Positions 1-64,000 of a stretch of 64,000 nucleotides of DNA are shown here, piece by piece (the stretch's first letter is position 1; every line of letters begins with the position of its first letter). Both the position numbers and the translations under genes were made by a program. Origin of the DNA: Rhodobacter aestuarii (GTDB lineage Bacteria > Pseudomonadota > Alphaproteobacteria > Rhodobacterales > Rhodobacteraceae); contig NZ_FTOG01000002.1 of NCBI RefSeq assembly GCF_900156655.1, positions 186,001 to 250,000 of the forward strand. The letters are read 5' to 3'. Under the pieces are notes generated by a model. The model searched no databases. It was not told the DNA's origin and saw only the letters and a list, made by a program, of their open reading frames with translations.

Positions 1-791
1 GCACGTTCGGCCAAGGCGTGCCCCGCTGCACGGCCCGGTGGGTCGCCATCGGTTGCGATCGTCAGCCGCCCCGGTTTGATCGGCAGGCGCAACCCGCGAA
101 GGCCCGAAGTTGAAAGCGCGGCCCAAACCTCTGCCGGTGCGCGCAAAAGGCCCGACAGAAGCGAAAGCGCGGTTTCGACACCTTCAGCCACCACAAGCGG
201 CCCCGGCCCACCAGAGAGCCGCACAGCGCCACCGGTGACGGCCCCAAGCATCGCCTTCGCGGGTTCGACAGGTGCTTTGCCAGAGCCATCAGCCGCTAAA
301 TAGGTCCGATGCACGGCGAAGCCTTCGCCCCCTTCCACAAGCGCCACCAAAGCAGGGTAGCGGCGGGCCGTTGCGCCGTGCCATGCCTCAGGATGAAAAC
401 GCACCGTTGCCGGAAGTTGGCAGGTAATGCCCCGCCCCCTTAGATACATCTCCGCAGAACTGCCTTCGATCGAGTCGGCTTCATCCCAAAGCCGCTTGGC
501 TTGTGTCGCTTTACGTTTCGCTTCTGCCTTTGCTTCTGCTTCGCGCTGGGCAATTAGGGCCGGATCTGGGGCGCGATAGTCACCCGCACGCAGGCCCGCC
601 GCTGAAAGAATATCGGCAAAAGCGCAGCCCGATTTTTTGCAATGTAGCAAAAGGCCCGAACGGCCATCCGCCAAGGTCAAGGCGTCTTGCCCCGATCGCC
701 TTTCGTGTTGGCATATCGGACAAGGGGCAGTTCCATAGCGGCGATGCCAGCGCCCGCCTAGAGTTTGGGTGAGAGTTTGAGCGTCTGTCAT
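1..791 (-). CDS. zinc-finger/Toprim primase-like protein of a mobile element (3' part missing)
   Basis: Reading left from 791, 263 codons are visible before the gene leaves the window. The N-terminus carries a CHC2-like zinc finger (CPIC near residue 24, then HCKKSGC near 50) as in phage and plasmid primases. A charged helix follows, and near residues 200-260 a Toprim-like domain with VVAEGVETALS (acidic residue and ET) and ATDGD (metal-binding DxD-like motif). Such proteins start DNA replication of P4-like elements, often fused to a helicase; any helicase part would lie outside the window. Its ATG overlaps the stop of the upstream 107-residue gene (ATGA), so it is in an operon with the AlpA-like gene. 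The family call is firm; the helicase is unknown. Confidence 0.8.
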   Translation of the reverse strand, partial: MTDAQTLTQTLGGRWHRRYGTAPCPICQHERRSGQDALTLADGRSGLLLHCKKSGCAFADILSAAGLRAGDYRAPDPALIAQREAEAKAEAKRKATQAKRLWDEADSIEGSSAEMYLRGRGITCQLPATVRFHPEAWHGATARRYPALVALVEGGEGFAVHRTYLAADGSGKAPVEPAKAMLGAVTGGAVRLSGGPGPLVVAEGVETALSLLSGLLRAPAEVWAALSTSGLRGLRLPIKPGRLTIATDGDPPGRAAGHALAER

Positions 792-1111
792 GCCACCCCC
801 CCAAATTTCTCAGGCAGCGCCGCCAAGGCGGCAAGCGCGGCGGGGTCAATCCGGCCACAGGCGGCCCGGCTGGCACGCAAAAGCGCCTCTCGGGTCAAGA
901 AGTATTGCACGCCCGTCCAGCGCGCCCGACCGGCCCTTGAAGCGTCGCGCTTTTGCAAAACCCATTGCAAATTGCCCTTGCAAACGATCACCCGCCAGCG
1001 GTCGCTAAGCCGCGCAACAAGGCCCCTGTAATGATCGGCGGTTTCGTGGTGGCAAAGCCCCTCCCGCCCGGTGGAAGGCTCCACCGGGTTAGCATTTTGA
1101 ACATTCCTCAT
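788..1111 (-). CDS. conserved small protein of the integrated element, unknown function
   Basis: 107 residues, no signal peptide or membrane segment. The middle part (RWRVIVCKGNLQWVLQ) and the following RARWTGVQYFLTREAL segment look like a small all-beta/alpha module. From memory, similar sequences sit beside the primase in integrative elements of Rhodobacteraceae. It is placed between the AlpA-like gene (3 nt upstream) and the primase (ATGA overlap), so all three are almost surely one transcript. A role in replication start or primase assistance is inference from position only. Confidence 0.65.
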   Translation of the reverse strand: MRNVQNANPVEPSTGREGLCHHETADHYRGLVARLSDRWRVIVCKGNLQWVLQKRDASRAGRARWTGVQYFLTREALLRASRAACGRIDPAALAALAALPEKFGGVA

Positions 1112-1114
1112 GAG

Positions 1115-1300
1115 TTAGCCCGCCTTCGGTTCGCGCGCTTCGAGCCAAGCCTGAATATCAGACTCGCGCCAAGCAACCAGCCGCGCACCAAGCGCAACAG
1201 GGCGGGGGAATTTGTTAAGCCTCATCCACTCGTAAATGGTCGAGCGACTAAGCCCGGTGAGTTCTTCGACCGCTGGGCGGCGAAGGATTTTGCCTGTCAT
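1115..1300 (-). CDS. AlpA-family DNA-binding regulator / excisionase-like protein
   Basis: 61 residues, nearly all one winged helix-turn-helix of the MerR-like AlpA type: RRPAVEELTGLSRSTIYEWM is helix-turn-helix, followed by PRPVALGARLVAWRESDIQAWL, the typical wing and last helix. AlpA proteins switch on integrase or excision genes and replication genes of P4-like elements. It is the first gene of the operon leading to the primase, with an AAGGGG ribosome site upstream. The integrase gene lies just upstream on the same strand and could be its target. Confidence 0.88.
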   Translation of the reverse strand: MTGKILRRPAVEELTGLSRSTIYEWMRLNKFPRPVALGARLVAWRESDIQAWLEAREPKAG

Positions 1301-1623
1301 CGACAGCCCCTTTTTTTGCCAAAGCGCAGCAAAAAAGTTGCGCTTGGAACCGGTTTCTGTTCAAAAAGGGGGTGTGAGGATGCAAACTTTCACAACCCGG
1401 GCCCTTCGAGCGTTGCCGCGCTCGGGGGCCTTTTCCTTTTCGTTTTCAAACTAAGTGATCTGCGATCCCAACCAGATGTTCGCGGGTAAGCGACATGGGT
1501 CTAATGGGCCGGTCAACTAGTGCATCCATGGTAGCAGCAGGAATCACCCGCACAAGAGTTTTGCGGACATTCCGTCGTCTATGATGGGTCATAGCTTAAT
1601 TCTGCAGACGATTTAGAACCGGC
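1301..1623. other. intergenic region between integrase end and AlpA-like gene
   Basis: 323 bp with no convincing gene. It must hold the promoter of the AlpA-primase operon. The clearest structure is a GC-rich hairpin with a T-rich tail read on the plus strand (1403-1446), that is, against the direction of both neighbouring genes. A possible 24-codon reading frame (1380-1454) crosses that hairpin but has no proper ribosome site, so it is not called. Confidence 0.5.
1403..1446 (+). terminator. rho-independent terminator-like hairpin on the plus strand
   Basis: Arms 1403-1412 and 1419-1428 pair over 10 bp (two G-U pairs) around a 6-nt loop, followed by three runs of TTTT within 18 nt. Orientation is plus, so it would end a transcript running opposite to integrase and AlpA. 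No plus-strand gene precedes it, which suggests a short antisense RNA. Confidence 0.55.
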
Positions 1624-2922
1624 TCACGGCCCGTTCAGCCGCACAACATTCTGCGCTTGCACCACATCACCACGCAGAAACGCGGCCCAAGCCGCCGCCA
1701 TTGCGCGCCGCTGCTCTAACATGTCCGAGCGCTGATAAGCCCGCTCAACTTCACTGCCTTGCCAATGGGCCAACGCAAGTTCCGCCATATCGCGCGGGTA
1801 GCCCTGTTCAGCCGCCCATTGCCTGAAAGTCGATCGCAACCCGTGCGGCACCGCCGCCTTGCGGCTTTGCGGATCAAGAAAGCCCGAACGGCCCGCCTTT
1901 TCCTCGGCTTCCTGCATCCGGCGCATAACGGCGGAAATGGTCATATCCGAAAGCATCCCGCCGCGCGGGGCAAAGAACACATAAGGGCTTCCATCTAGTC
2001 GCGGCAAAGCACGCAGCACGGCCACCGCTTCGGGGGTCAGGGGCACGCGATGCGGCTTGCCGTTTTTCATCCGCGAAGCCGGAACGGTCCAAAGCGGTTT
2101 CGGTGTCGCAGAAGTCGCGGAAGTCGCAGCCTCTCCGAAGTCGATTTCATCCCATGTCAACCCCCGGACCTCTCCCGATCGGGCTGCGGTCAGCGTCAAA
2201 AATTCAAGCGCCCGAGCCGCCATCCCTTCGCGCTCGCTCAAGGCTGCCCACCAACGCGCCACATCGCCCAGCGCCAAGGCCGGATGGTGTTCAGCCTTCG
2301 CCACCTTGCCGGGGGCCGGAAGCAATTCCTTTAGGTTACCGCGCCACGCGGCGGGGTTGTCACCTTCGCGCAGGCCCTTGACCGTCGCCCATGTCAGCAC
2401 CGCTTCCACCTGCCCGCGCAATTTCTTGGCCGTGACTGTGCGTTCCTGCCAATGCGGTTCGAGCATTCGCAAAACATCTTTTGTGCCTATGTCCTGAACT
2501 TGCATCCGCCCAAGAACCGGAAGCGCCAACCGGTCAAGCAAAGAAACCCATTGCTTGCGGTGCTTCTCGCTCCGAAATTCGGACAGCTTTGCCTCGGCAT
2601 AGCCTGTCAAACATTCAGCGAAGGTGAGGCGCTTCACCTTCTCGGCATGTTTCTCGGACAGAGGGTCGCCACCCAACATGGCCTTGCCCTTATTTTCGAT
2701 CGCCAGTTTCCGCGCCGTGGCAAGGCTGATAGCAGGCGGGCTACCCAGCCCGATCTCCCGCCGCTTGCCGTGAATAACGATGCGCTGCACCCATTGGCGA
2801 GATCCGCTTGGCAGCACGCGAAGGAAAAGACCCGTTCCGCCCCCGTCGTGATACTTTCCGGGGATCGCTACAGTATCGACAAAGCGCGCCGTGAGCATGT
2901 TCCTTTTCCGTTCAGGTATCAT
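1624..2922 (-). CDS. P4-type tyrosine recombinase (integrase)
   Basis: 432 residues, normal size for P4 integrases. The N-terminal arm-binding domain (DUF4102-like) is at about residues 10-95 (YHDGGGTGLFLRVLPSGSRQW, GLGSPPAISLATAR), then a core-binding domain, then the catalytic domain. Catalytic residues can be seen: Arg in ARSGEVRGL, the HGLR box, and the Tyr in VERAYQR near the C-terminus. A strong GGAGG sits 7 nt before the ATG at 2922, which decides the start over the second ATG at 2898. In P4-like elements the gene starts close to the attachment site, placing the junction with host DNA at 2923-3421. Confidence 0.93.
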   Translation of the reverse strand: MIPERKRNMLTARFVDTVAIPGKYHDGGGTGLFLRVLPSGSRQWVQRIVIHGKRREIGLGSPPAISLATARKLAIENKGKAMLGGDPLSEKHAEKVKRLTFAECLTGYAEAKLSEFRSEKHRKQWVSLLDRLALPVLGRMQVQDIGTKDVLRMLEPHWQERTVTAKKLRGQVEAVLTWATVKGLREGDNPAAWRGNLKELLPAPGKVAKAEHHPALALGDVARWWAALSEREGMAARALEFLTLTAARSGEVRGLTWDEIDFGEAATSATSATPKPLWTVPASRMKNGKPHRVPLTPEAVAVLRALPRLDGSPYVFFAPRGGMLSDMTISAVMRRMQEAEEKAGRSGFLDPQSRKAAVPHGLRSTFRQWAAEQGYPRDMAELALAHWQGSEVERAYQRSDMLEQRRAMAAAWAAFLRGDVVQAQNVVRLNGP

Positions 2923-3093
2923 TTATCCCCCTCCATGTCCCCCAGACAAACAGAGAACAAAGCGGATTATGCCGGAACTTATCGGACTAGGGAAGGTGCT
3001 TCGCGATCAATGAAGACTGATATATTGGGGATTTTTCGGAATTTCCCGGCACATACTATGGCGGCCCTACGGGCTGCCACTTTTCCAATAAAT

Positions 3094-3255
3094 TCAAGCG
3101 ATGCAAGCAAGAAGTCCGAAAAGACTTCCGCGTGACTTCCCCCTTTTCCCCGTTGCCTGGATTGTTTTAAGGACGACCTGGGAGCGCTTGGCCATCTCAC
3201 CGACCGAAACCGCGCGCAACACCAAGCGCCATTGCGCCCCACTCAAGCGCAGCGT
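3094..3255 (-). pseudogene. remnant of an XRE-type helix-turn-helix regulator
   Basis: On the minus strand a 54-codon open stretch between two stops reads LSGAQWRLVLRAV then SVGEMAKRSQVVLKTIQ. This resembles the N-terminal domain of XRE regulators common in Rhodobacteraceae (GAQ-R-AR-L then ELAERSGVSLKTI). There is no upstream start with a ribosome site and the sequence after the helix-turn-helix does not look like a protein, so it appears truncated. It may be a host gene cut by the element or an element gene that decayed. This rests on my own reading of a short similarity. Confidence 0.3.
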
Positions 3256-3274
3256 CTATAAATTCAGTGACTCC

Positions 3275-3292
3275 TCGTATCGGCTGATACGA
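3275..3292. promoter_or_regulatory. perfect inverted repeat upstream of the CoA-transferase operon (possible operator)
   Basis: TCGTATC and GATACGA form 7-bp arms around GGCT, 130-147 bp upstream of the CoA-transferase start at 3422. Size and symmetry suit a dimeric repressor. Which regulator would bind is not known. Confidence 0.4.
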
Positions 3293-3421
3293 CCGCCATC
3301 GAGATGCCGTGACTATTTAAAAAACGAATTCATGGCGCCGATAATAGCATAGTAAGCTATATTCCAAAGAATCCTGCTCTGACCTAGGCTCACCTTCTCA
3401 TTGACAAAGACGGGACGGCAC

Positions 3422-4624
3422 ATGGGCGCGCTTGACGGAATTCGGGTACTGAGCCTCAACCACTTCCTTTCGGGCCCTGCGGCCGCCCAGCATCTGGGCG
3501 ACCTTGGCGCCGATGTGATTTCGGTGGAGCCGCTGACCGGCGCGTTCCAGCGCAATTGGGCCGTGGCGAACCATTTCGTCGATGACACCTCGGTCAATCA
3601 CATCACCACAGGGCGCAACAAACGCTCGATCGCGATTGACCTGAAATCGCCCGAAGGGATCGCCACGGTGAAGAAGCTGATCGCGGTTTCGGATGTGGTG
3701 ATGGAAAATTTCCGTCCCGGCACGCTTGATAAGCTTGGCCTTTCGGAAGCCGAGATGCGCGCGGTCAACCCGACGATCATTTATGCCACGACCACCGGAT
3801 ACGGCGTCGATGGCCCCTATATGAAACGCCCCGGGCAAGACATCTTGCTGCAGGCGATGTCCGGCCTTGCCGCCCACACTGGCAGCATGGAAAGCGGCCC
3901 GGTCGCCATCGGCTCGGTGCCGATTGATCACCACGCCGCCGCGCTAACCGCTTTTGGCATTGTTTCGGCACTGTTTGAACGGACCCGCACCGGGAAAGGC
4001 CGCCGCGTTGACGTGAACATGTTGCAAGCGGCGATGGATATGCAAGGCGAGTCGATCACCGCTTGGATGAACGGGGCCGATCATGCGGGTCCGCGCGGCG
4101 CGAATGGCATGGCCAACTGGTTCAGCCCGGCCCCCTATGGCGTCTACGCGACCACCGATGGCCATGTGATGATTTCCATGTCGACGCCCGCCGATCTGGC
4201 GCGTGCGCTTGATCTGCCCGAATTCCTCGACTTCACCGCCAAAGACGGGTTCGACAGGCGTGGCGAGATTTCCTCTGGGGTGCGCGCCGGCATGGCGGCC
4301 CTCAGCACGGCCGAAGCCGTAGAAAAGCTGACCGCCGCCGGGGTCTGGCATGAGGTTGTGCAAGATTACGATGCGCTGCGCGAAAACCCGCAGGTCAAGC
4401 ATCTGGGCGCCTTCCTGGATGTCACCTCGCCCAGCGGGACGAAGATGACGATGCTGGCAAGCCCCGTGCGCTACGACGGGGAAACGCTACCGGTGCGGCT
4501 GACGCCGCCCGCTCTTGGCGCGCAAAGCCGGGAAATTTTGGCAGATGCGGGCCTCGGGGAGGAGGAGATCGCGCGGCTGATCGCCGAAGGCGTGGTCGCC
4601 CAAACCGACAAGATGCGCAACTGA
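3422..4624 (+). CDS. CaiB/BaiF-family type III CoA-transferase
   Basis: 400 residues. Moves CoA from one acyl-CoA to a free carboxylic acid. N-terminal GIRVLSLNHFLSGP and LGADVISVEP, then NKRSIAIDL, are the family's Rossmann-fold signatures; Asp169 in VPIDHHAA sits where the family's catalytic aspartate forms the mixed anhydride. GPYMKRPGQD at 131-140 is the usual mid-domain motif. An in-frame TTG at 3401 is possible, but ATG 3422 is preceded by GGGACGG and begins right at the conserved GIRVL segment. First gene of an operon with an acyl-CoA dehydrogenase, two MaoC hydratases and two DapA-like lyases, so it probably activates the operon's substrate. The exact acid is unknown. Confidence 0.92.
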   Translation: MGALDGIRVLSLNHFLSGPAAAQHLGDLGADVISVEPLTGAFQRNWAVANHFVDDTSVNHITTGRNKRSIAIDLKSPEGIATVKKLIAVSDVVMENFRPGTLDKLGLSEAEMRAVNPTIIYATTTGYGVDGPYMKRPGQDILLQAMSGLAAHTGSMESGPVAIGSVPIDHHAAALTAFGIVSALFERTRTGKGRRVDVNMLQAAMDMQGESITAWMNGADHAGPRGANGMANWFSPAPYGVYATTDGHVMISMSTPADLARALDLPEFLDFTAKDGFDRRGEISSGVRAGMAALSTAEAVEKLTAAGVWHEVVQDYDALRENPQVKHLGAFLDVTSPSGTKMTMLASPVRYDGETLPVRLTPPALGAQSREILADAGLGEEEIARLIAEGVVAQTDKMRN

Positions 4625-4657
4625 GCGCATCCCCGAGACAACAGGAGCCGAACCCCA

Positions 4658-5818
4658 ATGGATTTCACCGTTTCAGACGAAATGAGAATGGTCACCGAAG
4701 CGGTCGGACGCTTCGTGCGCGAAAAGGTCCAACCGCTTGAGCAGGCGACCGAAGAGGCGGCAAAGATCCCGCCAGAAAAGCTCGCCGCTGTAAAGGCCGA
4801 AGCGCAGGCGCTTGGCTTCTATGCGCTCAACATGTCCGAAGAGGTCGGCGGCGGCGGGCTGGGCGTGCTGGATATGTGCTTGGTCGAAGAGCAACTCGGC
4901 CAAACGTCGGACGCGCTGATCCGGCGCATCTTTGGCCAAGTCTACCCAATGCTAGAGTTGTTCGAGGGCGAGCTGCGCGAGAAATACCTCTTCCCGACCG
5001 TGCGGGGGGAGAAAATCTGCGCGATGGCGATCACCGAGCCGGGGGCCGGATCGGATGCGGCGGCGATCAAAACCAATGCGCGGCTGGATGGCGACGCATG
5101 GGTGCTCAATGGCACCAAACACTTCATTTCGGATGGCGATATTGCCGATTACGTCATCGTCATGGCGCTGACCGACCCCGAGAAAGGCGCGCGCGGCGGT
5201 ATCTCTCTCTTGATCGTCGATAAAGATATGCCGGGCTTCAAGGTCCTGCGCAGCCAGCCGATGATGGGGCATCGCGGTTACGGGCATGCGGAGATGGTCT
5301 TCGACGATGTGCGCGTGCCCAAGGGCAATGTGCTTGGCACGGTCGGCGATGGCTTCCGGGTGATGATGGGCAATGTGAGCGGCATCCGGCTTGGCCATAT
5401 CGGTGCGCGCGCCGTGGGCATGGCGAGCCGCGTGTTGGAATTGATGCGCGAGCACGCCGCCACGCGCAAGCAATTCGGCCAACCGATTGGCGATTTTCAG
5501 ATGGTGCAGCAGATGATCGCTGACAGCGCGATGGAAATCTTTGCCACGCGGATGATGGTGCTCAACACCGCTTGGGAAGTCGATCAAGGAATGGACCCGC
5601 GCGACAAGGTCTCGATGGTCAAGGTGCAGGCCTCGGAGATGTTGGGCCGGGTGGCGGATCGCGGCATTCAGGTCTTTGGCGGCTATGGCTTCACCAAAGA
5701 ACTGCCGCTGGAGCGGATCTACCGCGACGCCCGCGTGACCCGGATTTACGACGGCACCTCTGAGATTCACCGCATGCTGATCGCCCGTTCGGTGATCAAG
5801 CACGGCCTGACCCTGTGA
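4658..5818 (+). CDS. acyl-CoA dehydrogenase
   Basis: 386 residues, full length for this FAD enzyme, which makes a 2,3-enoyl-CoA and passes electrons to ETF. N-terminal helical domain (1-115), middle beta domain with AMAITEPGAGSDA and HFISDGD (flavin-contacting), C-terminal helical domain with RKQFGQPIG and QVFGGYGF. At the position of the usual catalytic Glu in YEGT it has Asp365 (YDGTSEIH), as in some divergent subfamilies. AGGAG lies upstream of ATG 4658. It follows the CoA-transferase by 33 nt and its stop overlaps a possible GTG of the next gene, so it works on the acyl-CoA made by this operon. Confidence 0.93.
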   Translation: MDFTVSDEMRMVTEAVGRFVREKVQPLEQATEEAAKIPPEKLAAVKAEAQALGFYALNMSEEVGGGGLGVLDMCLVEEQLGQTSDALIRRIFGQVYPMLELFEGELREKYLFPTVRGEKICAMAITEPGAGSDAAAIKTNARLDGDAWVLNGTKHFISDGDIADYVIVMALTDPEKGARGGISLLIVDKDMPGFKVLRSQPMMGHRGYGHAEMVFDDVRVPKGNVLGTVGDGFRVMMGNVSGIRLGHIGARAVGMASRVLELMREHAATRKQFGQPIGDFQMVQQMIADSAMEIFATRMMVLNTAWEVDQGMDPRDKVSMVKVQASEMLGRVADRGIQVFGGYGFTKELPLERIYRDARVTRIYDGTSEIHRMLIARSVIKHGLTL

Positions 5819-5832
5819 GCGGAGCGAAGATC

Positions 5833-6228
5833 ATGACCTTTCCCACACAAGGCCAATCCATCACCTTCCGCAAAACGCTCAGCGTTGCCGAACAAGGCTT
5901 CTTCACCGGAATCTCTGGCAATCTTGGCGGTCTTTATGTCGATAGGACCAAGGCCAAGGCTCAAGGTCTGGCCGATATGGCGGTGTTTGAACTCGCCGCA
6001 GGTGCGCTTTTCACCACCGCGCTCGCGCGGCTAGCGGGGCCGGAATGGCGGATCTCCGAAATTTCCTTCCGCTTCTTGCGGCCGATGGTTCTGGCAGAAA
6101 CGCTGGCCGCGACCGCAACCGTCACCGAGGTCGGTGAGAGCCTCGCCTTCACCCTCACCGGGACGGCTGGCGATGAAACCGTGATCGAGGGCGCGGCGCG
6201 CATGGCGCGCGTTTGTGCCGATGTATGA
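5833..6228 (+). CDS. MaoC-like hot-dog protein (hydratase subunit or thioesterase-like)
   Basis: 131 residues with the single hot-dog fold pattern of MaoC-type proteins: long helix with DMAVFELAAGALFTTALARL, then strand WRISEISFRFLRPMVLAETLAATATV. The Asp/His pair of active MaoC hydratases is not evident here, whereas the next gene has it. The two may form a heteromeric hydratase in which this is the non-catalytic half. ATG 5833 with GGAG at 5821-5824 is preferred over GTG 5815. Overlaps the start of the next gene by 8 nt, implying translational coupling. Confidence 0.75.
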   Translation: MTFPTQGQSITFRKTLSVAEQGFFTGISGNLGGLYVDRTKAKAQGLADMAVFELAAGALFTTALARLAGPEWRISEISFRFLRPMVLAETLAATATVTEVGESLAFTLTGTAGDETVIEGAARMARVCADV

Positions 6229-6655
6229 TATTCGCCCCATCGATGCGCTGAATGTTGGCGACCGGGTCACTGTCTCCAAAACGGTGACCGAGGTTGATGG
6301 CGGCATGTATATCGCCGCAACGGGCGATTTTGGCCCGGTGCATGTAGACGAGGAATATGCCGCCGACACCCGCTTTGGCGAGCGGCTCGCGCCCGGAATT
6401 TTGGTCGCGGGCATCTGCACCTCGGTGCTGACCGCCGAACTGGTTGGCACGCTTGGTGTCTCGATCCGTGACAGTTTTTGGTTCACCGGGGCGGTGCGCT
6501 ACGGCGACACGATCACCTTCGAAATTTGGATCTCCGCCAAGGACGAAGAAAACCGCACCGTGGACTGGCAGGCCTCGGCAAAAAACGAAGACGGCGTTGA
6601 AGTGCTCAAAGCCGATGCGACGCTGAAATTCCCGCGAAAGAAAGTGACATCATGA
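6221..6655 (+). CDS. MaoC-family enoyl-CoA hydratase
   Basis: 144 residues. Adds water to a 2-enoyl-CoA. The catalytic MaoC signature ATGDFGPVHVDEEYA is present (Asp and His five apart), followed by RLAPGILVAGICTSVL, and the strand SFWFTGAVRYGDTITFEI. ATG 6221 is taken as start; GTG 6215 is possible. It overlaps the preceding MaoC-like gene and its stop overlaps the start of the DapA-like gene (ATGA at 6652), so the set is tightly coupled. It is expected to hydrate the product of the dehydrogenase two genes upstream, giving a 3-hydroxyacyl-CoA that a lyase could cleave. Confidence 0.88.
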   Translation: MYDIRPIDALNVGDRVTVSKTVTEVDGGMYIAATGDFGPVHVDEEYAADTRFGERLAPGILVAGICTSVLTAELVGTLGVSIRDSFWFTGAVRYGDTITFEIWISAKDEENRTVDWQASAKNEDGVEVLKADATLKFPRKKVTS

Positions 6656-7581
6656 CCCTGACCGGCAAAGACCTGCGCGGCATTACCGTTGCCACTGTGC
6701 TTCCCTTTGATGAGGCGGGCGCGATTGACTGGGACGGCTATGCCGCCGTGCTCGACCATTGCGCCAAGCCCGAAACCACCGATTGCGTCTTCGTCAATGG
6801 CCATGCGGGCGAAGCCACCGCGCTCACCGACGATGAAAAGATCGAGGTGATCAAACGCACCCGTGCGCAAATCGCGCCGAGCCAGCCGCTTTTGTCTGGT
6901 GTCGTTGCCACGGGTATTCCCGATGCGCTGCGCCAAGCCGAGATGGTGCGCGAAGCGGGCGCCGATGTGGCGGTGATCTTCCCGGTCGAGGCGCTTGGCG
7001 GCGGCAATGCCAATACGGCTGCGGCGGTGAAGCTCTTTGAAAAGCTCGCCCGCGAATTGCAAATGCCGCTGTCGCATTTCCAATTCCCGATCGCGTCTGG
7101 CTTCGGCCTTTCGACCGACGTCTTGGCCGAAATCGCGAAAATCCCCGAGGTTGTCGCGATCAAGGAAGGCTCGGCAACGCTGCTCGCCTATGATGAAAAC
7201 CGCCGCGCGGTGAAAGCCGCCTCTCCCGAGACCGCGATCCTGCCCTCGAACTTTCATTGGTTCTTTTCGCAAGTGGCGCTTGGCGGCGACGGCATCCTGT
7301 CGGGGCTGGCAAGCCTTGTGCCCGGGCTTTTGGCCGATCTTTGGCAAGCCTCGGAAGAGATGGACCTTGCCAAGATGCGCGCCGCAAATGACCGGCTCTA
7401 CCCGGTGGTCCGGGCGATCTATGGCCCCGCGCCAGTGGTCGACATGCACACCCGGATGAAAGACGGGCTGCAGATGATGGGCGTGATCAAAAATGCCACG
7501 CCGCGCCTTCCGCTTCTGCCGCAATCCGAAGCGGTCCGCGAAGGCGTCCGCAAAGCGCTGATCGCGGCGGAGGTTCTCTGA
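6652..7581 (+). CDS. DapA-superfamily lyase, atypical active site (first of a pair)
   Basis: 309 residues, a TIM barrel of the dihydrodipicolinate synthase/N-acetylneuraminate lyase superfamily, whose members make or break C-C bonds through a Schiff base on Lys. The Schiff-base lysine is present (Lys171 in VAIKEGS). The usual GTTGE loop is replaced by NGHAGE (49-54), and the usual YNxP tyrosine by Phe143 in FQFP. So the proton relay of DapA is missing and the substrate must differ from pyruvate plus semialdehyde. Starts by ATGA overlap and ends by TGATG overlap with its paralogue, so the pair is made together and may form a mixed oligomer. Not a lysine biosynthesis gene, judging from context. 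Confidence 0.88.
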   Translation: MTLTGKDLRGITVATVLPFDEAGAIDWDGYAAVLDHCAKPETTDCVFVNGHAGEATALTDDEKIEVIKRTRAQIAPSQPLLSGVVATGIPDALRQAEMVREAGADVAVIFPVEALGGGNANTAAAVKLFEKLARELQMPLSHFQFPIASGFGLSTDVLAEIAKIPEVVAIKEGSATLLAYDENRRAVKAASPETAILPSNFHWFFSQVALGGDGILSGLASLVPGLLADLWQASEEMDLAKMRAANDRLYPVVRAIYGPAPVVDMHTRMKDGLQMMGVIKNATPRLPLLPQSEAVREGVRKALIAAEVL

Positions 7582-8504
7582 TGCCCCTTGCTGCGCGCGG
7601 TGGGCTTTACGCGGCGACTATCTGCCCAATGATCGAGACTGGCGCGCTTGATCGCGCCAGCCTTGAGCGGCACTTTGAGACCGTTTTGGCCGACCCCGGT
7701 CAAGCGGGGCTCTTGCTCAACGGCCATGCGGGCGAAGGCATCCATATGACGCGCGACGAGCAGGCCGAGGTGGTCCGCATCGCCCGCACTGTGGCTGGCT
7801 CTCGCCGTATTCTGGCCGCCGTCAGTTCCGAAACCACCGCCACGGCCGCCGCCGATGCGCAAGCCGCGCTGAGGGCGGGGGCGGATGCGATCATGGTCTT
7901 TGCGCCCTTTTCTTGGGCGCTTGGCGCCGATCCGCGCGCGATTGTGGCCCATCATGCCGGGATCGCCGAAGCCACCGGGGCGGAGATTTATCTTTTCCAA
8001 GGCTCGGTTGGCTCCGGCAAGCTTGCCTATACGCCCGATGTTTTGCGCCAATTGCTTGAAATCGAAGCGGTTGTTGGCATCAAAGAGGGCAGCTGGGAAA
8101 CCAAATCCTACGAGGTGACCCGGCGCATCGCGCGCGAAATGCGCCCCGATGTGGCGGTGATGGCCTCGGGCGACGAGCATCTTTTCCCCTGTTTCATGAT
8201 CGGCAGCGATGGCTCGGCGGTAAGCCTCTCGGCGCTTGTGCCCAAACAGATTACCGCGCTGAATGCCCATGTCCGCGCCGGGCGGATCGACGCGGCCCGT
8301 GCCATTCACGAAACCCTCTTTGGCCTCGCGCGTTTGGTTTACGCGGCGCCGGGGCACCTTGCCGCCGCGCGTCTTAAGGCCTGCCTTGCGGAACTTGGCC
8401 GCATTGAGTCCCCAGCCTGTCGCGCGCCCACACCGCGTATTTTGCCCGCAGAACTCGACGCCCTGATGGCCGCGTTGCGCCCCTGCTTGGAGGCCCCAGA
8501 ATGA
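7581..8504 (+). CDS. DapA-superfamily lyase, atypical active site (second of a pair)
   Basis: 307 residues, same fold as the preceding gene but clearly diverged. Lys168 in VGIKEGS is the Schiff-base lysine. NGHAGE (47-52) again replaces GTTGE, and LFQGS (138-142) replaces YNxP, so Phe139 stands for the catalytic Tyr. Both paralogues share the same unusual His in the phosphate/carboxylate-binding loop, pointing to a shared kind of substrate rather than decay. Start overlaps the previous stop (TGATG) and the stop overlaps the next start (ATGA). Likely a retro-aldolase or decarboxylating lyase of the pathway; the reaction is not known. Confidence 0.86.
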   Translation: MPLAARGGLYAATICPMIETGALDRASLERHFETVLADPGQAGLLLNGHAGEGIHMTRDEQAEVVRIARTVAGSRRILAAVSSETTATAAADAQAALRAGADAIMVFAPFSWALGADPRAIVAHHAGIAEATGAEIYLFQGSVGSGKLAYTPDVLRQLLEIEAVVGIKEGSWETKSYEVTRRIAREMRPDVAVMASGDEHLFPCFMIGSDGSAVSLSALVPKQITALNAHVRAGRIDAARAIHETLFGLARLVYAAPGHLAAARLKACLAELGRIESPACRAPTPRILPAELDALMAALRPCLEAPE

Positions 8505-8782
8505 GCCAGACACATATCGTCTTCGTCGACATCGACCCCGAACACGAGGCCGCCTTCGACGCATGGTACGAAGACCAACATCTGCCCGATATCCTTGCCT
8601 GCCCGGGCTGGCTGGATGCGCGGCGCGAGAAATGCCTTGAAGGTGGTCCGCGCCATGTCGCGATCTACACGATCACCGGTCCAGAGGCCTATGAAACGCC
8701 CGAATTCAATGCTATCAAAGGCTTTGGGCCGTTCACTGAAAAGGTGCGTAATTTCCGGCGAATTCGTCTGACACGCAGCTGA
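8501..8782 (+). CDS. small dimeric alpha/beta-barrel protein (EthD/ABM-like)
   Basis: 93 residues, soluble. The sequence pattern strand (THIVFVDIDP), helix (EAAFDAWYEDQHLPDILA), strands (DARREKC, RHVAIYTITG), helix (YETPEFNAIKGF) is that of ferredoxin-like dimeric barrels such as EthD and antibiotic-biosynthesis monooxygenase-like proteins. The WYEDQHLPDIL motif is typical of that group. Coupled to the upstream lyase by ATGA overlap. It may isomerise, oxidise or stabilise a reactive intermediate; no catalytic role can be proven from sequence. Confidence 0.7.
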   Translation: MSQTHIVFVDIDPEHEAAFDAWYEDQHLPDILACPGWLDARREKCLEGGPRHVAIYTITGPEAYETPEFNAIKGFGPFTEKVRNFRRIRLTRS

Positions 8783-8816
8783 TACGGTCGGTGCAAATGG
8801 GGACGACAAAGGCGAC

Positions 8817-9746
8817 ATGCTGAATCTCAGGCAGCTCGAAATCCTTCGAGCCGTGGTGCAATATCGGACCACCGTGGGGGCAGCGGAAACGCTGGGCATG
8901 TCGCAACCGACGATTTCCAACACCATCCGTCATGTCGAGACCCTTCTTGGCTTCGCGCTTTTTGAACGGGTGAGCAATCGGCTCACCCCGACCGAAGAGG
9001 CGCTTATCCTGCTTGAGGAATCCGAGCCGCTTTTCTTGCTCCGCGACGCGGTGAACCAGCGCGCGGCAGACCTGCGGATGGGCAAAATCGGCCGTTTGCG
9101 CGTGGCCACAACCGCAGAACTCAGCGAAGCGGTGCTGCCAAGCCTGATTGCCGATTACGGGCGCGAATTTCCGCGCGTGCAAATTTCGGTCGAGACCCGC
9201 CCGCTCGACAGTGTGCTTCAGGTGGTTGAAAACGGCGTCGCCGACGTTGCCTTCATGATCTCCGCCTATGAACGGCAAGGATTGCAATTCGAAACCGTCG
9301 ATGAATTGCGCACCGTCTGTCTTTGCGATGCCCAAGACCCGCTGGCGAAGCTGGACGTGGTCACGCCGCGTGACCTTGTTGATCGCCCCTTGGTTGGGCC
9401 GCAGGTTGCCAACCGGGTCGGGCTGACACTGGCTGACAGTTTTCAAGCCGCCGGTTACGACTACCGCCCCAACATCGAAACCCGTTTCATGAACACCGCC
9501 GCGCGGATCGCAAGCGAGGGATGGGGGGTCGCGCTGGTCGATGAGCTATCGGCTTTCACGGCGATGCGCCCCGGCCTCGTCGTGCGCCCCTATGCACCAG
9601 AGTTGCGCTTTGACCTGCTGGCCGCGACGCCGAAGTCGCGCCCCCCGTCGCGCCAGACCCAGCGCTTCATCAATGCTTTTGGCAAGCGCGTGGTGGAGCG
9701 CATTGCCGAAGTCAGGCTGGCCAGCCAACGCTCTGGCACCGTCTGA
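8817..9746 (+). CDS. LysR-family transcriptional regulator
   Basis: 309 residues. N-terminal winged helix-turn-helix (1-60: LRQLEILRAVVQYRTTVGAAETLGMSQPTISNTI) and a LysR effector domain from about residue 90, typical length. Located between the lyase operon and the first TRAP operon, same strand, AAAGG ribosome site. Probably senses a pathway acid and controls one or both flanking operons; the inverted repeats at 9864-9885 and 9979-9996 just downstream are candidate sites, though LysR proteins usually bind near their own start as well. Confidence 0.93.
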   Translation: MLNLRQLEILRAVVQYRTTVGAAETLGMSQPTISNTIRHVETLLGFALFERVSNRLTPTEEALILLEESEPLFLLRDAVNQRAADLRMGKIGRLRVATTAELSEAVLPSLIADYGREFPRVQISVETRPLDSVLQVVENGVADVAFMISAYERQGLQFETVDELRTVCLCDAQDPLAKLDVVTPRDLVDRPLVGPQVANRVGLTLADSFQAAGYDYRPNIETRFMNTAARIASEGWGVALVDELSAFTAMRPGLVVRPYAPELRFDLLAATPKSRPPSRQTQRFINAFGKRVVERIAEVRLASQRSGTV

Positions 9747-9863
9747 GCAGCGCGTAAAGCGGCGCCTTTCCTAAAATTCCCCGAAGCGATTCTTACCAAC
9801 ACACCGTCGAAAGGCGGGTTTGGGGTCGATTTTCCCAAATGTGGGCGTTAACATTCTGACCTG

Positions 9864-9885
9864 ATTTTGGTCGCTGATCCAAAAT
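9864..9885. promoter_or_regulatory. inverted repeat ATTTTGG-N8-CCAAAAT, candidate operator
   Basis: Perfect 7-bp arms with an 8-nt spacer, 218-239 bp before the DctQ start. The sub-sequence CTGATCCAAA (9874-9883) recurs on the opposite strand at 17267-17276 in the divergent promoter of the second TRAP operon, suggesting one regulator for both. Confidence 0.5.
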
Positions 9886-9978
9886 ATGCCTGCTTCTTGT
9901 TCGCCATGCGAACGGTGCCCCCTCAAAGGCAAGCGGACACTCTGGGAATATTCGCGAAAACGGCGCATCGAATACTTC

Positions 9979-9996
9979 CTATAAAGAAATTTATAG
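9979..9996. promoter_or_regulatory. inverted repeat CTATAAA-N4-TTTATAG, candidate operator or promoter element
   Basis: Perfect 7-bp arms around GAAA, 107 bp before the DctQ start. The A/T-rich arms contain -10-like hexamers, so it could overlap the core promoter. No known binding consensus is matched with certainty. Confidence 0.4.
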
Positions 9997-10102
9997 CTCC
10001 TCGCCTTCCTACACGCGCCTTTGCCGATAACCTTTCCCAAAAGCACCGTTGCGGGCGCCGCTCAGGCAGATCGCACGAAAAAGGAAGAATGGAGAGACCG
10101 CG

Positions 10103-10681
10103 ATGAGTAGGCAGACCACCGATGAAACCGGAGCGAAGGGCTCTGGCATGCCTCGTTGGCTGATTGCCCCGGCGGCCTTTTTGAAAATCGCTCTGGTCGT
10201 ATTGCGCCGGGTGGTCGATGTCATCGCGCTTCTGCTCATCGCCTATATGGCCTGTGCGATCCTTGCGCAGATCATCGGGCGGTACTTCTTCAACTATTCC
10301 ATCGCTTGGAGCGAGGAAACGGCGACCTTCGCACAGGTCTGGCTCACGCTCCTTGGCGCGGGCATCGCCATGCGTTTCAACCAGCATGTCGCGGTCGATT
10401 TTTTGCTCCTCCGGGCATCTCGCCCGATCCAACGGCTTTGCAATGGCGCGGGCTTCCTGCTCGGGATCTGGTTCCTCGGCGTCGTGGTGACGGGCTCGCT
10501 GTCGCTGCTCGCCATCGGCTTCATCGTCAAATCCCCGGCGCTGCAAATCCCGATGGCGGTGCCTTACATGGCCTTGCCGGTGGGCTTTAGCTACTTCCTT
10601 CTGGAATTCGCCGTGGCGACCCTGCCCCGCGTAGTGCACCCCGCCCGAGTACGCGCAGAGATCGCGGAGGCCGAAGCATGA
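10103..10681 (+). CDS. TRAP transporter small permease (DctQ type)
   Basis: 192 residues with four membrane helices (about 25-50, 65-85, 105-130, 150-175). FNYSIAWSEETATFAQVWLTLLGAGIAMRFNQHVAVD is split over the conserved second to third helix region typical of DctQ. It docks on the large permease and makes the Na+-driven uptake unit for an organic acid. An in-frame TTG exists at 10049, but ATG 10103 has GGAGA 9 nt upstream. The stop overlaps the DctM start (ATGA). First gene of the dctQMP-hydantoinase operon. Confidence 0.9.
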   Translation: MSRQTTDETGAKGSGMPRWLIAPAAFLKIALVVLRRVVDVIALLLIAYMACAILAQIIGRYFFNYSIAWSEETATFAQVWLTLLGAGIAMRFNQHVAVDFLLLRASRPIQRLCNGAGFLLGIWFLGVVVTGSLSLLAIGFIVKSPALQIPMAVPYMALPVGFSYFLLEFAVATLPRVVHPARVRAEIAEAEA

Positions 10682-11955
10682 TCTGGGCGGCTGGCGGATT
10701 TCTCATTCTTCTTGTCTCTGGCACGCCGATCGTTCTGGCCCTTGGCATCGCGGCCCTCTTGGCGATTGAACTCACCACGAATGCCCCGATCTCTATCGTG
10801 GCACAGCGTATCTATGGCGGGATCAGTTCCTTCACCCTGATGGCGATCCCCTTCTTCGTGGCCGCGGGCCTCTTGATGGAAGCGGGAGGCATTGCGCGGC
10901 GCTTCGTCAACCTTGCCTCTGCGCTGGTCGGCTGGATCACCGGGAGCCTCTATCTCGTCTCTATTGTGACGGGCACCGGGCTGGCGGCGATTTCGGGCTC
11001 TGGATCTGCCGATACGGCCGCCATTAGCGCGGTGATGACACCCGAGATGCGCAAACGCCGCTATGACATTGACCTTGCCGCCTCTGTCATTGCCGCTTCT
11101 GGCGCGCTCGCCGCAATCATCCCGCCGTCGATCATCATGATCATCATCGCGATCACCGCAAACCAGTCGATCGGAGCCATGTTCCTCGGTGGGATCGGGC
11201 CGGGCCTCTTGGTCATGGTGGGCCTGATGCTCGGTTGCTGGCTCTTTGCGCGGCGTGGCGGCGACGCTTACCGCGAGCATGAAGCCTTCACCCTGCGCCG
11301 CCTCTGGGTCAGCTTTGTCGATGCTGCGCCGGGCCTTCTTGTTCCCGTTGTCATCGTTGGCGGTATCGTCGGCGGTATCTTCACGGCAACCGAGGCCGCT
11401 TGCGTGGCGCTTTTCACGACGCTGGTCATCACCATCTTCGTTTATAAAGAACTCCGCCTAAATGACCTTCCGCGTATTTTCCTGCGCGCCATCTCGCTTT
11501 CGGCGACGGTGCTGATCATCGTCTCGACCGCCTCGGTCTTTACATGGATCATCGCCACCCAAGGCTTCCCGGCGATGCTGCGTGACTGGCTCACCGGCGT
11601 CACAGACAGCGCGGTCGTCTTTCTGCTTTTGGTGAACGTTTTGCTGCTGGTCGTCGGCATGTTCATGGAAAGCATCTCGGCGGTGCTGATCTTGCTGCCG
11701 ATCCTGCTGCCCATCGCGCAAAGCTACGGGATCAACCCGGTCCAGTTCGGCATTATCACCGCGCTCAACCTGTCCATCGGCCTCGTGACGCCGCCCTACG
11801 GGATCTGCCTCTACGTCTCTGCCACGGTGGCCGGGCGGCGGATCGAGCAGGTCTCGCGCCGGGTATGGCTGCCCCTGCTGTGCATGTTGGTGGTGCTGAT
11901 GCTTGTCACCTTCGTACCGGCGATTTCGCTCTGGCTTCCTTCGGTGCTTCTCTAA
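10678..11955 (+). CDS. TRAP transporter large permease (DctM type)
   Basis: 425 residues, twelve or so membrane helices, full family length. Signature stretches visible: SGSGSADTAAISAVM near residue 105-120, IIPPSIIMIIIAI near 145, TATEAACVALFTTL near 240 and GLVTPPYGICLY near 365. Carries the transport pathway of the TRAP system; works with the DctQ upstream and the binding protein at 12012. Starts by ATGA overlap with dctQ. Confidence 0.95.
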   Translation: MIWAAGGFLILLVSGTPIVLALGIAALLAIELTTNAPISIVAQRIYGGISSFTLMAIPFFVAAGLLMEAGGIARRFVNLASALVGWITGSLYLVSIVTGTGLAAISGSGSADTAAISAVMTPEMRKRRYDIDLAASVIAASGALAAIIPPSIIMIIIAITANQSIGAMFLGGIGPGLLVMVGLMLGCWLFARRGGDAYREHEAFTLRRLWVSFVDAAPGLLVPVVIVGGIVGGIFTATEAACVALFTTLVITIFVYKELRLNDLPRIFLRAISLSATVLIIVSTASVFTWIIATQGFPAMLRDWLTGVTDSAVVFLLLVNVLLLVVGMFMESISAVLILLPILLPIAQSYGINPVQFGIITALNLSIGLVTPPYGICLYVSATVAGRRIEQVSRRVWLPLLCMLVVLMLVTFVPAISLWLPSVLL

Positions 11956-12011
11956 AGAGCCGCACCCTCCCCCTTTCTCCCCTCCCTCAACCACAAGAAA
12001 GAGAAACTCAC

Positions 12012-12983
12012 GTGTCCAACAGACTTCTTACCACCCTTGCGACCCTCGCAGCTTTTGCCACCGCCACCGGCCCGGCACTCGCCGCCGACTACACCTTCAA
12101 AGTTGCCCATACCAATGCGGCAAACGAGGTTCAGGACATGGGCCTGCAGAAGATGAAGGAGTTGCTCGAAGCCAAGACCGATGGCGCGGCCACGCTTGAA
12201 ATCTATGCCGGCGGCCAACTCGGGGACGAACAGCAAACGGTGGAAGGCGTGATGCTCGGCTCGCTCGACATGGGCATGACCTCGAACGCGATGCTGTCGA
12301 ACTATGTCGAAGATTACAAAGTCTTCGATCTGCCGTTTCTCTTCCCGTCGATCCCGGCCCTTGGCGAGAAAGTCGATGCCAATTGGGACATGATGGAAGC
12401 CTCTGCCAACAAGTCTGGCTTCCAACTGATCGGCATCTTTTCCTCGGGCATCCGCCACCTGATGACCTCGAAACCGATCAACGGCATGGAAGATCTGGCG
12501 GGCATGAAGATCCGCACCATGCAAAACCCGATCCATGTTGAGGCCTTCCGCGCCTATGGCGCCAACCCGACCCCGATGTCCTATTCGGAGCTTTACGGCG
12601 CGCTGCAAGCGGGCGTGGTCGACGGGGCCGAGGGTGCCTCGACCGGCTATGACGGGATGAAATTCTACGAAGTCGCCCCCGATTTCGCGCTGGTTGGCTG
12701 GCTCAACATGACCGCGCCGATCACGATGAAAAAAGACACGTTCGACGCCCTGCCCGCAGAGATCCAGACCGCGCTGATGGAAGCCGGTGCCGAAGCCGCC
12801 ACCTGGCAGCGCCAATATGTTGTCGATATGGAGCAGCCGCTTCTCGACAGCTTTGCGGCGCATGGGGTGACGATCACCACGCCCGACACCGCGCCCTTCA
12901 TCGAAGCCTCGCAGCCGCTCTATGAAAGCCAACTGACCACCGATGGTCAAAAGGCGCTCTTTGACGCGCTGACCGCGAAATAA
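12012..12983 (+). CDS. TRAP transporter periplasmic binding protein (DctP type)
   Basis: 323 residues starting with GTG 12012. Signal peptide of about 24 residues ending GPALA before ADYTF. The DctP fold is supported by GGQLGDEQQTVEGVMLGSLD-type region, GMKIRTMQNP (the Arg contacts the substrate carboxylate) and GVVDGAEGA. Captures a carboxylate in the periplasm and delivers it to DctQM encoded just upstream. The binding protein comes after the permeases here, unlike in the second TRAP operon. A stem-loop (13006-13036) separates it from the hydantoinase gene. Confidence 0.93.
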   Translation: MSNRLLTTLATLAAFATATGPALAADYTFKVAHTNAANEVQDMGLQKMKELLEAKTDGAATLEIYAGGQLGDEQQTVEGVMLGSLDMGMTSNAMLSNYVEDYKVFDLPFLFPSIPALGEKVDANWDMMEASANKSGFQLIGIFSSGIRHLMTSKPINGMEDLAGMKIRTMQNPIHVEAFRAYGANPTPMSYSELYGALQAGVVDGAEGASTGYDGMKFYEVAPDFALVGWLNMTAPITMKKDTFDALPAEIQTALMEAGAEAATWQRQYVVDMEQPLLDSFAAHGVTITTPDTAPFIEASQPLYESQLTTDGQKALFDALTAK

Positions 12984-13005
12984 CCCACTCACGGTTATAC
13001 CCGCA

Positions 13006-13036
13006 GGCCCGCGGCGCCCATTTGGTGGCGCGGGCC
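13006..13036 (+). terminator. intercistronic hairpin after dctP (partial terminator or mRNA stabiliser)
   Basis: GGCCCGCG (13006-13013) pairs with CGCGGGCC (13029-13036). Only a T/C-mixed tail follows, so it probably reduces rather than ends read-through into the hydantoinase gene. Confidence 0.45.
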
Positions 13037-13065
13037 ATCTTCCCCCTCTCGGAGACCCGTCGGTC

Positions 13066-14475
13066 ATGCTTGATACCGCCATTCGCAATGCCACCATCGT
13101 CACCGCCGCCGACCGGACAAAGGCCGAGATCGGCATCAAGGATGGGCGCATCATAGCCATTGCCGAGGATATCGGCCCTGCCCGCGAAGAAATCGACGCC
13201 ACGGGTCTTTTGGCGCTTCCGGGGGGGATTGACGCCCATGTCCATCTTGAGCAGCCGCAAGGTGGCGGCGTGGTCATGGCCGATGGCTTTGAAAGCGGAA
13301 CGCGCTCGGCTGCGGCGGGGGGCAATACGACCGTTTTGCCCTTTGCGCTGCAACAGCGCGGCCAGTCTTTGCGCGAAGCCGTGGAAGCCTATCATGCTGC
13401 CGCCAAAGGCAAATGCTACGTCGACACCTCTTTTCACCTGATCATCACCGACCCGACGCCGCAGGTTCTCGGCCAAGAATTACCGGCCTTGGTCAAGGCG
13501 GGTTACACCTCGTTCAAGGTCTTCATGACCTATGACGATATGGTGCTGAACGACGCGCAATTGATCGAGGTTTTCGATCTGGCGCGGCGCGAGAAAGCCA
13601 TGGTGATGGTCCATGCCGAGGGCTATGACGCGATCCGCTACATGGCACGCCGTCTAGAAGAGGCAGGCAAGACCGCGCCCTATTACCATGCCGAAAGCCG
13701 CCCGCAGAGCGTGGAGCGTGAAGCGACGCATCGCGCGATCAGCCACGCCGAATTGACCAATGTGCCGATCACCATCGTCCATGTCTCGGGCCGCGAGCCG
13801 ATGGAGCAAATCCAATGGGCTAAGAAGCATGGCCTGAACATCTTCGCCGAAACCTGCCCGCAATATATCGCGCTGACAGCCGAAGACCTGAAAGGGCTCG
13901 ATATGGATTTCGAGGGGGCGAAATATGTCTGCTCCCCACCGCCGCGCGACCTCGATAGTCAAAAGGCGATTTGGGAAGGGCTGCGCGACGGCACCTTTGA
14001 CATCTTCTCTTCGGACCATTGCCCGTTCCGCTTCGACGATCCGAAGGGCAAGAACGTGCAGGGCGCGCGCAGTTCCTTCCGCTGGGTGCCAAATGGCATC
14101 CCCGGCATTGAAACGCGGCTGCCGATCCTATTTTCGGAAGGGGTTTCGAAAGGGCGGATTTCGCTGGAACGCTTTGTGGCATTGACCGCGACCAACCCGG
14201 CCAAGCTGTTCGGCCTTTACCCGCGCAAAGGTTCCATCGCGGTCGGGGCGGATGCCGATATCACGCTTTGGGACCCGAGCCGTGAGGTTGTGATCTCGCA
14301 AGCGCTGATGCACCACGATTGCGATTACACCCCCTACGAAGGGTTTGAGGTGACGGGCTGGCCCGTGCGCACGATCTTGCGCGGGCAGACGATCTTTTGC
14401 GAAGGGGACGTCATTGGTGCCCCCGGCACTGGCGCCTATCTGGAGCGTGGCACCAGCCAAGCGTTCGGGGGCTAA
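13066..14475 (+). CDS. hydA: dihydropyrimidinase/D-hydantoinase-like cyclic amidohydrolase
   Basis: 469 residues, full length. Opens cyclic amides such as dihydropyrimidines or hydantoins. All dinuclear-metal ligands of the family are present: H58 and H60 (DAHVHLEQP), Lys151 for carboxylation (FKVFMTYDD), H183 (VMVHAEG), H239 (IVHVSG) and D317 (SSDHCP). GGAGA lies upstream of ATG 13066. Linked to the TRAP transporter just upstream, so the imported compound, or something made from it, may be a cyclic amide. The partner carbamoylase (HyuC/Amb type) that would normally follow is absent from the window, so a different ring-opening task is possible. Converges with the GntR gene with no gap. Confidence 0.9.
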   Translation: MLDTAIRNATIVTAADRTKAEIGIKDGRIIAIAEDIGPAREEIDATGLLALPGGIDAHVHLEQPQGGGVVMADGFESGTRSAAAGGNTTVLPFALQQRGQSLREAVEAYHAAAKGKCYVDTSFHLIITDPTPQVLGQELPALVKAGYTSFKVFMTYDDMVLNDAQLIEVFDLARREKAMVMVHAEGYDAIRYMARRLEEAGKTAPYYHAESRPQSVEREATHRAISHAELTNVPITIVHVSGREPMEQIQWAKKHGLNIFAETCPQYIALTAEDLKGLDMDFEGAKYVCSPPPRDLDSQKAIWEGLRDGTFDIFSSDHCPFRFDDPKGKNVQGARSSFRWVPNGIPGIETRLPILFSEGVSKGRISLERFVALTATNPAKLFGLYPRKGSIAVGADADITLWDPSREVVISQALMHHDCDYTPYEGFEVTGWPVRTILRGQTIFCEGDVIGAPGTGAYLERGTSQAFGG

Positions 14476-15147
14476 TCAGCCCTCGGGCGCGATGCGTTGG
14501 ACAAGGTCTTCCATCATCGCCGCGTTCTGCATCCGCAAGATCGCCTCGGCGGCAGTCATATCCTGCCGCCACAAAGCTTGGATCAGCAGTTGCATCTCTT
14601 CGGCCATAACGCTGCGGCGCCCCGGCCCGTAACCGTAGCTGCGGCGAAAAGCGAAGATCGTGTCCCAGCCGCGCTGGAAGACCCGGAGCGCCTCACGGTT
14701 GCCGCCATATTCAACCAGCAGCGCACTGAAACGCCGGTTCGCATCCAAGGCGGCAAGGTCCTCCCCGGCAGCAAGCTTCTCGGCATATTCTGTCGCCAAA
14801 GCCTCCAAAGCGCGCAGCCGCTCCAACGTCATTGTGGTTATGCAGCGGCGCAGCGCAAAGATGCGTAATTCTGTATTCAGATCGAAAAGGTCCGTGATAT
14901 AGGCGCGGTCGAGTTGGCGGACCGTCGCGCCGCGATGCGGCTCGATCTCCACCAACCCTTCGCCCTCAAGCTTCCGAAGCGCCTCGCGCAGCGGCATGGT
15001 TGAAAGCCCCAGCCGTTTGGCCAGTTCTGCCGTTTTCAAACGCTCCCCCGGCGCGAGCCGCCCGGAGAGGATATCTTCGCGAATTTGGCGTGTGGCCTGT
15101 TCGGTAGAATTGAGAGCGGTCTCGAAAGAGAGGTCATCATTTGTCAT
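14476..15147 (-). CDS. GntR-family regulator with FCD domain
   Basis: 223 residues. Winged helix-turn-helix at 15-75 (QIREDILSGRLAPGERLKTAELAKRLGLS, MPLREALRKLEGEGLV) and an all-helical FCD effector domain (90-215) with DLFDLNTELRIFALR and the Asp/His-type metal pocket region partly changed. FCD regulators are usually repressors released by a carboxylate. Last gene of the minus-strand operon tautomerase, dehydrogenase, MaoC, GntR; the palindrome at 17238-17276 between this operon and the divergent lyase/TRAP operon is its most likely site. A short stem (14466-14485) spans the meeting stop codons. Confidence 0.93.
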   Translation of the reverse strand: MTNDDLSFETALNSTEQATRQIREDILSGRLAPGERLKTAELAKRLGLSTMPLREALRKLEGEGLVEIEPHRGATVRQLDRAYITDLFDLNTELRIFALRRCITTMTLERLRALEALATEYAEKLAAGEDLAALDANRRFSALLVEYGGNREALRVFQRGWDTIFAFRRSYGYGPGRRSVMAEEMQLLIQALWRQDMTAAEAILRMQNAAMMEDLVQRIAPEG

Positions 15148-15161
15148 GCGCGGCGCTTCCC

Positions 15162-15602
15162 TTAGCCCTTTTGCCGGATCAAGGAGATATGCTCGGCGTC
15201 GATCACCACCTCATCGCCGCGCATCAGCCGCACCGCCTCGGTGATCACCCCCGCCGGGCGCGAGGCGCTCGCGCGTTTGGCGGTAAACTCCATTTCCACA
15301 CGGACGGTATCGCCCGCCAAGATCGGCTTCACAAAGCGCACATTGTTCCACCCCAGCGAAGCGATCGAGGTTTCCTCGTAGAGCTTCAACTCGGTCTTCA
15401 ACCCTTCCATCAGCGACAGACCGTAAAGCCCATGCGCGATGATACCGCCGAAACCCGCCGCTTTGGCATAGGCTTCATCGGTGTGCAGCGGGTGGTGGTC
15501 GCGCGTTAGCCGACAGAAATCCGCAATATCGGCGGAGGTGATCTCATGCGCATCCGTCACATAATGCGCACCAACCTCTACATCTTCGAAAAACAGGTTC
15601 AT
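15162..15602 (-). CDS. MaoC-family enoyl-CoA hydratase
   Basis: 146 residues, single hot-dog domain. Catalytic motif FCRLTRDHHPLHTDEAYA (Asp and His of the hydratase) and GFGGIIAHGLYGLSLMEG helix are intact. Hydrates the enoyl-CoA made by the acyl-CoA dehydrogenase encoded immediately upstream, whose stop overlaps this ATG (ATGA). Third MaoC-type gene of the locus, so the region encodes two separate dehydrogenation-hydration steps. Confidence 0.9.
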   Translation of the reverse strand: MNLFFEDVEVGAHYVTDAHEITSADIADFCRLTRDHHPLHTDEAYAKAAGFGGIIAHGLYGLSLMEGLKTELKLYEETSIASLGWNNVRFVKPILAGDTVRVEMEFTAKRASASRPAGVITEAVRLMRGDEVVIDAEHISLIRQKG

Positions 15603-16762
15603 CCGTAGGCCTTTTGCACTTGGCGCGCGATGATCATGCGCTGAATCTGGTTGGTGCCCTCATAGATCTGGCTCAGCCGCACGTCACGGAAAAGCCGCTC
15701 TAGGCGATATTCGCGCGAGTAGCCGTTGCCGCCGTGAATTTGCAGCGCATTGGAAATATGCACCTGCGCCATATCGGTGGTGAAGAGCTTGGCATGCGCC
15801 GCCTCCATCGCGATCGGCTGGCCGATGTCATAAAGCTTGGCCGCATGGTGGATCAGCAGCCGGGCGGCGGCAATATCCTTCGACATATCGGCGATCATGA
15901 ATTGCACCGCTTGATGCTCAAAGATCGCCTTGCCGAACTGCTTGCGGTCTTGCGCATAGGCAAGCGCATCTTCCATCGCGGCTTGCGCCATGCCGAGCGC
16001 CATTGAAGACATCATCAGCCGCGAGAAGTTGAAATTCTCCATCGCCATTTTGAAGGCCCCGTGTTCCGGCCCAAGGCGGTTCGTTACCGGAACGCGCACC
16101 TCGTCAAAGATGACCATGCATTCGGCCAAGCCGTGCATCCCCATCAAATCCTCGGACTTCCCGCGGATCACACCGGGGCGGTTGGTTTCGACCATGATGC
16201 ACGAAATCCCGCGATGGCCTGCCTCCGGATCGGTCTTGGCAAAGACCAAGATCACATCGGCCACTTGGCCAAAGGTGACCCAAGCCTTGGTGCCTTTGAT
16301 GACATAGTCGTCGCCGTCGCGGCGCGCGGTGGTTTTCATCGCCGCAACATCCGAGCCGTAATCGGGTTCAGTGACGGCGGTGGCGGGAATCACGCTGCCA
16401 TCCAAAATGCCGGGAATCAGCGCGTGATGCACCGCGCTGCCGTGGTGGTGAAGAAAGAGCGCCGCCTCGACCGGAATCGCGAAGGCATTGCCGACCGAAC
16501 CGGAGCCCCGGGCAATCTCTTCCATGACGATGCAGGCGGCGACGGCATCAAGCCCCACACCGCCCGCTTCTTCCGCAAGCGCGACCCCGAAAAGCCCCTG
16601 TTCCGCAAGCGCTTCGTAGATCGCGCGGGGAAAAACGTCGTCTCGGTCGATGGCCGCCGCCGCCGGGGCGACCACGTCATCAGAGAGCCGCCGCGCGGTT
16701 TCGCGCACCATGCGCTGCTCCTCGGTGAAGAAGTGATCCAATGTGATCTCCATTTGGCTCAT
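15599..16762 (-). CDS. acyl-CoA dehydrogenase
   Basis: 387 residues, complete. FAD enzyme oxidising an acyl-CoA to the 2-enoyl-CoA. AVTEPDYGSDVAAMKTTA and KAWVTFGQVADV are the flavin-contacting loops, RKQFGKAIFEHQAVQFMIADM the dimer helix. The catalytic base is the normal Glu368 (IYEGTNQIQ), unlike the paralogue at 4658. The ribosome site is weak. Co-transcribed with MaoC and GntR downstream and the tautomerase upstream. Confidence 0.93.
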   Translation of the reverse strand: MSQMEITLDHFFTEEQRMVRETARRLSDDVVAPAAAAIDRDDVFPRAIYEALAEQGLFGVALAEEAGGVGLDAVAACIVMEEIARGSGSVGNAFAIPVEAALFLHHHGSAVHHALIPGILDGSVIPATAVTEPDYGSDVAAMKTTARRDGDDYVIKGTKAWVTFGQVADVILVFAKTDPEAGHRGISCIMVETNRPGVIRGKSEDLMGMHGLAECMVIFDEVRVPVTNRLGPEHGAFKMAMENFNFSRLMMSSMALGMAQAAMEDALAYAQDRKQFGKAIFEHQAVQFMIADMSKDIAAARLLIHHAAKLYDIGQPIAMEAAHAKLFTTDMAQVHISNALQIHGGNGYSREYRLERLFRDVRLSQIYEGTNQIQRMIIARQVQKAYG

Positions 16763-16807
16763 TTTGGTATTATCCGATCAACTTCTACACACGGCTTCGC
16801 AAACGGG

Positions 16808-17173
16808 TCAAGCCGAGGCAGTCCCGCCGTGGAACGCGTCGGACGGGTCGCGGTCGATGAAGTAGACAATCACGTCCTTCGGGGCGGCCCCATAGGCCGC
16901 AACAAGCGCCTCTGTCAGGGCTGTTGCAGCTTTTTGCTTCAATACCTGCGGTCGTGGAAAGGCGTGGACTTTTACGAATACGCGGAATTTTTCAGCATTT
17001 TTGCCATGTTTTCCAGCATGACCATAGGAATAGTCAGGTAGGCAAAAATAATAGCAGGTCACGATTTCGGGCTTGATCTCGTAAGCGCCGCAGAGCGCTT
17101 CGGTCATGCTGCGGGTCGCAACCTCCCGTTTTTCTTCGTCTGATACGCAGTCGATGACTTCGATGAAGGGCAT
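16808..17173 (-). CDS. tandem 4-oxalocrotonate tautomerase-like protein
   Basis: 121 residues made of two beta-alpha-beta halves: 1-60 (MPFIEVIDCVSDEEKREVATRSM then TCYYFCLPDY) and 65-121 (FRVFVKVHAFP, QKAATALTEALVAAYGAAPKDVIVYFIDRD). Pro follows the initiator Met, so removal of Met would free the catalytic Pro1 used by the tautomerase superfamily for keto-enol shifts, dehalogenation or decarboxylation. Fused double-length tautomerases are less common than the 60-residue type. First gene of the minus operon (AAAGGAC upstream), divergent from the DapA-like gene. Confidence 0.75.
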   Translation of the reverse strand: MPFIEVIDCVSDEEKREVATRSMTEALCGAYEIKPEIVTCYYFCLPDYSYGHAGKHGKNAEKFRVFVKVHAFPRPQVLKQKAATALTEALVAAYGAAPKDVIVYFIDRDPSDAFHGGTASA

Positions 17174-17237
17174 ATGCTGGGTCCTTTCGCTTTGGGCAGG
17201 GCTTTGCCTGCTGGCGCCGTTCGAGTTGACTCATAAT

Positions 17238-17276
17238 CTGATCTCAAAAATTCTCAATACAACGAATTTGGATCAG
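17238..17276. promoter_or_regulatory. large palindrome in the divergent promoter, candidate GntR operator
   Basis: Nested inverted repeats: outer CTGATC (17238-17243) with GATCAG (17271-17276), inner AAATTC (17248-17253) with GAATTT (17264-17269). It lies in the 105-bp gap between the tautomerase operon and the lyase/TRAP operon and ends 2 nt before the ATG at 17279. Binding would block both directions. The GATCAG-side half shares 10 bp with the repeat at 9864-9885. Confidence 0.6.
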
Positions 17277-17278
17277 AG

Positions 17279-18172
17279 ATGAGCGCAACAGCCATGACCT
17301 TCCGCGGCAGCTACACAGTCTGCATCACCCCCTTTGACGCCGAGGGCGGCGTCGACCTTCCTACCCTGCGCGACTATGTCGATTGGCAGATTGACGAGGG
17401 CGTCCACGGGCTCATTCCGCTGGGCTCCACAGGCGAATTCCTCTCGCTGAGCCGCGAAGAACGCGCCGCCGTGGCCGAGACGGTGATCACCCAAGCCGCA
17501 GGCCGGGTTCCGGTGTTGATCGGCACCGCCGCAGAATGGACCGACGAGGCGATCGCCATCAGCCGGGAAGCCGAAGCGCTTGGCGCCGATGGCGTGATGC
17601 TGGTGCCGCCCTATTATTCCTCGCCGACCGATGCGGAACTCATCGTGCACTTTACCCGCGTGGCCGAGGCGCTCTCGATCCCGGTGATGCTCTACAACAA
17701 CCCCTTCACCGCCAATGTCGACCTTTCGGCAGCGCTGGTGGGCCGGTTGTCGGAGGTCGACAACATCTCCTACATCAAGGACACGTCAAAGAACGTCCAT
17801 CGCGTCACCGAGCTGCTTGAGGCCTGCCAAGGCCGGATGACCGTCTTTGCCGGTTACTACCCGTGGGAAAGCTATCTGGCGGGGGCCGAGGGCTATAGCT
17901 CGGTGATGTCCAATATCATGCCGAAGCTTTCGGCCCAGACCTTTGATCGCACGGTGGACGGCTCAAACGAGGGCCGCGCGCTTTACATAAAGAGCCTGCC
18001 GCTTATCAACGCCTTGGCCGGTGATCTTTATGTCTCTGCGACGAAGGCCGCGATGGCGATGATCGGTCGCCCCGTTGGCGCGCCGCGCCCGCCGCGCCTG
18101 CCGCTGCCGGCGGCCAAGGCGGCTGAACTCCAAACCATTCTCAAGTATCTCGGGCTGCCAGTGGAAGCCTGA
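17279..18172 (+). CDS. DapA-superfamily lyase with canonical active site
   Basis: 297 residues, TIM barrel. Unlike the pair at 6652 and 7581 it has standard motifs: GSTGE (49-53), YNNP (139-142) and Schiff-base Lys167 in YIKDTSKN. Proteins of this type act as aldolases or dehydratases on 2-oxo acids (DapA, KDG aldolase, oxo-glutarate-forming enzymes). First gene of the operon lyase, dctP, dctQ, dctM, DUF3830, acyl-CoA ligase, hence a catabolic enzyme rather than DapA. ATG 17279 directly follows the operator palindrome and lacks a clear ribosome site; ATG 17294 is an alternative start. Confidence 0.9.
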   Translation: MSATAMTFRGSYTVCITPFDAEGGVDLPTLRDYVDWQIDEGVHGLIPLGSTGEFLSLSREERAAVAETVITQAAGRVPVLIGTAAEWTDEAIAISREAEALGADGVMLVPPYYSSPTDAELIVHFTRVAEALSIPVMLYNNPFTANVDLSAALVGRLSEVDNISYIKDTSKNVHRVTELLEACQGRMTVFAGYYPWESYLAGAEGYSSVMSNIMPKLSAQTFDRTVDGSNEGRALYIKSLPLINALAGDLYVSATKAAMAMIGRPVGAPRPPRLPLPAAKAAELQTILKYLGLPVEA

Positions 18173-18176
18173 AACC

Positions 18177-18191
18177 GGCCCGCGCCGGGCC
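18177..18191 (+). other. short intercistronic stem-loop before the second dctP
   Basis: GGCCC (18177-18181) pairs with GGGCC (18187-18191) around 5 nt. It lies in the 59-nt gap between the lyase and dctP genes and may protect or separate transcript segments. Confidence 0.3.
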
Positions 18192-18231
18192 ATCTCTCTC
18201 CTCCCCACAACAGAGCCAACAGGAACGCTAG

Positions 18232-19209
18232 ATGAAATTCACCAAATTTGCCCTCCCCCTCGCCCTTGGCGCGGCCCTCTTTGCGCCGCAGGCCTATGCG
18301 CAAGAGATCACGCTCAAAGCCAGCCACAACGCCAATGCCGAGGAGCCCTATGGCGTTGGTATGCGCAAGATGGCCGAGATCCTCGAAGAGCAAACCGGCG
18401 GCAAAGCCACCATCGAGGTCTATGACAACGCCACGCTTGGCGACGAAATGGAGAGCATCCAAGGCACCCAGATGGGCACCGTGGATATCGCGGTCACGGC
18501 AAACTCGACGCTGGCGAACTTCGTGCCGGATCTGTCGGTCTTCTCGCTGCCCTTCCTCTTCGACGGGGCCGAGCAGATGGACCGCGCGCTGAGCGACCCG
18601 GCGGTTCTGGCCGAGATCGAAACCGCGCTGGATGCGAAAGGCTTCCACCTGCTCGCGGTCTTTTCGGCGGGCACGCGCCACATCATGACGAAAAAGCCGA
18701 TCAACGGGCTGGAAGATATGGCGGGGCTGAAAATCCGCACCATGCAAACCCCGGCGCATGTCGATACGTTCAACGCCTTCGGCGCCAATGCGACCCCGAT
18801 CGCCTATGCCGAGCTTTACGGCGCGCTGGAAACCGGCGTGGTGGATGGCGCAGAAGCCGCCAACACCAACTTCTACGCCAAAAAGTTCTATGAAGTCGCC
18901 CCCGACTGGGCGGTGCTTGGCTGGCTCGAACTGGTGGCTCCGGTGGTCATGGGCAAAGCCGCCTATGAAGCGCTCCCCGATGACGTGAAAGTCGCGCTCG
19001 ACCAAGCCGGGCTTGAAGCAGGCAAAGCCGAACGTGCAGCCTATCTGGCCTCCGACAATGCGCGTTTTGCCGATCTTGAGGCGGTTGGCGTGACGATCAC
19101 CCATCCGGATGCCGCTCCCTTCCGCGAGGCCGCCGCCGCCGTGCAGCAAAAATACCTCGAAACGGATACCCAAAAGGCAATCTTCGACCTGCTGAAAGCG
19201 GTCGAGTAA
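18232..19209 (+). CDS. TRAP transporter periplasmic binding protein (DctP type)
   Basis: 325 residues. Signal peptide of 23 residues ending QAYA before QEITLK. DctP fold: NATLGDEMESIQGTQMGTVD region, GLKIRTMQTP with the carboxylate-binding Arg, ETGVVDGAEAA. It resembles the first DctP (12012) in layout but differs along the length, so the two systems probably take related but not identical acids. Followed by a strong stem-loop (19231-19259) and then the permease genes, an order that lets the binding protein be made in excess. Confidence 0.93.
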   Translation: MKFTKFALPLALGAALFAPQAYAQEITLKASHNANAEEPYGVGMRKMAEILEEQTGGKATIEVYDNATLGDEMESIQGTQMGTVDIAVTANSTLANFVPDLSVFSLPFLFDGAEQMDRALSDPAVLAEIETALDAKGFHLLAVFSAGTRHIMTKKPINGLEDMAGLKIRTMQTPAHVDTFNAFGANATPIAYAELYGALETGVVDGAEAANTNFYAKKFYEVAPDWAVLGWLELVAPVVMGKAAYEALPDDVKVALDQAGLEAGKAERAAYLASDNARFADLEAVGVTITHPDAAPFREAAAAVQQKYLETDTQKAIFDLLKAVE

Positions 19210-19230
19210 TCTCTCACCCTATCCGATCTG

Positions 19231-19267
19231 CCCGGCCACGCCCCCCTCACGTGGCCGGGTTCTTCTC
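19231..19267 (+). terminator. intrinsic terminator/attenuator between dctP and dctQ
   Basis: CCCGGCCACG (19231-19240) pairs perfectly with CGTGGCCGGG (19250-19259), followed by TTCTTCT. With permease genes starting 30 nt later on the same strand, it is likely a partial terminator that keeps binding-protein mRNA in excess. Confidence 0.7.
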
Positions 19268-19288
19268 CCTCCCTGTCCGAGCTTGCGA

Positions 19289-19804
19289 ATGGTCCGCCTT
19301 CTGGAACTCCTCTGCCTGCTGCTGCGCCGCGTCATATCGGGCGTGGTCATCTTGCTGTTTGCAGTGATGATGACTTCTGTCCTCGTGCAGGTCGCTGGTC
19401 GCTACATCTTTAACTTTTCCATCGCGCAGGCCTCCGAGATCGCGACCTTTTCGCAGATTTGGCTGGTTTTGCTTGGCGCAGGCATCGCGGTCTCGCGCAG
19501 TCAGCATGTCGCCATTGATGTGGTGCCCGCGATGTTGCCTCGCGCGCAGGCGCGCCTCGCGCTTTTGGCCATTTCTGGCATCTCCATCGCGTTTCTGGCC
19601 GTGCTTGCCTATGGCAGCCTGCCGCTGATCAAGATGGGCGCGTTTCAGACTTCGCCGACTTTGCGTATCCCAATGAAATACATGTATTTCTGCTTGCCTG
19701 CTGGGGCCGCCTATATGGCGCTCGAAATGGTGCTTGCCGTGATCCAGCGCTGGCACGACCCCTTCCCCAGCGAACAAGTTGACCCGCATGAGGAGGCCAT
19801 CTGA
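19289..19804 (+). CDS. TRAP transporter small permease (DctQ type)
   Basis: 171 residues with four membrane helices (about 10-32, 45-65, 82-105, 130-150). FNFSIAQASEIATFSQIWLVLLGAGIA in two blocks and SRSQHVAIDV are the DctQ signatures. Starts either at ATG 19289 or TTG 19283; no good ribosome site precedes either, so expression may depend on partial read-through of the upstream stem-loop. Works with the DctM encoded 1 nt downstream. Confidence 0.87.
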   Translation: MVRLLELLCLLLRRVISGVVILLFAVMMTSVLVQVAGRYIFNFSIAQASEIATFSQIWLVLLGAGIAVSRSQHVAIDVVPAMLPRAQARLALLAISGISIAFLAVLAYGSLPLIKMGAFQTSPTLRIPMKYMYFCLPAGAAYMALEMVLAVIQRWHDPFPSEQVDPHEEAI

Positions 19805-19805
19805 C

Positions 19806-21092
19806 ATGCTGGTTATTGCTTTCGCTTTCATCATCTTGCTGACGCTGGGCGTTCCGGTGGTCTTCGTCCTTGGCGTTTCGGCGGTGACCGCGCTGGTCAC
19901 CACGACCGATGTGCCGGTCGCGATTGTCAGCCAGCGCGTCTTTGCCGGGCTGAACTCCTTCACCCTCGCCGCGATCCCGTTTTTCGTCTTTGCGGGCGTG
20001 ATCATGGATGCGGGCGGCATCTCCAAGCGGATCGTCGAATTCGCCTCAGCGCTGATCGGCTGGGTTGTTGGTAGCCTGTATCAAGTCTGTTGCGTGGCGG
20101 CGGCGGGGCTTGCGGCAATCTCGGGCTCGGGCTCTGCGGACACCGCGGCGATTTCCGCCATCATGCAACCCCAGCTACGCCGAAAGGGGTATGACGTGGA
20201 ATTTGGCGCCGCGCTGATCGCCTGCGCGGGCTCTATTGCACAGGTCATCCCGCCAAGCCTGACCATGGTCGTTTTGGCCGTGATCTCCAACGTCTCCATC
20301 GGAGCGCTCTTCATTTCCGGCGTCCTGCCGGGCCTTATGTGCATCTTGATGCTGATGGGCGTCGCCTATTGGCGCGCCAGCAAGGGCGGCCATGTCTACC
20401 GCGAAACCGAGCCTTTCTCAATTTCCCGCCTCGGGAGCACCGGATGGGCCGCGCTGCCCGCTGCGGGGATGCCGTTCCTTATTCTTGGCGGCATTCTAGG
20501 GGGTGTCTTCACGCCGACCGAAGCGGCCGCCGTCTCCGGCTTTTACGGCCTTCTCGTCGGTCTGTTTGTGTATGGCGAACTCAAACTCTCTGACTTGCCG
20601 CAACTTGTGCTGCGCACGGTCTCGCTTTCCTCGGCGGTGATGTTGATCATTGGCACCGCCAGCGTTTTTGCCTGGCTCATTGCCAATGCCAATGTGCCGC
20701 AAATGCTGGGTGAATGGATCGCTGCCGTCTCCACAAACAAGTTCGTGTTCCTGATCATCGCCAACTTGCTCTTCCTGTTCGTTGGCATGTTCCTAGAGAC
20801 CATCGCCGCGATTCTGATCATCGTGCCGGTGCTCTCGCCGATTGCCGCGCAGATGGGGGTGGACCCGATCCACTTCTCTTTGCTGGTGATCGTCAATTGC
20901 GCCATCGGCACGGTGACGCCGCCCTATGGCGTTTCGCTTTTCGTCGCTTCCAGCGTTGCCAACCGTTCCGTCATGCAGGTGTCGCGCCGTCTCGGCCTAC
21001 CGCTGGCGGGGCTGTTCCTGATGCTGATTGCGGTGACCTTCATTCCCGATTTGTCGCTGTTCTTGCCGCGCCTTTTCGGGCTCATCGACTAA
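19806..21092 (+). CDS. TRAP transporter large permease (DctM type)
   Basis: 428 residues, about twelve membrane helices. GSGSADTAAISAIMQPQ, VIPPSLTMVVLAVI, FTPTEAAAVSGFYG and GTVTPPYGVSLFVAS are the family blocks. ATG 19806 is preceded by GAGGAGG, which decides it over an in-frame TTG at 19779. Second complete TRAP system of the locus with the DctP at 18232 and DctQ at 19289. Confidence 0.95.
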   Translation: MLVIAFAFIILLTLGVPVVFVLGVSAVTALVTTTDVPVAIVSQRVFAGLNSFTLAAIPFFVFAGVIMDAGGISKRIVEFASALIGWVVGSLYQVCCVAAAGLAAISGSGSADTAAISAIMQPQLRRKGYDVEFGAALIACAGSIAQVIPPSLTMVVLAVISNVSIGALFISGVLPGLMCILMLMGVAYWRASKGGHVYRETEPFSISRLGSTGWAALPAAGMPFLILGGILGGVFTPTEAAAVSGFYGLLVGLFVYGELKLSDLPQLVLRTVSLSSAVMLIIGTASVFAWLIANANVPQMLGEWIAAVSTNKFVFLIIANLLFLFVGMFLETIAAILIIVPVLSPIAAQMGVDPIHFSLLVIVNCAIGTVTPPYGVSLFVASSVANRSVMQVSRRLGLPLAGLFLMLIAVTFIPDLSLFLPRLFGLID

Positions 21093-21111
21093 AACTTCAA
21101 AGGCAAAGCCC

Positions 21112-21525
21112 ATGACCAAACTCAAAGTGACAATCTCCGGCATCGAATTCGACGCGCGTTTCGAAGAAGAGGCCGCCCCCAAAACCGTCGCCGCTTTCCG
21201 CGCCCAACTGCCCTACAAAAGCCAAGTGGTGCATGTGCGCTGGAGTGGCGAAGGCGTCTGGATTCCGCTCGGCGAGACCGATTTCGGCGTCGATTATGAA
21301 AACCACACCAGCTTCCCCGCCCCCGGCCAATTTGTCCTTTATCCCGGTGGCATCTCAGAGACTGAAATCCTGCTTGCCTATGGCGGGGTGCATTTCAAAT
21401 CGAAGATGGGGCAACTGGCGGGCAACCACTTCATCACGCTGACCTCTAATCTGGACAAGCTTGCCGAAATCGGGCCAAAGGTCCTGTGGGAAGGCGCGCA
21501 AGAAATCCTCTTTGAGGAAGTCTGA
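21112..21525 (+). CDS. DUF3830-family protein (cyclophilin-like fold)
   Basis: 137 residues, soluble. KLKVTISGIEFDARFEEEAAPKTVAAF at the start and VVHVRWSGEGVWIPLGE, YPGGISETEILLAYG and FKSKMGQLAGNHF later match the DUF3830 family as I know it, a beta-barrel related to cyclophilins and to parts of amide-cleaving enzymes. Function is not established for the family. It sits between the TRAP permease and an acyl-CoA ligase, with DUF3830 genes typically found beside amidohydrolases, so a hydrolase-like or substrate-binding role in the same pathway is plausible. Confidence 0.8.
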   Translation: MTKLKVTISGIEFDARFEEEAAPKTVAAFRAQLPYKSQVVHVRWSGEGVWIPLGETDFGVDYENHTSFPAPGQFVLYPGGISETEILLAYGGVHFKSKMGQLAGNHFITLTSNLDKLAEIGPKVLWEGAQEILFEEV

Positions 21526-21552
21526 GCCGCTACTGAACGCCGGAGCCATCCA

Positions 21553-23046
21553 TTGACCCAAGATCCGATCAGTTACGGTGCACGGCTGCGCCAGTTGGCC
21601 GCCGAGCGCGGCACCGCAGAGGCCGTGCGCTTCCTGCCCGCTCGCGGCGAGGAGCAGAGCCTAAGCTGGGCGGAGCTTGACGCAATGACTAACCGTTTCG
21701 CCCGCGCGCTGGCGGCGCGCGGGGTGGCGCAAGGGGCTATTGTTGGCTTCGCGCTGCCCAACATTCCGGCGCATCTGGCCTTGGCGCTGGCGATCTGGCG
21801 CGTGGGCGCCACCACGATGGTGCTCGACCCCGGCATTCATCCCGAGACCGCCCAAGCCATGAAGGCGCGCAGCGGCGCGGCACTCGTGATTGGGCGGGAG
21901 GCAGGGCAAGGCGATATCACCCTCGCGGAGTTCATCGCCTTGGCCGATGGCCTTCCGCGCACGCCTGTGGAAGACCAGATTTCGGTTCCGGGTAAAATCG
22001 TACTTTCGGGCGGCTCGACCGGCCTGCCCAAGATGATGTGCGACACCCGCCCCTTCGCGCGCATCCCCGGCCAAAGTTGGGGTCGCGTGGCACCAAGCCT
22101 TGGCTTTCGGTGTGAGCAAACCCAACTCGTTTGTGCCGCGATGTCCCACAACGCGCCGTTCACTTGGGCGCACAATGGCCTTTTCGAAGGGAACCGCTTG
22201 GTGCTGCTGGAGCACTTTGATGCGGTGGCAGTGTTGCAGGCCATTGACCGTTTCGAGATTGGCTTTGCGATGGTCGTGCCGACAATGATGGTCCGGATGA
22301 TCGACCACTTCGAAGAAAGCGGGGCAACGCTCGAAAGCTTGCATGCGCTTTATCACACCGGCGCCCCCTGCGCGCGCTGGCTCAAACAGGCTTGGATTGA
22401 TCGGCTTGGCCCAGAGCGGGTGACAGAGATGTATGGCTCGGGCGAAAACACCGGCCAGACAGTGATTTCGGGAGCCGAATGGCTACGCCATCCCGGTTCG
22501 GTCGGTTGCGGATTTGAGACCGAAATTCGCATCTATGGCGAGGCAGGCGAGATCCTCCCCCCCGGCGAGGTGGGTGAGATTTTCATGCGGCCTGACGATC
22601 CCGATGGGCGCAGCAATTACTTTGGCCCCGACGCGCCCCAACCACGCCGCGATGGGGATGGGTTCCAAAGCATCGGCGATCTGGGTTGGCTGGACGCGGA
22701 AGGGTATCTCTACCTCAGCGGGCGGCGCGACGATGTGATCAACACCGGTGGCGTCAAAGTTCACCCCGAAACGATCGAGGCGGTGCTTTTGACCCATCCG
22801 CAAATCGCCGACGCGGTGTCCTTCGGGATTGAGGACCGCGAATGGGGCCAGAAGGTCGTCGCCGTCTTGGTTGCAAAACCCGGCGCGTGCCCCTCTGTCG
22901 ACGCCCTGCATGATTTTTGCGCGGAGCATCTCAGCCGGGCAGAGACGCCAAAGGTTTTTCGTCTGTGCGAGGCATTGCCGCGCGACGGCTTTGGAAAAAT
23001 CCGCCGCCGGATGCTGGCCGTAAAACTCGCGCAAGAAGAGATTTGA
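21553..23046 (+). CDS. AMP-forming acyl-CoA synthetase/ligase
   Basis: 497 residues, ANL superfamily. Activates a carboxylic acid with ATP and CoA. The nucleotide loop reads LSGGSTGLPKM instead of the common TSGTTGxPK; TEMYGSGEN is the A5-like motif, GDLGWLDAEGYLYLSGRRDD the A7/A8 hinge, and GKIRRR near the C-terminus carries the adenylation lysine. Starts with TTG 21553 after GGAG (21542-21545); no upstream ATG fits. Last gene of the second TRAP operon, so it may activate the imported acid. The substrate-pocket residues do not let me name it. Confidence 0.9.
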   Translation: MTQDPISYGARLRQLAAERGTAEAVRFLPARGEEQSLSWAELDAMTNRFARALAARGVAQGAIVGFALPNIPAHLALALAIWRVGATTMVLDPGIHPETAQAMKARSGAALVIGREAGQGDITLAEFIALADGLPRTPVEDQISVPGKIVLSGGSTGLPKMMCDTRPFARIPGQSWGRVAPSLGFRCEQTQLVCAAMSHNAPFTWAHNGLFEGNRLVLLEHFDAVAVLQAIDRFEIGFAMVVPTMMVRMIDHFEESGATLESLHALYHTGAPCARWLKQAWIDRLGPERVTEMYGSGENTGQTVISGAEWLRHPGSVGCGFETEIRIYGEAGEILPPGEVGEIFMRPDDPDGRSNYFGPDAPQPRRDGDGFQSIGDLGWLDAEGYLYLSGRRDDVINTGGVKVHPETIEAVLLTHPQIADAVSFGIEDREWGQKVVAVLVAKPGACPSVDALHDFCAEHLSRAETPKVFRLCEALPRDGFGKIRRRMLAVKLAQEEI

Positions 23047-23170
23047 TTCCCCGCAGGCAAACACAATAGGCCGGGCGAAGGGGCTCGCCCCACGCTCCTG
23101 CGCGATAAAACCTTGGCTTCACGCGCCCCGTCCCGCCCAAACTGATGCAGATCAAGGCAAGCGCCCCCGC

Positions 23171-23190
23171 TTATGCGCAAATGCGCATAA
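23171..23190. promoter_or_regulatory. perfect palindromic operator of the ArsR-type regulator
   Basis: TTATGCGC-AAAT-GCGCATAA, 8-bp arms and 4-nt spacer, ending at the base before the GGAGG ribosome site (23191-23195) of the ArsR gene. Position and symmetry fit self-repression by an ArsR dimer, blocking transcription or early elongation. Confidence 0.7.
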
Positions 23191-23204
23191 GGAGGCACGC
23201 ACCG

Positions 23205-23495
23205 ATGATCCTGATCACCCTCTCTGCGCTTGCCGAGCCCACCCGGCTGCAAGCGATGCAATTGCTCTCTGATGGCTCGGAACATTGCGTCTGTGAATTG
23301 ATGCGCAAGCTTGGGGCAACGCAAAGCCGGATGTCGCGGCATATGCAGGTGCTCAAGCAAGCTGGGCTTGTGGTGGATCGGCGCGATGCGCAATGGGTGC
23401 GCTATTCGATGAACCCCGCGATGCCACCCGAAATCGCGCGTGTTCTCGCCGCTGTGGTCGAGGCCGCGCCACGCATGCGGGAGGTTGCCGCATGA
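23205..23495 (+). CDS. ArsR-family transcriptional repressor
   Basis: 96 residues, one winged helix-turn-helix. ALAEPTRLQAMQLLSDGSEHCVCELM holds the Cys28-x-Cys30 pair (in the HCVCEL segment) typical of metalloid-sensing ArsR proteins; GATQSRMSRHMQVLKQAGLV is the recognition helix. Metal or metalloid binding to the cysteines should release it from the palindrome at 23171-23190. ATG 23205 with GGAGG 9 nt upstream is preferred to an earlier in-frame ATG at 23145, which would put the operator inside the gene. ATGA overlap with the permease gene. Confidence 0.9.
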   Translation: MILITLSALAEPTRLQAMQLLSDGSEHCVCELMRKLGATQSRMSRHMQVLKQAGLVVDRRDAQWVRYSMNPAMPPEIARVLAAVVEAAPRMREVAA

Positions 23496-24547
23496 GCACC
23501 GAACTCCCCCTCTCCACCCCGCGTCATGGCTGGAGCTGGCATCTGGGCGTGGTCGCCTTCCTGATCCTTTGGGCCCTCATCTACCAACAATTGCAGCCAC
23601 TCTCTGAGGGTCTTACAAGCCTCCTGCCCGTGGAGCGGCACAGCCATACAGGCGAGGCGATTGCCTTCTTTCTGTATGACGTGCCGAAAGTGCTGTTCCT
23701 GCTCACCTTGATCGTTTTCGCGATGGGGGTGGTGCGCAGTTTCTTTTCACCCGAGAAAACCCGCGCTGCGCTTTCGGGCCGACGCGAAGGTGTTGGGAAT
23801 ATCATGGCGGCGGGGCTCGGGGTGCTGACACCGTTTTGCTCTTGCTCGGCTGTGCCACTGTTTCTGGGCTTTGTGTCGGCCGGGGTGCCGCTTGGCGTCA
23901 CCTTTTCTTTCCTGATCGCCGCGCCAATGGTGAACGAGGTGGCCTTGGTGCTGCTTTTTGGTCTTGTGGGCTGGCCGGTCGCGCTCACCTATCTTGGCTT
24001 CGGGCTCGCCATCGCCGTTGTGGCGGGCTGGGTCATTGGCAAGCTGCGGCTGGAAGGCTGGCTGCAAGATTGGGTGCGCGATCTGCATTCGGGGGCCAGC
24101 AGCCCCGCCACCGTTACAGACACGCCCCTGACTTTGGTGGACCGTTACCGCCAAGGCATCACAGCGGTGCGGGACATTCTGGCAAAGGTCTGGCTGTGGG
24201 TCATTTTGGGCATCGGCATGGGGGCGGTGATCCATGGCTATGTGCCGCAGGAGCTGATGGCCCGGATCATGGGCGCCGATGCGTGGTGGTCGGTGCCCGC
24301 CGCCGTCGTGATGGGCATTCCGATGTATACAAATGCCGCTGGCGTGATCCCAATTGTCGAAGCGCTTTTGGGCAAGGGCGCTGCGCTTGGCACCGTGCTC
24401 GCGTTCATGATGAGCGTGATCGCGCTCAGCCTGCCCGAAATGATCATCTTGCGGCAGGTGCTGACCCTGCGCCTGATCGCCGTTTTCATTGGCGTGGTGG
24501 CCAGCGGCATCCTCGCTGTCGGCTTTTTGTTCAACCTGCTTTTCTGA
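23492..24547 (+). CDS. ArsP/DUF318-family membrane permease
   Basis: 351 residues with about eight to ten membrane helices. The key motif TPFCSCSAVPL (Cys116 and Cys118) and MVNEVALVLLFGLVGW match DUF318 permeases, some of which export organoarsenicals or other soft-metal compounds. Membrane-embedded cysteines could pass metalloid. Coupled to the ArsR repressor by ATGA and followed 11 nt later by a thioredoxin-fold gene, so the three act as one resistance or redox unit. The actual substrate may not be arsenic. Confidence 0.88.
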   Translation: MSTELPLSTPRHGWSWHLGVVAFLILWALIYQQLQPLSEGLTSLLPVERHSHTGEAIAFFLYDVPKVLFLLTLIVFAMGVVRSFFSPEKTRAALSGRREGVGNIMAAGLGVLTPFCSCSAVPLFLGFVSAGVPLGVTFSFLIAAPMVNEVALVLLFGLVGWPVALTYLGFGLAIAVVAGWVIGKLRLEGWLQDWVRDLHSGASSPATVTDTPLTLVDRYRQGITAVRDILAKVWLWVILGIGMGAVIHGYVPQELMARIMGADAWWSVPAAVVMGIPMYTNAAGVIPIVEALLGKGAALGTVLAFMMSVIALSLPEMIILRQVLTLRLIAVFIGVVASGILAVGFLFNLLF

Positions 24548-24558
24548 AAGGACGCTCC

Positions 24559-24795
24559 ATGAAATCCGTCAAAGTCTATGGTCCGGGCTGCAAGCGCTGC
24601 GAAACCACTGCAACCATGGTGAAAGAGGCCGCCGAGAAACTGGGCATCGCTGTTGATGTGGAGAAAGTCACCGATCCCAAAGCCATTGCGCTGGCGGGGG
24701 TGATGTCGACCCCCGGCATTGCGATTGATGGCAAGCTGGTTCACACTGGCGGTCTGCCCGAAGCCGCGAAGATCGAAGGCTGGTTGAGGGCTTAA
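24559..24795 (+). CDS. small thioredoxin-fold protein
   Basis: 78 residues. VYGPGCKRCETT carries a CxxC pair (Cys11, Cys14), MSTPGIAIDG has the cis-Pro of thioredoxin folds, followed by GGLPEAAKIEGWL. The length and sequence fit the TM_1255-like redox-active disulphide proteins that go with DUF318 permeases. Probably reduces the permease cysteines or the transported compound. AAAGGA upstream, same operon. Confidence 0.9.
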   Translation: MKSVKVYGPGCKRCETTATMVKEAAEKLGIAVDVEKVTDPKAIALAGVMSTPGIAIDGKLVHTGGLPEAAKIEGWLRA

Positions 24796-24806
24796 GCTTT
24801 GGGCAA

Positions 24807-24826
24807 GCGCCGCCTTATCGCGGCGC
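24807..24826. terminator. shared hairpin between two convergent genes
   Basis: GCGCCGC (24807-24813) pairs with GCGGCGC (24820-24826), loop of 6. It spans the stop codon of the minus-strand EcsC gene and lies just after the thioredoxin gene. No T-run in either direction, so termination strength is uncertain. Confidence 0.4.
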
Positions 24827-25582
24827 GGCCCCACTCAGCCGCATCACCAATTCCTCACGCAAAAGCCCCTCATCCTCGCCGCTGTCGCGCGCCAACCGCT
24901 TGAGCCCAAAATGCACACGGGCGATTTCTTGGTAGTAACTGGTGAACGCGTAATTCACCGCCGCCCCGGCTACAGCCCCCAGAACCGGCACCGTTTGCGT
25001 GGCGAGCTTTTGCCCCAAAGCTGCGGCCAAACGCGGGGCGACCTTGGCCACCAACCCATGCAGCCCCGCCCCAGTGATGGTCATCCGCGCGGTCAAAAAG
25101 CCCATATCCGCGCCGTCATCGGCCTCAAGCGGACCCGCAGAGGCAAAGACGCGCAGGCATTCCAACTTCACCTCATCGCTTTCAGGGTCAAACCCATGTT
25201 CGGCGGCAATCCCTTGGATCGCGCGCAACAGCATGGTGATGGTGAAAGGCAATTCCGCCAAGGCGCTTGGCAGCCCGCCCGCGCCCCCCGCTGCGCCCAA
25301 AGCCGTTGTCAGCACCTTGTTGACCCAGTCGGGCCGATCAGACACCACGCCACGCGAGCGGCTTGCGGCCTCTAGCGCGGCATCAAGCCCGCGCTCGGTC
25401 GCAGATTGCAGCCCATCGCGCACCGGTGGCGGCAACCGCCCCAGCAGGCTTTCCGTCGTGCCGCCGACAAAGGTGATCACCTGCATCATCGGGCCAGAGG
25501 CGGCGCGGTGGCGCTTGGCCAAGTCTTCTAACTGCGAAGTCAGACCCGGATCGGTCACGGGTAGAAGGATTTCAGGCTGCAT
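24815..25582 (-). CDS. EcsC-family protein
   Basis: 255 residues. Matches the EcsC family by the helical pattern: long basic N-terminal helices, GLPSALAELPFTITMLLRAIQGIAAEHGFDP in a conserved central block, then PVLGAVAGAAVNYAFTSYYQEIARVHF near the end. Weakly amphipathic segments suggest a membrane-peripheral protein. Function of the family is not known beyond early genetic links to ABC export in Bacillus. ATG 25582 with AGGGGAG upstream; a TTG at 25603 is less likely. Confidence 0.85.
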   Translation of the reverse strand: MQPEILLPVTDPGLTSQLEDLAKRHRAASGPMMQVITFVGGTTESLLGRLPPPVRDGLQSATERGLDAALEAASRSRGVVSDRPDWVNKVLTTALGAAGGAGGLPSALAELPFTITMLLRAIQGIAAEHGFDPESDEVKLECLRVFASAGPLEADDGADMGFLTARMTITGAGLHGLVAKVAPRLAAALGQKLATQTVPVLGAVAGAAVNYAFTSYYQEIARVHFGLKRLARDSGEDEGLLREELVMRLSGAAPR

Positions 25583-25633
25583 CGGCTCCCCCTGTTTTCC
25601 CAAATATGGGAAGCCAGACCGGGCATCGAAAGA

Positions 25634-26119
25634 TCAGGGCGTGAATTTCTCAACCGCGCCGCGCACCCCCGCCCAAGCGCCGGGTTGCAATTCCAGCCCC
25701 AAAACACGTTCCGGGTTCGTCGGCGGTGGCATTTCCACATCGTCAAGCCGCTCAAAGCCAAAGCGCTGGTAATAGGGCGCGTCGCCCACCAAAAGCACCC
25801 GCTCCCAGCCAAGCTTGCGCGCCTCTGACAGGCTTTCGCGCATCAAAAGACCGCCCAACCCCTCGCCTTGGCGGGTGGGGTGCACCGCCACGGGGCCGAG
25901 CAGCAACACCCTTTGCCCGCCCACCAGAACCGGCCAATAGCGGATCACCGCGGCCAAGACGCCATCTTCACGCAGCGTCAGGCACAAGGCCCTCACCGGG
26001 GGCACATCTTCGCGCAGTCGGTAGGAAGAGAGCGCCGTACGACCCGGCGCAAAGCAGAGGTCATAAAGCGCCTCTACCTCCCACCAATCCGCCTCTGTCT
26101 CTTCCTCGAGCTGATACAT
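25634..26119 (-). CDS. GNAT-family N-acetyltransferase
   Basis: 161 residues, one GNAT domain. LGPVAVHPTRQGEGLGGLLM is the acetyl-CoA pyrophosphate loop (split by position 75-95), and LLVGDAPYYQRFGF the C-terminal strand-helix. YhbS-type acetyltransferases look like this. Acceptor unknown. Transcribed towards EcsC, 51 nt apart; may share a transcript. Confidence 0.88.
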   Translation of the reverse strand: MYQLEEETEADWWEVEALYDLCFAPGRTALSSYRLREDVPPVRALCLTLREDGVLAAVIRYWPVLVGGQRVLLLGPVAVHPTRQGEGLGGLLMRESLSEARKLGWERVLLVGDAPYYQRFGFERLDDVEMPPPTNPERVLGLELQPGAWAGVRGAVEKFTP

Positions 26120-26199
26120 GCCGCCCCCAGGTCTTATCTTGGCCCGCGCCTAACACGCGGAGAAGACAGGTTCAAATCAAAGCGGGTGCCTTCCGGCGT

Positions 26200-27054
26200 T
26201 TAGCGCCGCGCGCTGTGCAAAAGCGTATAGACGCCCGAAGCCACCACCAGCGCCGCACCCAGAAGCGTGGCCAGATCCGGCTCTTCGCCAAAGACCAAAA
26301 CGCCCAAGATCAGCGCAAAAATCAGCCGCGTGTAGCGGAACGGGGTGACGACCGAGACCTCGCCCGTGCGCATCGCCGCCGTCAGCGCCCAATAGGCGGC
26401 CACGCCAAAAGCCACTGCCCCCGCAATCGGCAACAACGCGATCGGGCGCGGGGTCGTGGCCCCGCCGGTAACGGCCAAGATAATCGCCCCCGCAGGGATC
26501 AACGCGGCAAAGCCATAAACCCCAAGCTGGAAATTGGTCAGCACTTTGGGCGCAGCCCGCGTGGCAAGGTCGCGCCCGGCAAAGCCCAACAGGCCCAAAA
26601 CGGTCCACAGTGCGGCGGGCACAAACCCCTCCAAACCGGGGCGCAAAATCACCAACACGCCCAGAAAGCCCACCGCAATCGCCCCCCAGCGCCGCGCATC
26701 GACCCGTTCACGGAAGAAAAGCGCCGCCCCCGCCACCACGACCAAAGGCGTGGCTTGCAAAATTGCCGAGGCGTTGGAAAGCGGCGTCAGCGCAATGCCG
26801 AGTGTATAGCCCAGCCGCCCGACAATCTCGAACCCTGCCTTCACCAGCATCAAGCGGCTCGCCACCGCGCGATGCCACAGCGGCTGCCCCGCCCCTAAAG
26901 CCAACGCCATAAAGACCGCCATGCCTCCCGCGCCAAACAGCATCAGCACTTCACCCACCGGCAAATGCCCCGCCGCGCGTTTGACGAACATGTCTTCAAG
27001 CGCAAAAAGCGCCATGGCGACCACCATCAGCACTGCGCCGCGCAGATTTTCCAT
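26200..27054 (-). CDS. EamA-family (DMT superfamily) membrane transporter
   Basis: 284 residues with ten predicted membrane helices in two five-helix EamA repeats (about 5-135 and 145-275). LQATPLVVVAGAALFFRERV and RYTRLIFALILGVLVFGEEPD are the matching ends of the two repeats. Such proteins export small metabolites or amino-acid-like compounds. ATG 27054 has GGGAGA upstream. Divergent from mtnP, with about 130 bp between for both promoters. Confidence 0.9.
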   Translation of the reverse strand: MENLRGAVLMVVAMALFALEDMFVKRAAGHLPVGEVLMLFGAGGMAVFMALALGAGQPLWHRAVASRLMLVKAGFEIVGRLGYTLGIALTPLSNASAILQATPLVVVAGAALFFRERVDARRWGAIAVGFLGVLVILRPGLEGFVPAALWTVLGLLGFAGRDLATRAAPKVLTNFQLGVYGFAALIPAGAIILAVTGGATTPRPIALLPIAGAVAFGVAAYWALTAAMRTGEVSVVTPFRYTRLIFALILGVLVFGEEPDLATLLGAALVVASGVYTLLHSARR

Positions 27055-27183
27055 TGGCTCTCCCTGCCGCTCTCCCAAGCGGGTGAAAATATGACGCGGG
27101 AAGCAAGGGCCCTACGCCCTTTCCACACCCGCTCCCCCGGCCTAATCTCGCCCTGCCGCATAAGCAAGCGCGAGAGGAAGGCC

Positions 27184-28062
27184 ATGACTGCAGAACGGGT
27201 GATCGGGGTGATCGGGGGCTCGGGTGTCTATGACATCGACGGGCTGGAAGGCGCAACATGGCAGGCGGTCGAAACCACCTTTGGCGCGCCCTCGGATGAG
27301 CTATTGGTGGGCAGCTATGACGGCGTGAAAATGGTGTTCTTGCCGCGTCACGGGCGCGGCCATCGCTACACGCCCTCGACCGTGCCCTATCGCGCCAATA
27401 TTGCCGCGATGAAGATTATGGGCGTGACGGATCTTGTTGCCGTTTCCGCCGTGGGTTCGCTGCGCGAAGACTATGCGCCGGGCGATTTTGTCGTGGTCGA
27501 CCAATATATCGACCGCACCTTCGCACGCGATAAGACCTTTTTTGACACCGGGCTCGTCGGCCATGTTTCGGTCGCGCATCCGACCTGTAGCCGCCTGTCG
27601 GCCCATTGCGCCGAGGCCGCCCGCGCGGTGGGCGTGAAGGTGCATGACGGTGGCACCTATGTCGCAATGGAAGGGCCGCAATTTTCCACCCAAGCCGAAA
27701 GCGAACTCTACCGCAGTTGGAAGGCCGACATCATCGGCATGACCGGGATGCCCGAGGCGAAACTCGCCCGCGAAGCCGAGATGTGCTACGCCTGCGTCGC
27801 CATGGTGACCGATTATGACTGCTGGCACCCCGACCATGATGCGGTCGATGTGGCCCAAGTGATCGCCACCGCCACCGCCAATGCCAATAAGGCGCGCAGC
27901 CTTGTGGCGGCGCTGCCCGCATTGTTGAAAGGCCCGGCAGAGGCTTGCGAAAAAGGCTGCACCCATGTGCTGGATGGCGCGATCATGACCGCGCCTGCGA
28001 AACGCGACCCTGAAGTGATCGCGCGTCTGATGCCCGTGATGGGCCGGGTTCTGAAAGGCTAA
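27184..28062 (+). CDS. mtnP: S-methyl-5'-thioadenosine phosphorylase
   Basis: 292 residues. Splits methylthioadenosine with phosphate into adenine and methylthioribose-1-phosphate. GGSGVYDIDG (phosphate loop), RHGRGHRYTPSTVPYRANI, MEGPQFSTQAES and GMTGMPEAKLAREAEMCY are the PNP/MTAP family blocks. Directly followed (3 nt) by apt, which recycles the adenine. GAGAGGAAGG lies upstream of ATG 27184. Confidence 0.95.
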   Translation: MTAERVIGVIGGSGVYDIDGLEGATWQAVETTFGAPSDELLVGSYDGVKMVFLPRHGRGHRYTPSTVPYRANIAAMKIMGVTDLVAVSAVGSLREDYAPGDFVVVDQYIDRTFARDKTFFDTGLVGHVSVAHPTCSRLSAHCAEAARAVGVKVHDGGTYVAMEGPQFSTQAESELYRSWKADIIGMTGMPEAKLAREAEMCYACVAMVTDYDCWHPDHDAVDVAQVIATATANANKARSLVAALPALLKGPAEACEKGCTHVLDGAIMTAPAKRDPEVIARLMPVMGRVLKG

Positions 28063-28065
28063 GAG

Positions 28066-28596
28066 ATGAAGACCGTCAAAGACTATATCCGCACCATCGC
28101 CGATTTCCCGCATGAAGGGATCATGTTCCGCGATGTCACCACGCTCTTTGCCGATCCGCGCGGCTTCCGCATGGCGATTGACCAACTGCTGCACCCTTGG
28201 GCGGGCGAAAAGATCGACAAGATCGTCGGGCTTGAGGCGCGCGGCTTCATTTTGGGCGGCGCGATTGCGCACCAGCTTTCCAAGGGGTTCGTGCCGATCC
28301 GCAAAAAGGGCAAGCTGCCGGGGCAAACGCTCAGCCAAGCCTATAAGCTTGAATATGGCGAAGCGATCATGGAGATCCATGACGATGCCATTCAACCGGG
28401 CGAAAAGGTGTTGATCGTCGATGACCTTCTGGCCACCGGCGGCACCTGCGGCGCGGCGATCCAACTGATCGAGCGGCTCGGCGGCGACATTGTTGGCTGC
28501 TCCTTCATTGTGGACCTGCCCGAACTCGGCGGGCGCAAGCTTTTGGGCGATTTGGGCATGGACGTGAACGTCCTGTGCGAATTCGAAGGGGCATGA
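28066..28596 (+). CDS. apt: adenine phosphoribosyltransferase
   Basis: 176 residues, family length. Makes AMP from adenine and PRPP. The PRPP loop [13 protein letters not shown] is intact, with [11 protein letters not shown] and the flexible-loop region KKGKLPG before it. Next to mtnP, so it salvages adenine released from methylthioadenosine. Its stop overlaps the start of the next gene (ATGA). Confidence 0.96.
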
Positions 28597-29426
28597 GGGG
28601 CGCCGCGCTCCTTCTTGCGCTGCTGCTTTCCGCGGGGGCGGCCACAGCCGATGTGGCGCGCCCGCGCGACCTTGAAACGCTTCTGGCCGTTTTGCAAAAC
28701 GCCGCCCTCGCGACAGGCGACGCGACCGAGGTGCAGATCCGTGACGACAAGCTCTACCTGACGTGGAACGGCACCGCGCTGATCGCCGATCCGCACAACC
28801 TGTTCATGGAGATGCAACAGGCGGCGAGCGATGCGGAGCGGCAAAAGCTGGTCGATACCTATTTCGCCGCTTTCGACGATATCTTGCAGCTTGATACGGG
28901 CGTTCTCGACCCGGCAAGCCTGATGCCGATCATCCGCCCCAGCACCTTTGCCGAACATATCCCCGATGCCAAATCGGTGGCTTCTGAGCCGTGGTTTGCA
29001 GGGCTCTCGATCTATCTGGTCGAAGATTCGCCAAGCTCCACCGCCTATCTGCGCAATGACCGGATGCAGGCGGTAGGGTTGGATTTTGAGACCGCCAAGA
29101 AACAGGCGCTGGCCAATCTGAGCACCCTTAGCCCGCGCTTCGAGCCGCTTGGCCCCAAGCGGTGGGGATTGGTGCTCGATGGCTATTATGAAAGCTCGCT
29201 TTTGCTTGAGAGCGAGTTGTGGCGGCGCATGGCCGAAGACCAAGGCGAGATCATCATGGTCGTGCCCAGCCGTGACGCGGTGGTGATTGATGCCAGCGGC
29301 GATCCGGCGGCAGTGCAAGAGTTGGCCATCTTCGCGCAAGAAAGCGGTCGCGCCCGTCCTTACCCGGTCTCAGAATATGTGTTCGGCTGGAAAGGGACGC
29401 ATTGGGAAATCCTGCCCAAACAATAG
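28593..29426 (+). CDS. DUF1444-family exported protein
   Basis: 277 residues starting at ATG 28593 (ATGA overlap with apt). Signal peptide of about 19 residues ([14 protein letters not shown]). The body fits DUF1444: [26 protein letters not shown] near the start and [21 protein letters not shown]-like [12 protein letters not shown] in the middle. No catalytic residues are recognised. Cytosolic relatives exist, so secretion here is a point of note. Function unknown. Confidence 0.75.
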
Positions 29427-29569
29427 GCGGCATCACTCTTCGAACACGGCAAGTGTCTCCGATTACAAAAGAAAACCGGCCAGAGTTAATGCGATTAACC
29501 TTCCGGTAACCCGAATCGCGCTACCCCGAACGGGCCTGATGGTTCTGCTGCTTGCAAACACGTGAACCA

Positions 29570-29603
29570 AAAGCGCAGCGCCCTGCCCACCCCGGCAGGG
29601 CGC
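29570..29603 (-). terminator. terminator of the FAD-linked oxidase gene
   Basis: GCGCCCTGCC (29578-29587) and GGCAGGGCGC (29594-29603) form a 10-bp stem; on the minus strand it is followed by TGCGCTTTTGG. Lies 8 nt after the minus-strand gene's stop. May also slow plus-strand read-through from the DUF1444 gene. Confidence 0.6.
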
Positions 29604-29610
29604 ACCCATT

Positions 29611-31020
29611 TCAGGGCTTCTGCGGCGCGGGCAAAATCACCCCTGGGTTCAGAATTCCGCGCGGATCAAGCGCGGTTTTCACCGCCTGCATCATCGCCAA
29701 TTTCGCCGGGTCCGCGGTGCGCGCAAGTTCCCCAACCTTGAGCCGTCCAATCCCATGCTCGGCCGAGATCGAGCCATCAAACCGCTCCACCACCAGCTTA
29801 TGCACCGCTTCCATCACCGGCGGCGCGTCATAGTCCGAACGGCTGCGCCCTTCGGCAGGGAAGACGTTGAAATGCAAATTGCCGTCGCCCACGTGGCCAA
29901 AGCAATTAAGCCGGAAGTCGCCCATCGCGTTCAGCAATGCAGTGGCCTCGGCAATAAAGTCTGGGATCGCGGCCACCGGCACGGCAATATCGTGGCTGGA
30001 AATCGCACCAATGCGCCGGTTGGCCAGCGGGATCGACTCGCGCATTTGCCAAAGTTGCGCCGCCTGTGCCGCCGATTGCGCGACAACGGCATCGGTGACG
30101 CGATCCCCCGCCGCCTCATAAAGATCGGCAAAGGCGGCCTCTGCCTCCATCCCCGCAGGCAGGCCAAGGTCGATCAGCACCGACCAGTCTGGGTCTTGGG
30201 CAAAGGGCAGATGCACCTCTGGCCCAACATCGCGCAAGAAGCCAAGCCCCCAGCCAGAGATCAGTTCAAACGCGCTCACGCAGCCCGCAAAACGCGCCTG
30301 CGCCAACCCCAACAATTCCACCGCGGCTTGCGGGGAGGTCACGGCAAAAACCGCCGTACCTTCCACCGCAGGCGGCTCATAAAGCCGCAAACTGGCAGCA
30401 GTGATCAGCCCCAAGCTGCCCTCTGCCCCAATCACCAGATCGCGCAGATCATAGCCCGTGTTGTCTTTCGCAAGCCGCTTCAGCCCGTGCCAGATCGTGC
30501 CATCGGCCAGCACCACCTCCAGCCCCAAGCACAGCGCGCGCGCATTCCCGTAGCGCAGCACATTCACGCCGCCCGCATTGGTGGCGAGACACCCGCCGAT
30601 CTGCGCGGACCCTTGGGAGGCGAGCGTCAGCGGAAAGCGCCGCCCCGCGCTTGCCGCATGGTCTTGCACCGTTTGAAGCGTGGCTCCGGCCTCAATCACC
30701 AAGCTTTGCGCATCCATCGCACGCAACGCGGTCATCTTTTCAAGGCTCACTAGAACCGGCGCGGGGCCATCCGAGCAGACCTGCCCGCCCACAAGCCCGG
30801 TGCCGCCACCATAGGGCACGACGCCCACGCGCGCGGCATGACAAAAGGCCATCAGCGCCGAGACTTGCGCGGTCGTGGCGGGTTTCGCCAGCACCCCCGC
30901 CTGCCCCTTCCAGCGCCCGCGCGGCTCTTCCAGATAGCGCGGCTCGGGCGCGCCCAGCCACAAATCGGGCACAGCTTCGGCCAGCTTTTGGACAAAGGCA
31001 TCATCGGCGGGGTTCAGCAT
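29611..31020 (-). CDS. FAD-binding (GlcD-type) 2-hydroxyacid dehydrogenase
   Basis: 469 residues. N-terminal PCMH-type FAD domain (VVPYGGGTGLVGGQV, TLASQGSAQIGGCLATNAGG, YDLRDLVIGAEGSLG) and C-terminal FAD-oxidase_C cap ending with GHVGDGNLHFNV and SAEHGIGRLK. This layout is that of glycolate oxidase subunit GlcD and D-lactate/D-2-hydroxyglutarate dehydrogenases. No GlcE or GlcF gene is near, which favours a stand-alone D-2-hydroxyacid dehydrogenase. ATG 31020 has GGCAGG upstream and is preferred to an upstream non-ATG start. Substrate not decided by sequence. Confidence 0.9.
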   Translation of the reverse strand: MLNPADDAFVQKLAEAVPDLWLGAPEPRYLEEPRGRWKGQAGVLAKPATTAQVSALMAFCHAARVGVVPYGGGTGLVGGQVCSDGPAPVLVSLEKMTALRAMDAQSLVIEAGATLQTVQDHAASAGRRFPLTLASQGSAQIGGCLATNAGGVNVLRYGNARALCLGLEVVLADGTIWHGLKRLAKDNTGYDLRDLVIGAEGSLGLITAASLRLYEPPAVEGTAVFAVTSPQAAVELLGLAQARFAGCVSAFELISGWGLGFLRDVGPEVHLPFAQDPDWSVLIDLGLPAGMEAEAAFADLYEAAGDRVTDAVVAQSAAQAAQLWQMRESIPLANRRIGAISSHDIAVPVAAIPDFIAEATALLNAMGDFRLNCFGHVGDGNLHFNVFPAEGRSRSDYDAPPVMEAVHKLVVERFDGSISAEHGIGRLKVGELARTADPAKLAMMQAVKTALDPRGILNPGVILPAPQKP

Positions 31021-31056
31021 CCTGCCCTCTTCTTTTGAGCTTACGACCGACAGCAC

Positions 31057-31641
31057 CTAGCCAATATCGGTACGCCCGCGCCGGTCAAGGCGCAGGTTGG
31101 AATAAAGCACATGGTTGCGCCAGCGCCCATTGATCTGCAAATAGCTTTGCGCGACGCCTTCATATTTGAAGCCCGATTTCTCCAGCACGCCGCGCGAGGC
31201 GGCGTTTTCGGGCAGGCAAGCGGCCTCAATCCGGCTCAGATCCAGCGGACCAAAAGCATAGTCGACCACCGCCGCAATCGCCTCGCGCATATAGCCTTGG
31301 CGGGCGTAGCGTTCCCCCACCCAATAGCCCAAGGTGCCCGCCTGCGCGGGGCCACGGCGAATGTTATCAAGCGTGATCGCGCCCAGCACTGTGCCCGAAT
31401 AGGTCTCGATCAGAAAAAACGGCAGCGCGGTCCCCGAAGCCTCTGCCCGCGCCGCCCAATAGACGCGGTTGGCAAAGGCTTTGCGGCCCAGATGATCCGA
31501 AGACCAAGCCGGTTCCCAAGGCGTAAGAAAATCACGGCTTTCCGCGCGCAAGGTGGCCCAGCCACGGTAGTCGGAATGCATTGGCAGGCGCAGCGTCAGC
31601 CGCTCGGTCTCGACCAATGGCTTCCGACGACGCATGAACAT
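31057..31641 (-). CDS. RimJ/RimL-type ribosomal-protein N-acetyltransferase
   Basis: 194 residues. GNAT domain with ETERLTLRLPMHSDY at the start, GTLGYWVGERYARQGYMREA as acetyl-CoA loop and RIEAACLPENAASRGVLEKSGF, the hallmark of RimJ/RimL enzymes that acetylate the N-termini of S5, S18 or L12. YLQINGRWRNHVLYS at the end fits RimJ. Start overlaps the stop of the M16 peptidase (ATGA), so it is in the thrC-peptidase-acetyltransferase operon. Confidence 0.9.
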   Translation of the reverse strand: MFMRRRKPLVETERLTLRLPMHSDYRGWATLRAESRDFLTPWEPAWSSDHLGRKAFANRVYWAARAEASGTALPFFLIETYSGTVLGAITLDNIRRGPAQAGTLGYWVGERYARQGYMREAIAAVVDYAFGPLDLSRIEAACLPENAASRGVLEKSGFKYEGVAQSYLQINGRWRNHVLYSNLRLDRRGRTDIG

Positions 31642-32900
31642 CAGGCTGCGAGCCTCCGCCGCAGCCCCTCAAGATCAGGCGCCAATTGCGCGGGGCCATA
31701 AAGCGCAAGCGCAATCCGGTCTTGCGAGATCATCCGGCCCGCATAGTCGCGCACGGCTTCCACGCTCACCGCATCAATGCGGTTCGACACTTCATCAAGC
31801 CCCGGCACGCGGCCCCAAATAGCGATATTGCGCGCCATCCGCTCGGCCCGGCTGGAGGGGCTCTCAAGACCCATCAACAGCCCCGCCTTCATTTGCGCAC
31901 GGGCGCGGGCGACCTCCGCCTCGGTCATATCCTCGGCGGCACGTTTGAGTTCATCCACCGTGAGCCCACACAAATCGGCCACTTCCTCGCCCGAAGTGCC
32001 TGCATAGATCGTGATCATGCCGGTATCGTCATAAGCGCCCGCTTGCGCGAAGATCGAATAGCACAGACCCCGCTCTTCGCGGATTTTTTGGAACAGTCGC
32101 GAAGACATGCCCCCGCCCAGCGCGGTGGAATAGACCTGCGCGGTGTAAAGATCGGCGTCTTGGTAGGATGGCCCCTCAAACGCGAGTGCGAAATGCACCT
32201 GCTCAAGGTCTTTCAACTCGCGCCGTTCATGGCCCGACCACGCTGCCTTTTGCACATCGCGTTTGCCGATCGCAGAGAGGTGACCGAACAAAGCCTCCGC
32301 CTGTTTCACCACCGCATCATGGTCCACCGCGCCCGCGGCGGACAGGATCATTTGGTCGGGGCCATAATGCTCGCCCACGAAGCAAGACAGATCCGCACGG
32401 CCAAAGTTAGAGACTTTCTCCGCCGGGCCCAAAATGGTGCGCCCAATCGCCTGATCGGGGTAAGCGGCCTCTTGCAGCCAGTCAAAAATGATATCGTCGG
32501 GCGTGTCGAGCGCTTGGCCGATCTCTTGCAAGATCACATGGCGCTCAACCTCAATCTCGCGCGCATCGAAGACCGGGTTGAGCACGATGTCGGAAATCAC
32601 GTCGAGCGCCAGCGCCACATCATCGCCCAGAACCCGCGCGTAATAGGCTGTCGTCTCGCGCGAAGTGTAGGCGTTCATATAGCCGCCCACATCCTCAATC
32701 GCCTCGGCAATTTGCAGCGCATTGCGGGTTTTCGTGCCCTTGAACGCCATATGTTCAAGGAAATGCGCGATCCCGTTTTGCTCGGGCCGCTCATGCCGAC
32801 CGCCCGCTTGCACCCAGACACCAATGGAGGCCGAGGCAAGGCTCGGCATCCGCTCGGTGACGATGCGCAAACCGTTGGGCAGCGTCGTCAGGTTGATCAT
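31641..32900 (-). CDS. M16-family zinc peptidase (processing-peptidase-like)
   Basis: 419 residues. The inverted zinc motif HFLEH (46-50) with the later Glu of the NAYTSRETTAYYARVL block is intact, so it is a catalytically complete pitrilysin/mitochondrial-processing-peptidase-beta-like enzyme; a second, inactive half (ASRLFQKIREERGLCYSI region) follows. No signal peptide, so it probably acts in the cytoplasm. Placed between thrC and a RimJ-like gene with ATGA overlaps at both ends, an arrangement common in alphaproteobacteria. Confidence 0.93.
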   Translation of the reverse strand: MINLTTLPNGLRIVTERMPSLASASIGVWVQAGGRHERPEQNGIAHFLEHMAFKGTKTRNALQIAEAIEDVGGYMNAYTSRETTAYYARVLGDDVALALDVISDIVLNPVFDAREIEVERHVILQEIGQALDTPDDIIFDWLQEAAYPDQAIGRTILGPAEKVSNFGRADLSCFVGEHYGPDQMILSAAGAVDHDAVVKQAEALFGHLSAIGKRDVQKAAWSGHERRELKDLEQVHFALAFEGPSYQDADLYTAQVYSTALGGGMSSRLFQKIREERGLCYSIFAQAGAYDDTGMITIYAGTSGEEVADLCGLTVDELKRAAEDMTEAEVARARAQMKAGLLMGLESPSSRAERMARNIAIWGRVPGLDEVSNRIDAVSVEAVRDYAGRMISQDRIALALYGPAQLAPDLEGLRRRLAA

Positions 32901-34288
32901 GCGCGGCGCTCCTGCCGGATCAGCGCCTCAAGTGCGGCAAGGTCATTCGGCACGCGGGTCACGCGCTCGTCACGCTCAAACAAATCGGCCATGCGCGCGG
33001 GCAGCGGCGGGCGAATGCCGGTGGCCGCCTCGACCGCATCGGGGAATTTCGCGGGATGCGCGGTGGCCAGCGTCACCATCGGCACCGGCGCATGCACATG
33101 GGTATGGCCCACGCGCACGCCCACCGCCGAGTGCGGGCACAACAGCTCGCCCGACCGGGCCAGTTCTTCCGCAATCGTCGCACTGGTTTCGGCTTCCGAC
33201 ACGCTGCCCGAGGCATAAATCTCGCGCAGGGTTTGCAGCGCCCCTTGAGAGACGCTGAAACCGCTTTGGGTCTTCAGTTCTTCCATCAGTTGCGCCACGG
33301 CCGCGCCATCCTTGCCATAAGCAAAGAACAACGCGCGCTCGAAGTTCGACGAGATTTGAATATCCATCGACGGGCTGATCGAGGGTTTCACCCCATCCAT
33401 CCGATAGTCACCCGTGGTCAGGCAACGGTGCAGGATGTCATTTTGGTTCGTGGCGATCACCAGTTTGTCGATCGGCAGGCCCATTTCCTTGGCGATATAG
33501 CCCGCGAAAATGTCGCCAAAGTTGCCCGTCGGCACGGTGAAGCTGATCTTACGCTCCGGCGCGCCAAGGCTGACAGCGGCGGTGAAGTAATAGACAACCT
33601 GCGCCAAAACCCGCGCCCAGTTGATCGAGTTCACGCCCGCAAGGCCGACCTCGTCGCGGAAGGCGAAATCGTTGAACATGTCTTTGAGACGGTTTTGGCA
33701 ATCGTCAAAGGTCCCATCCAGCGCCAAAGCATGGACGTTTTCCTCCGCAGGCGTCGTCATCTGGCGGCGCTGCACTTCCGATACCCGGCCATGCGGGAAC
33801 AGAATGAAGACATCGACATTCTCAAGGCCTTTGAACGCCTCAATCGCCGCCGAGCCAGTATCGCCCGAGGTCGCACCGACGATGGTGATACGTTTGCCTT
33901 CTTTCGCCAAAGCCAGTTGGAACAGCTGGCCAATGATCTGCATGGCAAAATCTTTGAACGCCAGCGTCGGCCCGTGGAACAGTTCCAGCAAGTGATGGCC
34001 CGGCGCCAATTGCACCAAGGGCGCGCGGGCGGCATGGCCAAAGCCCGCATAGGCACGCTCAATCGCGCCGCGCAATTCGGCCTCGGTGAAAGCGGCGCCA
34101 ACGAAGGGCGACATCACCCGGAACGCCACCTCTTCATAGCTGCGCCCCGCAAGGTCTGCGATTTCTCCGGGGCTCATCGCCGGCACCCATTCAGGCACAT
34201 AAAGGCCGCCATCGCGGGCAAGCCCGGTCAACATCGCCTCGGCAAAGCTCAGAACCGGGGCCTGACCCCGGGTGGAGATATAGCGCAT
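32897..34288 (-). CDS. thrC: threonine synthase
   Basis: 463 residues. PLP enzyme turning O-phosphohomoserine into threonine. MRYISTRGQAP at the N-terminus and the PLP lysine Lys112 in FHGPTLAFKDFA are diagnostic; GATSGDTGSAAIEAF and FPTGNFGD-like VPTGNFGDIFAGY bind cofactor and phosphate. The fold-type II long form, as usual in proteobacteria. First gene of a three-gene operon. Confidence 0.96.
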   Translation of the reverse strand: MRYISTRGQAPVLSFAEAMLTGLARDGGLYVPEWVPAMSPGEIADLAGRSYEEVAFRVMSPFVGAAFTEAELRGAIERAYAGFGHAARAPLVQLAPGHHLLELFHGPTLAFKDFAMQIIGQLFQLALAKEGKRITIVGATSGDTGSAAIEAFKGLENVDVFILFPHGRVSEVQRRQMTTPAEENVHALALDGTFDDCQNRLKDMFNDFAFRDEVGLAGVNSINWARVLAQVVYYFTAAVSLGAPERKISFTVPTGNFGDIFAGYIAKEMGLPIDKLVIATNQNDILHRCLTTGDYRMDGVKPSISPSMDIQISSNFERALFFAYGKDGAAVAQLMEELKTQSGFSVSQGALQTLREIYASGSVSEAETSATIAEELARSGELLCPHSAVGVRVGHTHVHAPVPMVTLATAHPAKFPDAVEAATGIRPPLPARMADLFERDERVTRVPNDLAALEALIRQERRA

Positions 34289-34461
34289 CGTTCGCCCTTT
34301 TCTTGCGTTGCCGCGTGATACGCGAGATCGTCGGGAGTGTCACGCCCAAGGATGCAAGGCAAATGGCCACAATCCGACCGATCCGCGCGCATTCGCGTGA
34401 TTGGCTTCCCTTTCGGGCCCCTCGCCCCTATTTCTGAACCATGACACCACAGGAGCCCGCG

Positions 34462-35883
34462 ATGAGCCAAGACCAGTTCGCCCCTTTCGAGAGCCATATC
34501 GACGAGGCCAAAGCTTTGGGCGTGCTGCGCGAGGCCACGGCAGGCGCCGAAGACGGTGAGTTGTTCCTTGAGCGGCGCCGTTCAGAAGCGCTGGTCTTTG
34601 ATGATGGCCGGGTCAAGAACGCCTCTTATGATGCCTCAGAAGGGTTTGGCCTGCGCGCCGTGAAGGGCGAGGTATCGGGCTTTGCCCATTCGACGGAGAT
34701 TTCGGAAGCCGCGCTGAAACGCGCCGCAGAAACCGCGCGTCTGGCCGTGGGCGATGGCGGGGGCGTGATGGCCCCGCCGCCTTCGCGCACCAATCGCGCG
34801 CTTTATGGCAGCGCCGATCCGATGGCGGATGCGCCCTTTGCCACGAAAATTGACCTGCTGCGCGAGATTGATGCTTTCACCCGCGATCTGGACAAGCGGG
34901 TGGTGCAGGTCACCGCCAGCATGGCTGCAAGCCTGCAAGAGGTGTTCATTCTGCGCCCCGAAGGCGGGCTGGTGAGTGATATTCGCCCAATGGCGCGGCT
35001 CAATGTTTCGGTCATCGTCGAAGAAAACGGGCGGCGCGAAAGCGGCAGCCACGGCGGCGGCGGGCGGTTTGGGCTCGCGGGGCTCTTGGAACCGCATCAT
35101 TGGCAAGGCGCGGCGCGCGAGGCGCTGCGGATTGCGCTGGTGAACCTTGTCGCCGAACCCGCCCCCGCGGGGGCCTTTGATGTGGTGCTTGGCCCCGGCT
35201 GGCCCGGTGTGATGCTGCATGAAGCCGTGGGCCACGGGCTTGAGGGCGATTTCAACCGCAAGAAAACATCCGCCTTTGCCGGGCTGATGGGCACGCAGGT
35301 CGCCGCCAAAGGCGTGACCGTGGTGGATGATGGCACGATTCCCGACCGGCGCGGTTCGATTTCCATTGATGACGAGGGCACCCCCTCGGCGCGCAATGTG
35401 CTGATCGAAGATGGTGTGCTGGTGGGCTACATGCAGGATCGGCAAAATGCGCGGTTGATGGGCGTCTCCCCCACCGGCAACGGGCGGCGCGAGGGCCACG
35501 CCCATCCGCCGATGCCGCGCATGACCAACACCTATATGCTGGGCGGCACCACCGACCCGGCGGCGATTCTCGCCGATCTGAAAGATGGCATCTATGCGGT
35601 GGGCTTTGGCGGCGGACAGGTGGATATCACCAACGGCAAATTCGTCTTCAACTGCACCGAGGCCTATCGGGTGAAAAACGGTGTCGTCGGCGCCCCGGTC
35701 AAGGGCGCGACCTTGGTGGGCGACGGCCCGGCCGCGATGAAGGGCATCCGCGCCATCGGCAGTGACATGGCGCTTGATCCCGGTGTCGGCAATTGCGGCA
35801 AGGCCGGGCAATGGGTGCCGGTGGGCGTGGGCCAACCGACGCTCCTGATTTCGGGCCTGACGGTCGGCGGATCGGCCGCTTGA
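34462..35883 (+). CDS. tldD: TldD metallopeptidase
   Basis: 473 residues. TldD forms a heterodimer with TldE/PmbA and cleaves unfolded or modified peptides. The zinc site HEAVGH (253-258) followed by GLEGDFNRKKTSAFAG is complete; GYMQDRQNARLMG and GNGRREGHAHPPMPRMTNTY are family blocks. The ATG at 34462 has AGGAG upstream, better than ATG 34441. TldE is not in the window. Divergent from thrC. Confidence 0.96.
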   Translation: MSQDQFAPFESHIDEAKALGVLREATAGAEDGELFLERRRSEALVFDDGRVKNASYDASEGFGLRAVKGEVSGFAHSTEISEAALKRAAETARLAVGDGGGVMAPPPSRTNRALYGSADPMADAPFATKIDLLREIDAFTRDLDKRVVQVTASMAASLQEVFILRPEGGLVSDIRPMARLNVSVIVEENGRRESGSHGGGGRFGLAGLLEPHHWQGAAREALRIALVNLVAEPAPAGAFDVVLGPGWPGVMLHEAVGHGLEGDFNRKKTSAFAGLMGTQVAAKGVTVVDDGTIPDRRGSISIDDEGTPSARNVLIEDGVLVGYMQDRQNARLMGVSPTGNGRREGHAHPPMPRMTNTYMLGGTTDPAAILADLKDGIYAVGFGGGQVDITNGKFVFNCTEAYRVKNGVVGAPVKGATLVGDGPAAMKGIRAIGSDMALDPGVGNCGKAGQWVPVGVGQPTLLISGLTVGGSAA

Positions 35884-36056
35884 TTCGACGCCCCAAACGC
35901 CAGAATCAGAAAGGCCGGAGGGGCGGTCTGTAATCCAAGCTCATTTTTTGCGATTTTTTTGAAATTTTTTCTCAACTCAGGGGAGAAAGGTTTTCTCGGT
36001 AATATTTTGTTAAGATTAACGGGGCAAATTGAAGGTGCGACGAGGCGGAGGGACGG

Positions 36057-37217
36057 ATGAAAACAAGTTTGTTTTCTTACCCCACCCCCTTCACCCCACC
36101 CACCACGGAAGAAGACGAGCTCTCGTTTCTCCGCCTCGCTCGCTCCCGTCGTGTCGGGGCCACGACTTTCCACAGATTGCTGACAGAACATGGCTCCGCA
36201 CAGGCGGCGTTGGACGCCCTGCCCGATGTGGCGCGGGCCGCTGGCGCCACCGGCTATAGCCCCTGCCCGCGTTCCGTGGCCGAGGCGGAATGGGCGGCAG
36301 GGCATCGCGCAGGTGCGTGCCTTTTGTTGCCCGGAACAGCGCATTACCCCGAAGATCTGCTGCAATTCCCTGACGCGCCCCCGCTCCTATGGGCTCTGGG
36401 TGACCCGGTTTTACTCAACCGCCCCCGGATTGCGCTCGTCGGGGCCCGCAACGCCTCATCGCTTGGTCTTCGGATGGCGCGCAAGCTTGCCGAAGAATTG
36501 GGCAAAGAGGGGTTCACGGTCGTTTCGGGCCTTGCGCGGGGCATTGACGCCGCCGCGCATGAAGCGGCCCTACCCACCGGCACCATCGCCGTAACAGCGG
36601 GCGGCATTGATGTGATCTATCCGCAAGAAAACAAAGCCTTGGCCGAAAAAATCGCCAAAATGGGCCTGCGGCTTTCCGAACTGCCGCCGGGGGTGGAGCC
36701 ACAAGCGCGCCACTTCCCACAACGCAACCGGATCATTGCCGCGCTTTCCCGCGCCACTTTGGTGGTGGAGGCCGCCGCCCGCTCTGGCAGCCTGCTCACC
36801 GCGCGCATGGCGCTTGATTACGGGCGCGAGGTGATGGCGGTGCCGGGCCACCCGATGGATGCACGCGCCTCTGGCTGCAATATGCTCATCCGCGATGGCG
36901 CCACGCTTATTCGCGGTGCGGAAGATGTGCTGGAGGCGCTTGGCGCGCCGCCCGAGACCATAAAACCCGTCAAATCCAAAACCGCGCCCCACAGCCCAGC
37001 ACCGGCCCCAGCTGCCCCGGCACCTCCCCCGCAAACAGCCCCCAAAACCAGCCTGCGCAACCGCTTGCTCGCGCTTTTGGGCCCCGCCCCCACGCCCGAA
37101 GATGCGGTCATTCGTGACCTTGGCACCGATGCCGCCACGCTCTCGCGCGAACTCCTTGCGCTAGAGATTGAGGGCACGGTCACACGTCATCCGGGTGGCA
37201 TGGTAAGCCGCGGATAG
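36057..37217 (+). CDS. dprA: DNA-processing protein DprA
   Basis: 386 residues. Loads RecA on incoming single-stranded DNA in transformation. N-terminal SAM-like region (LARSRRVGATTFHRLL), Rossmann-like core with GARNASSLGLRMARKLAEELG, VVSGLARGIDAAAHEAAL and FPQRNRIIAALSRATLVVEAA, then a proline/alanine linker (about 300-335) and a C-terminal winged helix with DLGTDAATLSRELLALEIEG. Preceded by a T-rich intergenic stretch. Its presence does not prove competence, as DprA is nearly universal. Confidence 0.95.
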   Translation: MKTSLFSYPTPFTPPTTEEDELSFLRLARSRRVGATTFHRLLTEHGSAQAALDALPDVARAAGATGYSPCPRSVAEAEWAAGHRAGACLLLPGTAHYPEDLLQFPDAPPLLWALGDPVLLNRPRIALVGARNASSLGLRMARKLAEELGKEGFTVVSGLARGIDAAAHEAALPTGTIAVTAGGIDVIYPQENKALAEKIAKMGLRLSELPPGVEPQARHFPQRNRIIAALSRATLVVEAAARSGSLLTARMALDYGREVMAVPGHPMDARASGCNMLIRDGATLIRGAEDVLEALGAPPETIKPVKSKTAPHSPAPAPAAPAPPPQTAPKTSLRNRLLALLGPAPTPEDAVIRDLGTDAATLSRELLALEIEGTVTRHPGGMVSRG

Positions 37218-37324
37218 CCCGCATCTGCCGTGCCAAGGCGGGTTTCATGCCGGATTGACATTCCCCCCAATCGCCCCGCATGGTCCGCCCTCAGCGAATT
37301 GAGAAGCGTAAGAACGAGGAAGTC

Positions 37325-40027
<2,703 letters not shown>

Positions 40028-40104
40028 GCCAACGCCGCAACGCGGCAATTGACTTGCGCCCCGGGCTTCGTCACAACTTTCCGAAGGGATTTCGGGAGGT
40101 TTAG

Positions 40105-40857
40105 ATGAACAAAATATATGGCTCGGCGAAAGAGGCCCTTGAGGGGCTTCTGTTCGACGGGATGACACTGGCCGCGGGAGGGTTTGGCCTATGTGGGATC
40201 CCGGAGCTTTGCATTGATGCGCTGGTCGAAAGCGGAGTGAAGGATATCACCATCGCCTCGAACAACTGCGGCGTCGATGGCTTCGGTCTGGGCAAGCTGC
40301 TCGACACCAAGCAAATCAAGAAGATGATCTCGTCTTATGTGGGCGAGAATGCCGAATTTATGCGGCAATATCTGTCGGGTGAGTTGGAGCTGGAGTTTAA
40401 CCCCCAAGGCACTTTGGCCGAGCGGATGCGCGCGGCGGGCCACGGCATTCCGGGCTTTTACACCAAGACCGGCGTCGGCACGGTGATTGCCGAGGGCAAA
40501 GAGCACAAAGACTTCAACGGCGAGACCTATATTCTGGAAACCGGCATCTTCGCCGATGTCTCGATCGTCAAAGCGTGGAAGGCCGACACTTCGGGCAACG
40601 CGATTTTCCGCAAGACCGCGCGCAACTTCAACCCGCCCGCCGCGATGTGCGGCAAGGTCTGCGTGATGGAGGTTGAAGAAATCGTGCCGGTGGGCAGCCT
40701 TGACCCCGACCACATCCACCTGCCGGGCATCTATGTGCACCGCCTTGTGCAGGGCCAGCATGAAAAGCGCATCGAACAGCGCACCACGCGCAAACGCGCG
40801 GATGCCACCACCCCGGCGGGGGCCGGTGGCGGCTGCGGCGACAAAGGGGAGGCGTGA
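40105..40857 (+). CDS. scoA: 3-oxoacid CoA-transferase subunit A
   Basis: 250 residues. Alpha subunit of succinyl-CoA:3-oxoacid CoA-transferase. [30 protein letters not shown] at the start, [25 protein letters not shown] and [25 protein letters not shown] are strongly conserved in the family. The C-terminal tail rich in Gly, Arg and Cys is an extension. Next gene encodes subunit B, 2 nt downstream. Allows acetoacetate to be used as acetoacetyl-CoA. Confidence 0.95.
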
Positions 40858-40859
40858 TC

Positions 40860-41489
40860 ATGGCGTGGGATCGCAACCAAATGGCGGCGCGCGCCGCGAA
40901 AGAGCTGAAAGACGGCACCTATGTGAACCTTGGCATCGGCATTCCGACCTTGGTGCCGAACTTCATCCCAGAGGGCGTCTCGGTCACGCTGCAATCGGAA
41001 AACGGCATGCTGGGCATGGGCCCCTTCCCCTATGAGGGCGAAGAAGACCCCGACCTGATCAACGCGGGCAAGCAAACCATCACCGAACTGCCGCAAACCG
41101 CCTATTTCGACAGTGCCACCAGCTTTGGCATGATCCGTGGTGGCAAGATCGCGATGGCGATTTTGGGTGCGATGGAAGTCAGCGAAGAGGGCGATCTGGC
41201 GAACTGGATGATCCCCGGCAAGCTCGTCAAAGGCATGGGCGGGGCAATGGATCTTGTGGCTGGCGTCAAGCGCGTGGTGGTTGTGATGGATCACACCAAC
41301 AAGCACGGCGATTCCAAGGTTTTGCACAAATGCACCCTGCCGCTCACCGGTAAAGCGGTTGTGGACCGGATCATCTCCAACCTTGGCGTGATGGATGTCG
41401 TGCCGGGCGGGTTGAAAATTGTGGAACTCGCCGATGGCGTGACCGAGGCAGAGTTGCGCGCCGCAACCGAGGCCACCATCGTCGACTGA
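40860..41489 (+). CDS. scoB: 3-oxoacid CoA-transferase subunit B
   Basis: 209 residues. [18 protein letters not shown] and the catalytic Glu in [13 protein letters not shown] mark it as the beta subunit carrying the glutamyl-CoA thioester. AGGGGAGG at 40845-40852 precedes ATG 40860, chosen over GTG 40854. Ends before a strong terminator. Confidence 0.95.
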
Positions 41490-41498
41490 GCAAACCGC

Positions 41499-41530
41499 AA
41501 AAGCCCCGCCCAGCGCGGGGCTTTTCTTCG
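41499..41530 (+). terminator. intrinsic terminator of scoAB
   Basis: AAGCCCCGC (41501-41509) pairs with GCGGGGCTT (41515-41523), followed by TTTTCTTCGTT counting the arm's last Ts. Perfect 9-bp stem right after the scoB stop. Confidence 0.9.
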
Positions 41531-41597
41531 TTAAAATTGTTCGCGAACCCGCAACAACATCATATTCCTGCCCCAATTAACCACTAGATGCAGGGCA

Positions 41598-42602
41598 ATG
41601 ATGAGCCTGAGCCAAAATACGCCCCCTGCCCCCTCCTCCCTCCGCCGTTGGCGCGACAAAGCGCTGATCCTCGGGCTTTTGGCGCTGGTGGGCCTTGGGC
41701 TTGCGGGTCTTGCCTCGGCCACGGGCTGGGAAGAAACTTGGGCGCAACTGACTCGCCTGCATCTTTGGCAGATCATCGCGCTTTTGGGGCTGTCGCTTGC
41801 CAATTACGGGATGCGCGGCCTGCGCTGGCACATTTTGGCACGCCGTTTGGGGCTGCCGACACATCTCGCCCAAGATTTCCGCCACTACCTTGGCGGTTTT
41901 GCCATGTCGGTCACGCCGGGCCGGGTGGGGGAATTGGTGCGGATGCGCTGGCTCAAACGCGAAACCGGCTGGGCGGTCGAACGCACCGCGCCCTTGGTGC
42001 TGATGGACCGCGCCGGTGATCTGGCGGTGATGGGGCTGATCTTGGCACTGGCCATCTCGCTCGCAGCAGGCGGGATTGCGGGGGCGCTGCCGGTGACGGT
42101 GCTTGCGCTTGCTGCCGCGGTGGTCGCCACGCGCCCCAAACTCCTCGCCGCACTTGTTACGCTCGCCTATCGCGCCTTGGGCCGCTTGCCGCGCATTTTT
42201 GCCCGCGCCCGTCAGGCCGCGCGCTCGCTTGCACGGTTCAGCCACGGCCCGACGCTGACGCTTGCGCTCACGCTTGGCTTTGCGGGTTGGATGGCAGAGG
42301 GCTATGCCTTCCATCTGCTTTTGGGCTTTATGGGGGCCGACATCGGGCTTTGGAAAGCGGTTGCAATCTTTGTCTTTTCCACGCTCGCGGGCGGCCTCAC
42401 GGGCGCACCGGGTGGCCTTGGCGGGGCCGAGGCGGCGATGGTCGCCCTTCTCAGCCTTGATGGCGTCCCGCTTGAGGTCTCTGTCCCCGCAACGGCGGTG
42501 ATCCGGCTCACCACGCTTTGGTTCGCCATTGCGATCGGGCTTGCGGTCTTTCCGCTCGCCGAGCGCGCCTCGCTCCACGCGCCGCAAGGAGGCGGCCAAT
42601 GA
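41598..42602 (+). CDS. UPF0104/YbhN-type integral membrane protein (flippase-synthase-like)
   Basis: 334 residues, about eight membrane helices. NYGMRGLRWHILARRLGL, FAMSVTPGRVGELVRMRWL and LAGGLTGAPGGLGGAEAAMVALL are the conserved blocks of lysylphosphatidylglycerol synthase TM-region/UPF0104 proteins. No synthase domain is fused. ATGA overlap with the DprE1-like gene suggests that it moves or presents the lipid-linked sugar made by the two enzymes downstream. Function is inferred from neighbours. Confidence 0.88.
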   Translation: MMSLSQNTPPAPSSLRRWRDKALILGLLALVGLGLAGLASATGWEETWAQLTRLHLWQIIALLGLSLANYGMRGLRWHILARRLGLPTHLAQDFRHYLGGFAMSVTPGRVGELVRMRWLKRETGWAVERTAPLVLMDRAGDLAVMGLILALAISLAAGGIAGALPVTVLALAAAVVATRPKLLAALVTLAYRALGRLPRIFARARQAARSLARFSHGPTLTLALTLGFAGWMAEGYAFHLLLGFMGADIGLWKAVAIFVFSTLAGGLTGAPGGLGGAEAAMVALLSLDGVPLEVSVPATAVIRLTTLWFAIAIGLAVFPLAERASLHAPQGGGQ

Positions 42603-43891
42603 CCAAAGACACCCATTATACCGGCTGGGGCCGCGCGCTGCGCGCCAAAGGCCCGGTCGCCCGCCCCGAGAAACTCCGCCATCTGGCAGAGTTGCCGCCA
42701 ACGCCAGCTTTTGGGATGCGCCGCTCCTATGGCGATGCGCCGCTCAATTCAGGCGGGGCGATGGTGGATATGAGCGGCTTTGATCGGTTTCTGGCCTTTG
42801 ACCCGGAAACCGGCTGCCTCACCGTTGAAGCAGGCGCCCGGATCGGCGATGTTGCCACCGCCTTCGTGCCGCAAGGCTGGATTCCGGCGGTGATGCCCGG
42901 CACCGGCTTTGCCACCGTGGGCGGCTGCATCGCGCAAGACGTGCATGGCAAGAACCATCATCACGTTGGCAGCTTTGGCGCGCATGTGACCGAGATTGTA
43001 CTGTTGCAAAATGGGGTCGAACTGACCGCCACCCCCGGCACGGCGCTGTTTCAAGCCACCGTTGGCGGGCTTGGCCAAACCGGGGTGATTTTGCGCGCCA
43101 CGCTGCGGCTGAAGCGTTGCGATGGCAATCTGATGCTAGTCACCGAACGCCGCGCGCGCAATTGGGAAGAGCATCTTGCGTTCTTGGATGCCTCTGAAGC
43201 CAGCTATACCGTCGGCTGGATTGATGCGACCGCGACCGGCCCCGCGATGGGGCGCGGCATTGTCGAAGAAGGCGAAATCGGCAAAGGCTTGGTGAAAGAA
43301 CGCAAGCGCACCGCGAAAGTGCCGCTTGATGCGCCGCATTTTGCGCTGTCTTCGCCCGTCGTGCGCGCCTTCAACCAAGCCTATTACCACCGCGTGCCCG
43401 CGCATGGCCGCACCATTGCGCGCCCGATGGCGGATTTCTTCTTTCCGCTCGATAAAATCCACGACTGGAACCGCCTTTATGGGCGGCGCGGCTTTCACCA
43501 GTTTCAATGCGTGGTGCCGCTTTCCTCGGCCCGTGCGCTGCGCGCGATGATGGAGCGGATCTCCACTTCGGGCCTTGCCTCGCCCTTGGCGGTGCTCAAG
43601 CGCATGGGGGCGGGACGCGCCGGTTACCTCAGCTTCCCGATGGAGGGCTATACGCTCGCTATCGACTTTCCAAACCGCGCCGCGGCGCGCGATTTGATCC
43701 GCACGCTAGAGATTGAAACCGCCGAAGCGGGCGGGCGGCTTTACTTTGCCAAAGACGCTTTGGCCGAGGGTGCGCGCATCCGCACAATGTATCCAGAGCT
43801 TAATCTCTGGCAGGAAGAGGTCGCCCGCGCCGACCCGACCGGCGCCTATCAAACCGACCTTGTGAGACGCTTGAACCTGAGGAGTGCCTGA
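42599..43891 (+). CDS. DprE1-like FAD-linked oxidase (decaprenylphosphoryl-ribose 2'-epimerase, oxidising half)
   Basis: 430 residues. FAD-binding type 4 oxidase with GMRRSYGDAPLNSGG, PGTGFATVGGC and VHGKNHHHVGSFGAHV (115-130), the last being almost the same as in mycobacterial DprE1, which oxidises C2 of polyprenyl-phosphate ribose. AAGGAGG before ATG 42599. The SDR partner (DprE2-like) follows 3 nt later. The cysteine that benzothiazinones attack in DprE1 is not checked here. Strong case for a polyprenyl-phosphate-sugar enzyme, most likely making D-arabinose donors. Confidence 0.85.
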   Translation: MTKDTHYTGWGRALRAKGPVARPEKLRHLAELPPTPAFGMRRSYGDAPLNSGGAMVDMSGFDRFLAFDPETGCLTVEAGARIGDVATAFVPQGWIPAVMPGTGFATVGGCIAQDVHGKNHHHVGSFGAHVTEIVLLQNGVELTATPGTALFQATVGGLGQTGVILRATLRLKRCDGNLMLVTERRARNWEEHLAFLDASEASYTVGWIDATATGPAMGRGIVEEGEIGKGLVKERKRTAKVPLDAPHFALSSPVVRAFNQAYYHRVPAHGRTIARPMADFFFPLDKIHDWNRLYGRRGFHQFQCVVPLSSARALRAMMERISTSGLASPLAVLKRMGAGRAGYLSFPMEGYTLAIDFPNRAAARDLIRTLEIETAEAGGRLYFAKDALAEGARIRTMYPELNLWQEEVARADPTGAYQTDLVRRLNLRSA

Positions 43892-43894
43892 GGC

Positions 43895-44626
43895 ATGCAA
43901 AACTGGATCGTACTCGGGGCCACCTCTGGCATGGCCCGCCCCTTCCTGCGCCGCTTGGCCATTGATGGCGCCCGGCTGATGCTGGCGGGCCGTGATATGG
44001 AAGAGCTGGAAACGCTCGCAAAAGACTGCAAATTGCGTGGCGCCGCCGAGGTGGAGGTGATTGCCTTCAACATCCGCGACACCGCCGCCTTCCCCGCGCT
44101 GATCGACAAACTCGCCGCCACGCAAGGCGTGCTGAACCTTGCCTGTTTTGTCGGCACCATGCCCGAGCAAAGCGCAATTGATGCCGACCCCATGCTGATC
44201 GACGAGGTGGTGACCGACAATTTCACCGGCCCGGCCAAATTCCTGTCGCTGCTTGCGCCCGTGATGGAAGCGCGCGGCGAGGGCGTGATTGTGGGCGTGG
44301 GCTCGGTCGCGGGCGACCGTGGCCGCGTGGGCAACTATGTCTATGGTGCCGCGAAGGCGGGCTTTGCGACCTATCTTTCGGGCCTGCGCAACCGCCTTGG
44401 CCGCAAGGGCGTGCATGTGATGACGGTGAAACCCGGCCCGGTGGAAACGCGCATGACGGAGGGAATGAAACTGCCCTTCATGGCCAAACCCGAGCAAGTG
44501 GCCGAAGATATCATGGGCGGCATCGAACGGCGCGCCAATGTGCTTTACACCGCGCGGATCTGGTATTTCATCATGATGGTGATCCGCGCGATCCCGGAGC
44601 CGATCTTCAAGAAAATGTCGATCTAA
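43895..44626 (+). CDS. DprE2-like short-chain dehydrogenase (reducing half of epimerase)
   Basis: 243 residues. Rossmann loop GATSGMA (8-14), catalytic Ser137, Tyr150 and Lys154 (YGAAKAG). The C-terminal WYFIMMVIRAIPEPIFKKMSI region closely follows the end of mycobacterial DprE2. It would reduce the keto-sugar made by the upstream oxidase to complete epimerisation. Convergent with the enoyl-CoA hydratase gene, 18 nt apart. A phosphoribosyl transferase of the UbiA type that would make the substrate is absent from the window. Confidence 0.85.
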   Translation: MQNWIVLGATSGMARPFLRRLAIDGARLMLAGRDMEELETLAKDCKLRGAAEVEVIAFNIRDTAAFPALIDKLAATQGVLNLACFVGTMPEQSAIDADPMLIDEVVTDNFTGPAKFLSLLAPVMEARGEGVIVGVGSVAGDRGRVGNYVYGAAKAGFATYLSGLRNRLGRKGVHVMTVKPGPVETRMTEGMKLPFMAKPEQVAEDIMGGIERRANVLYTARIWYFIMMVIRAIPEPIFKKMSI

Positions 44627-44644
44627 CGGCAGACTGGCGCGCGC

Positions 44645-45430
44645 CTAGTCAAACCTTGGCGCGCGGCCCTGCATATTCGCGGCAATCACCTCCATCTGAT
44701 CGGGTTTCCCGATCAGATCGGTCTGCTCGCGGCTTTCGCGCTCCAGCACCTCCGCCTCGGGCGCGGTACAGGCGACCTCGATCAACCGCTTCGCCGCGCG
44801 AATGGCCGAGGGAGATTTGCCTGCAATCACCTGCGCCAACGCCATTGCACGGGCAAGAGGATCTTCGGCAATCTCGGTCACGAGACCGATTTGCAGCGCC
44901 TCTTCGGCGCTCACTTCCTCTGCCGTCCATGTCATGCGGCGCAGATGATCGGCGCGCAAAATCTCGGGCAGGGTCACCATGCCGCCCATATCGGGCACAA
45001 GGCCCCATTTCATCTCCATGATCGACAGCCGCGTGCCCGGCGCGGCAATGCGCAAATCGGCCCCCGCAGCCAGTTGCAGACCCGCGCCAAAAGCCACGCC
45101 GTGGAGCGCCGCAATCACCGGCACCGGCAGCGCCCGCCAAGCGAGTGAAAACTGCTGAAACCGGTTTGCCGCCCCATGACTGCGCGGCATGATCAGCCCC
45201 TCGGGGTCACCCAAAGCAAGGGCCGAGAAATTCGCGACATCAAGCCCCGCGCAAAAGGCGCGCCCCTCGCCCGTAAGCACCACAGCGCGCAGGGCTGGGT
45301 CGGCCGCCAAATCCTCCGCCACAGCGATCACCGCGTCGATCATCTCAAAATCGACCGCATTCATCTTTTCGGGGCGGTTGAGCCGCACCACGGCCACGCC
45401 CCCCGCGCGTTTTACACTGACCCGGTTCAT
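44645..45430 (-). CDS. enoyl-CoA hydratase/isomerase (crotonase family)
   Basis: 261 residues. RPEKMNAVDFEMIDAV and GRAFCAGLDVANF hold the oxyanion-hole segments, HGVAFGAGLQLAAGADLRIA the acyl-CoA loop. The two usual catalytic Glu positions: WGLVPDMGGMVTLPEI shows Asp at the second (MGLVPD) and Ala-Phe-Gly at the first, so it is not a classic two-Glu hydratase. ATG 45430 has GGAGG 5 nt upstream; ATG 45433 is also possible. Stand-alone gene, function uncertain (hydratase, isomerase or hydrolase). Confidence 0.88.
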   Translation of the reverse strand: MNRVSVKRAGGVAVVRLNRPEKMNAVDFEMIDAVIAVAEDLAADPALRAVVLTGEGRAFCAGLDVANFSALALGDPEGLIMPRSHGAANRFQQFSLAWRALPVPVIAALHGVAFGAGLQLAAGADLRIAAPGTRLSIMEMKWGLVPDMGGMVTLPEILRADHLRRMTWTAEEVSAEEALQIGLVTEIAEDPLARAMALAQVIAGKSPSAIRAAKRLIEVACTAPEAEVLERESREQTDLIGKPDQMEVIAANMQGRAPRFD

Positions 45431-45537
45431 CATCCCCTCCGCTTTGCCCCATCCAAGCACAAAGCCCGCCCCCGCGCGCGCATGACGCTGCGAAACATGC
45501 TTTACGGCTTAGCGCTTTGCCCCTAGCCATAAGGCTT

Positions 45538-46656
45538 ATGACCCAGCCCCGTTACACCCCGCTTGTTGCCGCCCTGCCCGCCACCGTGCCCTTTGTCGGC
45601 CCTGAAGCGCAGGAGCGTGCCCGTGGCCGCCCCTCTGCCGCACGGCTTGGCGCAAATGAAAACGGCTTTGGCCCCTCGCCACGCGCGATTGCGGCTATGG
45701 CCGCAGCCGCAGGCGATGCGTGGATGTATGGCGACCCGGAGGTGCATGACCTGAAGGCAGCGCTCGCCGCGCATCACGGTTGCCGCCCCGAAAACGTGGT
45801 CATTGGCGAAGGGATCGACGGGCTTTTGGGCTATCTCTGCCGCCTGCTGTTGGAACCCGGTGACCCGGTGGTCACGTCCGAAGGGGCTTATCCGACCTTC
45901 AACTTCCATGTCGCGGGGTTTGGCGGGATGCTGCACACGGTCCCCTACCTAGGCGATCATGAAGACCCGCAGGCGCTTTTGGCCAAGGCCATCGCGCTGC
46001 GCCCCAAGCTGATGTATATCGCCAACCCCGATAACCCGATGGCCTCGCATCACCCCGGCCAAACCATTGCCGAGATGGTCACGCAGGTGCCCGAGGGCAC
46101 TTTGATGGTGCTGGATGAAGCCTATGTCGAATTGGCACCTGAGGGCACCGAAGCCCCGATTGACGCCGATGACCCGCGCGTGATCCGGATGCGCACCTTT
46201 TCCAAGGCACATGGGCTGGCGGGCGCGCGGGTGGGCTATGCGCTTGGCCACCCCGATCTGATTTCCGCCTTTGACAAGATCCGCAACCATTTTGGCATGA
46301 GCCGTATTTCCCAAGCGGGCGCACTGGCCGCGCTGTCTGACACGACATGGCTGGCCTATATGCGCCGCTTGGTGGACGGCGCGCGCGAAACCATCGCGCA
46401 GATCGCACGCGACAATGGGCTTACGCCGCTTCCTTCGGCCACCAATTTCGTGGCGGTGGATTGCGGGCAAGACGGGGCTTTTGCCACAGCGGTTTTGGAA
46501 GAATTGGCCGCCGCCGATGTGTTTGTCCGCAAGCCCGCCGTGGCCCCACAAGACCGCTGCATCCGCATTTCTTGCGGCCCAGAGGCTGAGATGAAAGCCC
46601 TCGCCACCGCGCTGCCTAGCGCCTTAAAACGCGCCCGCGACAGAACGTCCGGTTGA
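45538..46656 (+). CDS. PLP-dependent aminotransferase, histidinol-phosphate type
   Basis: 372 residues, fold type I class I/II. LGANENGFGPSP at the start, PDNPMASH in place of the common PNNPTG, VLDEAYVELAP (PLP Asp) and the Schiff-base Lys in TFSKAHGLAGARVGY. Overall size and order match HisC-like enzymes. A second hisC copy elsewhere is common in this group, so it may work on aromatic amino acids or another phosphate ester. Divergent from the crotonase gene. Confidence 0.88.
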   Translation: MTQPRYTPLVAALPATVPFVGPEAQERARGRPSAARLGANENGFGPSPRAIAAMAAAAGDAWMYGDPEVHDLKAALAAHHGCRPENVVIGEGIDGLLGYLCRLLLEPGDPVVTSEGAYPTFNFHVAGFGGMLHTVPYLGDHEDPQALLAKAIALRPKLMYIANPDNPMASHHPGQTIAEMVTQVPEGTLMVLDEAYVELAPEGTEAPIDADDPRVIRMRTFSKAHGLAGARVGYALGHPDLISAFDKIRNHFGMSRISQAGALAALSDTTWLAYMRRLVDGARETIAQIARDNGLTPLPSATNFVAVDCGQDGAFATAVLEELAAADVFVRKPAVAPQDRCIRISCGPEAEMKALATALPSALKRARDRTSG

Positions 46657-46714
46657 CCCGCTCGTCAACCCTGTGCAGCCATTCGAAAAGATACATCCAA
46701 GGGAAAGGTCAGAC

Positions 46715-47110
46715 ATGAAACAGTATTTGCTGATGGAGAAATATCCGGTCTTCGATCTGACCCTGCCGAAGGCAGAAACCAGCTGTGCCACCGTCGATGA
46801 CGTGATGGCCAAGCTGAAAGAGAAAATCGACGCCCACCCCAAGGTCGCCTATATCGCCACCTTCGACCATTACGCGCATACGACCGTGATCGAAGGCACG
46901 ATCGACCGCTCGATCTTGGCCGCGCAGAACATCGTTTTCTGCTTTGGCGTTGCGCTGCCCAATGCCCATGTGCTGGCCGTGCGCCCGCGCGCGATTGGCG
47001 TGGCCGATCTGGGCGATGCGTTCCACCTGACCTTCCTTGAGCCGCCGATGGAATTGGCGACGAAGGAAATGGAAGCTTGGTGCAAATCGCTTGCCGATCT
47101 GAAAGCCTAA
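46715..47110 (+). CDS. conserved protein of unknown function (DUF6858-like)
   Basis: 131 residues, soluble, no signal peptide. MKQYLLMEKYPVFDLTL at the N-terminus, FDHYAHT and NIVFCFGVALPN followed by AVRPRAIGV in the middle are strongly conserved-looking blocks. From memory I link it to DUF6858; I could not check. The start at 46715 has AAAGG upstream, better than one at 46673. No functional clue except the invariant-looking His-Tyr-His and Cys. It lies between an aminotransferase and a DUF305-like gene without clear operon ties. Confidence 0.65.
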   Translation: MKQYLLMEKYPVFDLTLPKAETSCATVDDVMAKLKEKIDAHPKVAYIATFDHYAHTTVIEGTIDRSILAAQNIVFCFGVALPNAHVLAVRPRAIGVADLGDAFHLTFLEPPMELATKEMEAWCKSLADLKA

Positions 47111-47230
47111 GACTTCAACACCTTGCGAGCCTGCGCCTTTTGGGGCGGGCTCACGCGTCTCTCGCGCGGCCTTGATTTGATGCGCCCGCTCTGGCGCGCC
47201 ACTGTGACGGCACCGATGAAGGAGTCGTCC

Positions 47231-47617
47231 ATGTCCCCCCGTACCCGTCGTCATATCGCTTTGCTCAGCCCCTTGGCTTTCGCGCTGGCCTTTGGGGCCT
47301 ATGCCGATGATCTGCCCGCACCGATGATGCGCAGCGCAGCCACCGCCACCGCCGATGCGGCCCCCTCAACCGCAGCGTTTGAGGCGGCAAAGGCGCGAAT
47401 GGCCACCGATATGGCCGCCCCCTATACCGGTAATGCCGATCTGGATTTTGTCCGCAGTCTGCTGCCACAAAAACAAGCCGCCGTGGATATGGCGCAGATT
47501 GTTGTTGAGAACGGCGCCGATCCAGACTTGCGCCACCGCGCCGAGGCGATGGCGGCCCAAGATCAAGCCGAGATTGAATGGCTGATGGGCTGGCTCGAAA
47601 AGCATGGCCAGCCCTAA
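47231..47617 (+). CDS. exported DUF305-like protein lacking the metal-binding histidines
   Basis: 128 residues. Signal peptide to about residue 25 (LLSPLAFALAFGAYA). The DUF305 core is present in DFVRSLLPQKQAAVDMAQ and AAQDQAEIEWLMGWL. The family's HH pair, thought to bind copper, is replaced by Gln80-Lys81. GAAGGAG precedes ATG 47231. Probably a periplasmic four-helix protein that lost metal binding or took another role. Converges on the aminotransferase gene, 3 nt between stops. Confidence 0.7.
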   Translation: MSPRTRRHIALLSPLAFALAFGAYADDLPAPMMRSAATATADAAPSTAAFEAAKARMATDMAAPYTGNADLDFVRSLLPQKQAAVDMAQIVVENGADPDLRHRAEAMAAQDQAEIEWLMGWLEKHGQP

Positions 47618-47620
47618 GGC

Positions 47621-48823
47621 TTAAGCGCCCGCGGCCACCACTGCGGCTGCCGCCTGAATGCCACCCGCGCCATGCGAGATGTTGAGCGCCTGAAGCCCTG
47701 CTTCCATCACCGCAAGCACGCCAAGGGTCATATGCGCGTTCACATGGCCCATATGCGCGACGCGCAGAAAATCATCGGCCTCGGCGCTGCCCATCGCCGC
47801 CATGCCAAGCCCAATGCCCAACGTCACGCCCGCTTCCGCCTCGCACCAGCGGCGCAGCCGTTCGGCCCCGCCCTGCCCGATCCGCGCGGCGGTGACAGAG
47901 CCCGCCCGGAACGCCGGATCAGCGACATTGAGCGCCAGATCTCCGCCCTGCCCCCAAGCCTCAAAGGCCGCCGCCACAGCGCGTGCGAGGGCCTGGTGGC
48001 GCGCCCAAACATGCGGCAGACCTTCTTCGTCCAAGATCATCTTGAGCGATTCCGCCATGCCGAAAAGGTGATGCGTCGGCGCGGTGCCACAGAAATGTTG
48101 GTAGTAGAAATCTGGCGCGATGCGCGGCGCCCAATCCCAATACGGCGTACGCAGATCGGCGCTGCGGCTCACCGCCAGCGCCTTATCGGACACCCAGACA
48201 AAGCCGAGCCCCGGCGGCACCATCAGCCCCTTTTGGCTGGCCGCGATCATCACATCGACGCCCCAGTCATCAAACCGGAACGCATCGCAAGCCAGCGAGG
48301 CAATACAATCGACCGCCAAAAGCGCCGGGTGCCCCGCCGCATCCATTGCCGCACGCACCGCCGCCACATCATTGCGGATCGAGGTCGCGGTATCGACATG
48401 GGTGAGGAACACGGCCTTGATGTCATGGCCCGTATCGGCGCGCAAAGCGGCCTCGACCCGGTTCGGGTCCACCGGCGTGGTGAGCCCAAAATCAAGCGCC
48501 TCGACCGTCACCCCCATCGCCTCCGCCTGCGCGGCCCAGCCCTGCCCAAAGCGCCCGGTTTGCAAAGAAAGCACCTTGTCGCCCCGACTGAAGATATTGG
48601 CGATGCTCGCCTCCCACGTGCCGTGGCCGTTGCAGATATAAATCGCGACATGGCTCGTGCTAAGCGCCACACGGCGCAGATCGGCCACCACCTGCCCGGT
48701 CAGATCAACCAGATCGCCTTCATAGATATTGGGCGCCGAGCGGTGCATCGCCGCCAACACGCGTTCGGGCATCACCGAAGGGCCGGGAATGGCAAGATAG
48801 GAACGACCGTGGGCAAGGCTCAT
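47621..48823 (-). CDS. class V aminotransferase (serine/alanine-glyoxylate type)
   Basis: 400 residues. PGPSVMPERVLAAMHRSAPNIYEGD at the start and CNGHGTWEASIANIFSRGDKV are typical of serine-glyoxylate aminotransferases; the PLP lysine is Lys198 in AASQKGLMVPPG. WDWAP and HHLFGMAESL complete the active site. In methylotrophs this is the serine-cycle SgaA; no other serine-cycle genes are here, so it may do glyoxylate or photorespiratory-type amination. Divergent from the ABC transporter. Confidence 0.9.
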   Translation of the reverse strand: MSLAHGRSYLAIPGPSVMPERVLAAMHRSAPNIYEGDLVDLTGQVVADLRRVALSTSHVAIYICNGHGTWEASIANIFSRGDKVLSLQTGRFGQGWAAQAEAMGVTVEALDFGLTTPVDPNRVEAALRADTGHDIKAVFLTHVDTATSIRNDVAAVRAAMDAAGHPALLAVDCIASLACDAFRFDDWGVDVMIAASQKGLMVPPGLGFVWVSDKALAVSRSADLRTPYWDWAPRIAPDFYYQHFCGTAPTHHLFGMAESLKMILDEEGLPHVWARHQALARAVAAAFEAWGQGGDLALNVADPAFRAGSVTAARIGQGGAERLRRWCEAEAGVTLGIGLGMAAMGSAEADDFLRVAHMGHVNAHMTLGVLAVMEAGLQALNISHGAGGIQAAAAVVAAGA

Positions 48824-48978
48824 GACAGATCTCCGGGCTTGAACGCACTATCGGTAGTAAGCCGCGCGGGGGTGGTCAACGTTTGGGCTTGTAACGGTCA
48901 CAAATCCCGCCTGCCTTGCCGCCAAAGGGCAATCGCGCTATCCCAAACCTAGCCAGAATTCATCCGTCAGAGGACCGC

Positions 48979-50742
48979 GTGACCCAGCCAAAAGATACCG
49001 CGCCGAAGGCGGCCTACAGTTCGCGCGTTCTTTTTGGGCGCATCTGGCGCGGCTATCTGCGTGAGCATTGGCCGAAAATGGCGCTGGCCGGGCTTTTGAT
49101 GGCGGTCGAAGGCGCCTGCCTTGGCGTGCTGAGTTGGATGCTTGAGCCGCTTTTCGACAAGGTTTTCGCCGCCGGCCAATCGGGCTTGATCTGGGTCGTT
49201 GGCGGGGTGATCTTTTCACTTTTCGCCATCCGTGCCGTCACCTCGGTCGGCGCGCGCGGCTTGCTGACGGATGTCGCCCAACGCTCTTCGAGCGCGATGC
49301 AAGTGGACCTGTTGCGCCATATCCTGCGACTGGATCAAAGCTTCTTTCAAGACAACCCGCCCGGCGCCCTGATCGAGCGGGTGCAAGGCGACACGATGGC
49401 CGTGCAAGGCGTGTGGCAGGTGTTTATCACCGGCGCCGGGCGCGACGCGGTGGCGCTGATTTCGCTTTTCACAGTGGCCGTTTCCATCGACTGGCGCTGG
49501 ACTTTGGCGGCGCTGGTCGGCGCACCGCTTCTGGTAGCCCCGATCGCGCTGGCACAACGCTATATTCGGCGCAAAACCCAGCAAATGCGCACGCAATCGG
49601 GCGACCGCGCCACCCGGCTGGATGAGGTTTTTCACGGCATCTCGGCTGTGAAGCTCTACCAGATGGAAGCCTATCAGACGGAACGGTTTGAAAAGCTGGT
49701 GGTCGCGATCCGCAAAGCGCTCGTCAAAATGACGCTTTCGCAATCGACGATCCCGGCATTGATCGACCTTGTGACCGGGCTTGGCTTCTTTGCCGTTCTG
49801 GTACTAGGCGCTCCCGAAATCGTTGAGGGCAAGCGCACCGTGGGCGAGTTCATGTCCTTCTTCACGGCGATGGCGCTGGCCTTCCAACCCTTGCGCCGGC
49901 TTGGCGGACTGTCTGGCACATGGCAGATTGCAGCGGCGAGCCTTGAGCGGCTCTATCTGGTGTTTGACATTCAGCCTTCGGTGCAAACCCCCGCCGCGCC
50001 GCTCCCCAAGCCCGCAACCACCGCAGTGCAGTTTGACGATGTGCGCTTTTCCTATGGGACGAAACCGGTTTTGCGCGGGCTGTCCTTCACCGCAGAGGCG
50101 GGCAAGACCACGGCGCTTGTTGGCCCCTCGGGCGCGGGCAAGTCGAGCGTGTTCAACCTGCTGACCCGCCTGATCGACGCCCAATCGGGCACGATCTCCG
50201 TGGGCGGCGTGCCGGTGACAGCGGTGGATCTGGTGGCGCTGCGGCAGATGTTTGCCTCGGTCAGCCAAGACGCGGCGCTTTTTGACGAAACGATCCGCGA
50301 AAACGTGTTGCTTGGGCGCAGCGATATCAGCGAGGCAGAGCTGCGAAATGCGCTTGATGTGGCCTATGTCTCCGAATTCGTCGATGCGCTGCCCGCCGGG
50401 CTTGATACGCCCGCAGGGCCGCGCGGCTCGGCGCTTTCTGGCGGCCAGCGTCAGCGGGTGGCGATTGCCCGCGCGGTGCTGCGCGATGCACCGATTTTGC
50501 TGTTGGATGAGGCCACCTCGGCCCTCGACACCGCCTCTGAGGCGAAGGTGGCGCAAGCGCTCTCGCGGCTTTCGGAAGGCCGCACCACTTTGGTGATTGC
50601 GCACCGCCTCTCCACTGTGCGTGATGCTGACAAAATCGTCGTGATCAACGAAGGACAGGTTGTTGAGGAAGGCACGCATGATGTGCTGATGGCACAAGGC
50701 GGTGCCTATGCCACCCTGTGCAAGATGCAACTTGTCGAATGA
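48979..50742 (+). CDS. ABC exporter, fused membrane and ATPase domains (MsbA-like)
   Basis: 587 residues. Membrane domain (about 25-320) with six helices; ATPase domain from about 345 with Walker A GPSGAGKSS, signature LSGGQRQRVAIARA, Walker B ILLLDEATSALD and H-loop VIAHRLS. Works as a homodimer exporting lipids or hydrophobic compounds; MsbA, LPS flipping, is the best-known relative. GTG 48979 after AGAGGA is preferred to a far upstream start. Followed 34 nt later by ygfZ. Confidence 0.93.
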   Translation: MTQPKDTAPKAAYSSRVLFGRIWRGYLREHWPKMALAGLLMAVEGACLGVLSWMLEPLFDKVFAAGQSGLIWVVGGVIFSLFAIRAVTSVGARGLLTDVAQRSSSAMQVDLLRHILRLDQSFFQDNPPGALIERVQGDTMAVQGVWQVFITGAGRDAVALISLFTVAVSIDWRWTLAALVGAPLLVAPIALAQRYIRRKTQQMRTQSGDRATRLDEVFHGISAVKLYQMEAYQTERFEKLVVAIRKALVKMTLSQSTIPALIDLVTGLGFFAVLVLGAPEIVEGKRTVGEFMSFFTAMALAFQPLRRLGGLSGTWQIAAASLERLYLVFDIQPSVQTPAAPLPKPATTAVQFDDVRFSYGTKPVLRGLSFTAEAGKTTALVGPSGAGKSSVFNLLTRLIDAQSGTISVGGVPVTAVDLVALRQMFASVSQDAALFDETIRENVLLGRSDISEAELRNALDVAYVSEFVDALPAGLDTPAGPRGSALSGGQRQRVAIARAVLRDAPILLLDEATSALDTASEAKVAQALSRLSEGRTTLVIAHRLSTVRDADKIVVINEGQVVEEGTHDVLMAQGGAYATLCKMQLVE

Positions 50743-50776
50743 CAGTCCCCGCCCATATCGGGGGAAGGAGGCAACC

Positions 50777-51508
50777 ATGCGCAGTATTTATGAAATTTCC
50801 GGCCCGGATCGCGTGCATTTCCTGCAAGGGCTTGTCAGCAACGATGTGAAGAAGCTTTCCGAAGGGCCGATCTATGCGGCTTTGTTGACGCCGCAGGGAA
50901 AGTATCTCGCGGATTTCTTTTTGGTGCCCCAAGGCGACAGCGTGCTTTTGGACATTGATGCCAGTTTGGCTGAGGCCACCGTGAAGCGGCTGATGATGTA
51001 TAAGCTGCGCGCCGATGTGGCGATTACCCCGACCGATTTGCAAGTCGCGCGCGGCACCGGTCCCGCGCCCGAAGGCGCGGTGCAAGACCCGCGCCACCCA
51101 GAGCTTGGCTGGCGGCTTTACGGTTCAGAGGCGGGCGATGATGGCACCGATTGGGACGCGCTTCGCGTTGCCCATATGATCCCGGAAACCGGGATCGAAC
51201 TGACGCCCGAGACCTATATCCTTGAAGCCGGGTTTGAACGGCTCAATGGCGTGGATTTCCGCAAGGGCTGCTATGTTGGACAAGAGGTCACCGCGCGCAT
51301 GAAGCACAAGACCGAATTGCGCAAAGGGCTGGTGCGGCTGAAAATTGTGGGCGCCGCGCCTGTTGGCACACCGATTGAGGCCGAGGGGAAAACGGTCGGC
51401 ACGCTTTATACCCAAGCGCAGGGCTTCGCTTTGGCCCAGATCCGCCATGATGCGCTCGCGGGTCCGCTGCGTGCAGGCGATGCGGAACTGAGCGCCACGG
51501 AGGCCTAA
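50777..51508 (+). CDS. ygfZ: YgfZ/IbaG-type folate-binding iron-sulfur cluster assembly protein
   Basis: 243 residues. The GcvT-like fold with the diagnostic KGCYVGQE (conserved Cys) at about residue 165 in FRKGCYVGQEVTARM. VHFLQGLVSNDV at the N-terminus is the other block. Helps form or repair 4Fe-4S clusters with folate. GGAGG before ATG 50777. Often near ABC or lipid genes in Rhodobacterales, with no clear functional link. Confidence 0.93.
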   Translation: MRSIYEISGPDRVHFLQGLVSNDVKKLSEGPIYAALLTPQGKYLADFFLVPQGDSVLLDIDASLAEATVKRLMMYKLRADVAITPTDLQVARGTGPAPEGAVQDPRHPELGWRLYGSEAGDDGTDWDALRVAHMIPETGIELTPETYILEAGFERLNGVDFRKGCYVGQEVTARMKHKTELRKGLVRLKIVGAAPVGTPIEAEGKTVGTLYTQAQGFALAQIRHDALAGPLRAGDAELSATEA

Positions 51509-51815
51509 CCGCCTTCACAAGACCGCGAGCCGCGCGCTATCAGCCCTAACAAGGCGTTGCGATGCGCGAACACAAGATGACGTGAAACACAAGCACCCGG
51601 CACGCGTTTTGCGGAAAAGAACCTTGAACGCTTGGTCAAACTGACCATATATGGCCGGTTGTTCTCGTTAACAGGCGCTAAATCCGGGGCCACGAGAACC
51701 CACCCATGCATTCAACGCATGGCAGCCATGTGTTTGGGGGCATATCGAATCACGTCCCAAGCGCCGTAGATGGCCGCCACGCCAGGAAACGCAAGAGCAA
51801 TAAAAAGGACAGAAA
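51509..51815. other. long leader region of the DUF6280-like gene
   Basis: 307 bp without a gene. Holds a sigma-70-like promoter with an operator-like palindrome (51624-51653) and a leader of about 155 nt rich in short inverted segments. Nothing else is recognised. Confidence 0.5.
51624..51653 (+). promoter_or_regulatory. promoter with overlapping palindrome TGGTCA-N3-TGACCA
   Basis: TTGAAC at 51624-51629 as -35, TATATG at 51648-51653 as -10, spacing 18. A perfect palindrome (51633-51647) lies between them, well placed for a repressor. Transcription would start near 51660, some 155 nt before the ATG at 51816. Confidence 0.5.
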
Positions 51816-52136
51816 ATGCGCGATTTCGTTGACGGCTCCGCATTCAACTATGAGCAAGGCCAACGTGCACGGAAGCTTTTTGCCGCCGTCGTGCTCGCCG
51901 CGCTCGATGATGCGATTGCCGATGACAAGAAATACGGCAACGGCCCCGAGCAGATCGCCCGTTGGGCGCGGTCGCGCGATGGACGCGAAGTGCTGTCCTG
52001 CGCCGGGATCGACCCGAACGAGCGCGTGGTGAAAGGCCTGATGGAATTCGTCACCAAAGGTGTGCGGACTTCTGTTGCGCTCTCGCGCGAAGAAAGCGAA
52101 CGGCGCATGGCGGCGGAAGAAGCCGAAGCGGCGTAA
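51816..52136 (+). CDS. DUF6280-like small conserved protein
   Basis: 106 residues, soluble, helical. MRDFVDGSAFNYEQGQRARKLFAAVVLAALDDAI, then DDKKYGNGPEQIARWARSRDGREVLSCAGI and VVKGLMEFVTKGV. From memory these small proteins (DUF6280) are widespread in Rhodobacterales. The WARSRDGREVLSCAGIDP segment suggests a helix-turn-helix-like or protein-binding module. AAGGAC ribosome site; single gene with its own promoter and strong terminator, so its dosage is controlled separately. Function unknown. Confidence 0.75.
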   Translation: MRDFVDGSAFNYEQGQRARKLFAAVVLAALDDAIADDKKYGNGPEQIARWARSRDGREVLSCAGIDPNERVVKGLMEFVTKGVRTSVALSREESERRMAAEEAEAA

Positions 52137-52158
52137 GCCCCAGCCAGATATGGCATTA

Positions 52159-52200
52159 GCGAACGGCGTGTCCTCCCTCGGACACGCCGTTTGCTTTTTG
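52159..52200 (+). terminator. strong intrinsic terminator after the DUF6280-like gene
   Basis: Arms 52159-52173 and 52180-52194 pair over 15 bp (one G-U) around a 6-nt loop, followed by TTTTTG. The strongest hairpin of the window. Confidence 0.92.
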
Positions 52201-52231
52201 TGCATCAAAGGGAAAGCGGTGGGGCCGCCGC

Positions 52232-53635
52232 TTATTCGTAGCCCTGCCCCATCAGCGCACGCTGAATTTCACGGCGCACAAGTTTGCGGACGTTTTGCGT
52301 GATCCGCTCACCAAGCGCGCCCCGCAATTCTTCACGCACCATCTGGCCCACCATGTCGCGCAGCGCGGCTTCATCGAGCAGCCGTTCATCGCTGGCAAAC
52401 TGGGTGTCATCCTCGATCATATCCGCATCGTAATAGGCGGCATCCGCATCCAGTTCTTCACGCAGGCTGTCATAGGTAGAGCGGCGCGACGAAACATGCT
52501 GTTCGACTTCCTCAGCATCTTCGAGGCTGAGCCGACGCGGCGCGGCACCACGCGCAAGGTTCAGCGTCGCTTCCGCCCAATCCATGCCCACACTTTCCGT
52601 CTCGGTTTCCGCCCAAGCGGCATCCTCAAGATCGGGGTCGGCTTGTTCGGCAGCAAACGCGGCATCGGCCTCGTCTTCGCTGATCGAAGGTGCCTCTTCC
52701 AAGATGGCTTCCAGCTCGGCCTCATAGGCCGGTTCCTGCGTGCCCAAGGCGGCCTCGTCAAAGGCTTCCGGCAGTTCCGTCAAAGGCGCCGCGCCCTCGG
52801 CCACGAAGGGGTGGCCTTCTTCGGGTTCAAACTCGGTGTCGCTTTCGGCCACCGCGGCCTCAAGCTCGGCAATTGTGCTTTCCAGACGCGCAAGTTCATC
52901 GCCCAGATCGTCTTTGGCCGGAGCCTCGGGCAGCGCGACGTCGGCGTCCATATCATCCGCGCCATCAAGCACCGCAGATGCCTCAAGCAGCGCGCCAGAG
53001 CCTTCCAGCGCGGCCTCCGCCTCTGCCAAAAGGGCCTCTGCCTCGGTCAACACACGCGGTTGCGGCGCGACTTCGACGGGCGCCTCCGCCATCACGGGGG
53101 CATCGTCAGCCATGGGGTCCGGCTCCGCAAGCCCGGTGTCGGGCAGTTCTTCTGCATCGGTCTCATCAATCCGCAACGCCGGGCTCAGGACCAGAAAGTC
53201 GTCGGCTTGATCCGTCGCTTCCGAAACCTCGGCCTCAGACACATCTGCGACCGCATCGACAACCGGTTCAAACGTGGGCATCTCCGGCTCGGGGAATTCG
53301 TCGACAAGGGGCTCGACCGGTGCCTCGGGCAGCTCAAGCGCGGCTTCCAGAACCATCGGCGGCTCGGGCGCTACATCTTCCACCGGTTCTTCGGCAACCG
53401 CGTCCATCACCGCCTTGGGCTCAGACACAACCTCCGGTTCCGGCGCGGCTTCCGGCTCGGCCATCACTTCGGGTTCGGCAACAGGCTCCGGGTCCGGCGC
53501 GTGAAGGGGCATCGCGACGGCGGCACTTCGATGCGGCACAGCCGAGGAGCGTGAAGGGCTCACGTCACTCGATACCAGCCGCCGGATCGACGCCAGCACA
53601 TCTTCGATTTCGATATTCGTCTCGGTTTCCGACAT
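52232..53635 (-). CDS. popZ: PopZ-like (DUF2497) polar organising protein
   Basis: 467 residues. N-terminal short helix IEDVLASIRRLVS is the PopZ/DUF2497 signature; then a very long acidic, Pro/Glu/Ala-rich disordered region (about 30-400), and C-terminal helices DMVGQMVREELRGALGERITQNVRKLVRREIQRAL for assembly. PopZ forms polar matrices that anchor chromosome origins. Placed next to a TolC gene, as PopZ is in Caulobacter to my knowledge. Longer than Caulobacter PopZ (177 aa) owing to the spacer. Start 53635 or 53638 (double ATG after GAGG). Confidence 0.65.
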   Translation of the reverse strand: MSETETNIEIEDVLASIRRLVSSDVSPSRSSAVPHRSAAVAMPLHAPDPEPVAEPEVMAEPEAAPEPEVVSEPKAVMDAVAEEPVEDVAPEPPMVLEAALELPEAPVEPLVDEFPEPEMPTFEPVVDAVADVSEAEVSEATDQADDFLVLSPALRIDETDAEELPDTGLAEPDPMADDAPVMAEAPVEVAPQPRVLTEAEALLAEAEAALEGSGALLEASAVLDGADDMDADVALPEAPAKDDLGDELARLESTIAELEAAVAESDTEFEPEEGHPFVAEGAAPLTELPEAFDEAALGTQEPAYEAELEAILEEAPSISEDEADAAFAAEQADPDLEDAAWAETETESVGMDWAEATLNLARGAAPRRLSLEDAEEVEQHVSSRRSTYDSLREELDADAAYYDADMIEDDTQFASDERLLDEAALRDMVGQMVREELRGALGERITQNVRKLVRREIQRALMGQGYE

Positions 53636-53761
53636 CATGCCCTCAATCCTGCGATCCGACTGCACGTCTGCCCAGCCTTTTGGTGTAAGCAGAATCCCTC
53701 ATATCCGGGCTGTTGCCCGAACGAAGCAGGTCGGCACCCATAACGCGCCCCTCAGGCAAGC

Positions 53762-55150
53762 TTATTGCTTACCAATGGCCCGCAAGACGCGATCAAGGCG
53801 CTCGCCTTGAACACTGAGAGGCGCGTTCTGCACCGCATTGTAGTAGGCTGCGGGATCATAGGTGGGGATCCCGAGCTTGAGGTCTTCTACCGTCAAAAGA
53901 CCCATAGCCGACAAAAGTTGATAATATGCTACTTGCAAATCAGCTTCTGCCGTAATCCGCGAAGCGCGGGCATCCAGCAGGTCCTGTTCGGCATCAAGCA
54001 CATCCAGCGTGGTACGCGCGCCCAGCGTCGCTTCTTCACGCACGCCGCGATAGGCGATGTCGGCCGCTTGGATCTGTTGATCATAGGCGCGGATCTGCGC
54101 GCGATAGACCTCGATCATTGCATAGGCATTGGCCACGCCCTGCGCCACCGACACCCCCGCCTGACGCAAGCTGGCCCGCGTGCCTTCGCGCTGGATCACC
54201 GCTTGGCGGCGCAGCGACGAGATATTGCCGCCCGAATAAATCGTCTGGCCAATGCTCACGCCCGCCGCGCCCGAATGCCCCACACCATCTTGGTCAGAGA
54301 ACGAAAGACTGCCGGTGATCGTCGGCAAACGCTGCGCATCGGCCAGCGAAACCGCCAAATCGGTCACTGCGACCTGATGCTGGAGTTGTTTGATCGTCGG
54401 ATGCTGACGCAATGCCGTGGTGCTCGCGGCCTCAACAGATTTCGGCAGGCTCGGGGCACGCGGCAAAGCCGAGAGGCGGGTCGGATAATGGCCGATCGCG
54501 GCTTTATACGCTTCACGCGCCGCCTTGTAATTCCCTTCCGCAGCGGCGAGCGATGCCCGCGCCCCAGCAAGCGAAGCCTCGGCCTGCGAAACGTCGGTCC
54601 GGGTCACCTCACCCACATCAAAGCGATCTTGCGCCGCTTTGAGTTGTTCCGAAATCACACGCACGGAGTTTTGGTTGATCGCCACCTGTTCGGCCGTCGC
54701 TTTCGCATCGGCATAGGCTTGCACGGCAGACAACAGCACATCTTGTTCGGTCGAGCGCAAAGCCTCACGCGTGGCAAGCACCGTTTCCTTTTGCATGCCG
54801 ATGCTCAGCTGCGTGCGCCCGAAATCATAGAGCGTCCAACTAGCGCTGACGGCCAGCGTTGCGGAAATATCCGTCCAGTCGCTCGTGCAGGTCGCGGTGC
54901 TCGGATAGGTGCAGCGCGAGGTGGCGAAATCCAGCCCCCATTGCACCACCGGGCGCAGCGCGGCGACCGATTGCGCGACATCTTCATCCGCAGCGGCCAA
55001 AGTGGCGCGGTAATTTTCGAGCAGATGCGAGTTGCGATAGGCCGAGACCAATGCATCGGCCAAGGTTTCCGCGCTTGCGGCAACGGTTCCGGCCATCAGC
55101 CCCAGCCCCGCAGCCGTAGCCAGCAAAAGGGGTTTCAGTGTCTTGCGCAT
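53762..55150 (-). CDS. tolC: TolC-family outer-membrane export channel
   Basis: 462 residues. Signal peptide ends near ASA before ETLADALVSAYRNS. Two repeats of the coiled-coil/beta layout, QTIYSGGNISSLRRQA and WTLYDFGRTQLSIG being the paired beta-strand blocks. The outer part of tripartite pumps or type I secretion. ATG 55150 has a weak GAGG upstream, with earlier in-frame starts rejected because they would precede the signal peptide. Followed by the PopZ-like gene and preceded by the PCMT gene on the same strand. Confidence 0.93.
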   Translation of the reverse strand: MRKTLKPLLLATAAGLGLMAGTVAASAETLADALVSAYRNSHLLENYRATLAAADEDVAQSVAALRPVVQWGLDFATSRCTYPSTATCTSDWTDISATLAVSASWTLYDFGRTQLSIGMQKETVLATREALRSTEQDVLLSAVQAYADAKATAEQVAINQNSVRVISEQLKAAQDRFDVGEVTRTDVSQAEASLAGARASLAAAEGNYKAAREAYKAAIGHYPTRLSALPRAPSLPKSVEAASTTALRQHPTIKQLQHQVAVTDLAVSLADAQRLPTITGSLSFSDQDGVGHSGAAGVSIGQTIYSGGNISSLRRQAVIQREGTRASLRQAGVSVAQGVANAYAMIEVYRAQIRAYDQQIQAADIAYRGVREEATLGARTTLDVLDAEQDLLDARASRITAEADLQVAYYQLLSAMGLLTVEDLKLGIPTYDPAAYYNAVQNAPLSVQGERLDRVLRAIGKQ

Positions 55151-55270
55151 CTCGCTCGTCCTCATTTTTGCCCTGACCACTGCCGCGGCGGGATATGCTC
55201 TGGCGCGACCGCGTACCTATCGGGAAATATTCAACTCCCACGATATGACCCGGTTAACACCGTTTTGCAA

Positions 55271-55921
55271 TCAGAGTACGAATTCTTTCGCCAAAGTGAA
55301 GCCTTCGAGCAAAGGTGCTGCGGCATTGAAGACATCGCGCCACACTACCACATCGTCGATCTTGCGCCCAAGCCGCACCGTGCCAAGCGCGTCTTGCATG
55401 AAAATCGCGATGATCCGGCCACCTTCTTTGAGTTGCGCCTCAATCGCGGCAGGCACCGTCTCGACACCGCCTTCGATCACGATCGCGTCATAAGGCCCGT
55501 GTTGCGGCGCGCCTTCGGACAGCACCCCGGCGACCACAGCCGCATTGTCGACATCATGAATCGCGAGTTGCGCCTCGGCTTTCGGCGCCATTTCTTCGGT
55601 TTCAAGCGCGACAACGGCTTCGGCCATCCGCGCGATCACCGCCGCCGAATAGCCCATGCCCGCCCCGATATCGAGCACGAGATCGGCGGGCTGAATGTCG
55701 ATCGCATCAAGCATCTTGGCGAAGTTGCGCGGCTCTAGGAGCACACGCCCGCTTTCCAACTCGATATTCTCGCCGACATAGGCTGCCTCACGCCGCCCTG
55801 CGGGCACGAAATCTTCGCGCGGAACCGTGAGCATCGCCTCGATGATGGGGAATTTGGTAACATCGTTCGGGCGGACCTGGGTGTCGACCATCATGGTGCG
55901 GCGGGTGGCGAAATCCTGCAT
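55271..55921 (-). CDS. protein-L-isoaspartate O-methyltransferase family protein
   Basis: 216 residues. [30 protein letters not shown] is the N-terminal block, [16 protein letters not shown] the SAM-binding motif I. GGRIIAIF and the C-terminal part are as in PCMT-like proteins of alphaproteobacteria, which often lack full repair activity. ATG 55921 chosen; an earlier in-frame start would add 35 residues of atypical sequence. Co-directional with tolC and popZ-like. Confidence 0.9.
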
Positions 55922-56377
55922 GGGGAACTCTCGGTCTGGGGTTTTGTTGCGCGGTTTTGCCACAGAAACCAGGACGGGGCAACGGCGCAGCGGCCAGATG
56001 CGGCGCTTTTGCATACCATGGTGCACAGGATCGGTGCTGCAAACAGGGGCACAGCAGGGACTTATCGTCGCAGGGCGCCGAAGAATGCCTCGCCCGTCTC
56101 CCGCGCCGCAGCGCTGCGGCGTTTTAGATTCGCCCTAATTTCAGGCATTTCGCCCCATCCGCCAGCATCCGGCCAATGTATACAACGGGCTACAAAACGC
56201 AGATCGCCGAAAGGCCGCAAACGACCCTTTCGACGTCGCTTTGCACGCACCCACACCCCGAGCCTTCCGATTATCCGGGATTTGTAAGGGGCCGGTTGGC
56301 AAGCGGCACTGATCAGACCGCATACTCCTCCCCGGCTTGATCGCGCCCCTTTTCGAAACACAGGGAACTAAAAACCG
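55922..56377. other. divergent intergenic region between the PCMT and PotD-like genes
   Basis: 456 bp with no believable gene; a 99-residue minus-strand frame (56062-56361) has odd composition and no ribosome site. An 18-bp perfect palindrome CGCCGCAGCGCTGCGGCG lies at 56104-56121, followed by TTTT. It could be a hairpin end of an unseen transcript or an operator. Confidence 0.5.
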
Positions 56378-57448
56378 ATGCAAAAACTCCTTCTCAGCAC
56401 GGTCCTTGCCTCCTGCTTCGCAGTGAGCGCCCAGGCCGAAGTCGTGGTTCTGAGCTGGGGCGGCGCCTATGGCGCAGCCGAAGTCGAAGCTCACGTCAAA
56501 CCGTTCATCGAAGCCACTGGCATCAAAACCACGATGATCGACGCTGACAACCCGGCCGCCCCGGTGAAAGCGCAAACCGAATCCGGCAACGTTTCGGTTG
56601 ATGTCGCCCTGCTCGAATATGCCGATGCTGTGCGCCTGTGCGACGAAGGCCTGCTCGAAGAAATCGACCCGGCGATCTTGCTGCCCGGCGACGACGGCAC
56701 CCCGGCGGAAGAAGACTTCCTGCCCGGCGCGGTGATGGATTGCGGCATCTCGACCGACCTTTGGGCCAACGTTGTGGCTTATGACGACTCGAAATTCCCC
56801 GGCGAGAAACCGACCTCGATTGCTGATTTCTTCGACCTCGAGAAATTCCCCGGCACCCGCGGCGTGAAGAAAAGCCCGAAAACCGTGCTTGAAATGGCTC
56901 TGATGGCTGATGGCGTTCCGGCTGCGGAAGTCTATGACGTGCTCGACACCGATGAAGGCCTTGACCGCGCTTTCGCCAAACTCGACACGATCAAAGATCA
57001 CGCGATCTGGTGGGAAGCCGGTGCGCAACCGCCGCAACTCCTCGCCGATGGCGAAGTGGTCATGACCACCGCCTACAACGGCCGTATCTTCAACGCCGCC
57101 ATTGAAGAGGGCAAACCGCTCGTCGTGCTGTGGGATGGCCAAGTCTACGAACACGAAATGTACGTGATTCCGAAAGGCGCGCCGCATCTGGAAGACGCGC
57201 TGAAATACGTGCAATTCGCGACCTCGACCGAAGGCCTGCGTCGCCAAGCGCAATACATCTCCTACGGCCCGACCCGCTATTCGTCGAACGCTGGCGAGAT
57301 CATCTTCAAAGATGGCAAAACCGTCATGGGTCCGCACCTGCCGACCTACCCGGCCAACATGGAAAACGCGCTCGAAACCAACCTCGACTTCTGGGTCGAC
57401 AATGACAGCGAGCTGAACGAGCGTTTCAACGCTTGGCTGGCGAACTAA
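56378..57448 (+). CDS. ABC transporter periplasmic binding protein, PotD/spermidine type
   Basis: 356 residues. Signal peptide of 20 residues ending SAQA before EVVVLSWGG. VVLSWGGAYGAAEVEAHVKPF is typical of polyamine- and amine-binding ABC proteins (PotD/PotF), with PAAPVKAQTESGNVSVDVALLEY and AIWWEAGAQPPQLLADGEVVM in the body. The matching ATPase and permease genes are not in the window; a terminator follows directly and then tRNA-Cys and the integrated element. Ligand could be a polyamine or related amine. Confidence 0.9.
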   Translation: MQKLLLSTVLASCFAVSAQAEVVVLSWGGAYGAAEVEAHVKPFIEATGIKTTMIDADNPAAPVKAQTESGNVSVDVALLEYADAVRLCDEGLLEEIDPAILLPGDDGTPAEEDFLPGAVMDCGISTDLWANVVAYDDSKFPGEKPTSIADFFDLEKFPGTRGVKKSPKTVLEMALMADGVPAAEVYDVLDTDEGLDRAFAKLDTIKDHAIWWEAGAQPPQLLADGEVVMTTAYNGRIFNAAIEEGKPLVVLWDGQVYEHEMYVIPKGAPHLEDALKYVQFATSTEGLRRQAQYISYGPTRYSSNAGEIIFKDGKTVMGPHLPTYPANMENALETNLDFWVDNDSELNERFNAWLAN

Positions 57449-57465
57449 TCGGGCAGAGCCCCTTG

Positions 57466-57498
57466 GCGCGCGGGATCTTCCCGCGCGCTTTTCGTTTT
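57466..57498 (+). terminator. intrinsic terminator of the PotD-like gene
   Basis: GCGCGCGGGA (57466-57475) pairs perfectly with TCCCGCGCGC (57479-57488), tail TTTTCGTTTT. Makes the binding-protein gene monocistronic. Confidence 0.9.
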
Positions 57499-57544
57499 CC
57501 CCTGCGAGAACAGCGCACCAAGCGAAAACCGGCCTGATAACCGC

Positions 57545-57573
57545 TTGACCGCGCCCTCGGAAATAACTAATCA
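57545..57573 (+). promoter_or_regulatory. likely promoter of tRNA-Cys
   Basis: TTGACC at 57545-57550 (-35; part of CTTGAC, common for stable RNA promoters in alphaproteobacteria), 17-bp spacer, weak -10 TAATCA at 57568-57573. Start would be near 57581, just before the tRNA. Confidence 0.4.
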
Positions 57574-57585
57574 GACCAAGCTCTC

Positions 57586-57659
57586 GGCGGGTTGGCGGAG
57601 AGGTTACGCAGCGGATTGCAAATCCGTGAAGACCGGTTCGATTCCGGTACCCGCCTCCA
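57586..57659 (+). tRNA. tRNA-Cys (anticodon GCA)
   Basis: 74 nt including the encoded CCA. Acceptor stem GGCGGGT (57586-57592) pairs with ACCCGCC (57649-57655); discriminator base T as required for Cys; anticodon GCA at 57618-57620 in the loop TTGCAAA; T-loop GTTCGATTC. Its 3' end is the likely attachment site of the element that starts immediately downstream. Confidence 0.97.
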
Positions 57660-57727
57660 ATACTTTCAAATACTTGCGCCATCCTGCTCGTCCTTTCGAC
57701 AGCTTTTTGAAACACCCGTTGAAACAT

Positions 57728-58756
57728 TCACGTTCCGGGCTTGTTCTGTTCCATGCGATTCCGGGCTTCCTGCGCCCGCGTGGCAAGCTCCCGCTGCCGG
57801 ATCTGCCCTCCATACTTCTTGAGCATTTCCACGCTCGAATGTCCGGTAACTGATTTCACCAGCTCGTCGTCGTTTCCGGCTAAGTAAAGCTCGATTGTCG
57901 CGTTCTTCCGCAGACCGTGGGTTACATACTTCGCCTTGTCGGGGTGCTGCATCTTGGCCCGCACGGCCAGCATTTCGTCGTTCACCGCGCGATAATTGGC
58001 GGGACGCCCAGCTCTATCGGTGACGACGGCAAGGCCCCGCTTTTCGACCGTCGCCAAATACGCCTTGAGGCGGTTGGTGAGCGGTATCCACATCGGTTTG
58101 TCGGTCTTACCTTGGGTCAGGTCGTAGCACCCGCCCTCGAAGTGCCCCCAGCGCGCTTTGAGTATGTCCCCGATCCGTTGGCCAGTGCCGATGCACAGTT
58201 CATAGACCAGCCGTGCGCGCGGTGACGCCACCGCCTCAAACTCGGCCCGCACATCATCCGGCCACGGCTCCCAACCGTCGCTTTCCTGCTTGAACAGCGG
58301 GATTCCCTTGGCCGGATTGCCGTGCTCTTTCTTGAGAAAGCCGATCAGCCGCGCGTGGTTCATCAGGACAACCATCACCTGCACCAGGTAATTCGCCTGC
58401 CGCCAGTGCTCGGCATTGGCGCGGTGCAGCTCATAGATGTGATGCGGCTCGATTTTGGCCGGGTCTTTCGTGCCCCAGATCCTGCGGATGTGCTCGATGT
58501 ATTTGCGGTAATCCGCTTGGGTGCGCGGCTTCAGCTTCTTGAAAGCCTCGCTTTCAAAATAACTGAGAATTAGCGCCTCGAAGTTCCGCTTTGCCGAAAC
58601 CGGCTCACGCCCCCTCAAAAGGCGGTTGTAGTGCTCGTAAAACTCCGGCGTTCCGGGCTCTTCTTTCATCATCACGGATTGGCCGCGGGACCGACGAATG
58701 AATCTCACATAGCCTCGATCCGCGTAGACGTATTTGGGCAGGTCGGTCTTGGTCAT
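57728..58756 (-). CDS. phage-type tyrosine integrase
   Basis: 342 residues. N-terminal SAM-like core-binding region (LKPRTQADYRKYIEHIRRIWG), catalytic domain with Arg in GTGQRIGDIL, Lys in QGKTDK, HGLRKNATI box, and VTGHSSVEMLKKYGG with the last His and Tyr nucleophile. All six catalytic positions present. Its stop is 69 nt from tRNA-Cys, so it is transcribed towards the attachment site. Not related in detail to the P4-type integrase at 1624. ATGA overlap with the preceding small gene. Confidence 0.94.
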   Translation of the reverse strand: MTKTDLPKYVYADRGYVRFIRRSRGQSVMMKEEPGTPEFYEHYNRLLRGREPVSAKRNFEALILSYFESEAFKKLKPRTQADYRKYIEHIRRIWGTKDPAKIEPHHIYELHRANAEHWRQANYLVQVMVVLMNHARLIGFLKKEHGNPAKGIPLFKQESDGWEPWPDDVRAEFEAVASPRARLVYELCIGTGQRIGDILKARWGHFEGGCYDLTQGKTDKPMWIPLTNRLKAYLATVEKRGLAVVTDRAGRPANYRAVNDEMLAVRAKMQHPDKAKYVTHGLRKNATIELYLAGNDDELVKSVTGHSSVEMLKKYGGQIRQRELATRAQEARNRMEQNKPGT

Positions 58757-58941
58757 TTGCCCATCCTCAAGTCGCCACTCAGGAAGTCATCGCCGCCGTC
58801 CGGTTCGGCCATCGAGGCATCAATGACCGTGGTGCCATCTGGCTTGAGCTCAAATCGCGCACGCGCCCACCCCGCCTCACGCGCGGCTTGGATCAATGCC
58901 ACCGCATTCTGTCTGGCTTGAGTTTGGGGGTGACGCGCCAT
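58753..58941 (-). CDS. small unknown protein upstream of the integrase
   Basis: 62 residues, cytoplasmic, ending GGDDFLSGDLRMGK. RQNAVALIQAAREAGWARARFELKPDGTTVIDASM looks like a short alpha/beta module. Coupled to the integrase by ATGA. Comparable small genes lie upstream of integrases in Rhodobacteraceae elements, perhaps as excision or control factors; inference from position. Confidence 0.6.
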   Translation of the reverse strand: MARHPQTQARQNAVALIQAAREAGWARARFELKPDGTTVIDASMAEPDGGDDFLSGDLRMGK

Positions 58942-58947
58942 GTGGGC

Positions 58948-59613
58948 TTATTCCTCCCCCCGGAGAAACTTCGCCATCGCCTTGATTGTTCGCCACGAGA
59001 ACCATTGCATTCGACGCATGTCGCCACCGCGTCCTTGCTTTATGAAGCCTTCTGCCCAGAGTATTGCCTCGTCCGTAGTGTTAGGAACATTCAAGCTATA
59101 GTGGTGCTCCTCTCTGAACTCGCCCCCCACGATGAGGGTAATCGCGGCACTCGGCAGAGGGGTCAGCAGACGAAATTCAAGATGCAAGTGGCGCGGCATC
59201 ACATAATCGCCAACTTTTGATGGCTGCACTCCTTGGAGAGCCGCGTCAATTTCACGGTTCACTTCCGCATCAATGAACGCCCGCAGCGCCTGCCCGAAAG
59301 TGTGATCGGGTGGAAGCGACTGAACAGATGGAAGCGGAAAGTCGGCAAGAGACCATTTCCCATCGCCAGAGGAAACGGGGAGGTCAGAATATTCTCTTGC
59401 CATCTCGGCAACATCTTTGATGAGGGCGCCGGTCAAAACTGCGATCAGCAGGTTCGTTACATCATTCGAGCCCATTTTTGCGGCGCTCTTGCCGCGCCCT
59501 CCCTTGGTCCGCATGCCATGCGATACAAGTTCACGGTCGATCTGCGTCAAGGTCACCTCAGGAACCCCGAGGGTAGTCGCCGCGCACTTCACCATTTCGC
59601 CGGGGGTAGTCAT
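58948..59613 (-). CDS. unknown protein of the integrated element
   Basis: 221 residues. No family recognised. N-terminus contains TLGVPEVTLTQIDRELVSHGM and GKSAAKMGSNDVTNLLIAVLTG, reminiscent of DNA-binding or phage regulatory proteins; the C-terminal half has EFRLLTPLPSAAITLIVGGEFREEHHY, more like a strand-rich domain. GGAGA before ATG 59613 decides the start over a longer frame. Divergent from the 86-residue gene. Could be a regulator or a cargo gene; not decided. Confidence 0.6.
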   Translation of the reverse strand: MTTPGEMVKCAATTLGVPEVTLTQIDRELVSHGMRTKGGRGKSAAKMGSNDVTNLLIAVLTGALIKDVAEMAREYSDLPVSSGDGKWSLADFPLPSVQSLPPDHTFGQALRAFIDAEVNREIDAALQGVQPSKVGDYVMPRHLHLEFRLLTPLPSAAITLIVGGEFREEHHYSLNVPNTTDEAILWAEGFIKQGRGGDMRRMQWFSWRTIKAMAKFLRGEE

Positions 59614-59708
59614 GTCTCGATCTCCAGATTTCCATTTGAGACTAGACCGAATGGCGTGATCATGCAAGCCTCATTCGTGATTGCCACAAATGACGGAGAC
59701 TACGAATC

Positions 59709-59969
59709 ATGACGACCCAAAAAGTGCAGCCCTTCTTTGTCCGCTGCTTCATTGACAACCCCGGCGGGGCCTACGACCCGGCGCCGCTTCATCAGTTCGA
59801 CCACTATAGCTACTGCCCTCCTGCGGTTGGGGACCGACTGCAAGAAGGTAGAACCGGCGATAGGGTTTATGTCGTGACGCAGCGGCATTTCCATATCTAC
59901 GGCAACGGGCACGAAAACTGTGCCCTGCTAATTGAGTTGGCCGATCCCAGCCCGCTTGATCGCGTTTAA
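59709..59969 (+). CDS. unknown small protein (plus strand)
   Basis: 86 residues. PFFVRCFIDNPGGAYDPAPLHQFDHYSYCPP followed by GDRVYVVTQRHFHIYGNG; rich in His, Tyr, Pro and Asp, no signal peptide. GGAG 11 nt before ATG 59709. Unlike its neighbours it is on the plus strand, divergent from the 221-residue gene, so the pair could form a self-controlled unit. No family recognised. Confidence 0.6.
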   Translation: MTTQKVQPFFVRCFIDNPGGAYDPAPLHQFDHYSYCPPAVGDRLQEGRTGDRVYVVTQRHFHIYGNGHENCALLIELADPSPLDRV

Positions 59970-59973
59970 GGTC

Positions 59974-59999
59974 ATGCGCCCGGGTAACGCCGGGCGCAT
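59974..59999. terminator. hairpin between convergent small genes
   Basis: ATGCGCCCGG (59974-59983) pairs with CCGGGCGCAT (59990-59999), loop 6. Lies just after the 86-residue gene's stop and before the end of the minus-strand gene at 60013. No T-run either way. Confidence 0.4.
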
Positions 60000-60012
60000 T
60001 CCGTAAGTTCCA

Positions 60013-60270
60013 TCACGCCGCCGCCTCTGGCTGCACCGCCCACGCCCCGCGCTTAGTCTCGCGTTGCAGTCCCTCGGCACTGTTCCCGAGGGCGTGAGAA
60101 AGTTCCTCGGCAAGCCCCAGCACGGTTGCCGCTTCATGGCGCGCATCCTCCCCGCTTGTCTCGTTTTCGAGGGCAAGGCGCGCAGTGCGGATCAAAGCCG
60201 AGACGGTATAGGCCAGAGGCTCGGCAATATCGCGCGGGTCAGCGGTGCGCAGTTGGTCGAGCGTGATCAT
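60013..60270 (-). CDS. unknown small protein of the integrated element
   Basis: 85 residues, helical and acidic: MITLDQLRTADPRDIAEPLAYT, then ALIRTARLALEN and EAATVLGLAEELSHALG. Starts at ATG 60270, overlapping the stop of the next upstream gene (ATGA). Both small helical proteins are probably made as a pair. Function unknown. Confidence 0.6.
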   Translation of the reverse strand: MITLDQLRTADPRDIAEPLAYTVSALIRTARLALENETSGEDARHEAATVLGLAEELSHALGNSAEGLQRETKRGAWAVQPEAAA

Positions 60271-60503
60271 TGGGCACCGCCTTTCACCAGATCGGCAACA
60301 AGGGCGAGACGGGCGCATATGTCGTCAACCTTGTTAACAGCCTGAGCGCAAGCAAATGAAATGGCGTTGTTTTCGTCGGTCGGGTTATGTTCCGTTGCCA
60401 TTTCTACTAGGGTGACGATGCTGCGAACGTCGTGCAGGGCGTCCCTTGCATCGTTGATCCTGTGCAAAACTTCATCGGTCGCGCAGGCGCGTTGTTCGGT
60501 CAT
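60267..60503 (-). CDS. unknown small helical protein of the integrated element
   Basis: 78 residues, almost wholly helical: VLHRINDARDALHDVRSIVTLVEMATEH and CAQAVNKVDDICARLALVADLVKGG. Upstream partner of the 85-residue gene. Divergent from the plus-strand gene at 60604 across a 100-bp region with repeat elements. Similar paired short helical proteins are common in phage early regions; role unknown. Confidence 0.6.
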   Translation of the reverse strand: MTEQRACATDEVLHRINDARDALHDVRSIVTLVEMATEHNPTDENNAISFACAQAVNKVDDICARLALVADLVKGGAQ

Positions 60504-60536
60504 TGCATTTTCTCCACTGTTTGAGTATAGCTTTCA

Positions 60537-60586
60537 GCATCATTCCTAGCTTGACTTCCAGAATCACGTCAAGCATCATTTCCAGC
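60537..60586. promoter_or_regulatory. direct and inverted repeats between divergent small genes, candidate operators
   Basis: Two near-identical 15-mers, AGCATCATTCCTAGC (60537-60551) and AGCATCATTTCCAGC (60572-60586), and between them the inverted repeat GCTTGAC (60549-60555) / GTCAAGC (60568-60574). Position between divergent genes suits repressor binding. Confidence 0.5.
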
Positions 60587-60603
60587 ATAAGGAGCGGCCT
60601 TGC

Positions 60604-60855
60604 ATGGAGGACAAAGTGCGGGAAAACAAACTTAGGCGCAAAGCGGAGCGCATCGGCCTTCGAATCGAAAAATCTCGCGTGCGCGACGAAATGGCGCCGG
60701 ACTATGGCAAGTTCTGGATTCTGTCAGACTACAACCGCAGCAATCTTCTTGACGGCTATGACCAGAACGGAAAGCACTGCCTCACGATTGATGATCTCGA
60801 AGACCGCCTGAATGATGCGGAGTATGTTCGGAAGATCACGGCGAGGGCTCACTAA
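60604..60855 (+). CDS. unknown small basic protein of the integrated element
   Basis: 83 residues, basic at the N-terminus (KVRENKLRRKAERIGLRIEKSRVR), then DYGKFWILSDYNRSNLLDGYDQNG and HCLTIDDLEDRLNDAEY. AAGGAG before ATG 60604. Similar small proteins, with a basic helix and a short beta hairpin ending in LDDVEDYL-like sequence, occur in actinobacterial and alphaproteobacterial elements. DNA binding is likely from charge, not proven. Confidence 0.6.
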   Translation: MEDKVRENKLRRKAERIGLRIEKSRVRDEMAPDYGKFWILSDYNRSNLLDGYDQNGKHCLTIDDLEDRLNDAEYVRKITARAH

Positions 60856-61035
60856 GGCCGGGACAGCGCGCGCGGCCCCGGCCTTATGATCGGCCCCGGT
60901 GCTACCCGTGCCGATCTGCGCCGCGCCCCCGAGATGAAAGGATAGGGACCGCGCTATCTCGGGGTTTACCCACTCACCGAGTAACGGGACGTTTTGGCGC
61001 AAACTGCGAACGCCGGGGCGTCACCCCCTATTCGA

Positions 61036-62100
61036 TCACGCCAGCGAGTCGCCGCCGCCCCAGTTCACAGCCTTGAGCGCGCCGCCCAGTTCGTCGGGGG
61101 AAAGCCCCAATTCCTTGGCACGGCCCATTGCCTCGATCAGCTGCGAGAGCGCACGCGCGCGGCCCCCTGCATCGAAGGCTTGCAGCGGTCGGCCCACATC
61201 AATGAGAACATCGGACCCCAGCTTTTCGCGGCATTCCTCGGCCAAGAGTTCGGCCATCGGTTGCAGCACCCACCCGGCCAAATGCCGTTGCGCCTCGCGC
61301 ACCAGCGGCCCTTGAGCGGCTTGGCTGAACAGCGCGGGAAGCACGCCAAAGGCCGCACAGATCGCGCCCCGCGCCGCTTCGAGGGTTTCGGCCGGCATGG
61401 CGCGTTGCAGATCGGGCGTGAGTTGGTCGGGCGATCTGCCAGCGTTCGGGTTCATGCCCGCCGCCGTCGCCTGCGCCACCCCTTCAACAACCAACGAAGC
61501 CCCGCGCCGCCCCTTAAGCGCAGCCCGCATTGCCGCCATATCCGAAGCGCTGCCCTCGGGCATGTGCGCGATCTGCGAGCCCATCGGCGCGTTTTGCCAT
61601 GTATCGCGCAGCGCGGTTTCCACCTCTTGCAGCAAGCTCGCCGTGAGGCTGGACCGCCGCAGCGGCGCTTGCCCCGTCCAAGGTGCCACCGGATCAACAC
61701 CCAGCCGCAAGTGAATGACCTCACCCGCCAAGACGGTTTGCGAGGTCGAGCCGCCCGCTTCGGAGATGGAGACGCGATAGGCGCGCGGGATGCCGTCGCG
61801 GGTGCTTAAATCCCAATCGGCGCAGGGGATAAGCCGGTCCCGGATCAGCAACACCGATTCGCCCCGGATCGCCGCAGAGCGGGCAATGAGGGCCATCGTC
61901 TTGCGGTCCAGAAGGTCGGTGCCGGTCACATCGGCCAGAGCGAAAGCCGATTCCCAGAGCGTGACGCAGGTTTGAACCGTCGCCGTCAGTTCCGCGATGC
62001 CAGAGACGCCCGCGATATAGGATTCGCGCGCCGCCAAGATCGCCGCCGTGTAGCCGGTCGCCACATCGCGCTTTTCCAATTTGCGTTTGAAAGGCCACAT
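61036..62100 (-). CDS. phage portal protein (HK97 type)
   Basis: 354 residues, shorter than the about 400-450 usual for HK97-type portals. VQTCVTLWESAFALADV at the start of the fold, RDRLIPCADWDLS, VIHLRLGVDPVAPWTGQAPLRR and FGVLPALFSQAAQGPLVREAQR match the family. Forms the ring at the head vertex through which DNA passes. Starts ATG 62100, one base after the stop of the protease. It is the last gene of the visible head operon, where usually it would be first. Confidence 0.9.
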   Translation of the reverse strand: MWPFKRKLEKRDVATGYTAAILAARESYIAGVSGIAELTATVQTCVTLWESAFALADVTGTDLLDRKTMALIARSAAIRGESVLLIRDRLIPCADWDLSTRDGIPRAYRVSISEAGGSTSQTVLAGEVIHLRLGVDPVAPWTGQAPLRRSSLTASLLQEVETALRDTWQNAPMGSQIAHMPEGSASDMAAMRAALKGRRGASLVVEGVAQATAAGMNPNAGRSPDQLTPDLQRAMPAETLEAARGAICAAFGVLPALFSQAAQGPLVREAQRHLAGWVLQPMAELLAEECREKLGSDVLIDVGRPLQAFDAGGRARALSQLIEAMGRAKELGLSPDELGGALKAVNWGGGDSLA

Positions 62101-62101
62101 G

Positions 62102-62656
62102 TCAGAGCCTCCACCGATTGAGGGGGTTCACCGCGCCCCGGTAGGGCTGCCGATCTTGATGGGTTTCCCATGCCCGCGCCTCGATCTGCGCAGAGGGATA
62201 GGCCGGGACCGTGACCGCAGAGACTTCAAACAGCGCCGCTTGTGTCACCGTGCGCACCAGATCAGCGCCGCGCCGTTCCACCTTGTCGCCGCCGCTCGGC
62301 ACCCGGAAGCCGGGGGAAAGCCCCCGGATCAGCCCAGCGCGATGGGCGGCAAGGAAGTCCTTCGCCCAGGTGGTCGAGGCGTCAACCGTCGCTTCGATCT
62401 CTACGGCAAGGTCAGTGCTGCGAAGCCGCAGCGTGCCCGCCGCCGTGCTGGCAAGAGGCTTGGTGTAATCGTGCTGGGCAAGCAGGTGGATTTCCTCGCC
62501 CGCTTCGATGCGTCCCCGGAAGGCGTGAGGGGCGAAGACCTCGCGCCGCCCCGGTGCCAGTTCGGTTTCGGCTTGATAGGGGAACCGCGCCGAAAGGTGA
62601 GTTGCCCCACCTTCCGCCCGAATTTCCAGCGTCCCGAGATTTCCGCCCCAGAGCAT
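62102..62656 (-). CDS. HK97-type prohead protease
   Basis: 184 residues. The serine protease of head maturation. LLAQHDYTKPLAS carries the catalytic His and GLIRGLSPGFRV the catalytic Ser. FEVSAVTVPAYPSAQI is the typical end block. ATG 62656 overlaps the capsid stop (TGATG); a GTG is at 62659. Not fused to the capsid. Confidence 0.9.
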   Translation of the reverse strand: MLWGGNLGTLEIRAEGGATHLSARFPYQAETELAPGRREVFAPHAFRGRIEAGEEIHLLAQHDYTKPLASTAAGTLRLRSTDLAVEIEATVDASTTWAKDFLAAHRAGLIRGLSPGFRVPSGGDKVERRGADLVRTVTQAALFEVSAVTVPAYPSAQIEARAWETHQDRQPYRGAVNPLNRWRL

Positions 62657-63918
62657 CACGCCACCTGCACGCCGGTCAGGAGTTCGAGTTGCGCACCGCG
62701 CGCGACGGTCGTGTCAACCGTGGTCAGCGCGGTCAGGCGCAGGCCACCCGAGGCCGCATCGCTGAACGGATCGCGGATCAGGTCCACCGCGCCCCACATG
62801 CCCACGAATACCGGGGCAACACCGCCCGCCGAGGTGGTCAGAAGCGAAGTGCAGGCCAAGGGGTCGCCGGTCGGAGCCGCCAGCGCGGTCGAAGACATGG
62901 CAATGCCGCCCATCTTTTCCGCCATGCGGTCAAACTCGAATTTCGGCGCAGAGGTCGCGGTCAATTGGTCTTCCATGAAGTCCCAGACCTCGGGCCGGAT
63001 CAGCGCGCGCACATCGGCGGGGGTCGAGGCGGCATTGCGCGCCATGAAGCGCACCACGGCGCTGCGATAGGTCGCCCAAGACGCCGCAGCATCAACCGCG
63101 GTCGAGGTGATGCCATAGGTCGCCGCCCCGGTGATCACGCCCAGCGGTTGCCCATCCGCGCCGGTGCCGAGGAAGATCGCGCGATCAAGTTCCGCGCCCA
63201 TCGCCCCGTTCATGTCGCGCCGGATCGCCGCTTCCAGAGCCTCGCCCGATTGCAAGAGCGCCTTGCGGGTGACCCGCATTTGAACGCCCATCGTCTGATT
63301 GGGGGCTAGCGCTTTGTCGATGGTGCCGTAGGCGGTCGGGTCGGGAATGTTGCCAGTTTCGCCGTTCGCCCAGCCCGCCGTGACGGCAGAGGTCGAAACC
63401 GGCCATTCGACAGCACCGGAACCGATAGCGATCATCTGGGCACCCATGCGCGCGGCCACGCTCGCCGGGAAAAGCCGGTCGATGATCGGGCGCGTTTGCA
63501 TCGGGTCGGGCGTGCCGGTCGAGACGGTTTCACCGGCCCGCGCTTCGAGCGCCAAGAGCGGCACGGGAATGCCGCGATAACCGCCCGCGTTGCGCAGCTC
63601 GGCCACGACTTCGGCGGTTTTCCCTTCAAGCGCGCGGCCTTCATTCAAGGCCCCGATCACTTGGCGCATTTGAAAGCCCGCGATCAGGTCGGACCATTCG
63701 CGGCCCGCGCGGGTTTCCAGATCGGCCCCGGCCTCGCGGCGCTCGGTATCCTCGGCAATGAGGCTGGCACGCAAGCGGGTTTCGTTGGTGCGATATTCCG
63801 CATCGAGGCTTTCCATCGAGCGGGTTTCGTCTTCGGTCGGGGTCGCCTTGCCGACAAGGCCCGCAAGGGCTTGGCGGATCTCGGATTGCCGACGCTGAAT
63901 TTTCACGCTTTCAAGCAT
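62656..63918 (-). CDS. HK97-type major capsid protein
   Basis: 420 residues. N-terminal delta domain coiled coil (1-100, RRQSEIRQALAGLV, EYRTNETRLRASLIAED) to be cut off by the protease, then the HK97 fold with RPIIDRLFPASVAARMGAQ, NQTMGVQMRVTRKALLQSG and GAELDRAIFLGTGADGQPLGVI. ATG 63918 after GAAGGA is chosen over an in-frame TTG at 63966. Followed directly by the protease. Confidence 0.93.
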   Translation of the reverse strand: MLESVKIQRRQSEIRQALAGLVGKATPTEDETRSMESLDAEYRTNETRLRASLIAEDTERREAGADLETRAGREWSDLIAGFQMRQVIGALNEGRALEGKTAEVVAELRNAGGYRGIPVPLLALEARAGETVSTGTPDPMQTRPIIDRLFPASVAARMGAQMIAIGSGAVEWPVSTSAVTAGWANGETGNIPDPTAYGTIDKALAPNQTMGVQMRVTRKALLQSGEALEAAIRRDMNGAMGAELDRAIFLGTGADGQPLGVITGAATYGITSTAVDAAASWATYRSAVVRFMARNAASTPADVRALIRPEVWDFMEDQLTATSAPKFEFDRMAEKMGGIAMSSTALAAPTGDPLACTSLLTTSAGGVAPVFVGMWGAVDLIRDPFSDAASGGLRLTALTTVDTTVARGAQLELLTGVQVA

Positions 63919-64000
63919 GGTCGTTTCCTTCACTGAGGGGGAGGGTTTCCGCTGCCAGATCGGCAACGGCAGTCGCCCAAGCCTTGCGCTCGGGGGATTT
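63911..64000 (-). CDS. unknown gene upstream of capsid (only the C-terminus visible)
   Basis: The last 29 codons (KSPERKAWATAVADLAAETL) end with TGA at 63911-63913, overlapping the capsid ATG by 8 nt. Good codon use and the tight overlap show that this is a real gene of the head operon. Too short to name; a head, terminase or nuclease gene is expected there. Confidence 0.55.
   Translation of the reverse strand, partial: KSPERKAWATAVADLAAETLPLSEGNDHA

What the first reader, a model, noticed from the sequence alone, without database searches (positions are those of the whole stretch)
61036..63918. Head genes transcribed in reversed order (capsid, protease, portal)
HK97-type phages and gene transfer agents run portal, protease, capsid. 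Here, with minus-strand transcription, the order is inverted while the genes stay tightly coupled, and the portal is short (354 aa). Next to the integrase are only small unknown genes, with no repressor, lysis or tail gene seen. This hints at a capsid-forming satellite rather than a normal prophage.
Basis: partly seen in the sequence, partly recalled or inferred. Interest (0 to 1): 0.6.

Follow-up and report, generated by a model that had tools for sequence, protein, structure and literature searches.

The report
Head-making phage satellite of Alphaproteobacteria
The backwards head genes belong to a complete 10.7-kb parasite-of-phages that builds its own DNA container but has no recognisable tail genes, and it is one of hundreds of such elements, nearly all about 10 kb long, spread through Alphaproteobacteria.

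Summary
Extending right shows a 10,662-bp element in tRNA-Cys with perfect 48-bp att repeats. Transcribed order: AAA helicase/primase, adaptor, TerL, HNH, capsid, protease, portal, small genes, tyrosine integrase. No tail or lysis gene was recognised.

It is not a one-off or a wreck. About 10% of sampled genomes of the host's family carry a relative. The block TerL-capsid-protease-portal is kept in 138 of 160 loci; the rest are truncated, gapped or circularly permuted. Head genes are under purifying selection. Thirty-seven att-delimited relatives measure 10.2 +/- 0.4 kb in 11 tRNA types.

Capsid-protease-portal is also the order of known gammaproteobacterial cf-PICIs, so the "reversal" is a satellite signature. 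But this lineage places TerL, HNH and adaptor upstream of capsid, is 10 rather than ~16 kb, and its capsid and TerL are far from the gamma cf-PICI ones. It works like a cf-PICI; common descent with the gamma lineage is not supported.

New observations: two mutually exclusive neck modules; circular forms in which no integrase was found; one adaptor type most like gene-transfer-agent gp6. Helper and particles are untested. Whether published catalogues already list it could not be checked.

The parts
57586..57659 (+). tRNA-Cys, the integration target
   Evidence: ARAGORN
57613..57660 (+). attL core, 48 bp, identical to attR at L002:12275-12322 (window coordinate 68275-68322, outside the window)
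   Evidence: exact repeat
57728..58756 (-). tyrosine integrase
   Evidence: PF00589 1.8e-15, phrog_1 2.5e-31
58753..58941 (-). 62-aa protein that travels with this integrase type; candidate excisionase
   Evidence: 59-86% identical copies only beside 77-84% identical integrases in L121, L130, L138; function inferred
58948..59613 (-). 221-aa protein with a helical, possibly DNA-binding N-terminus; candidate regulator
   Evidence: conserved N-terminus in 5 elements; AlphaFold N-terminus pLDDT about 70-87, rest poor; function inferred
59709..59969 (+). 86-aa ORF, unknown, possible antisense gene
   Evidence: ORF only
60013..60270 (-). 85-aa ORF, unknown, overlaps the next gene by 4 bp
   Evidence: ORF only
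60267..60503 (-). 78-aa ORF, unknown
   Evidence: ORF only
60604..60855 (+). 83-aa ORF, unknown
   Evidence: ORF only
61036..62100 (-). portal protein, short form (354 aa)
   Evidence: PF04860 2.4e-9; ~350-360 aa in relatives
62102..62659 (-). prohead protease (S78)
   Evidence: PF04586 1e-25
62656..63918 (-). major capsid protein, HK97 fold family
   Evidence: PF05065 3e-15, phrog_617 1.3e-21
63911..64000 (-). HNH endonuclease, start of the gene lies outside at 64261 (L002:7911-8261)
   Evidence: PF01844 2e-11. Further parts outside the window, L002 coordinates: TerL 8252-9904, head-tail adaptor 9901-10212, AAA_25 helicase/primase-like 10400-11674, small ORF 11856-12128, attR 12275-12322

Best explanation
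This is an integrated, intact phage satellite that makes its own head. Integrase and a small partner protein excise it from tRNA-Cys; the helicase/primase-like protein replicates it; HNH plus TerL package a unit of about 10.2 kb into a small HK97-type shell built by its own capsid, protease and portal, closed by its own adaptor. A helper supplies tail and lysis. Shown: element borders, gene content, conservation, size constraint, purifying selection, circular relatives. Inferred: induction, packaging, dependence on a helper's tail, the small (about T=3 to T=4) shell.
For: Perfect 48-bp att repeats, 10,662 bp. Adaptor, TerL, HNH, capsid, protease, portal, helicase/primase, integrase and no recognised tail or lysis gene; outside the assigned genes the longest ORF is 239 aa, too short for a tape measure. 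40 of 395 family genomes, each of another genus, carry a close capsid; 253 loci in Rhodobacterales, Sphingomonadales and Hyphomicrobiales. Order kept in 138 of 160 loci. dN/dS 0.10-0.26 for capsid, TerL and protease in most comparisons. Length 10,195 +/- 370 bp over 37 att-delimited relatives in 11 tRNA types, although integrase and replication modules differ. 95 of 99 complete relatives carry a recognised adaptor. Circular contigs of 10,340 and 9,639 bp with exact terminal repeats. Capsid relatives in isolated phages are all under 60% identical overall and those listed 23-32%. Known cf-PICIs share capsid-protease-portal.
Against: No TerS and no head-closure gene was recognised in this element, although close relatives such as L115 and L151 have a closure. 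No induction, particle or helper has been observed. A tail made of unrecognised small proteins cannot be formally excluded.
Confidence: 0.88

Rival explanations
1. A decaying HK97-type prophage that has lost its tail and lysis genes and whose head genes were shuffled by chance.
For: Small size, missing tail, unusual gene order in one genome.
Against: Same content, order and length in dozens of genera; purifying selection; perfect att repeats; intact frames in most relatives.
Confidence: 0.03
2. An autonomous element: a minimal phage or plasmid-like element that needs no helper, using an unrecognised short tail or leaving the cell in tailless heads.
For: Two relatives are circular and no integrase was found in them, L151 (10,340 bp, 941-fold coverage in the record title) and L096 (9,639 bp); several small genes have no assignment.
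Against: An adaptor, and often a closure, would be kept for tail attachment; no lysis gene recognised; known elements of this layout borrow tails (PMC10690885 introduction, PMC13230959).
Confidence: 0.05
3. The element is a satellite, but its tail donor is the host's own gene transfer agent rather than a phage.
For: The AD10-type adaptor family scores 71 bits against GTA gp6 and at most 17-20 bits against cf-PICI and Roseomonas adaptors; one member found no phage record at all; in 100 family genomes most non-satellite hits of this adaptor sit beside the GTA capsid. Satellite carriers have GTA in 37 of 39 genomes against 280 of 356 others, Fisher one-sided p 0.008.
Against: The closure proteins, which touch the tail, are not GTA-like (6.6 bits; closest to cf-PICI and HK97); half the relatives use another adaptor, AD9, with no sequence match to GTA (its fold is a general adaptor fold); the window element has only a short 102-aa adaptor, whose GTA-like part is the C-terminal third; the association test ignores phylogeny and was made after seeing the adaptor result; the two GTA-negative carriers exist. 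The genome also holds three lambda-type portal loci, one with a lambda-type tape measure gene nearby.
Confidence: 0.1

Closest known systems
Gammaproteobacterial capsid-forming PICIs (cf-PICI; capsid structure 9gyi, elements in E. coli, K. pneumoniae NZ_CP069874, Arsenophonus NZ_CP123539)
   Same: Own capsid, protease, portal, adaptor, HNH and TerL, no tail; transcribed order capsid-protease-portal; integrase and replication gene in the K. pneumoniae element; protease and HNH are among the closest relatives found (54-65 and 28-33 bits)
   Different: About 10 kb against about 16 kb; adaptor, TerL and HNH upstream of the capsid instead of downstream; no TerS recognised; capsid 5.7 bits or no match and TerL 43-52 bits against 180 bits to HK97 TerL; capsid in phrog_617 first rather than phrog_10. 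Identity of 9gyi as the cf-PICI capsid is inferred from its 15-16 kb islands
cf-PISP satellite-plasmids of Vibrio (PMC13230959)
   Same: Capsid-forming, tailless, circular forms; there a recombinase lies between portal and adaptor, and in the circular form of this element the integrase end would lie there too
   Different: Vibrio only, 15.8 kb, capsid clusters with gammaproteobacterial cf-PICIs (that paper); here integrated forms dominate
Rhodobacter capsulatus type gene transfer agent (GTA)
   Same: One adaptor family is GTA gp6-like; present in the same genome
   Different: Standard gene order, own tail, no integrase; capsid, portal and TerL of the satellite do not match it (7.6-11.5 bits)
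HK97-like phages
   Same: TerL family (29% identity, 180 bits)
   Different: Phages run TerS-TerL-portal-protease-capsid-adaptor-closure-tail and are about 40 kb

Membership tests
cf-PICI | encodes its own capsid, protease and portal | tested here: met
cf-PICI | encodes head-tail connectors | tested here: met
   adaptor L002:9901-10212 (phrog_40, 2.3e-14; PF05135); closure not found in this element but present in about half of complete relatives
cf-PICI | encodes TerL and HNH for packaging | tested here: met
cf-PICI | encodes a small terminase (TerS) | tested here: inconclusive
   none recognised in window element or relatives scanned; unassigned small genes remain
cf-PICI | no tail and no lysis genes | tested here: met
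   by profile libraries and size budget
cf-PICI | integrase and att repeats at a discrete site | tested here: met
cf-PICI | AlpA-type regulator | tested here: inconclusive
   not recognised in the window element; AlpA/excisionase-like protein in L114, L136, L144
cf-PICI | primase/replication gene | tested here: met
   AAA_25 2.6e-40; phrog_906 DNA polymerase/primase 2.5e-30
cf-PICI | full gene order capsid-protease-portal-closure-adaptor-HNH-TerS-TerL | tested here: not met
   capsid-protease-portal met; adaptor, TerL and HNH lie upstream
cf-PICI | capsid of the gammaproteobacterial cf-PICI clade | tested here: not met
   5.7 bits or no match with the family profile
cf-PICI | capsid in one of the other published cf-PICI capsid radiations | not testable with these tools
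   three radiations are reported (PMC11389934); the primary papers were not held
cf-PICI | induced by a helper and carried in own heads on the helper's tails | not testable with these tools
   needs an experiment
HK97-type prophage | tail and lysis modules, portal-protease-capsid order | tested here: not met
Gene transfer agent | portal-protease-capsid order, own tail, no integrase, GTA capsid | tested here: not met

The most novel reading that the evidence does not exclude
Part of this satellite lineage parasitises the host's domesticated gene transfer agent: its heads dock on GTA tails through a GTA gp6-like adaptor, with the two exchangeable neck modules fitting two kinds of tail donor (GTA-like and phage).
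Probability: 0.08. Interest if true: 0.92.

Novelty: new variant of a known kind. Interest (0 to 1): 0.6.

Why it matters
It points to a common capsid-forming satellite lineage in Alphaproteobacteria (about one in ten sampled genomes of the host's family), whose capsid and terminase are far from those of the gammaproteobacterial cf-PICIs. If the descent is independent, head-making satellites arose more than once with the same capsid-protease-portal order. The narrow size (10.2 +/- 0.4 kb despite swapped modules) gives a natural test of how shell volume fixes genome length. The two alternative neck modules make satellite-tail matching testable, including whether a gene transfer agent can be a tail donor. 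Many IMG/VR contigs of 8-14 kb counted as viruses are these elements.

Tried and rejected
Decayed prophage: rejected by recurrence, selection and intact att sites. GTA or GTA relative: rejected for capsid, portal and TerL. Empty-site check in the one same-genus genome (G046): failed as a test, because its tRNA-Cys holds another island of about 15.5 kb bounded by the same 49-bp sequence. Cultured-phage relatives of the capsid: only distant ones. The primary cf-PICI papers (Cell Host Microbe 2023; NAR 2023) are not held. AlphaFold of the 221-aa protein was too poor to search. Phylum-wide search: strong hits only in Alphaproteobacteria; hits outside were weak and lay in longer open frames. A coverage comparison for L151 against its chromosome could not be made.

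Full report
Check of the observation. They are tightly packed (4-bp overlap, 1-bp gap). The same genome has a gene transfer agent cluster on contig C19 in the usual order TerL, portal, protease, capsid, so the inversion is not a feature of the host.

The whole element. The window is contig C15:186001-250000 of the genome. I fetched the sequence to the right as L002 (window coordinate = L002 + 56000). The 3' part of tRNA-Cys (57613-57660) recurs exactly, 48 of 48 bases, at L002:12275-12322. Between the copies lie 10,662 bp. In transcription order from attR: a small ORF, an AAA_25 helicase/primase-like protein, a gp6-type head-tail adaptor, TerL, HNH, capsid, protease, portal, a few small unknown genes on both strands, a 221-aa protein, a 62-aa protein and a tyrosine integrase at attL. 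No tail, lysis or recognisable repressor gene was found. Right of attR come a beta-helix protein, a pyridoxal-kinase-like gene and LepA.

It recurs. A capsid search over 395 genomes of the host's family found close relatives (50% identity or more over most of the protein, or a strong partial match at a contig end) in about 40, each from a different genus. In the named genome collection 253 loci encode relatives; the best 80 include Rhodobacter capsulatus DSM 1710, Ruegeria, Roseovarius, Sphingobium, Erythrobacter, Hoeflea, Jiella and Ponticaulis. IMG/VR holds more than 100. The listed capsid matches in GenBank phages are 23-32% identical.

Order and length are conserved. Of 160 loci, 138 keep TerL-capsid-protease-portal; 20 are incomplete at one end or lack a detectable gene; 2 show TerL after the portal, of which L096 is a circular contig cut elsewhere. 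A first set of 22 att-delimited elements gave 9.3-12.1 kb. Integrase and replication genes differ widely between them, even between elements whose head genes are 95-98% identical. A fixed length under module exchange is what a fixed shell volume would give; that step is inference.

It is under selection. Against close relatives, dN/dS for capsid, protease and TerL is 0.10-0.26 in all but one comparison (TerL of L040, 0.44, a diverged version) and for the portal 0.15-0.39. Most head genes in relatives are free of stops.

Circular forms. L151, a 10,436-bp contig of Gemmobacter serpentinus, has a 96-bp exact terminal repeat (circle of 10,340 bp; the record title gives 941-fold coverage). L096, from a metagenome, has a 127-bp repeat (circle of 9,639 bp). 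Neither matched any integrase of the set; L151 has a Cro/CI-type protein and unassigned putative replication genes. They look like episomal members, as described for Vibrio cf-PISPs (PMC13230959). The chromosome's coverage could not be compared.

Neck modules. Among 99 loci with a complete core, 47 carry adaptor type AD10 (27 of them with closure HC39) and 47 type AD9 (23 with closure HC12); one has AD9 with HC39, and four distant ones have none of these. AD10 lies upstream of TerL; AD9 lies between protease and portal. The AD9 protein had no family; its AlphaFold model (pLDDT 85) matches head-tail adaptors, first the one of the R. capsulatus GTA particle (6tba, E 2e-3, TM about 0.5), and gp6-type adaptors of phages (E 1.5e-5 and weaker). 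The two modules behave as alternatives. That they fit different tails is inference.

Comparison with known satellites. GTA capsid led to PDB entry 9gyi, whose capsid sits in 15-16 kb islands of E. coli and relatives; I take it as the gammaproteobacterial cf-PICI capsid. The annotated K. pneumoniae and Arsenophonus elements run capsid, protease, portal, (closure), adaptor, HNH, TerS, TerL. The alphaproteobacterial lineage shares that triplet but carries adaptor, TerL and HNH upstream. Family profiles give: TerL, 180 bits to HK97 and 43-52 to gamma cf-PICIs; capsid, 64 bits to phage ep3 and at most 6 to gamma cf-PICIs; protease, 54-65 bits to gamma cf-PICIs and 23 to HK97; HNH, 28-33 bits to gamma cf-PICIs; AD10 adaptor, 71 bits to GTA gp6 and at most 17 to gamma cf-PICIs; HC39 closure, 21-25 bits to cf-PICIs and HK97. 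The module is a mosaic and is not simply the gamma cf-PICI head. Published cf-PICI capsids form three radiations (PMC11389934); whether this is one of them I could not test. Searches of the paper library for cf-PICI or phage satellites together with Alphaproteobacteria or Rhodobacterales returned nothing relevant, but that library is partial.

Helper. The genome's only other PF04860 portal is the GTA's; three lambda-family portals mark other prophages, one with a lambda-type tape measure nearby. Any may or may not be a tail donor. In 100 family genomes nearly all non-satellite hits of the AD10 profile lie next to the GTA capsid. Satellite carriers have GTA more often (37 of 39 against 280 of 356; p 0.008; among near-complete genomes 35 of 36 against 252 of 312, p 0.006). 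The carrier status was read by eye from the tables, relatedness was not controlled, and the test was prompted by the adaptor match, so it is a lead only. The GTA-unlike closures speak against it.

Verdict. Ordinary prophage, decay and GTA are excluded on tested features. A capsid-forming satellite is by far the best reading (0.88). It works like a cf-PICI; membership by descent is not supported for the gamma lineage and untested for the rest. Therefore: a new variant of a known kind, with the reservation that published catalogues may already contain it.

Noticed in passing
L002:12862-14832 (window 68862-70832), + strand: A 656-aa beta-helix protein (weak GH28 match, tailspike-like) lies just right of attR, outside the element.
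   Followed up: no
G000:C19, L238:10223-19978: Complete-looking RcGTA-type cluster in the same genome in standard order; its gp6 adaptor is the closest known relative of the satellites' AD10 adaptor.
   Followed up: partly
99 loci with complete core: Two nearly mutually exclusive adaptor/closure modules placed at different positions in the head operon.
   Followed up: partly
L151 and L096: Circular relatives of 10,340 and 9,639 bp in which no integrase was found, possible episomal satellites; L151 title gives 941-fold coverage.
   Followed up: partly
L317 (G046:C60:52001-72000): In a same-genus genome the tRNA-Cys site holds another island of about 15.5 kb bounded by the same 49-bp repeat; it begins with an ORF that weakly resembles the integrase and includes other unrelated large ORFs.
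   Followed up: no
L253 (CP099479, Roseomonas mucosa plasmid pTT14-8): 16.9-kb plasmid with HNH, portal, protease, capsid, HNH and TerL and no annotated tail gene, in standard portal-protease-capsid order, with an IS21 insertion: another candidate satellite-plasmid.
   Followed up: no
L145, L146, L147: A distant clade (about 30% identity in the head proteins) with the same order and, in the two delimited members, the same 10.4-kb length.
   Followed up: partly
G000:C12, C7 and C30 (L318, L319, L320): Three lambda-family portal loci; L318 also has a lambda-type tape measure gene. Possible resident tail donors.
   Followed up: partly
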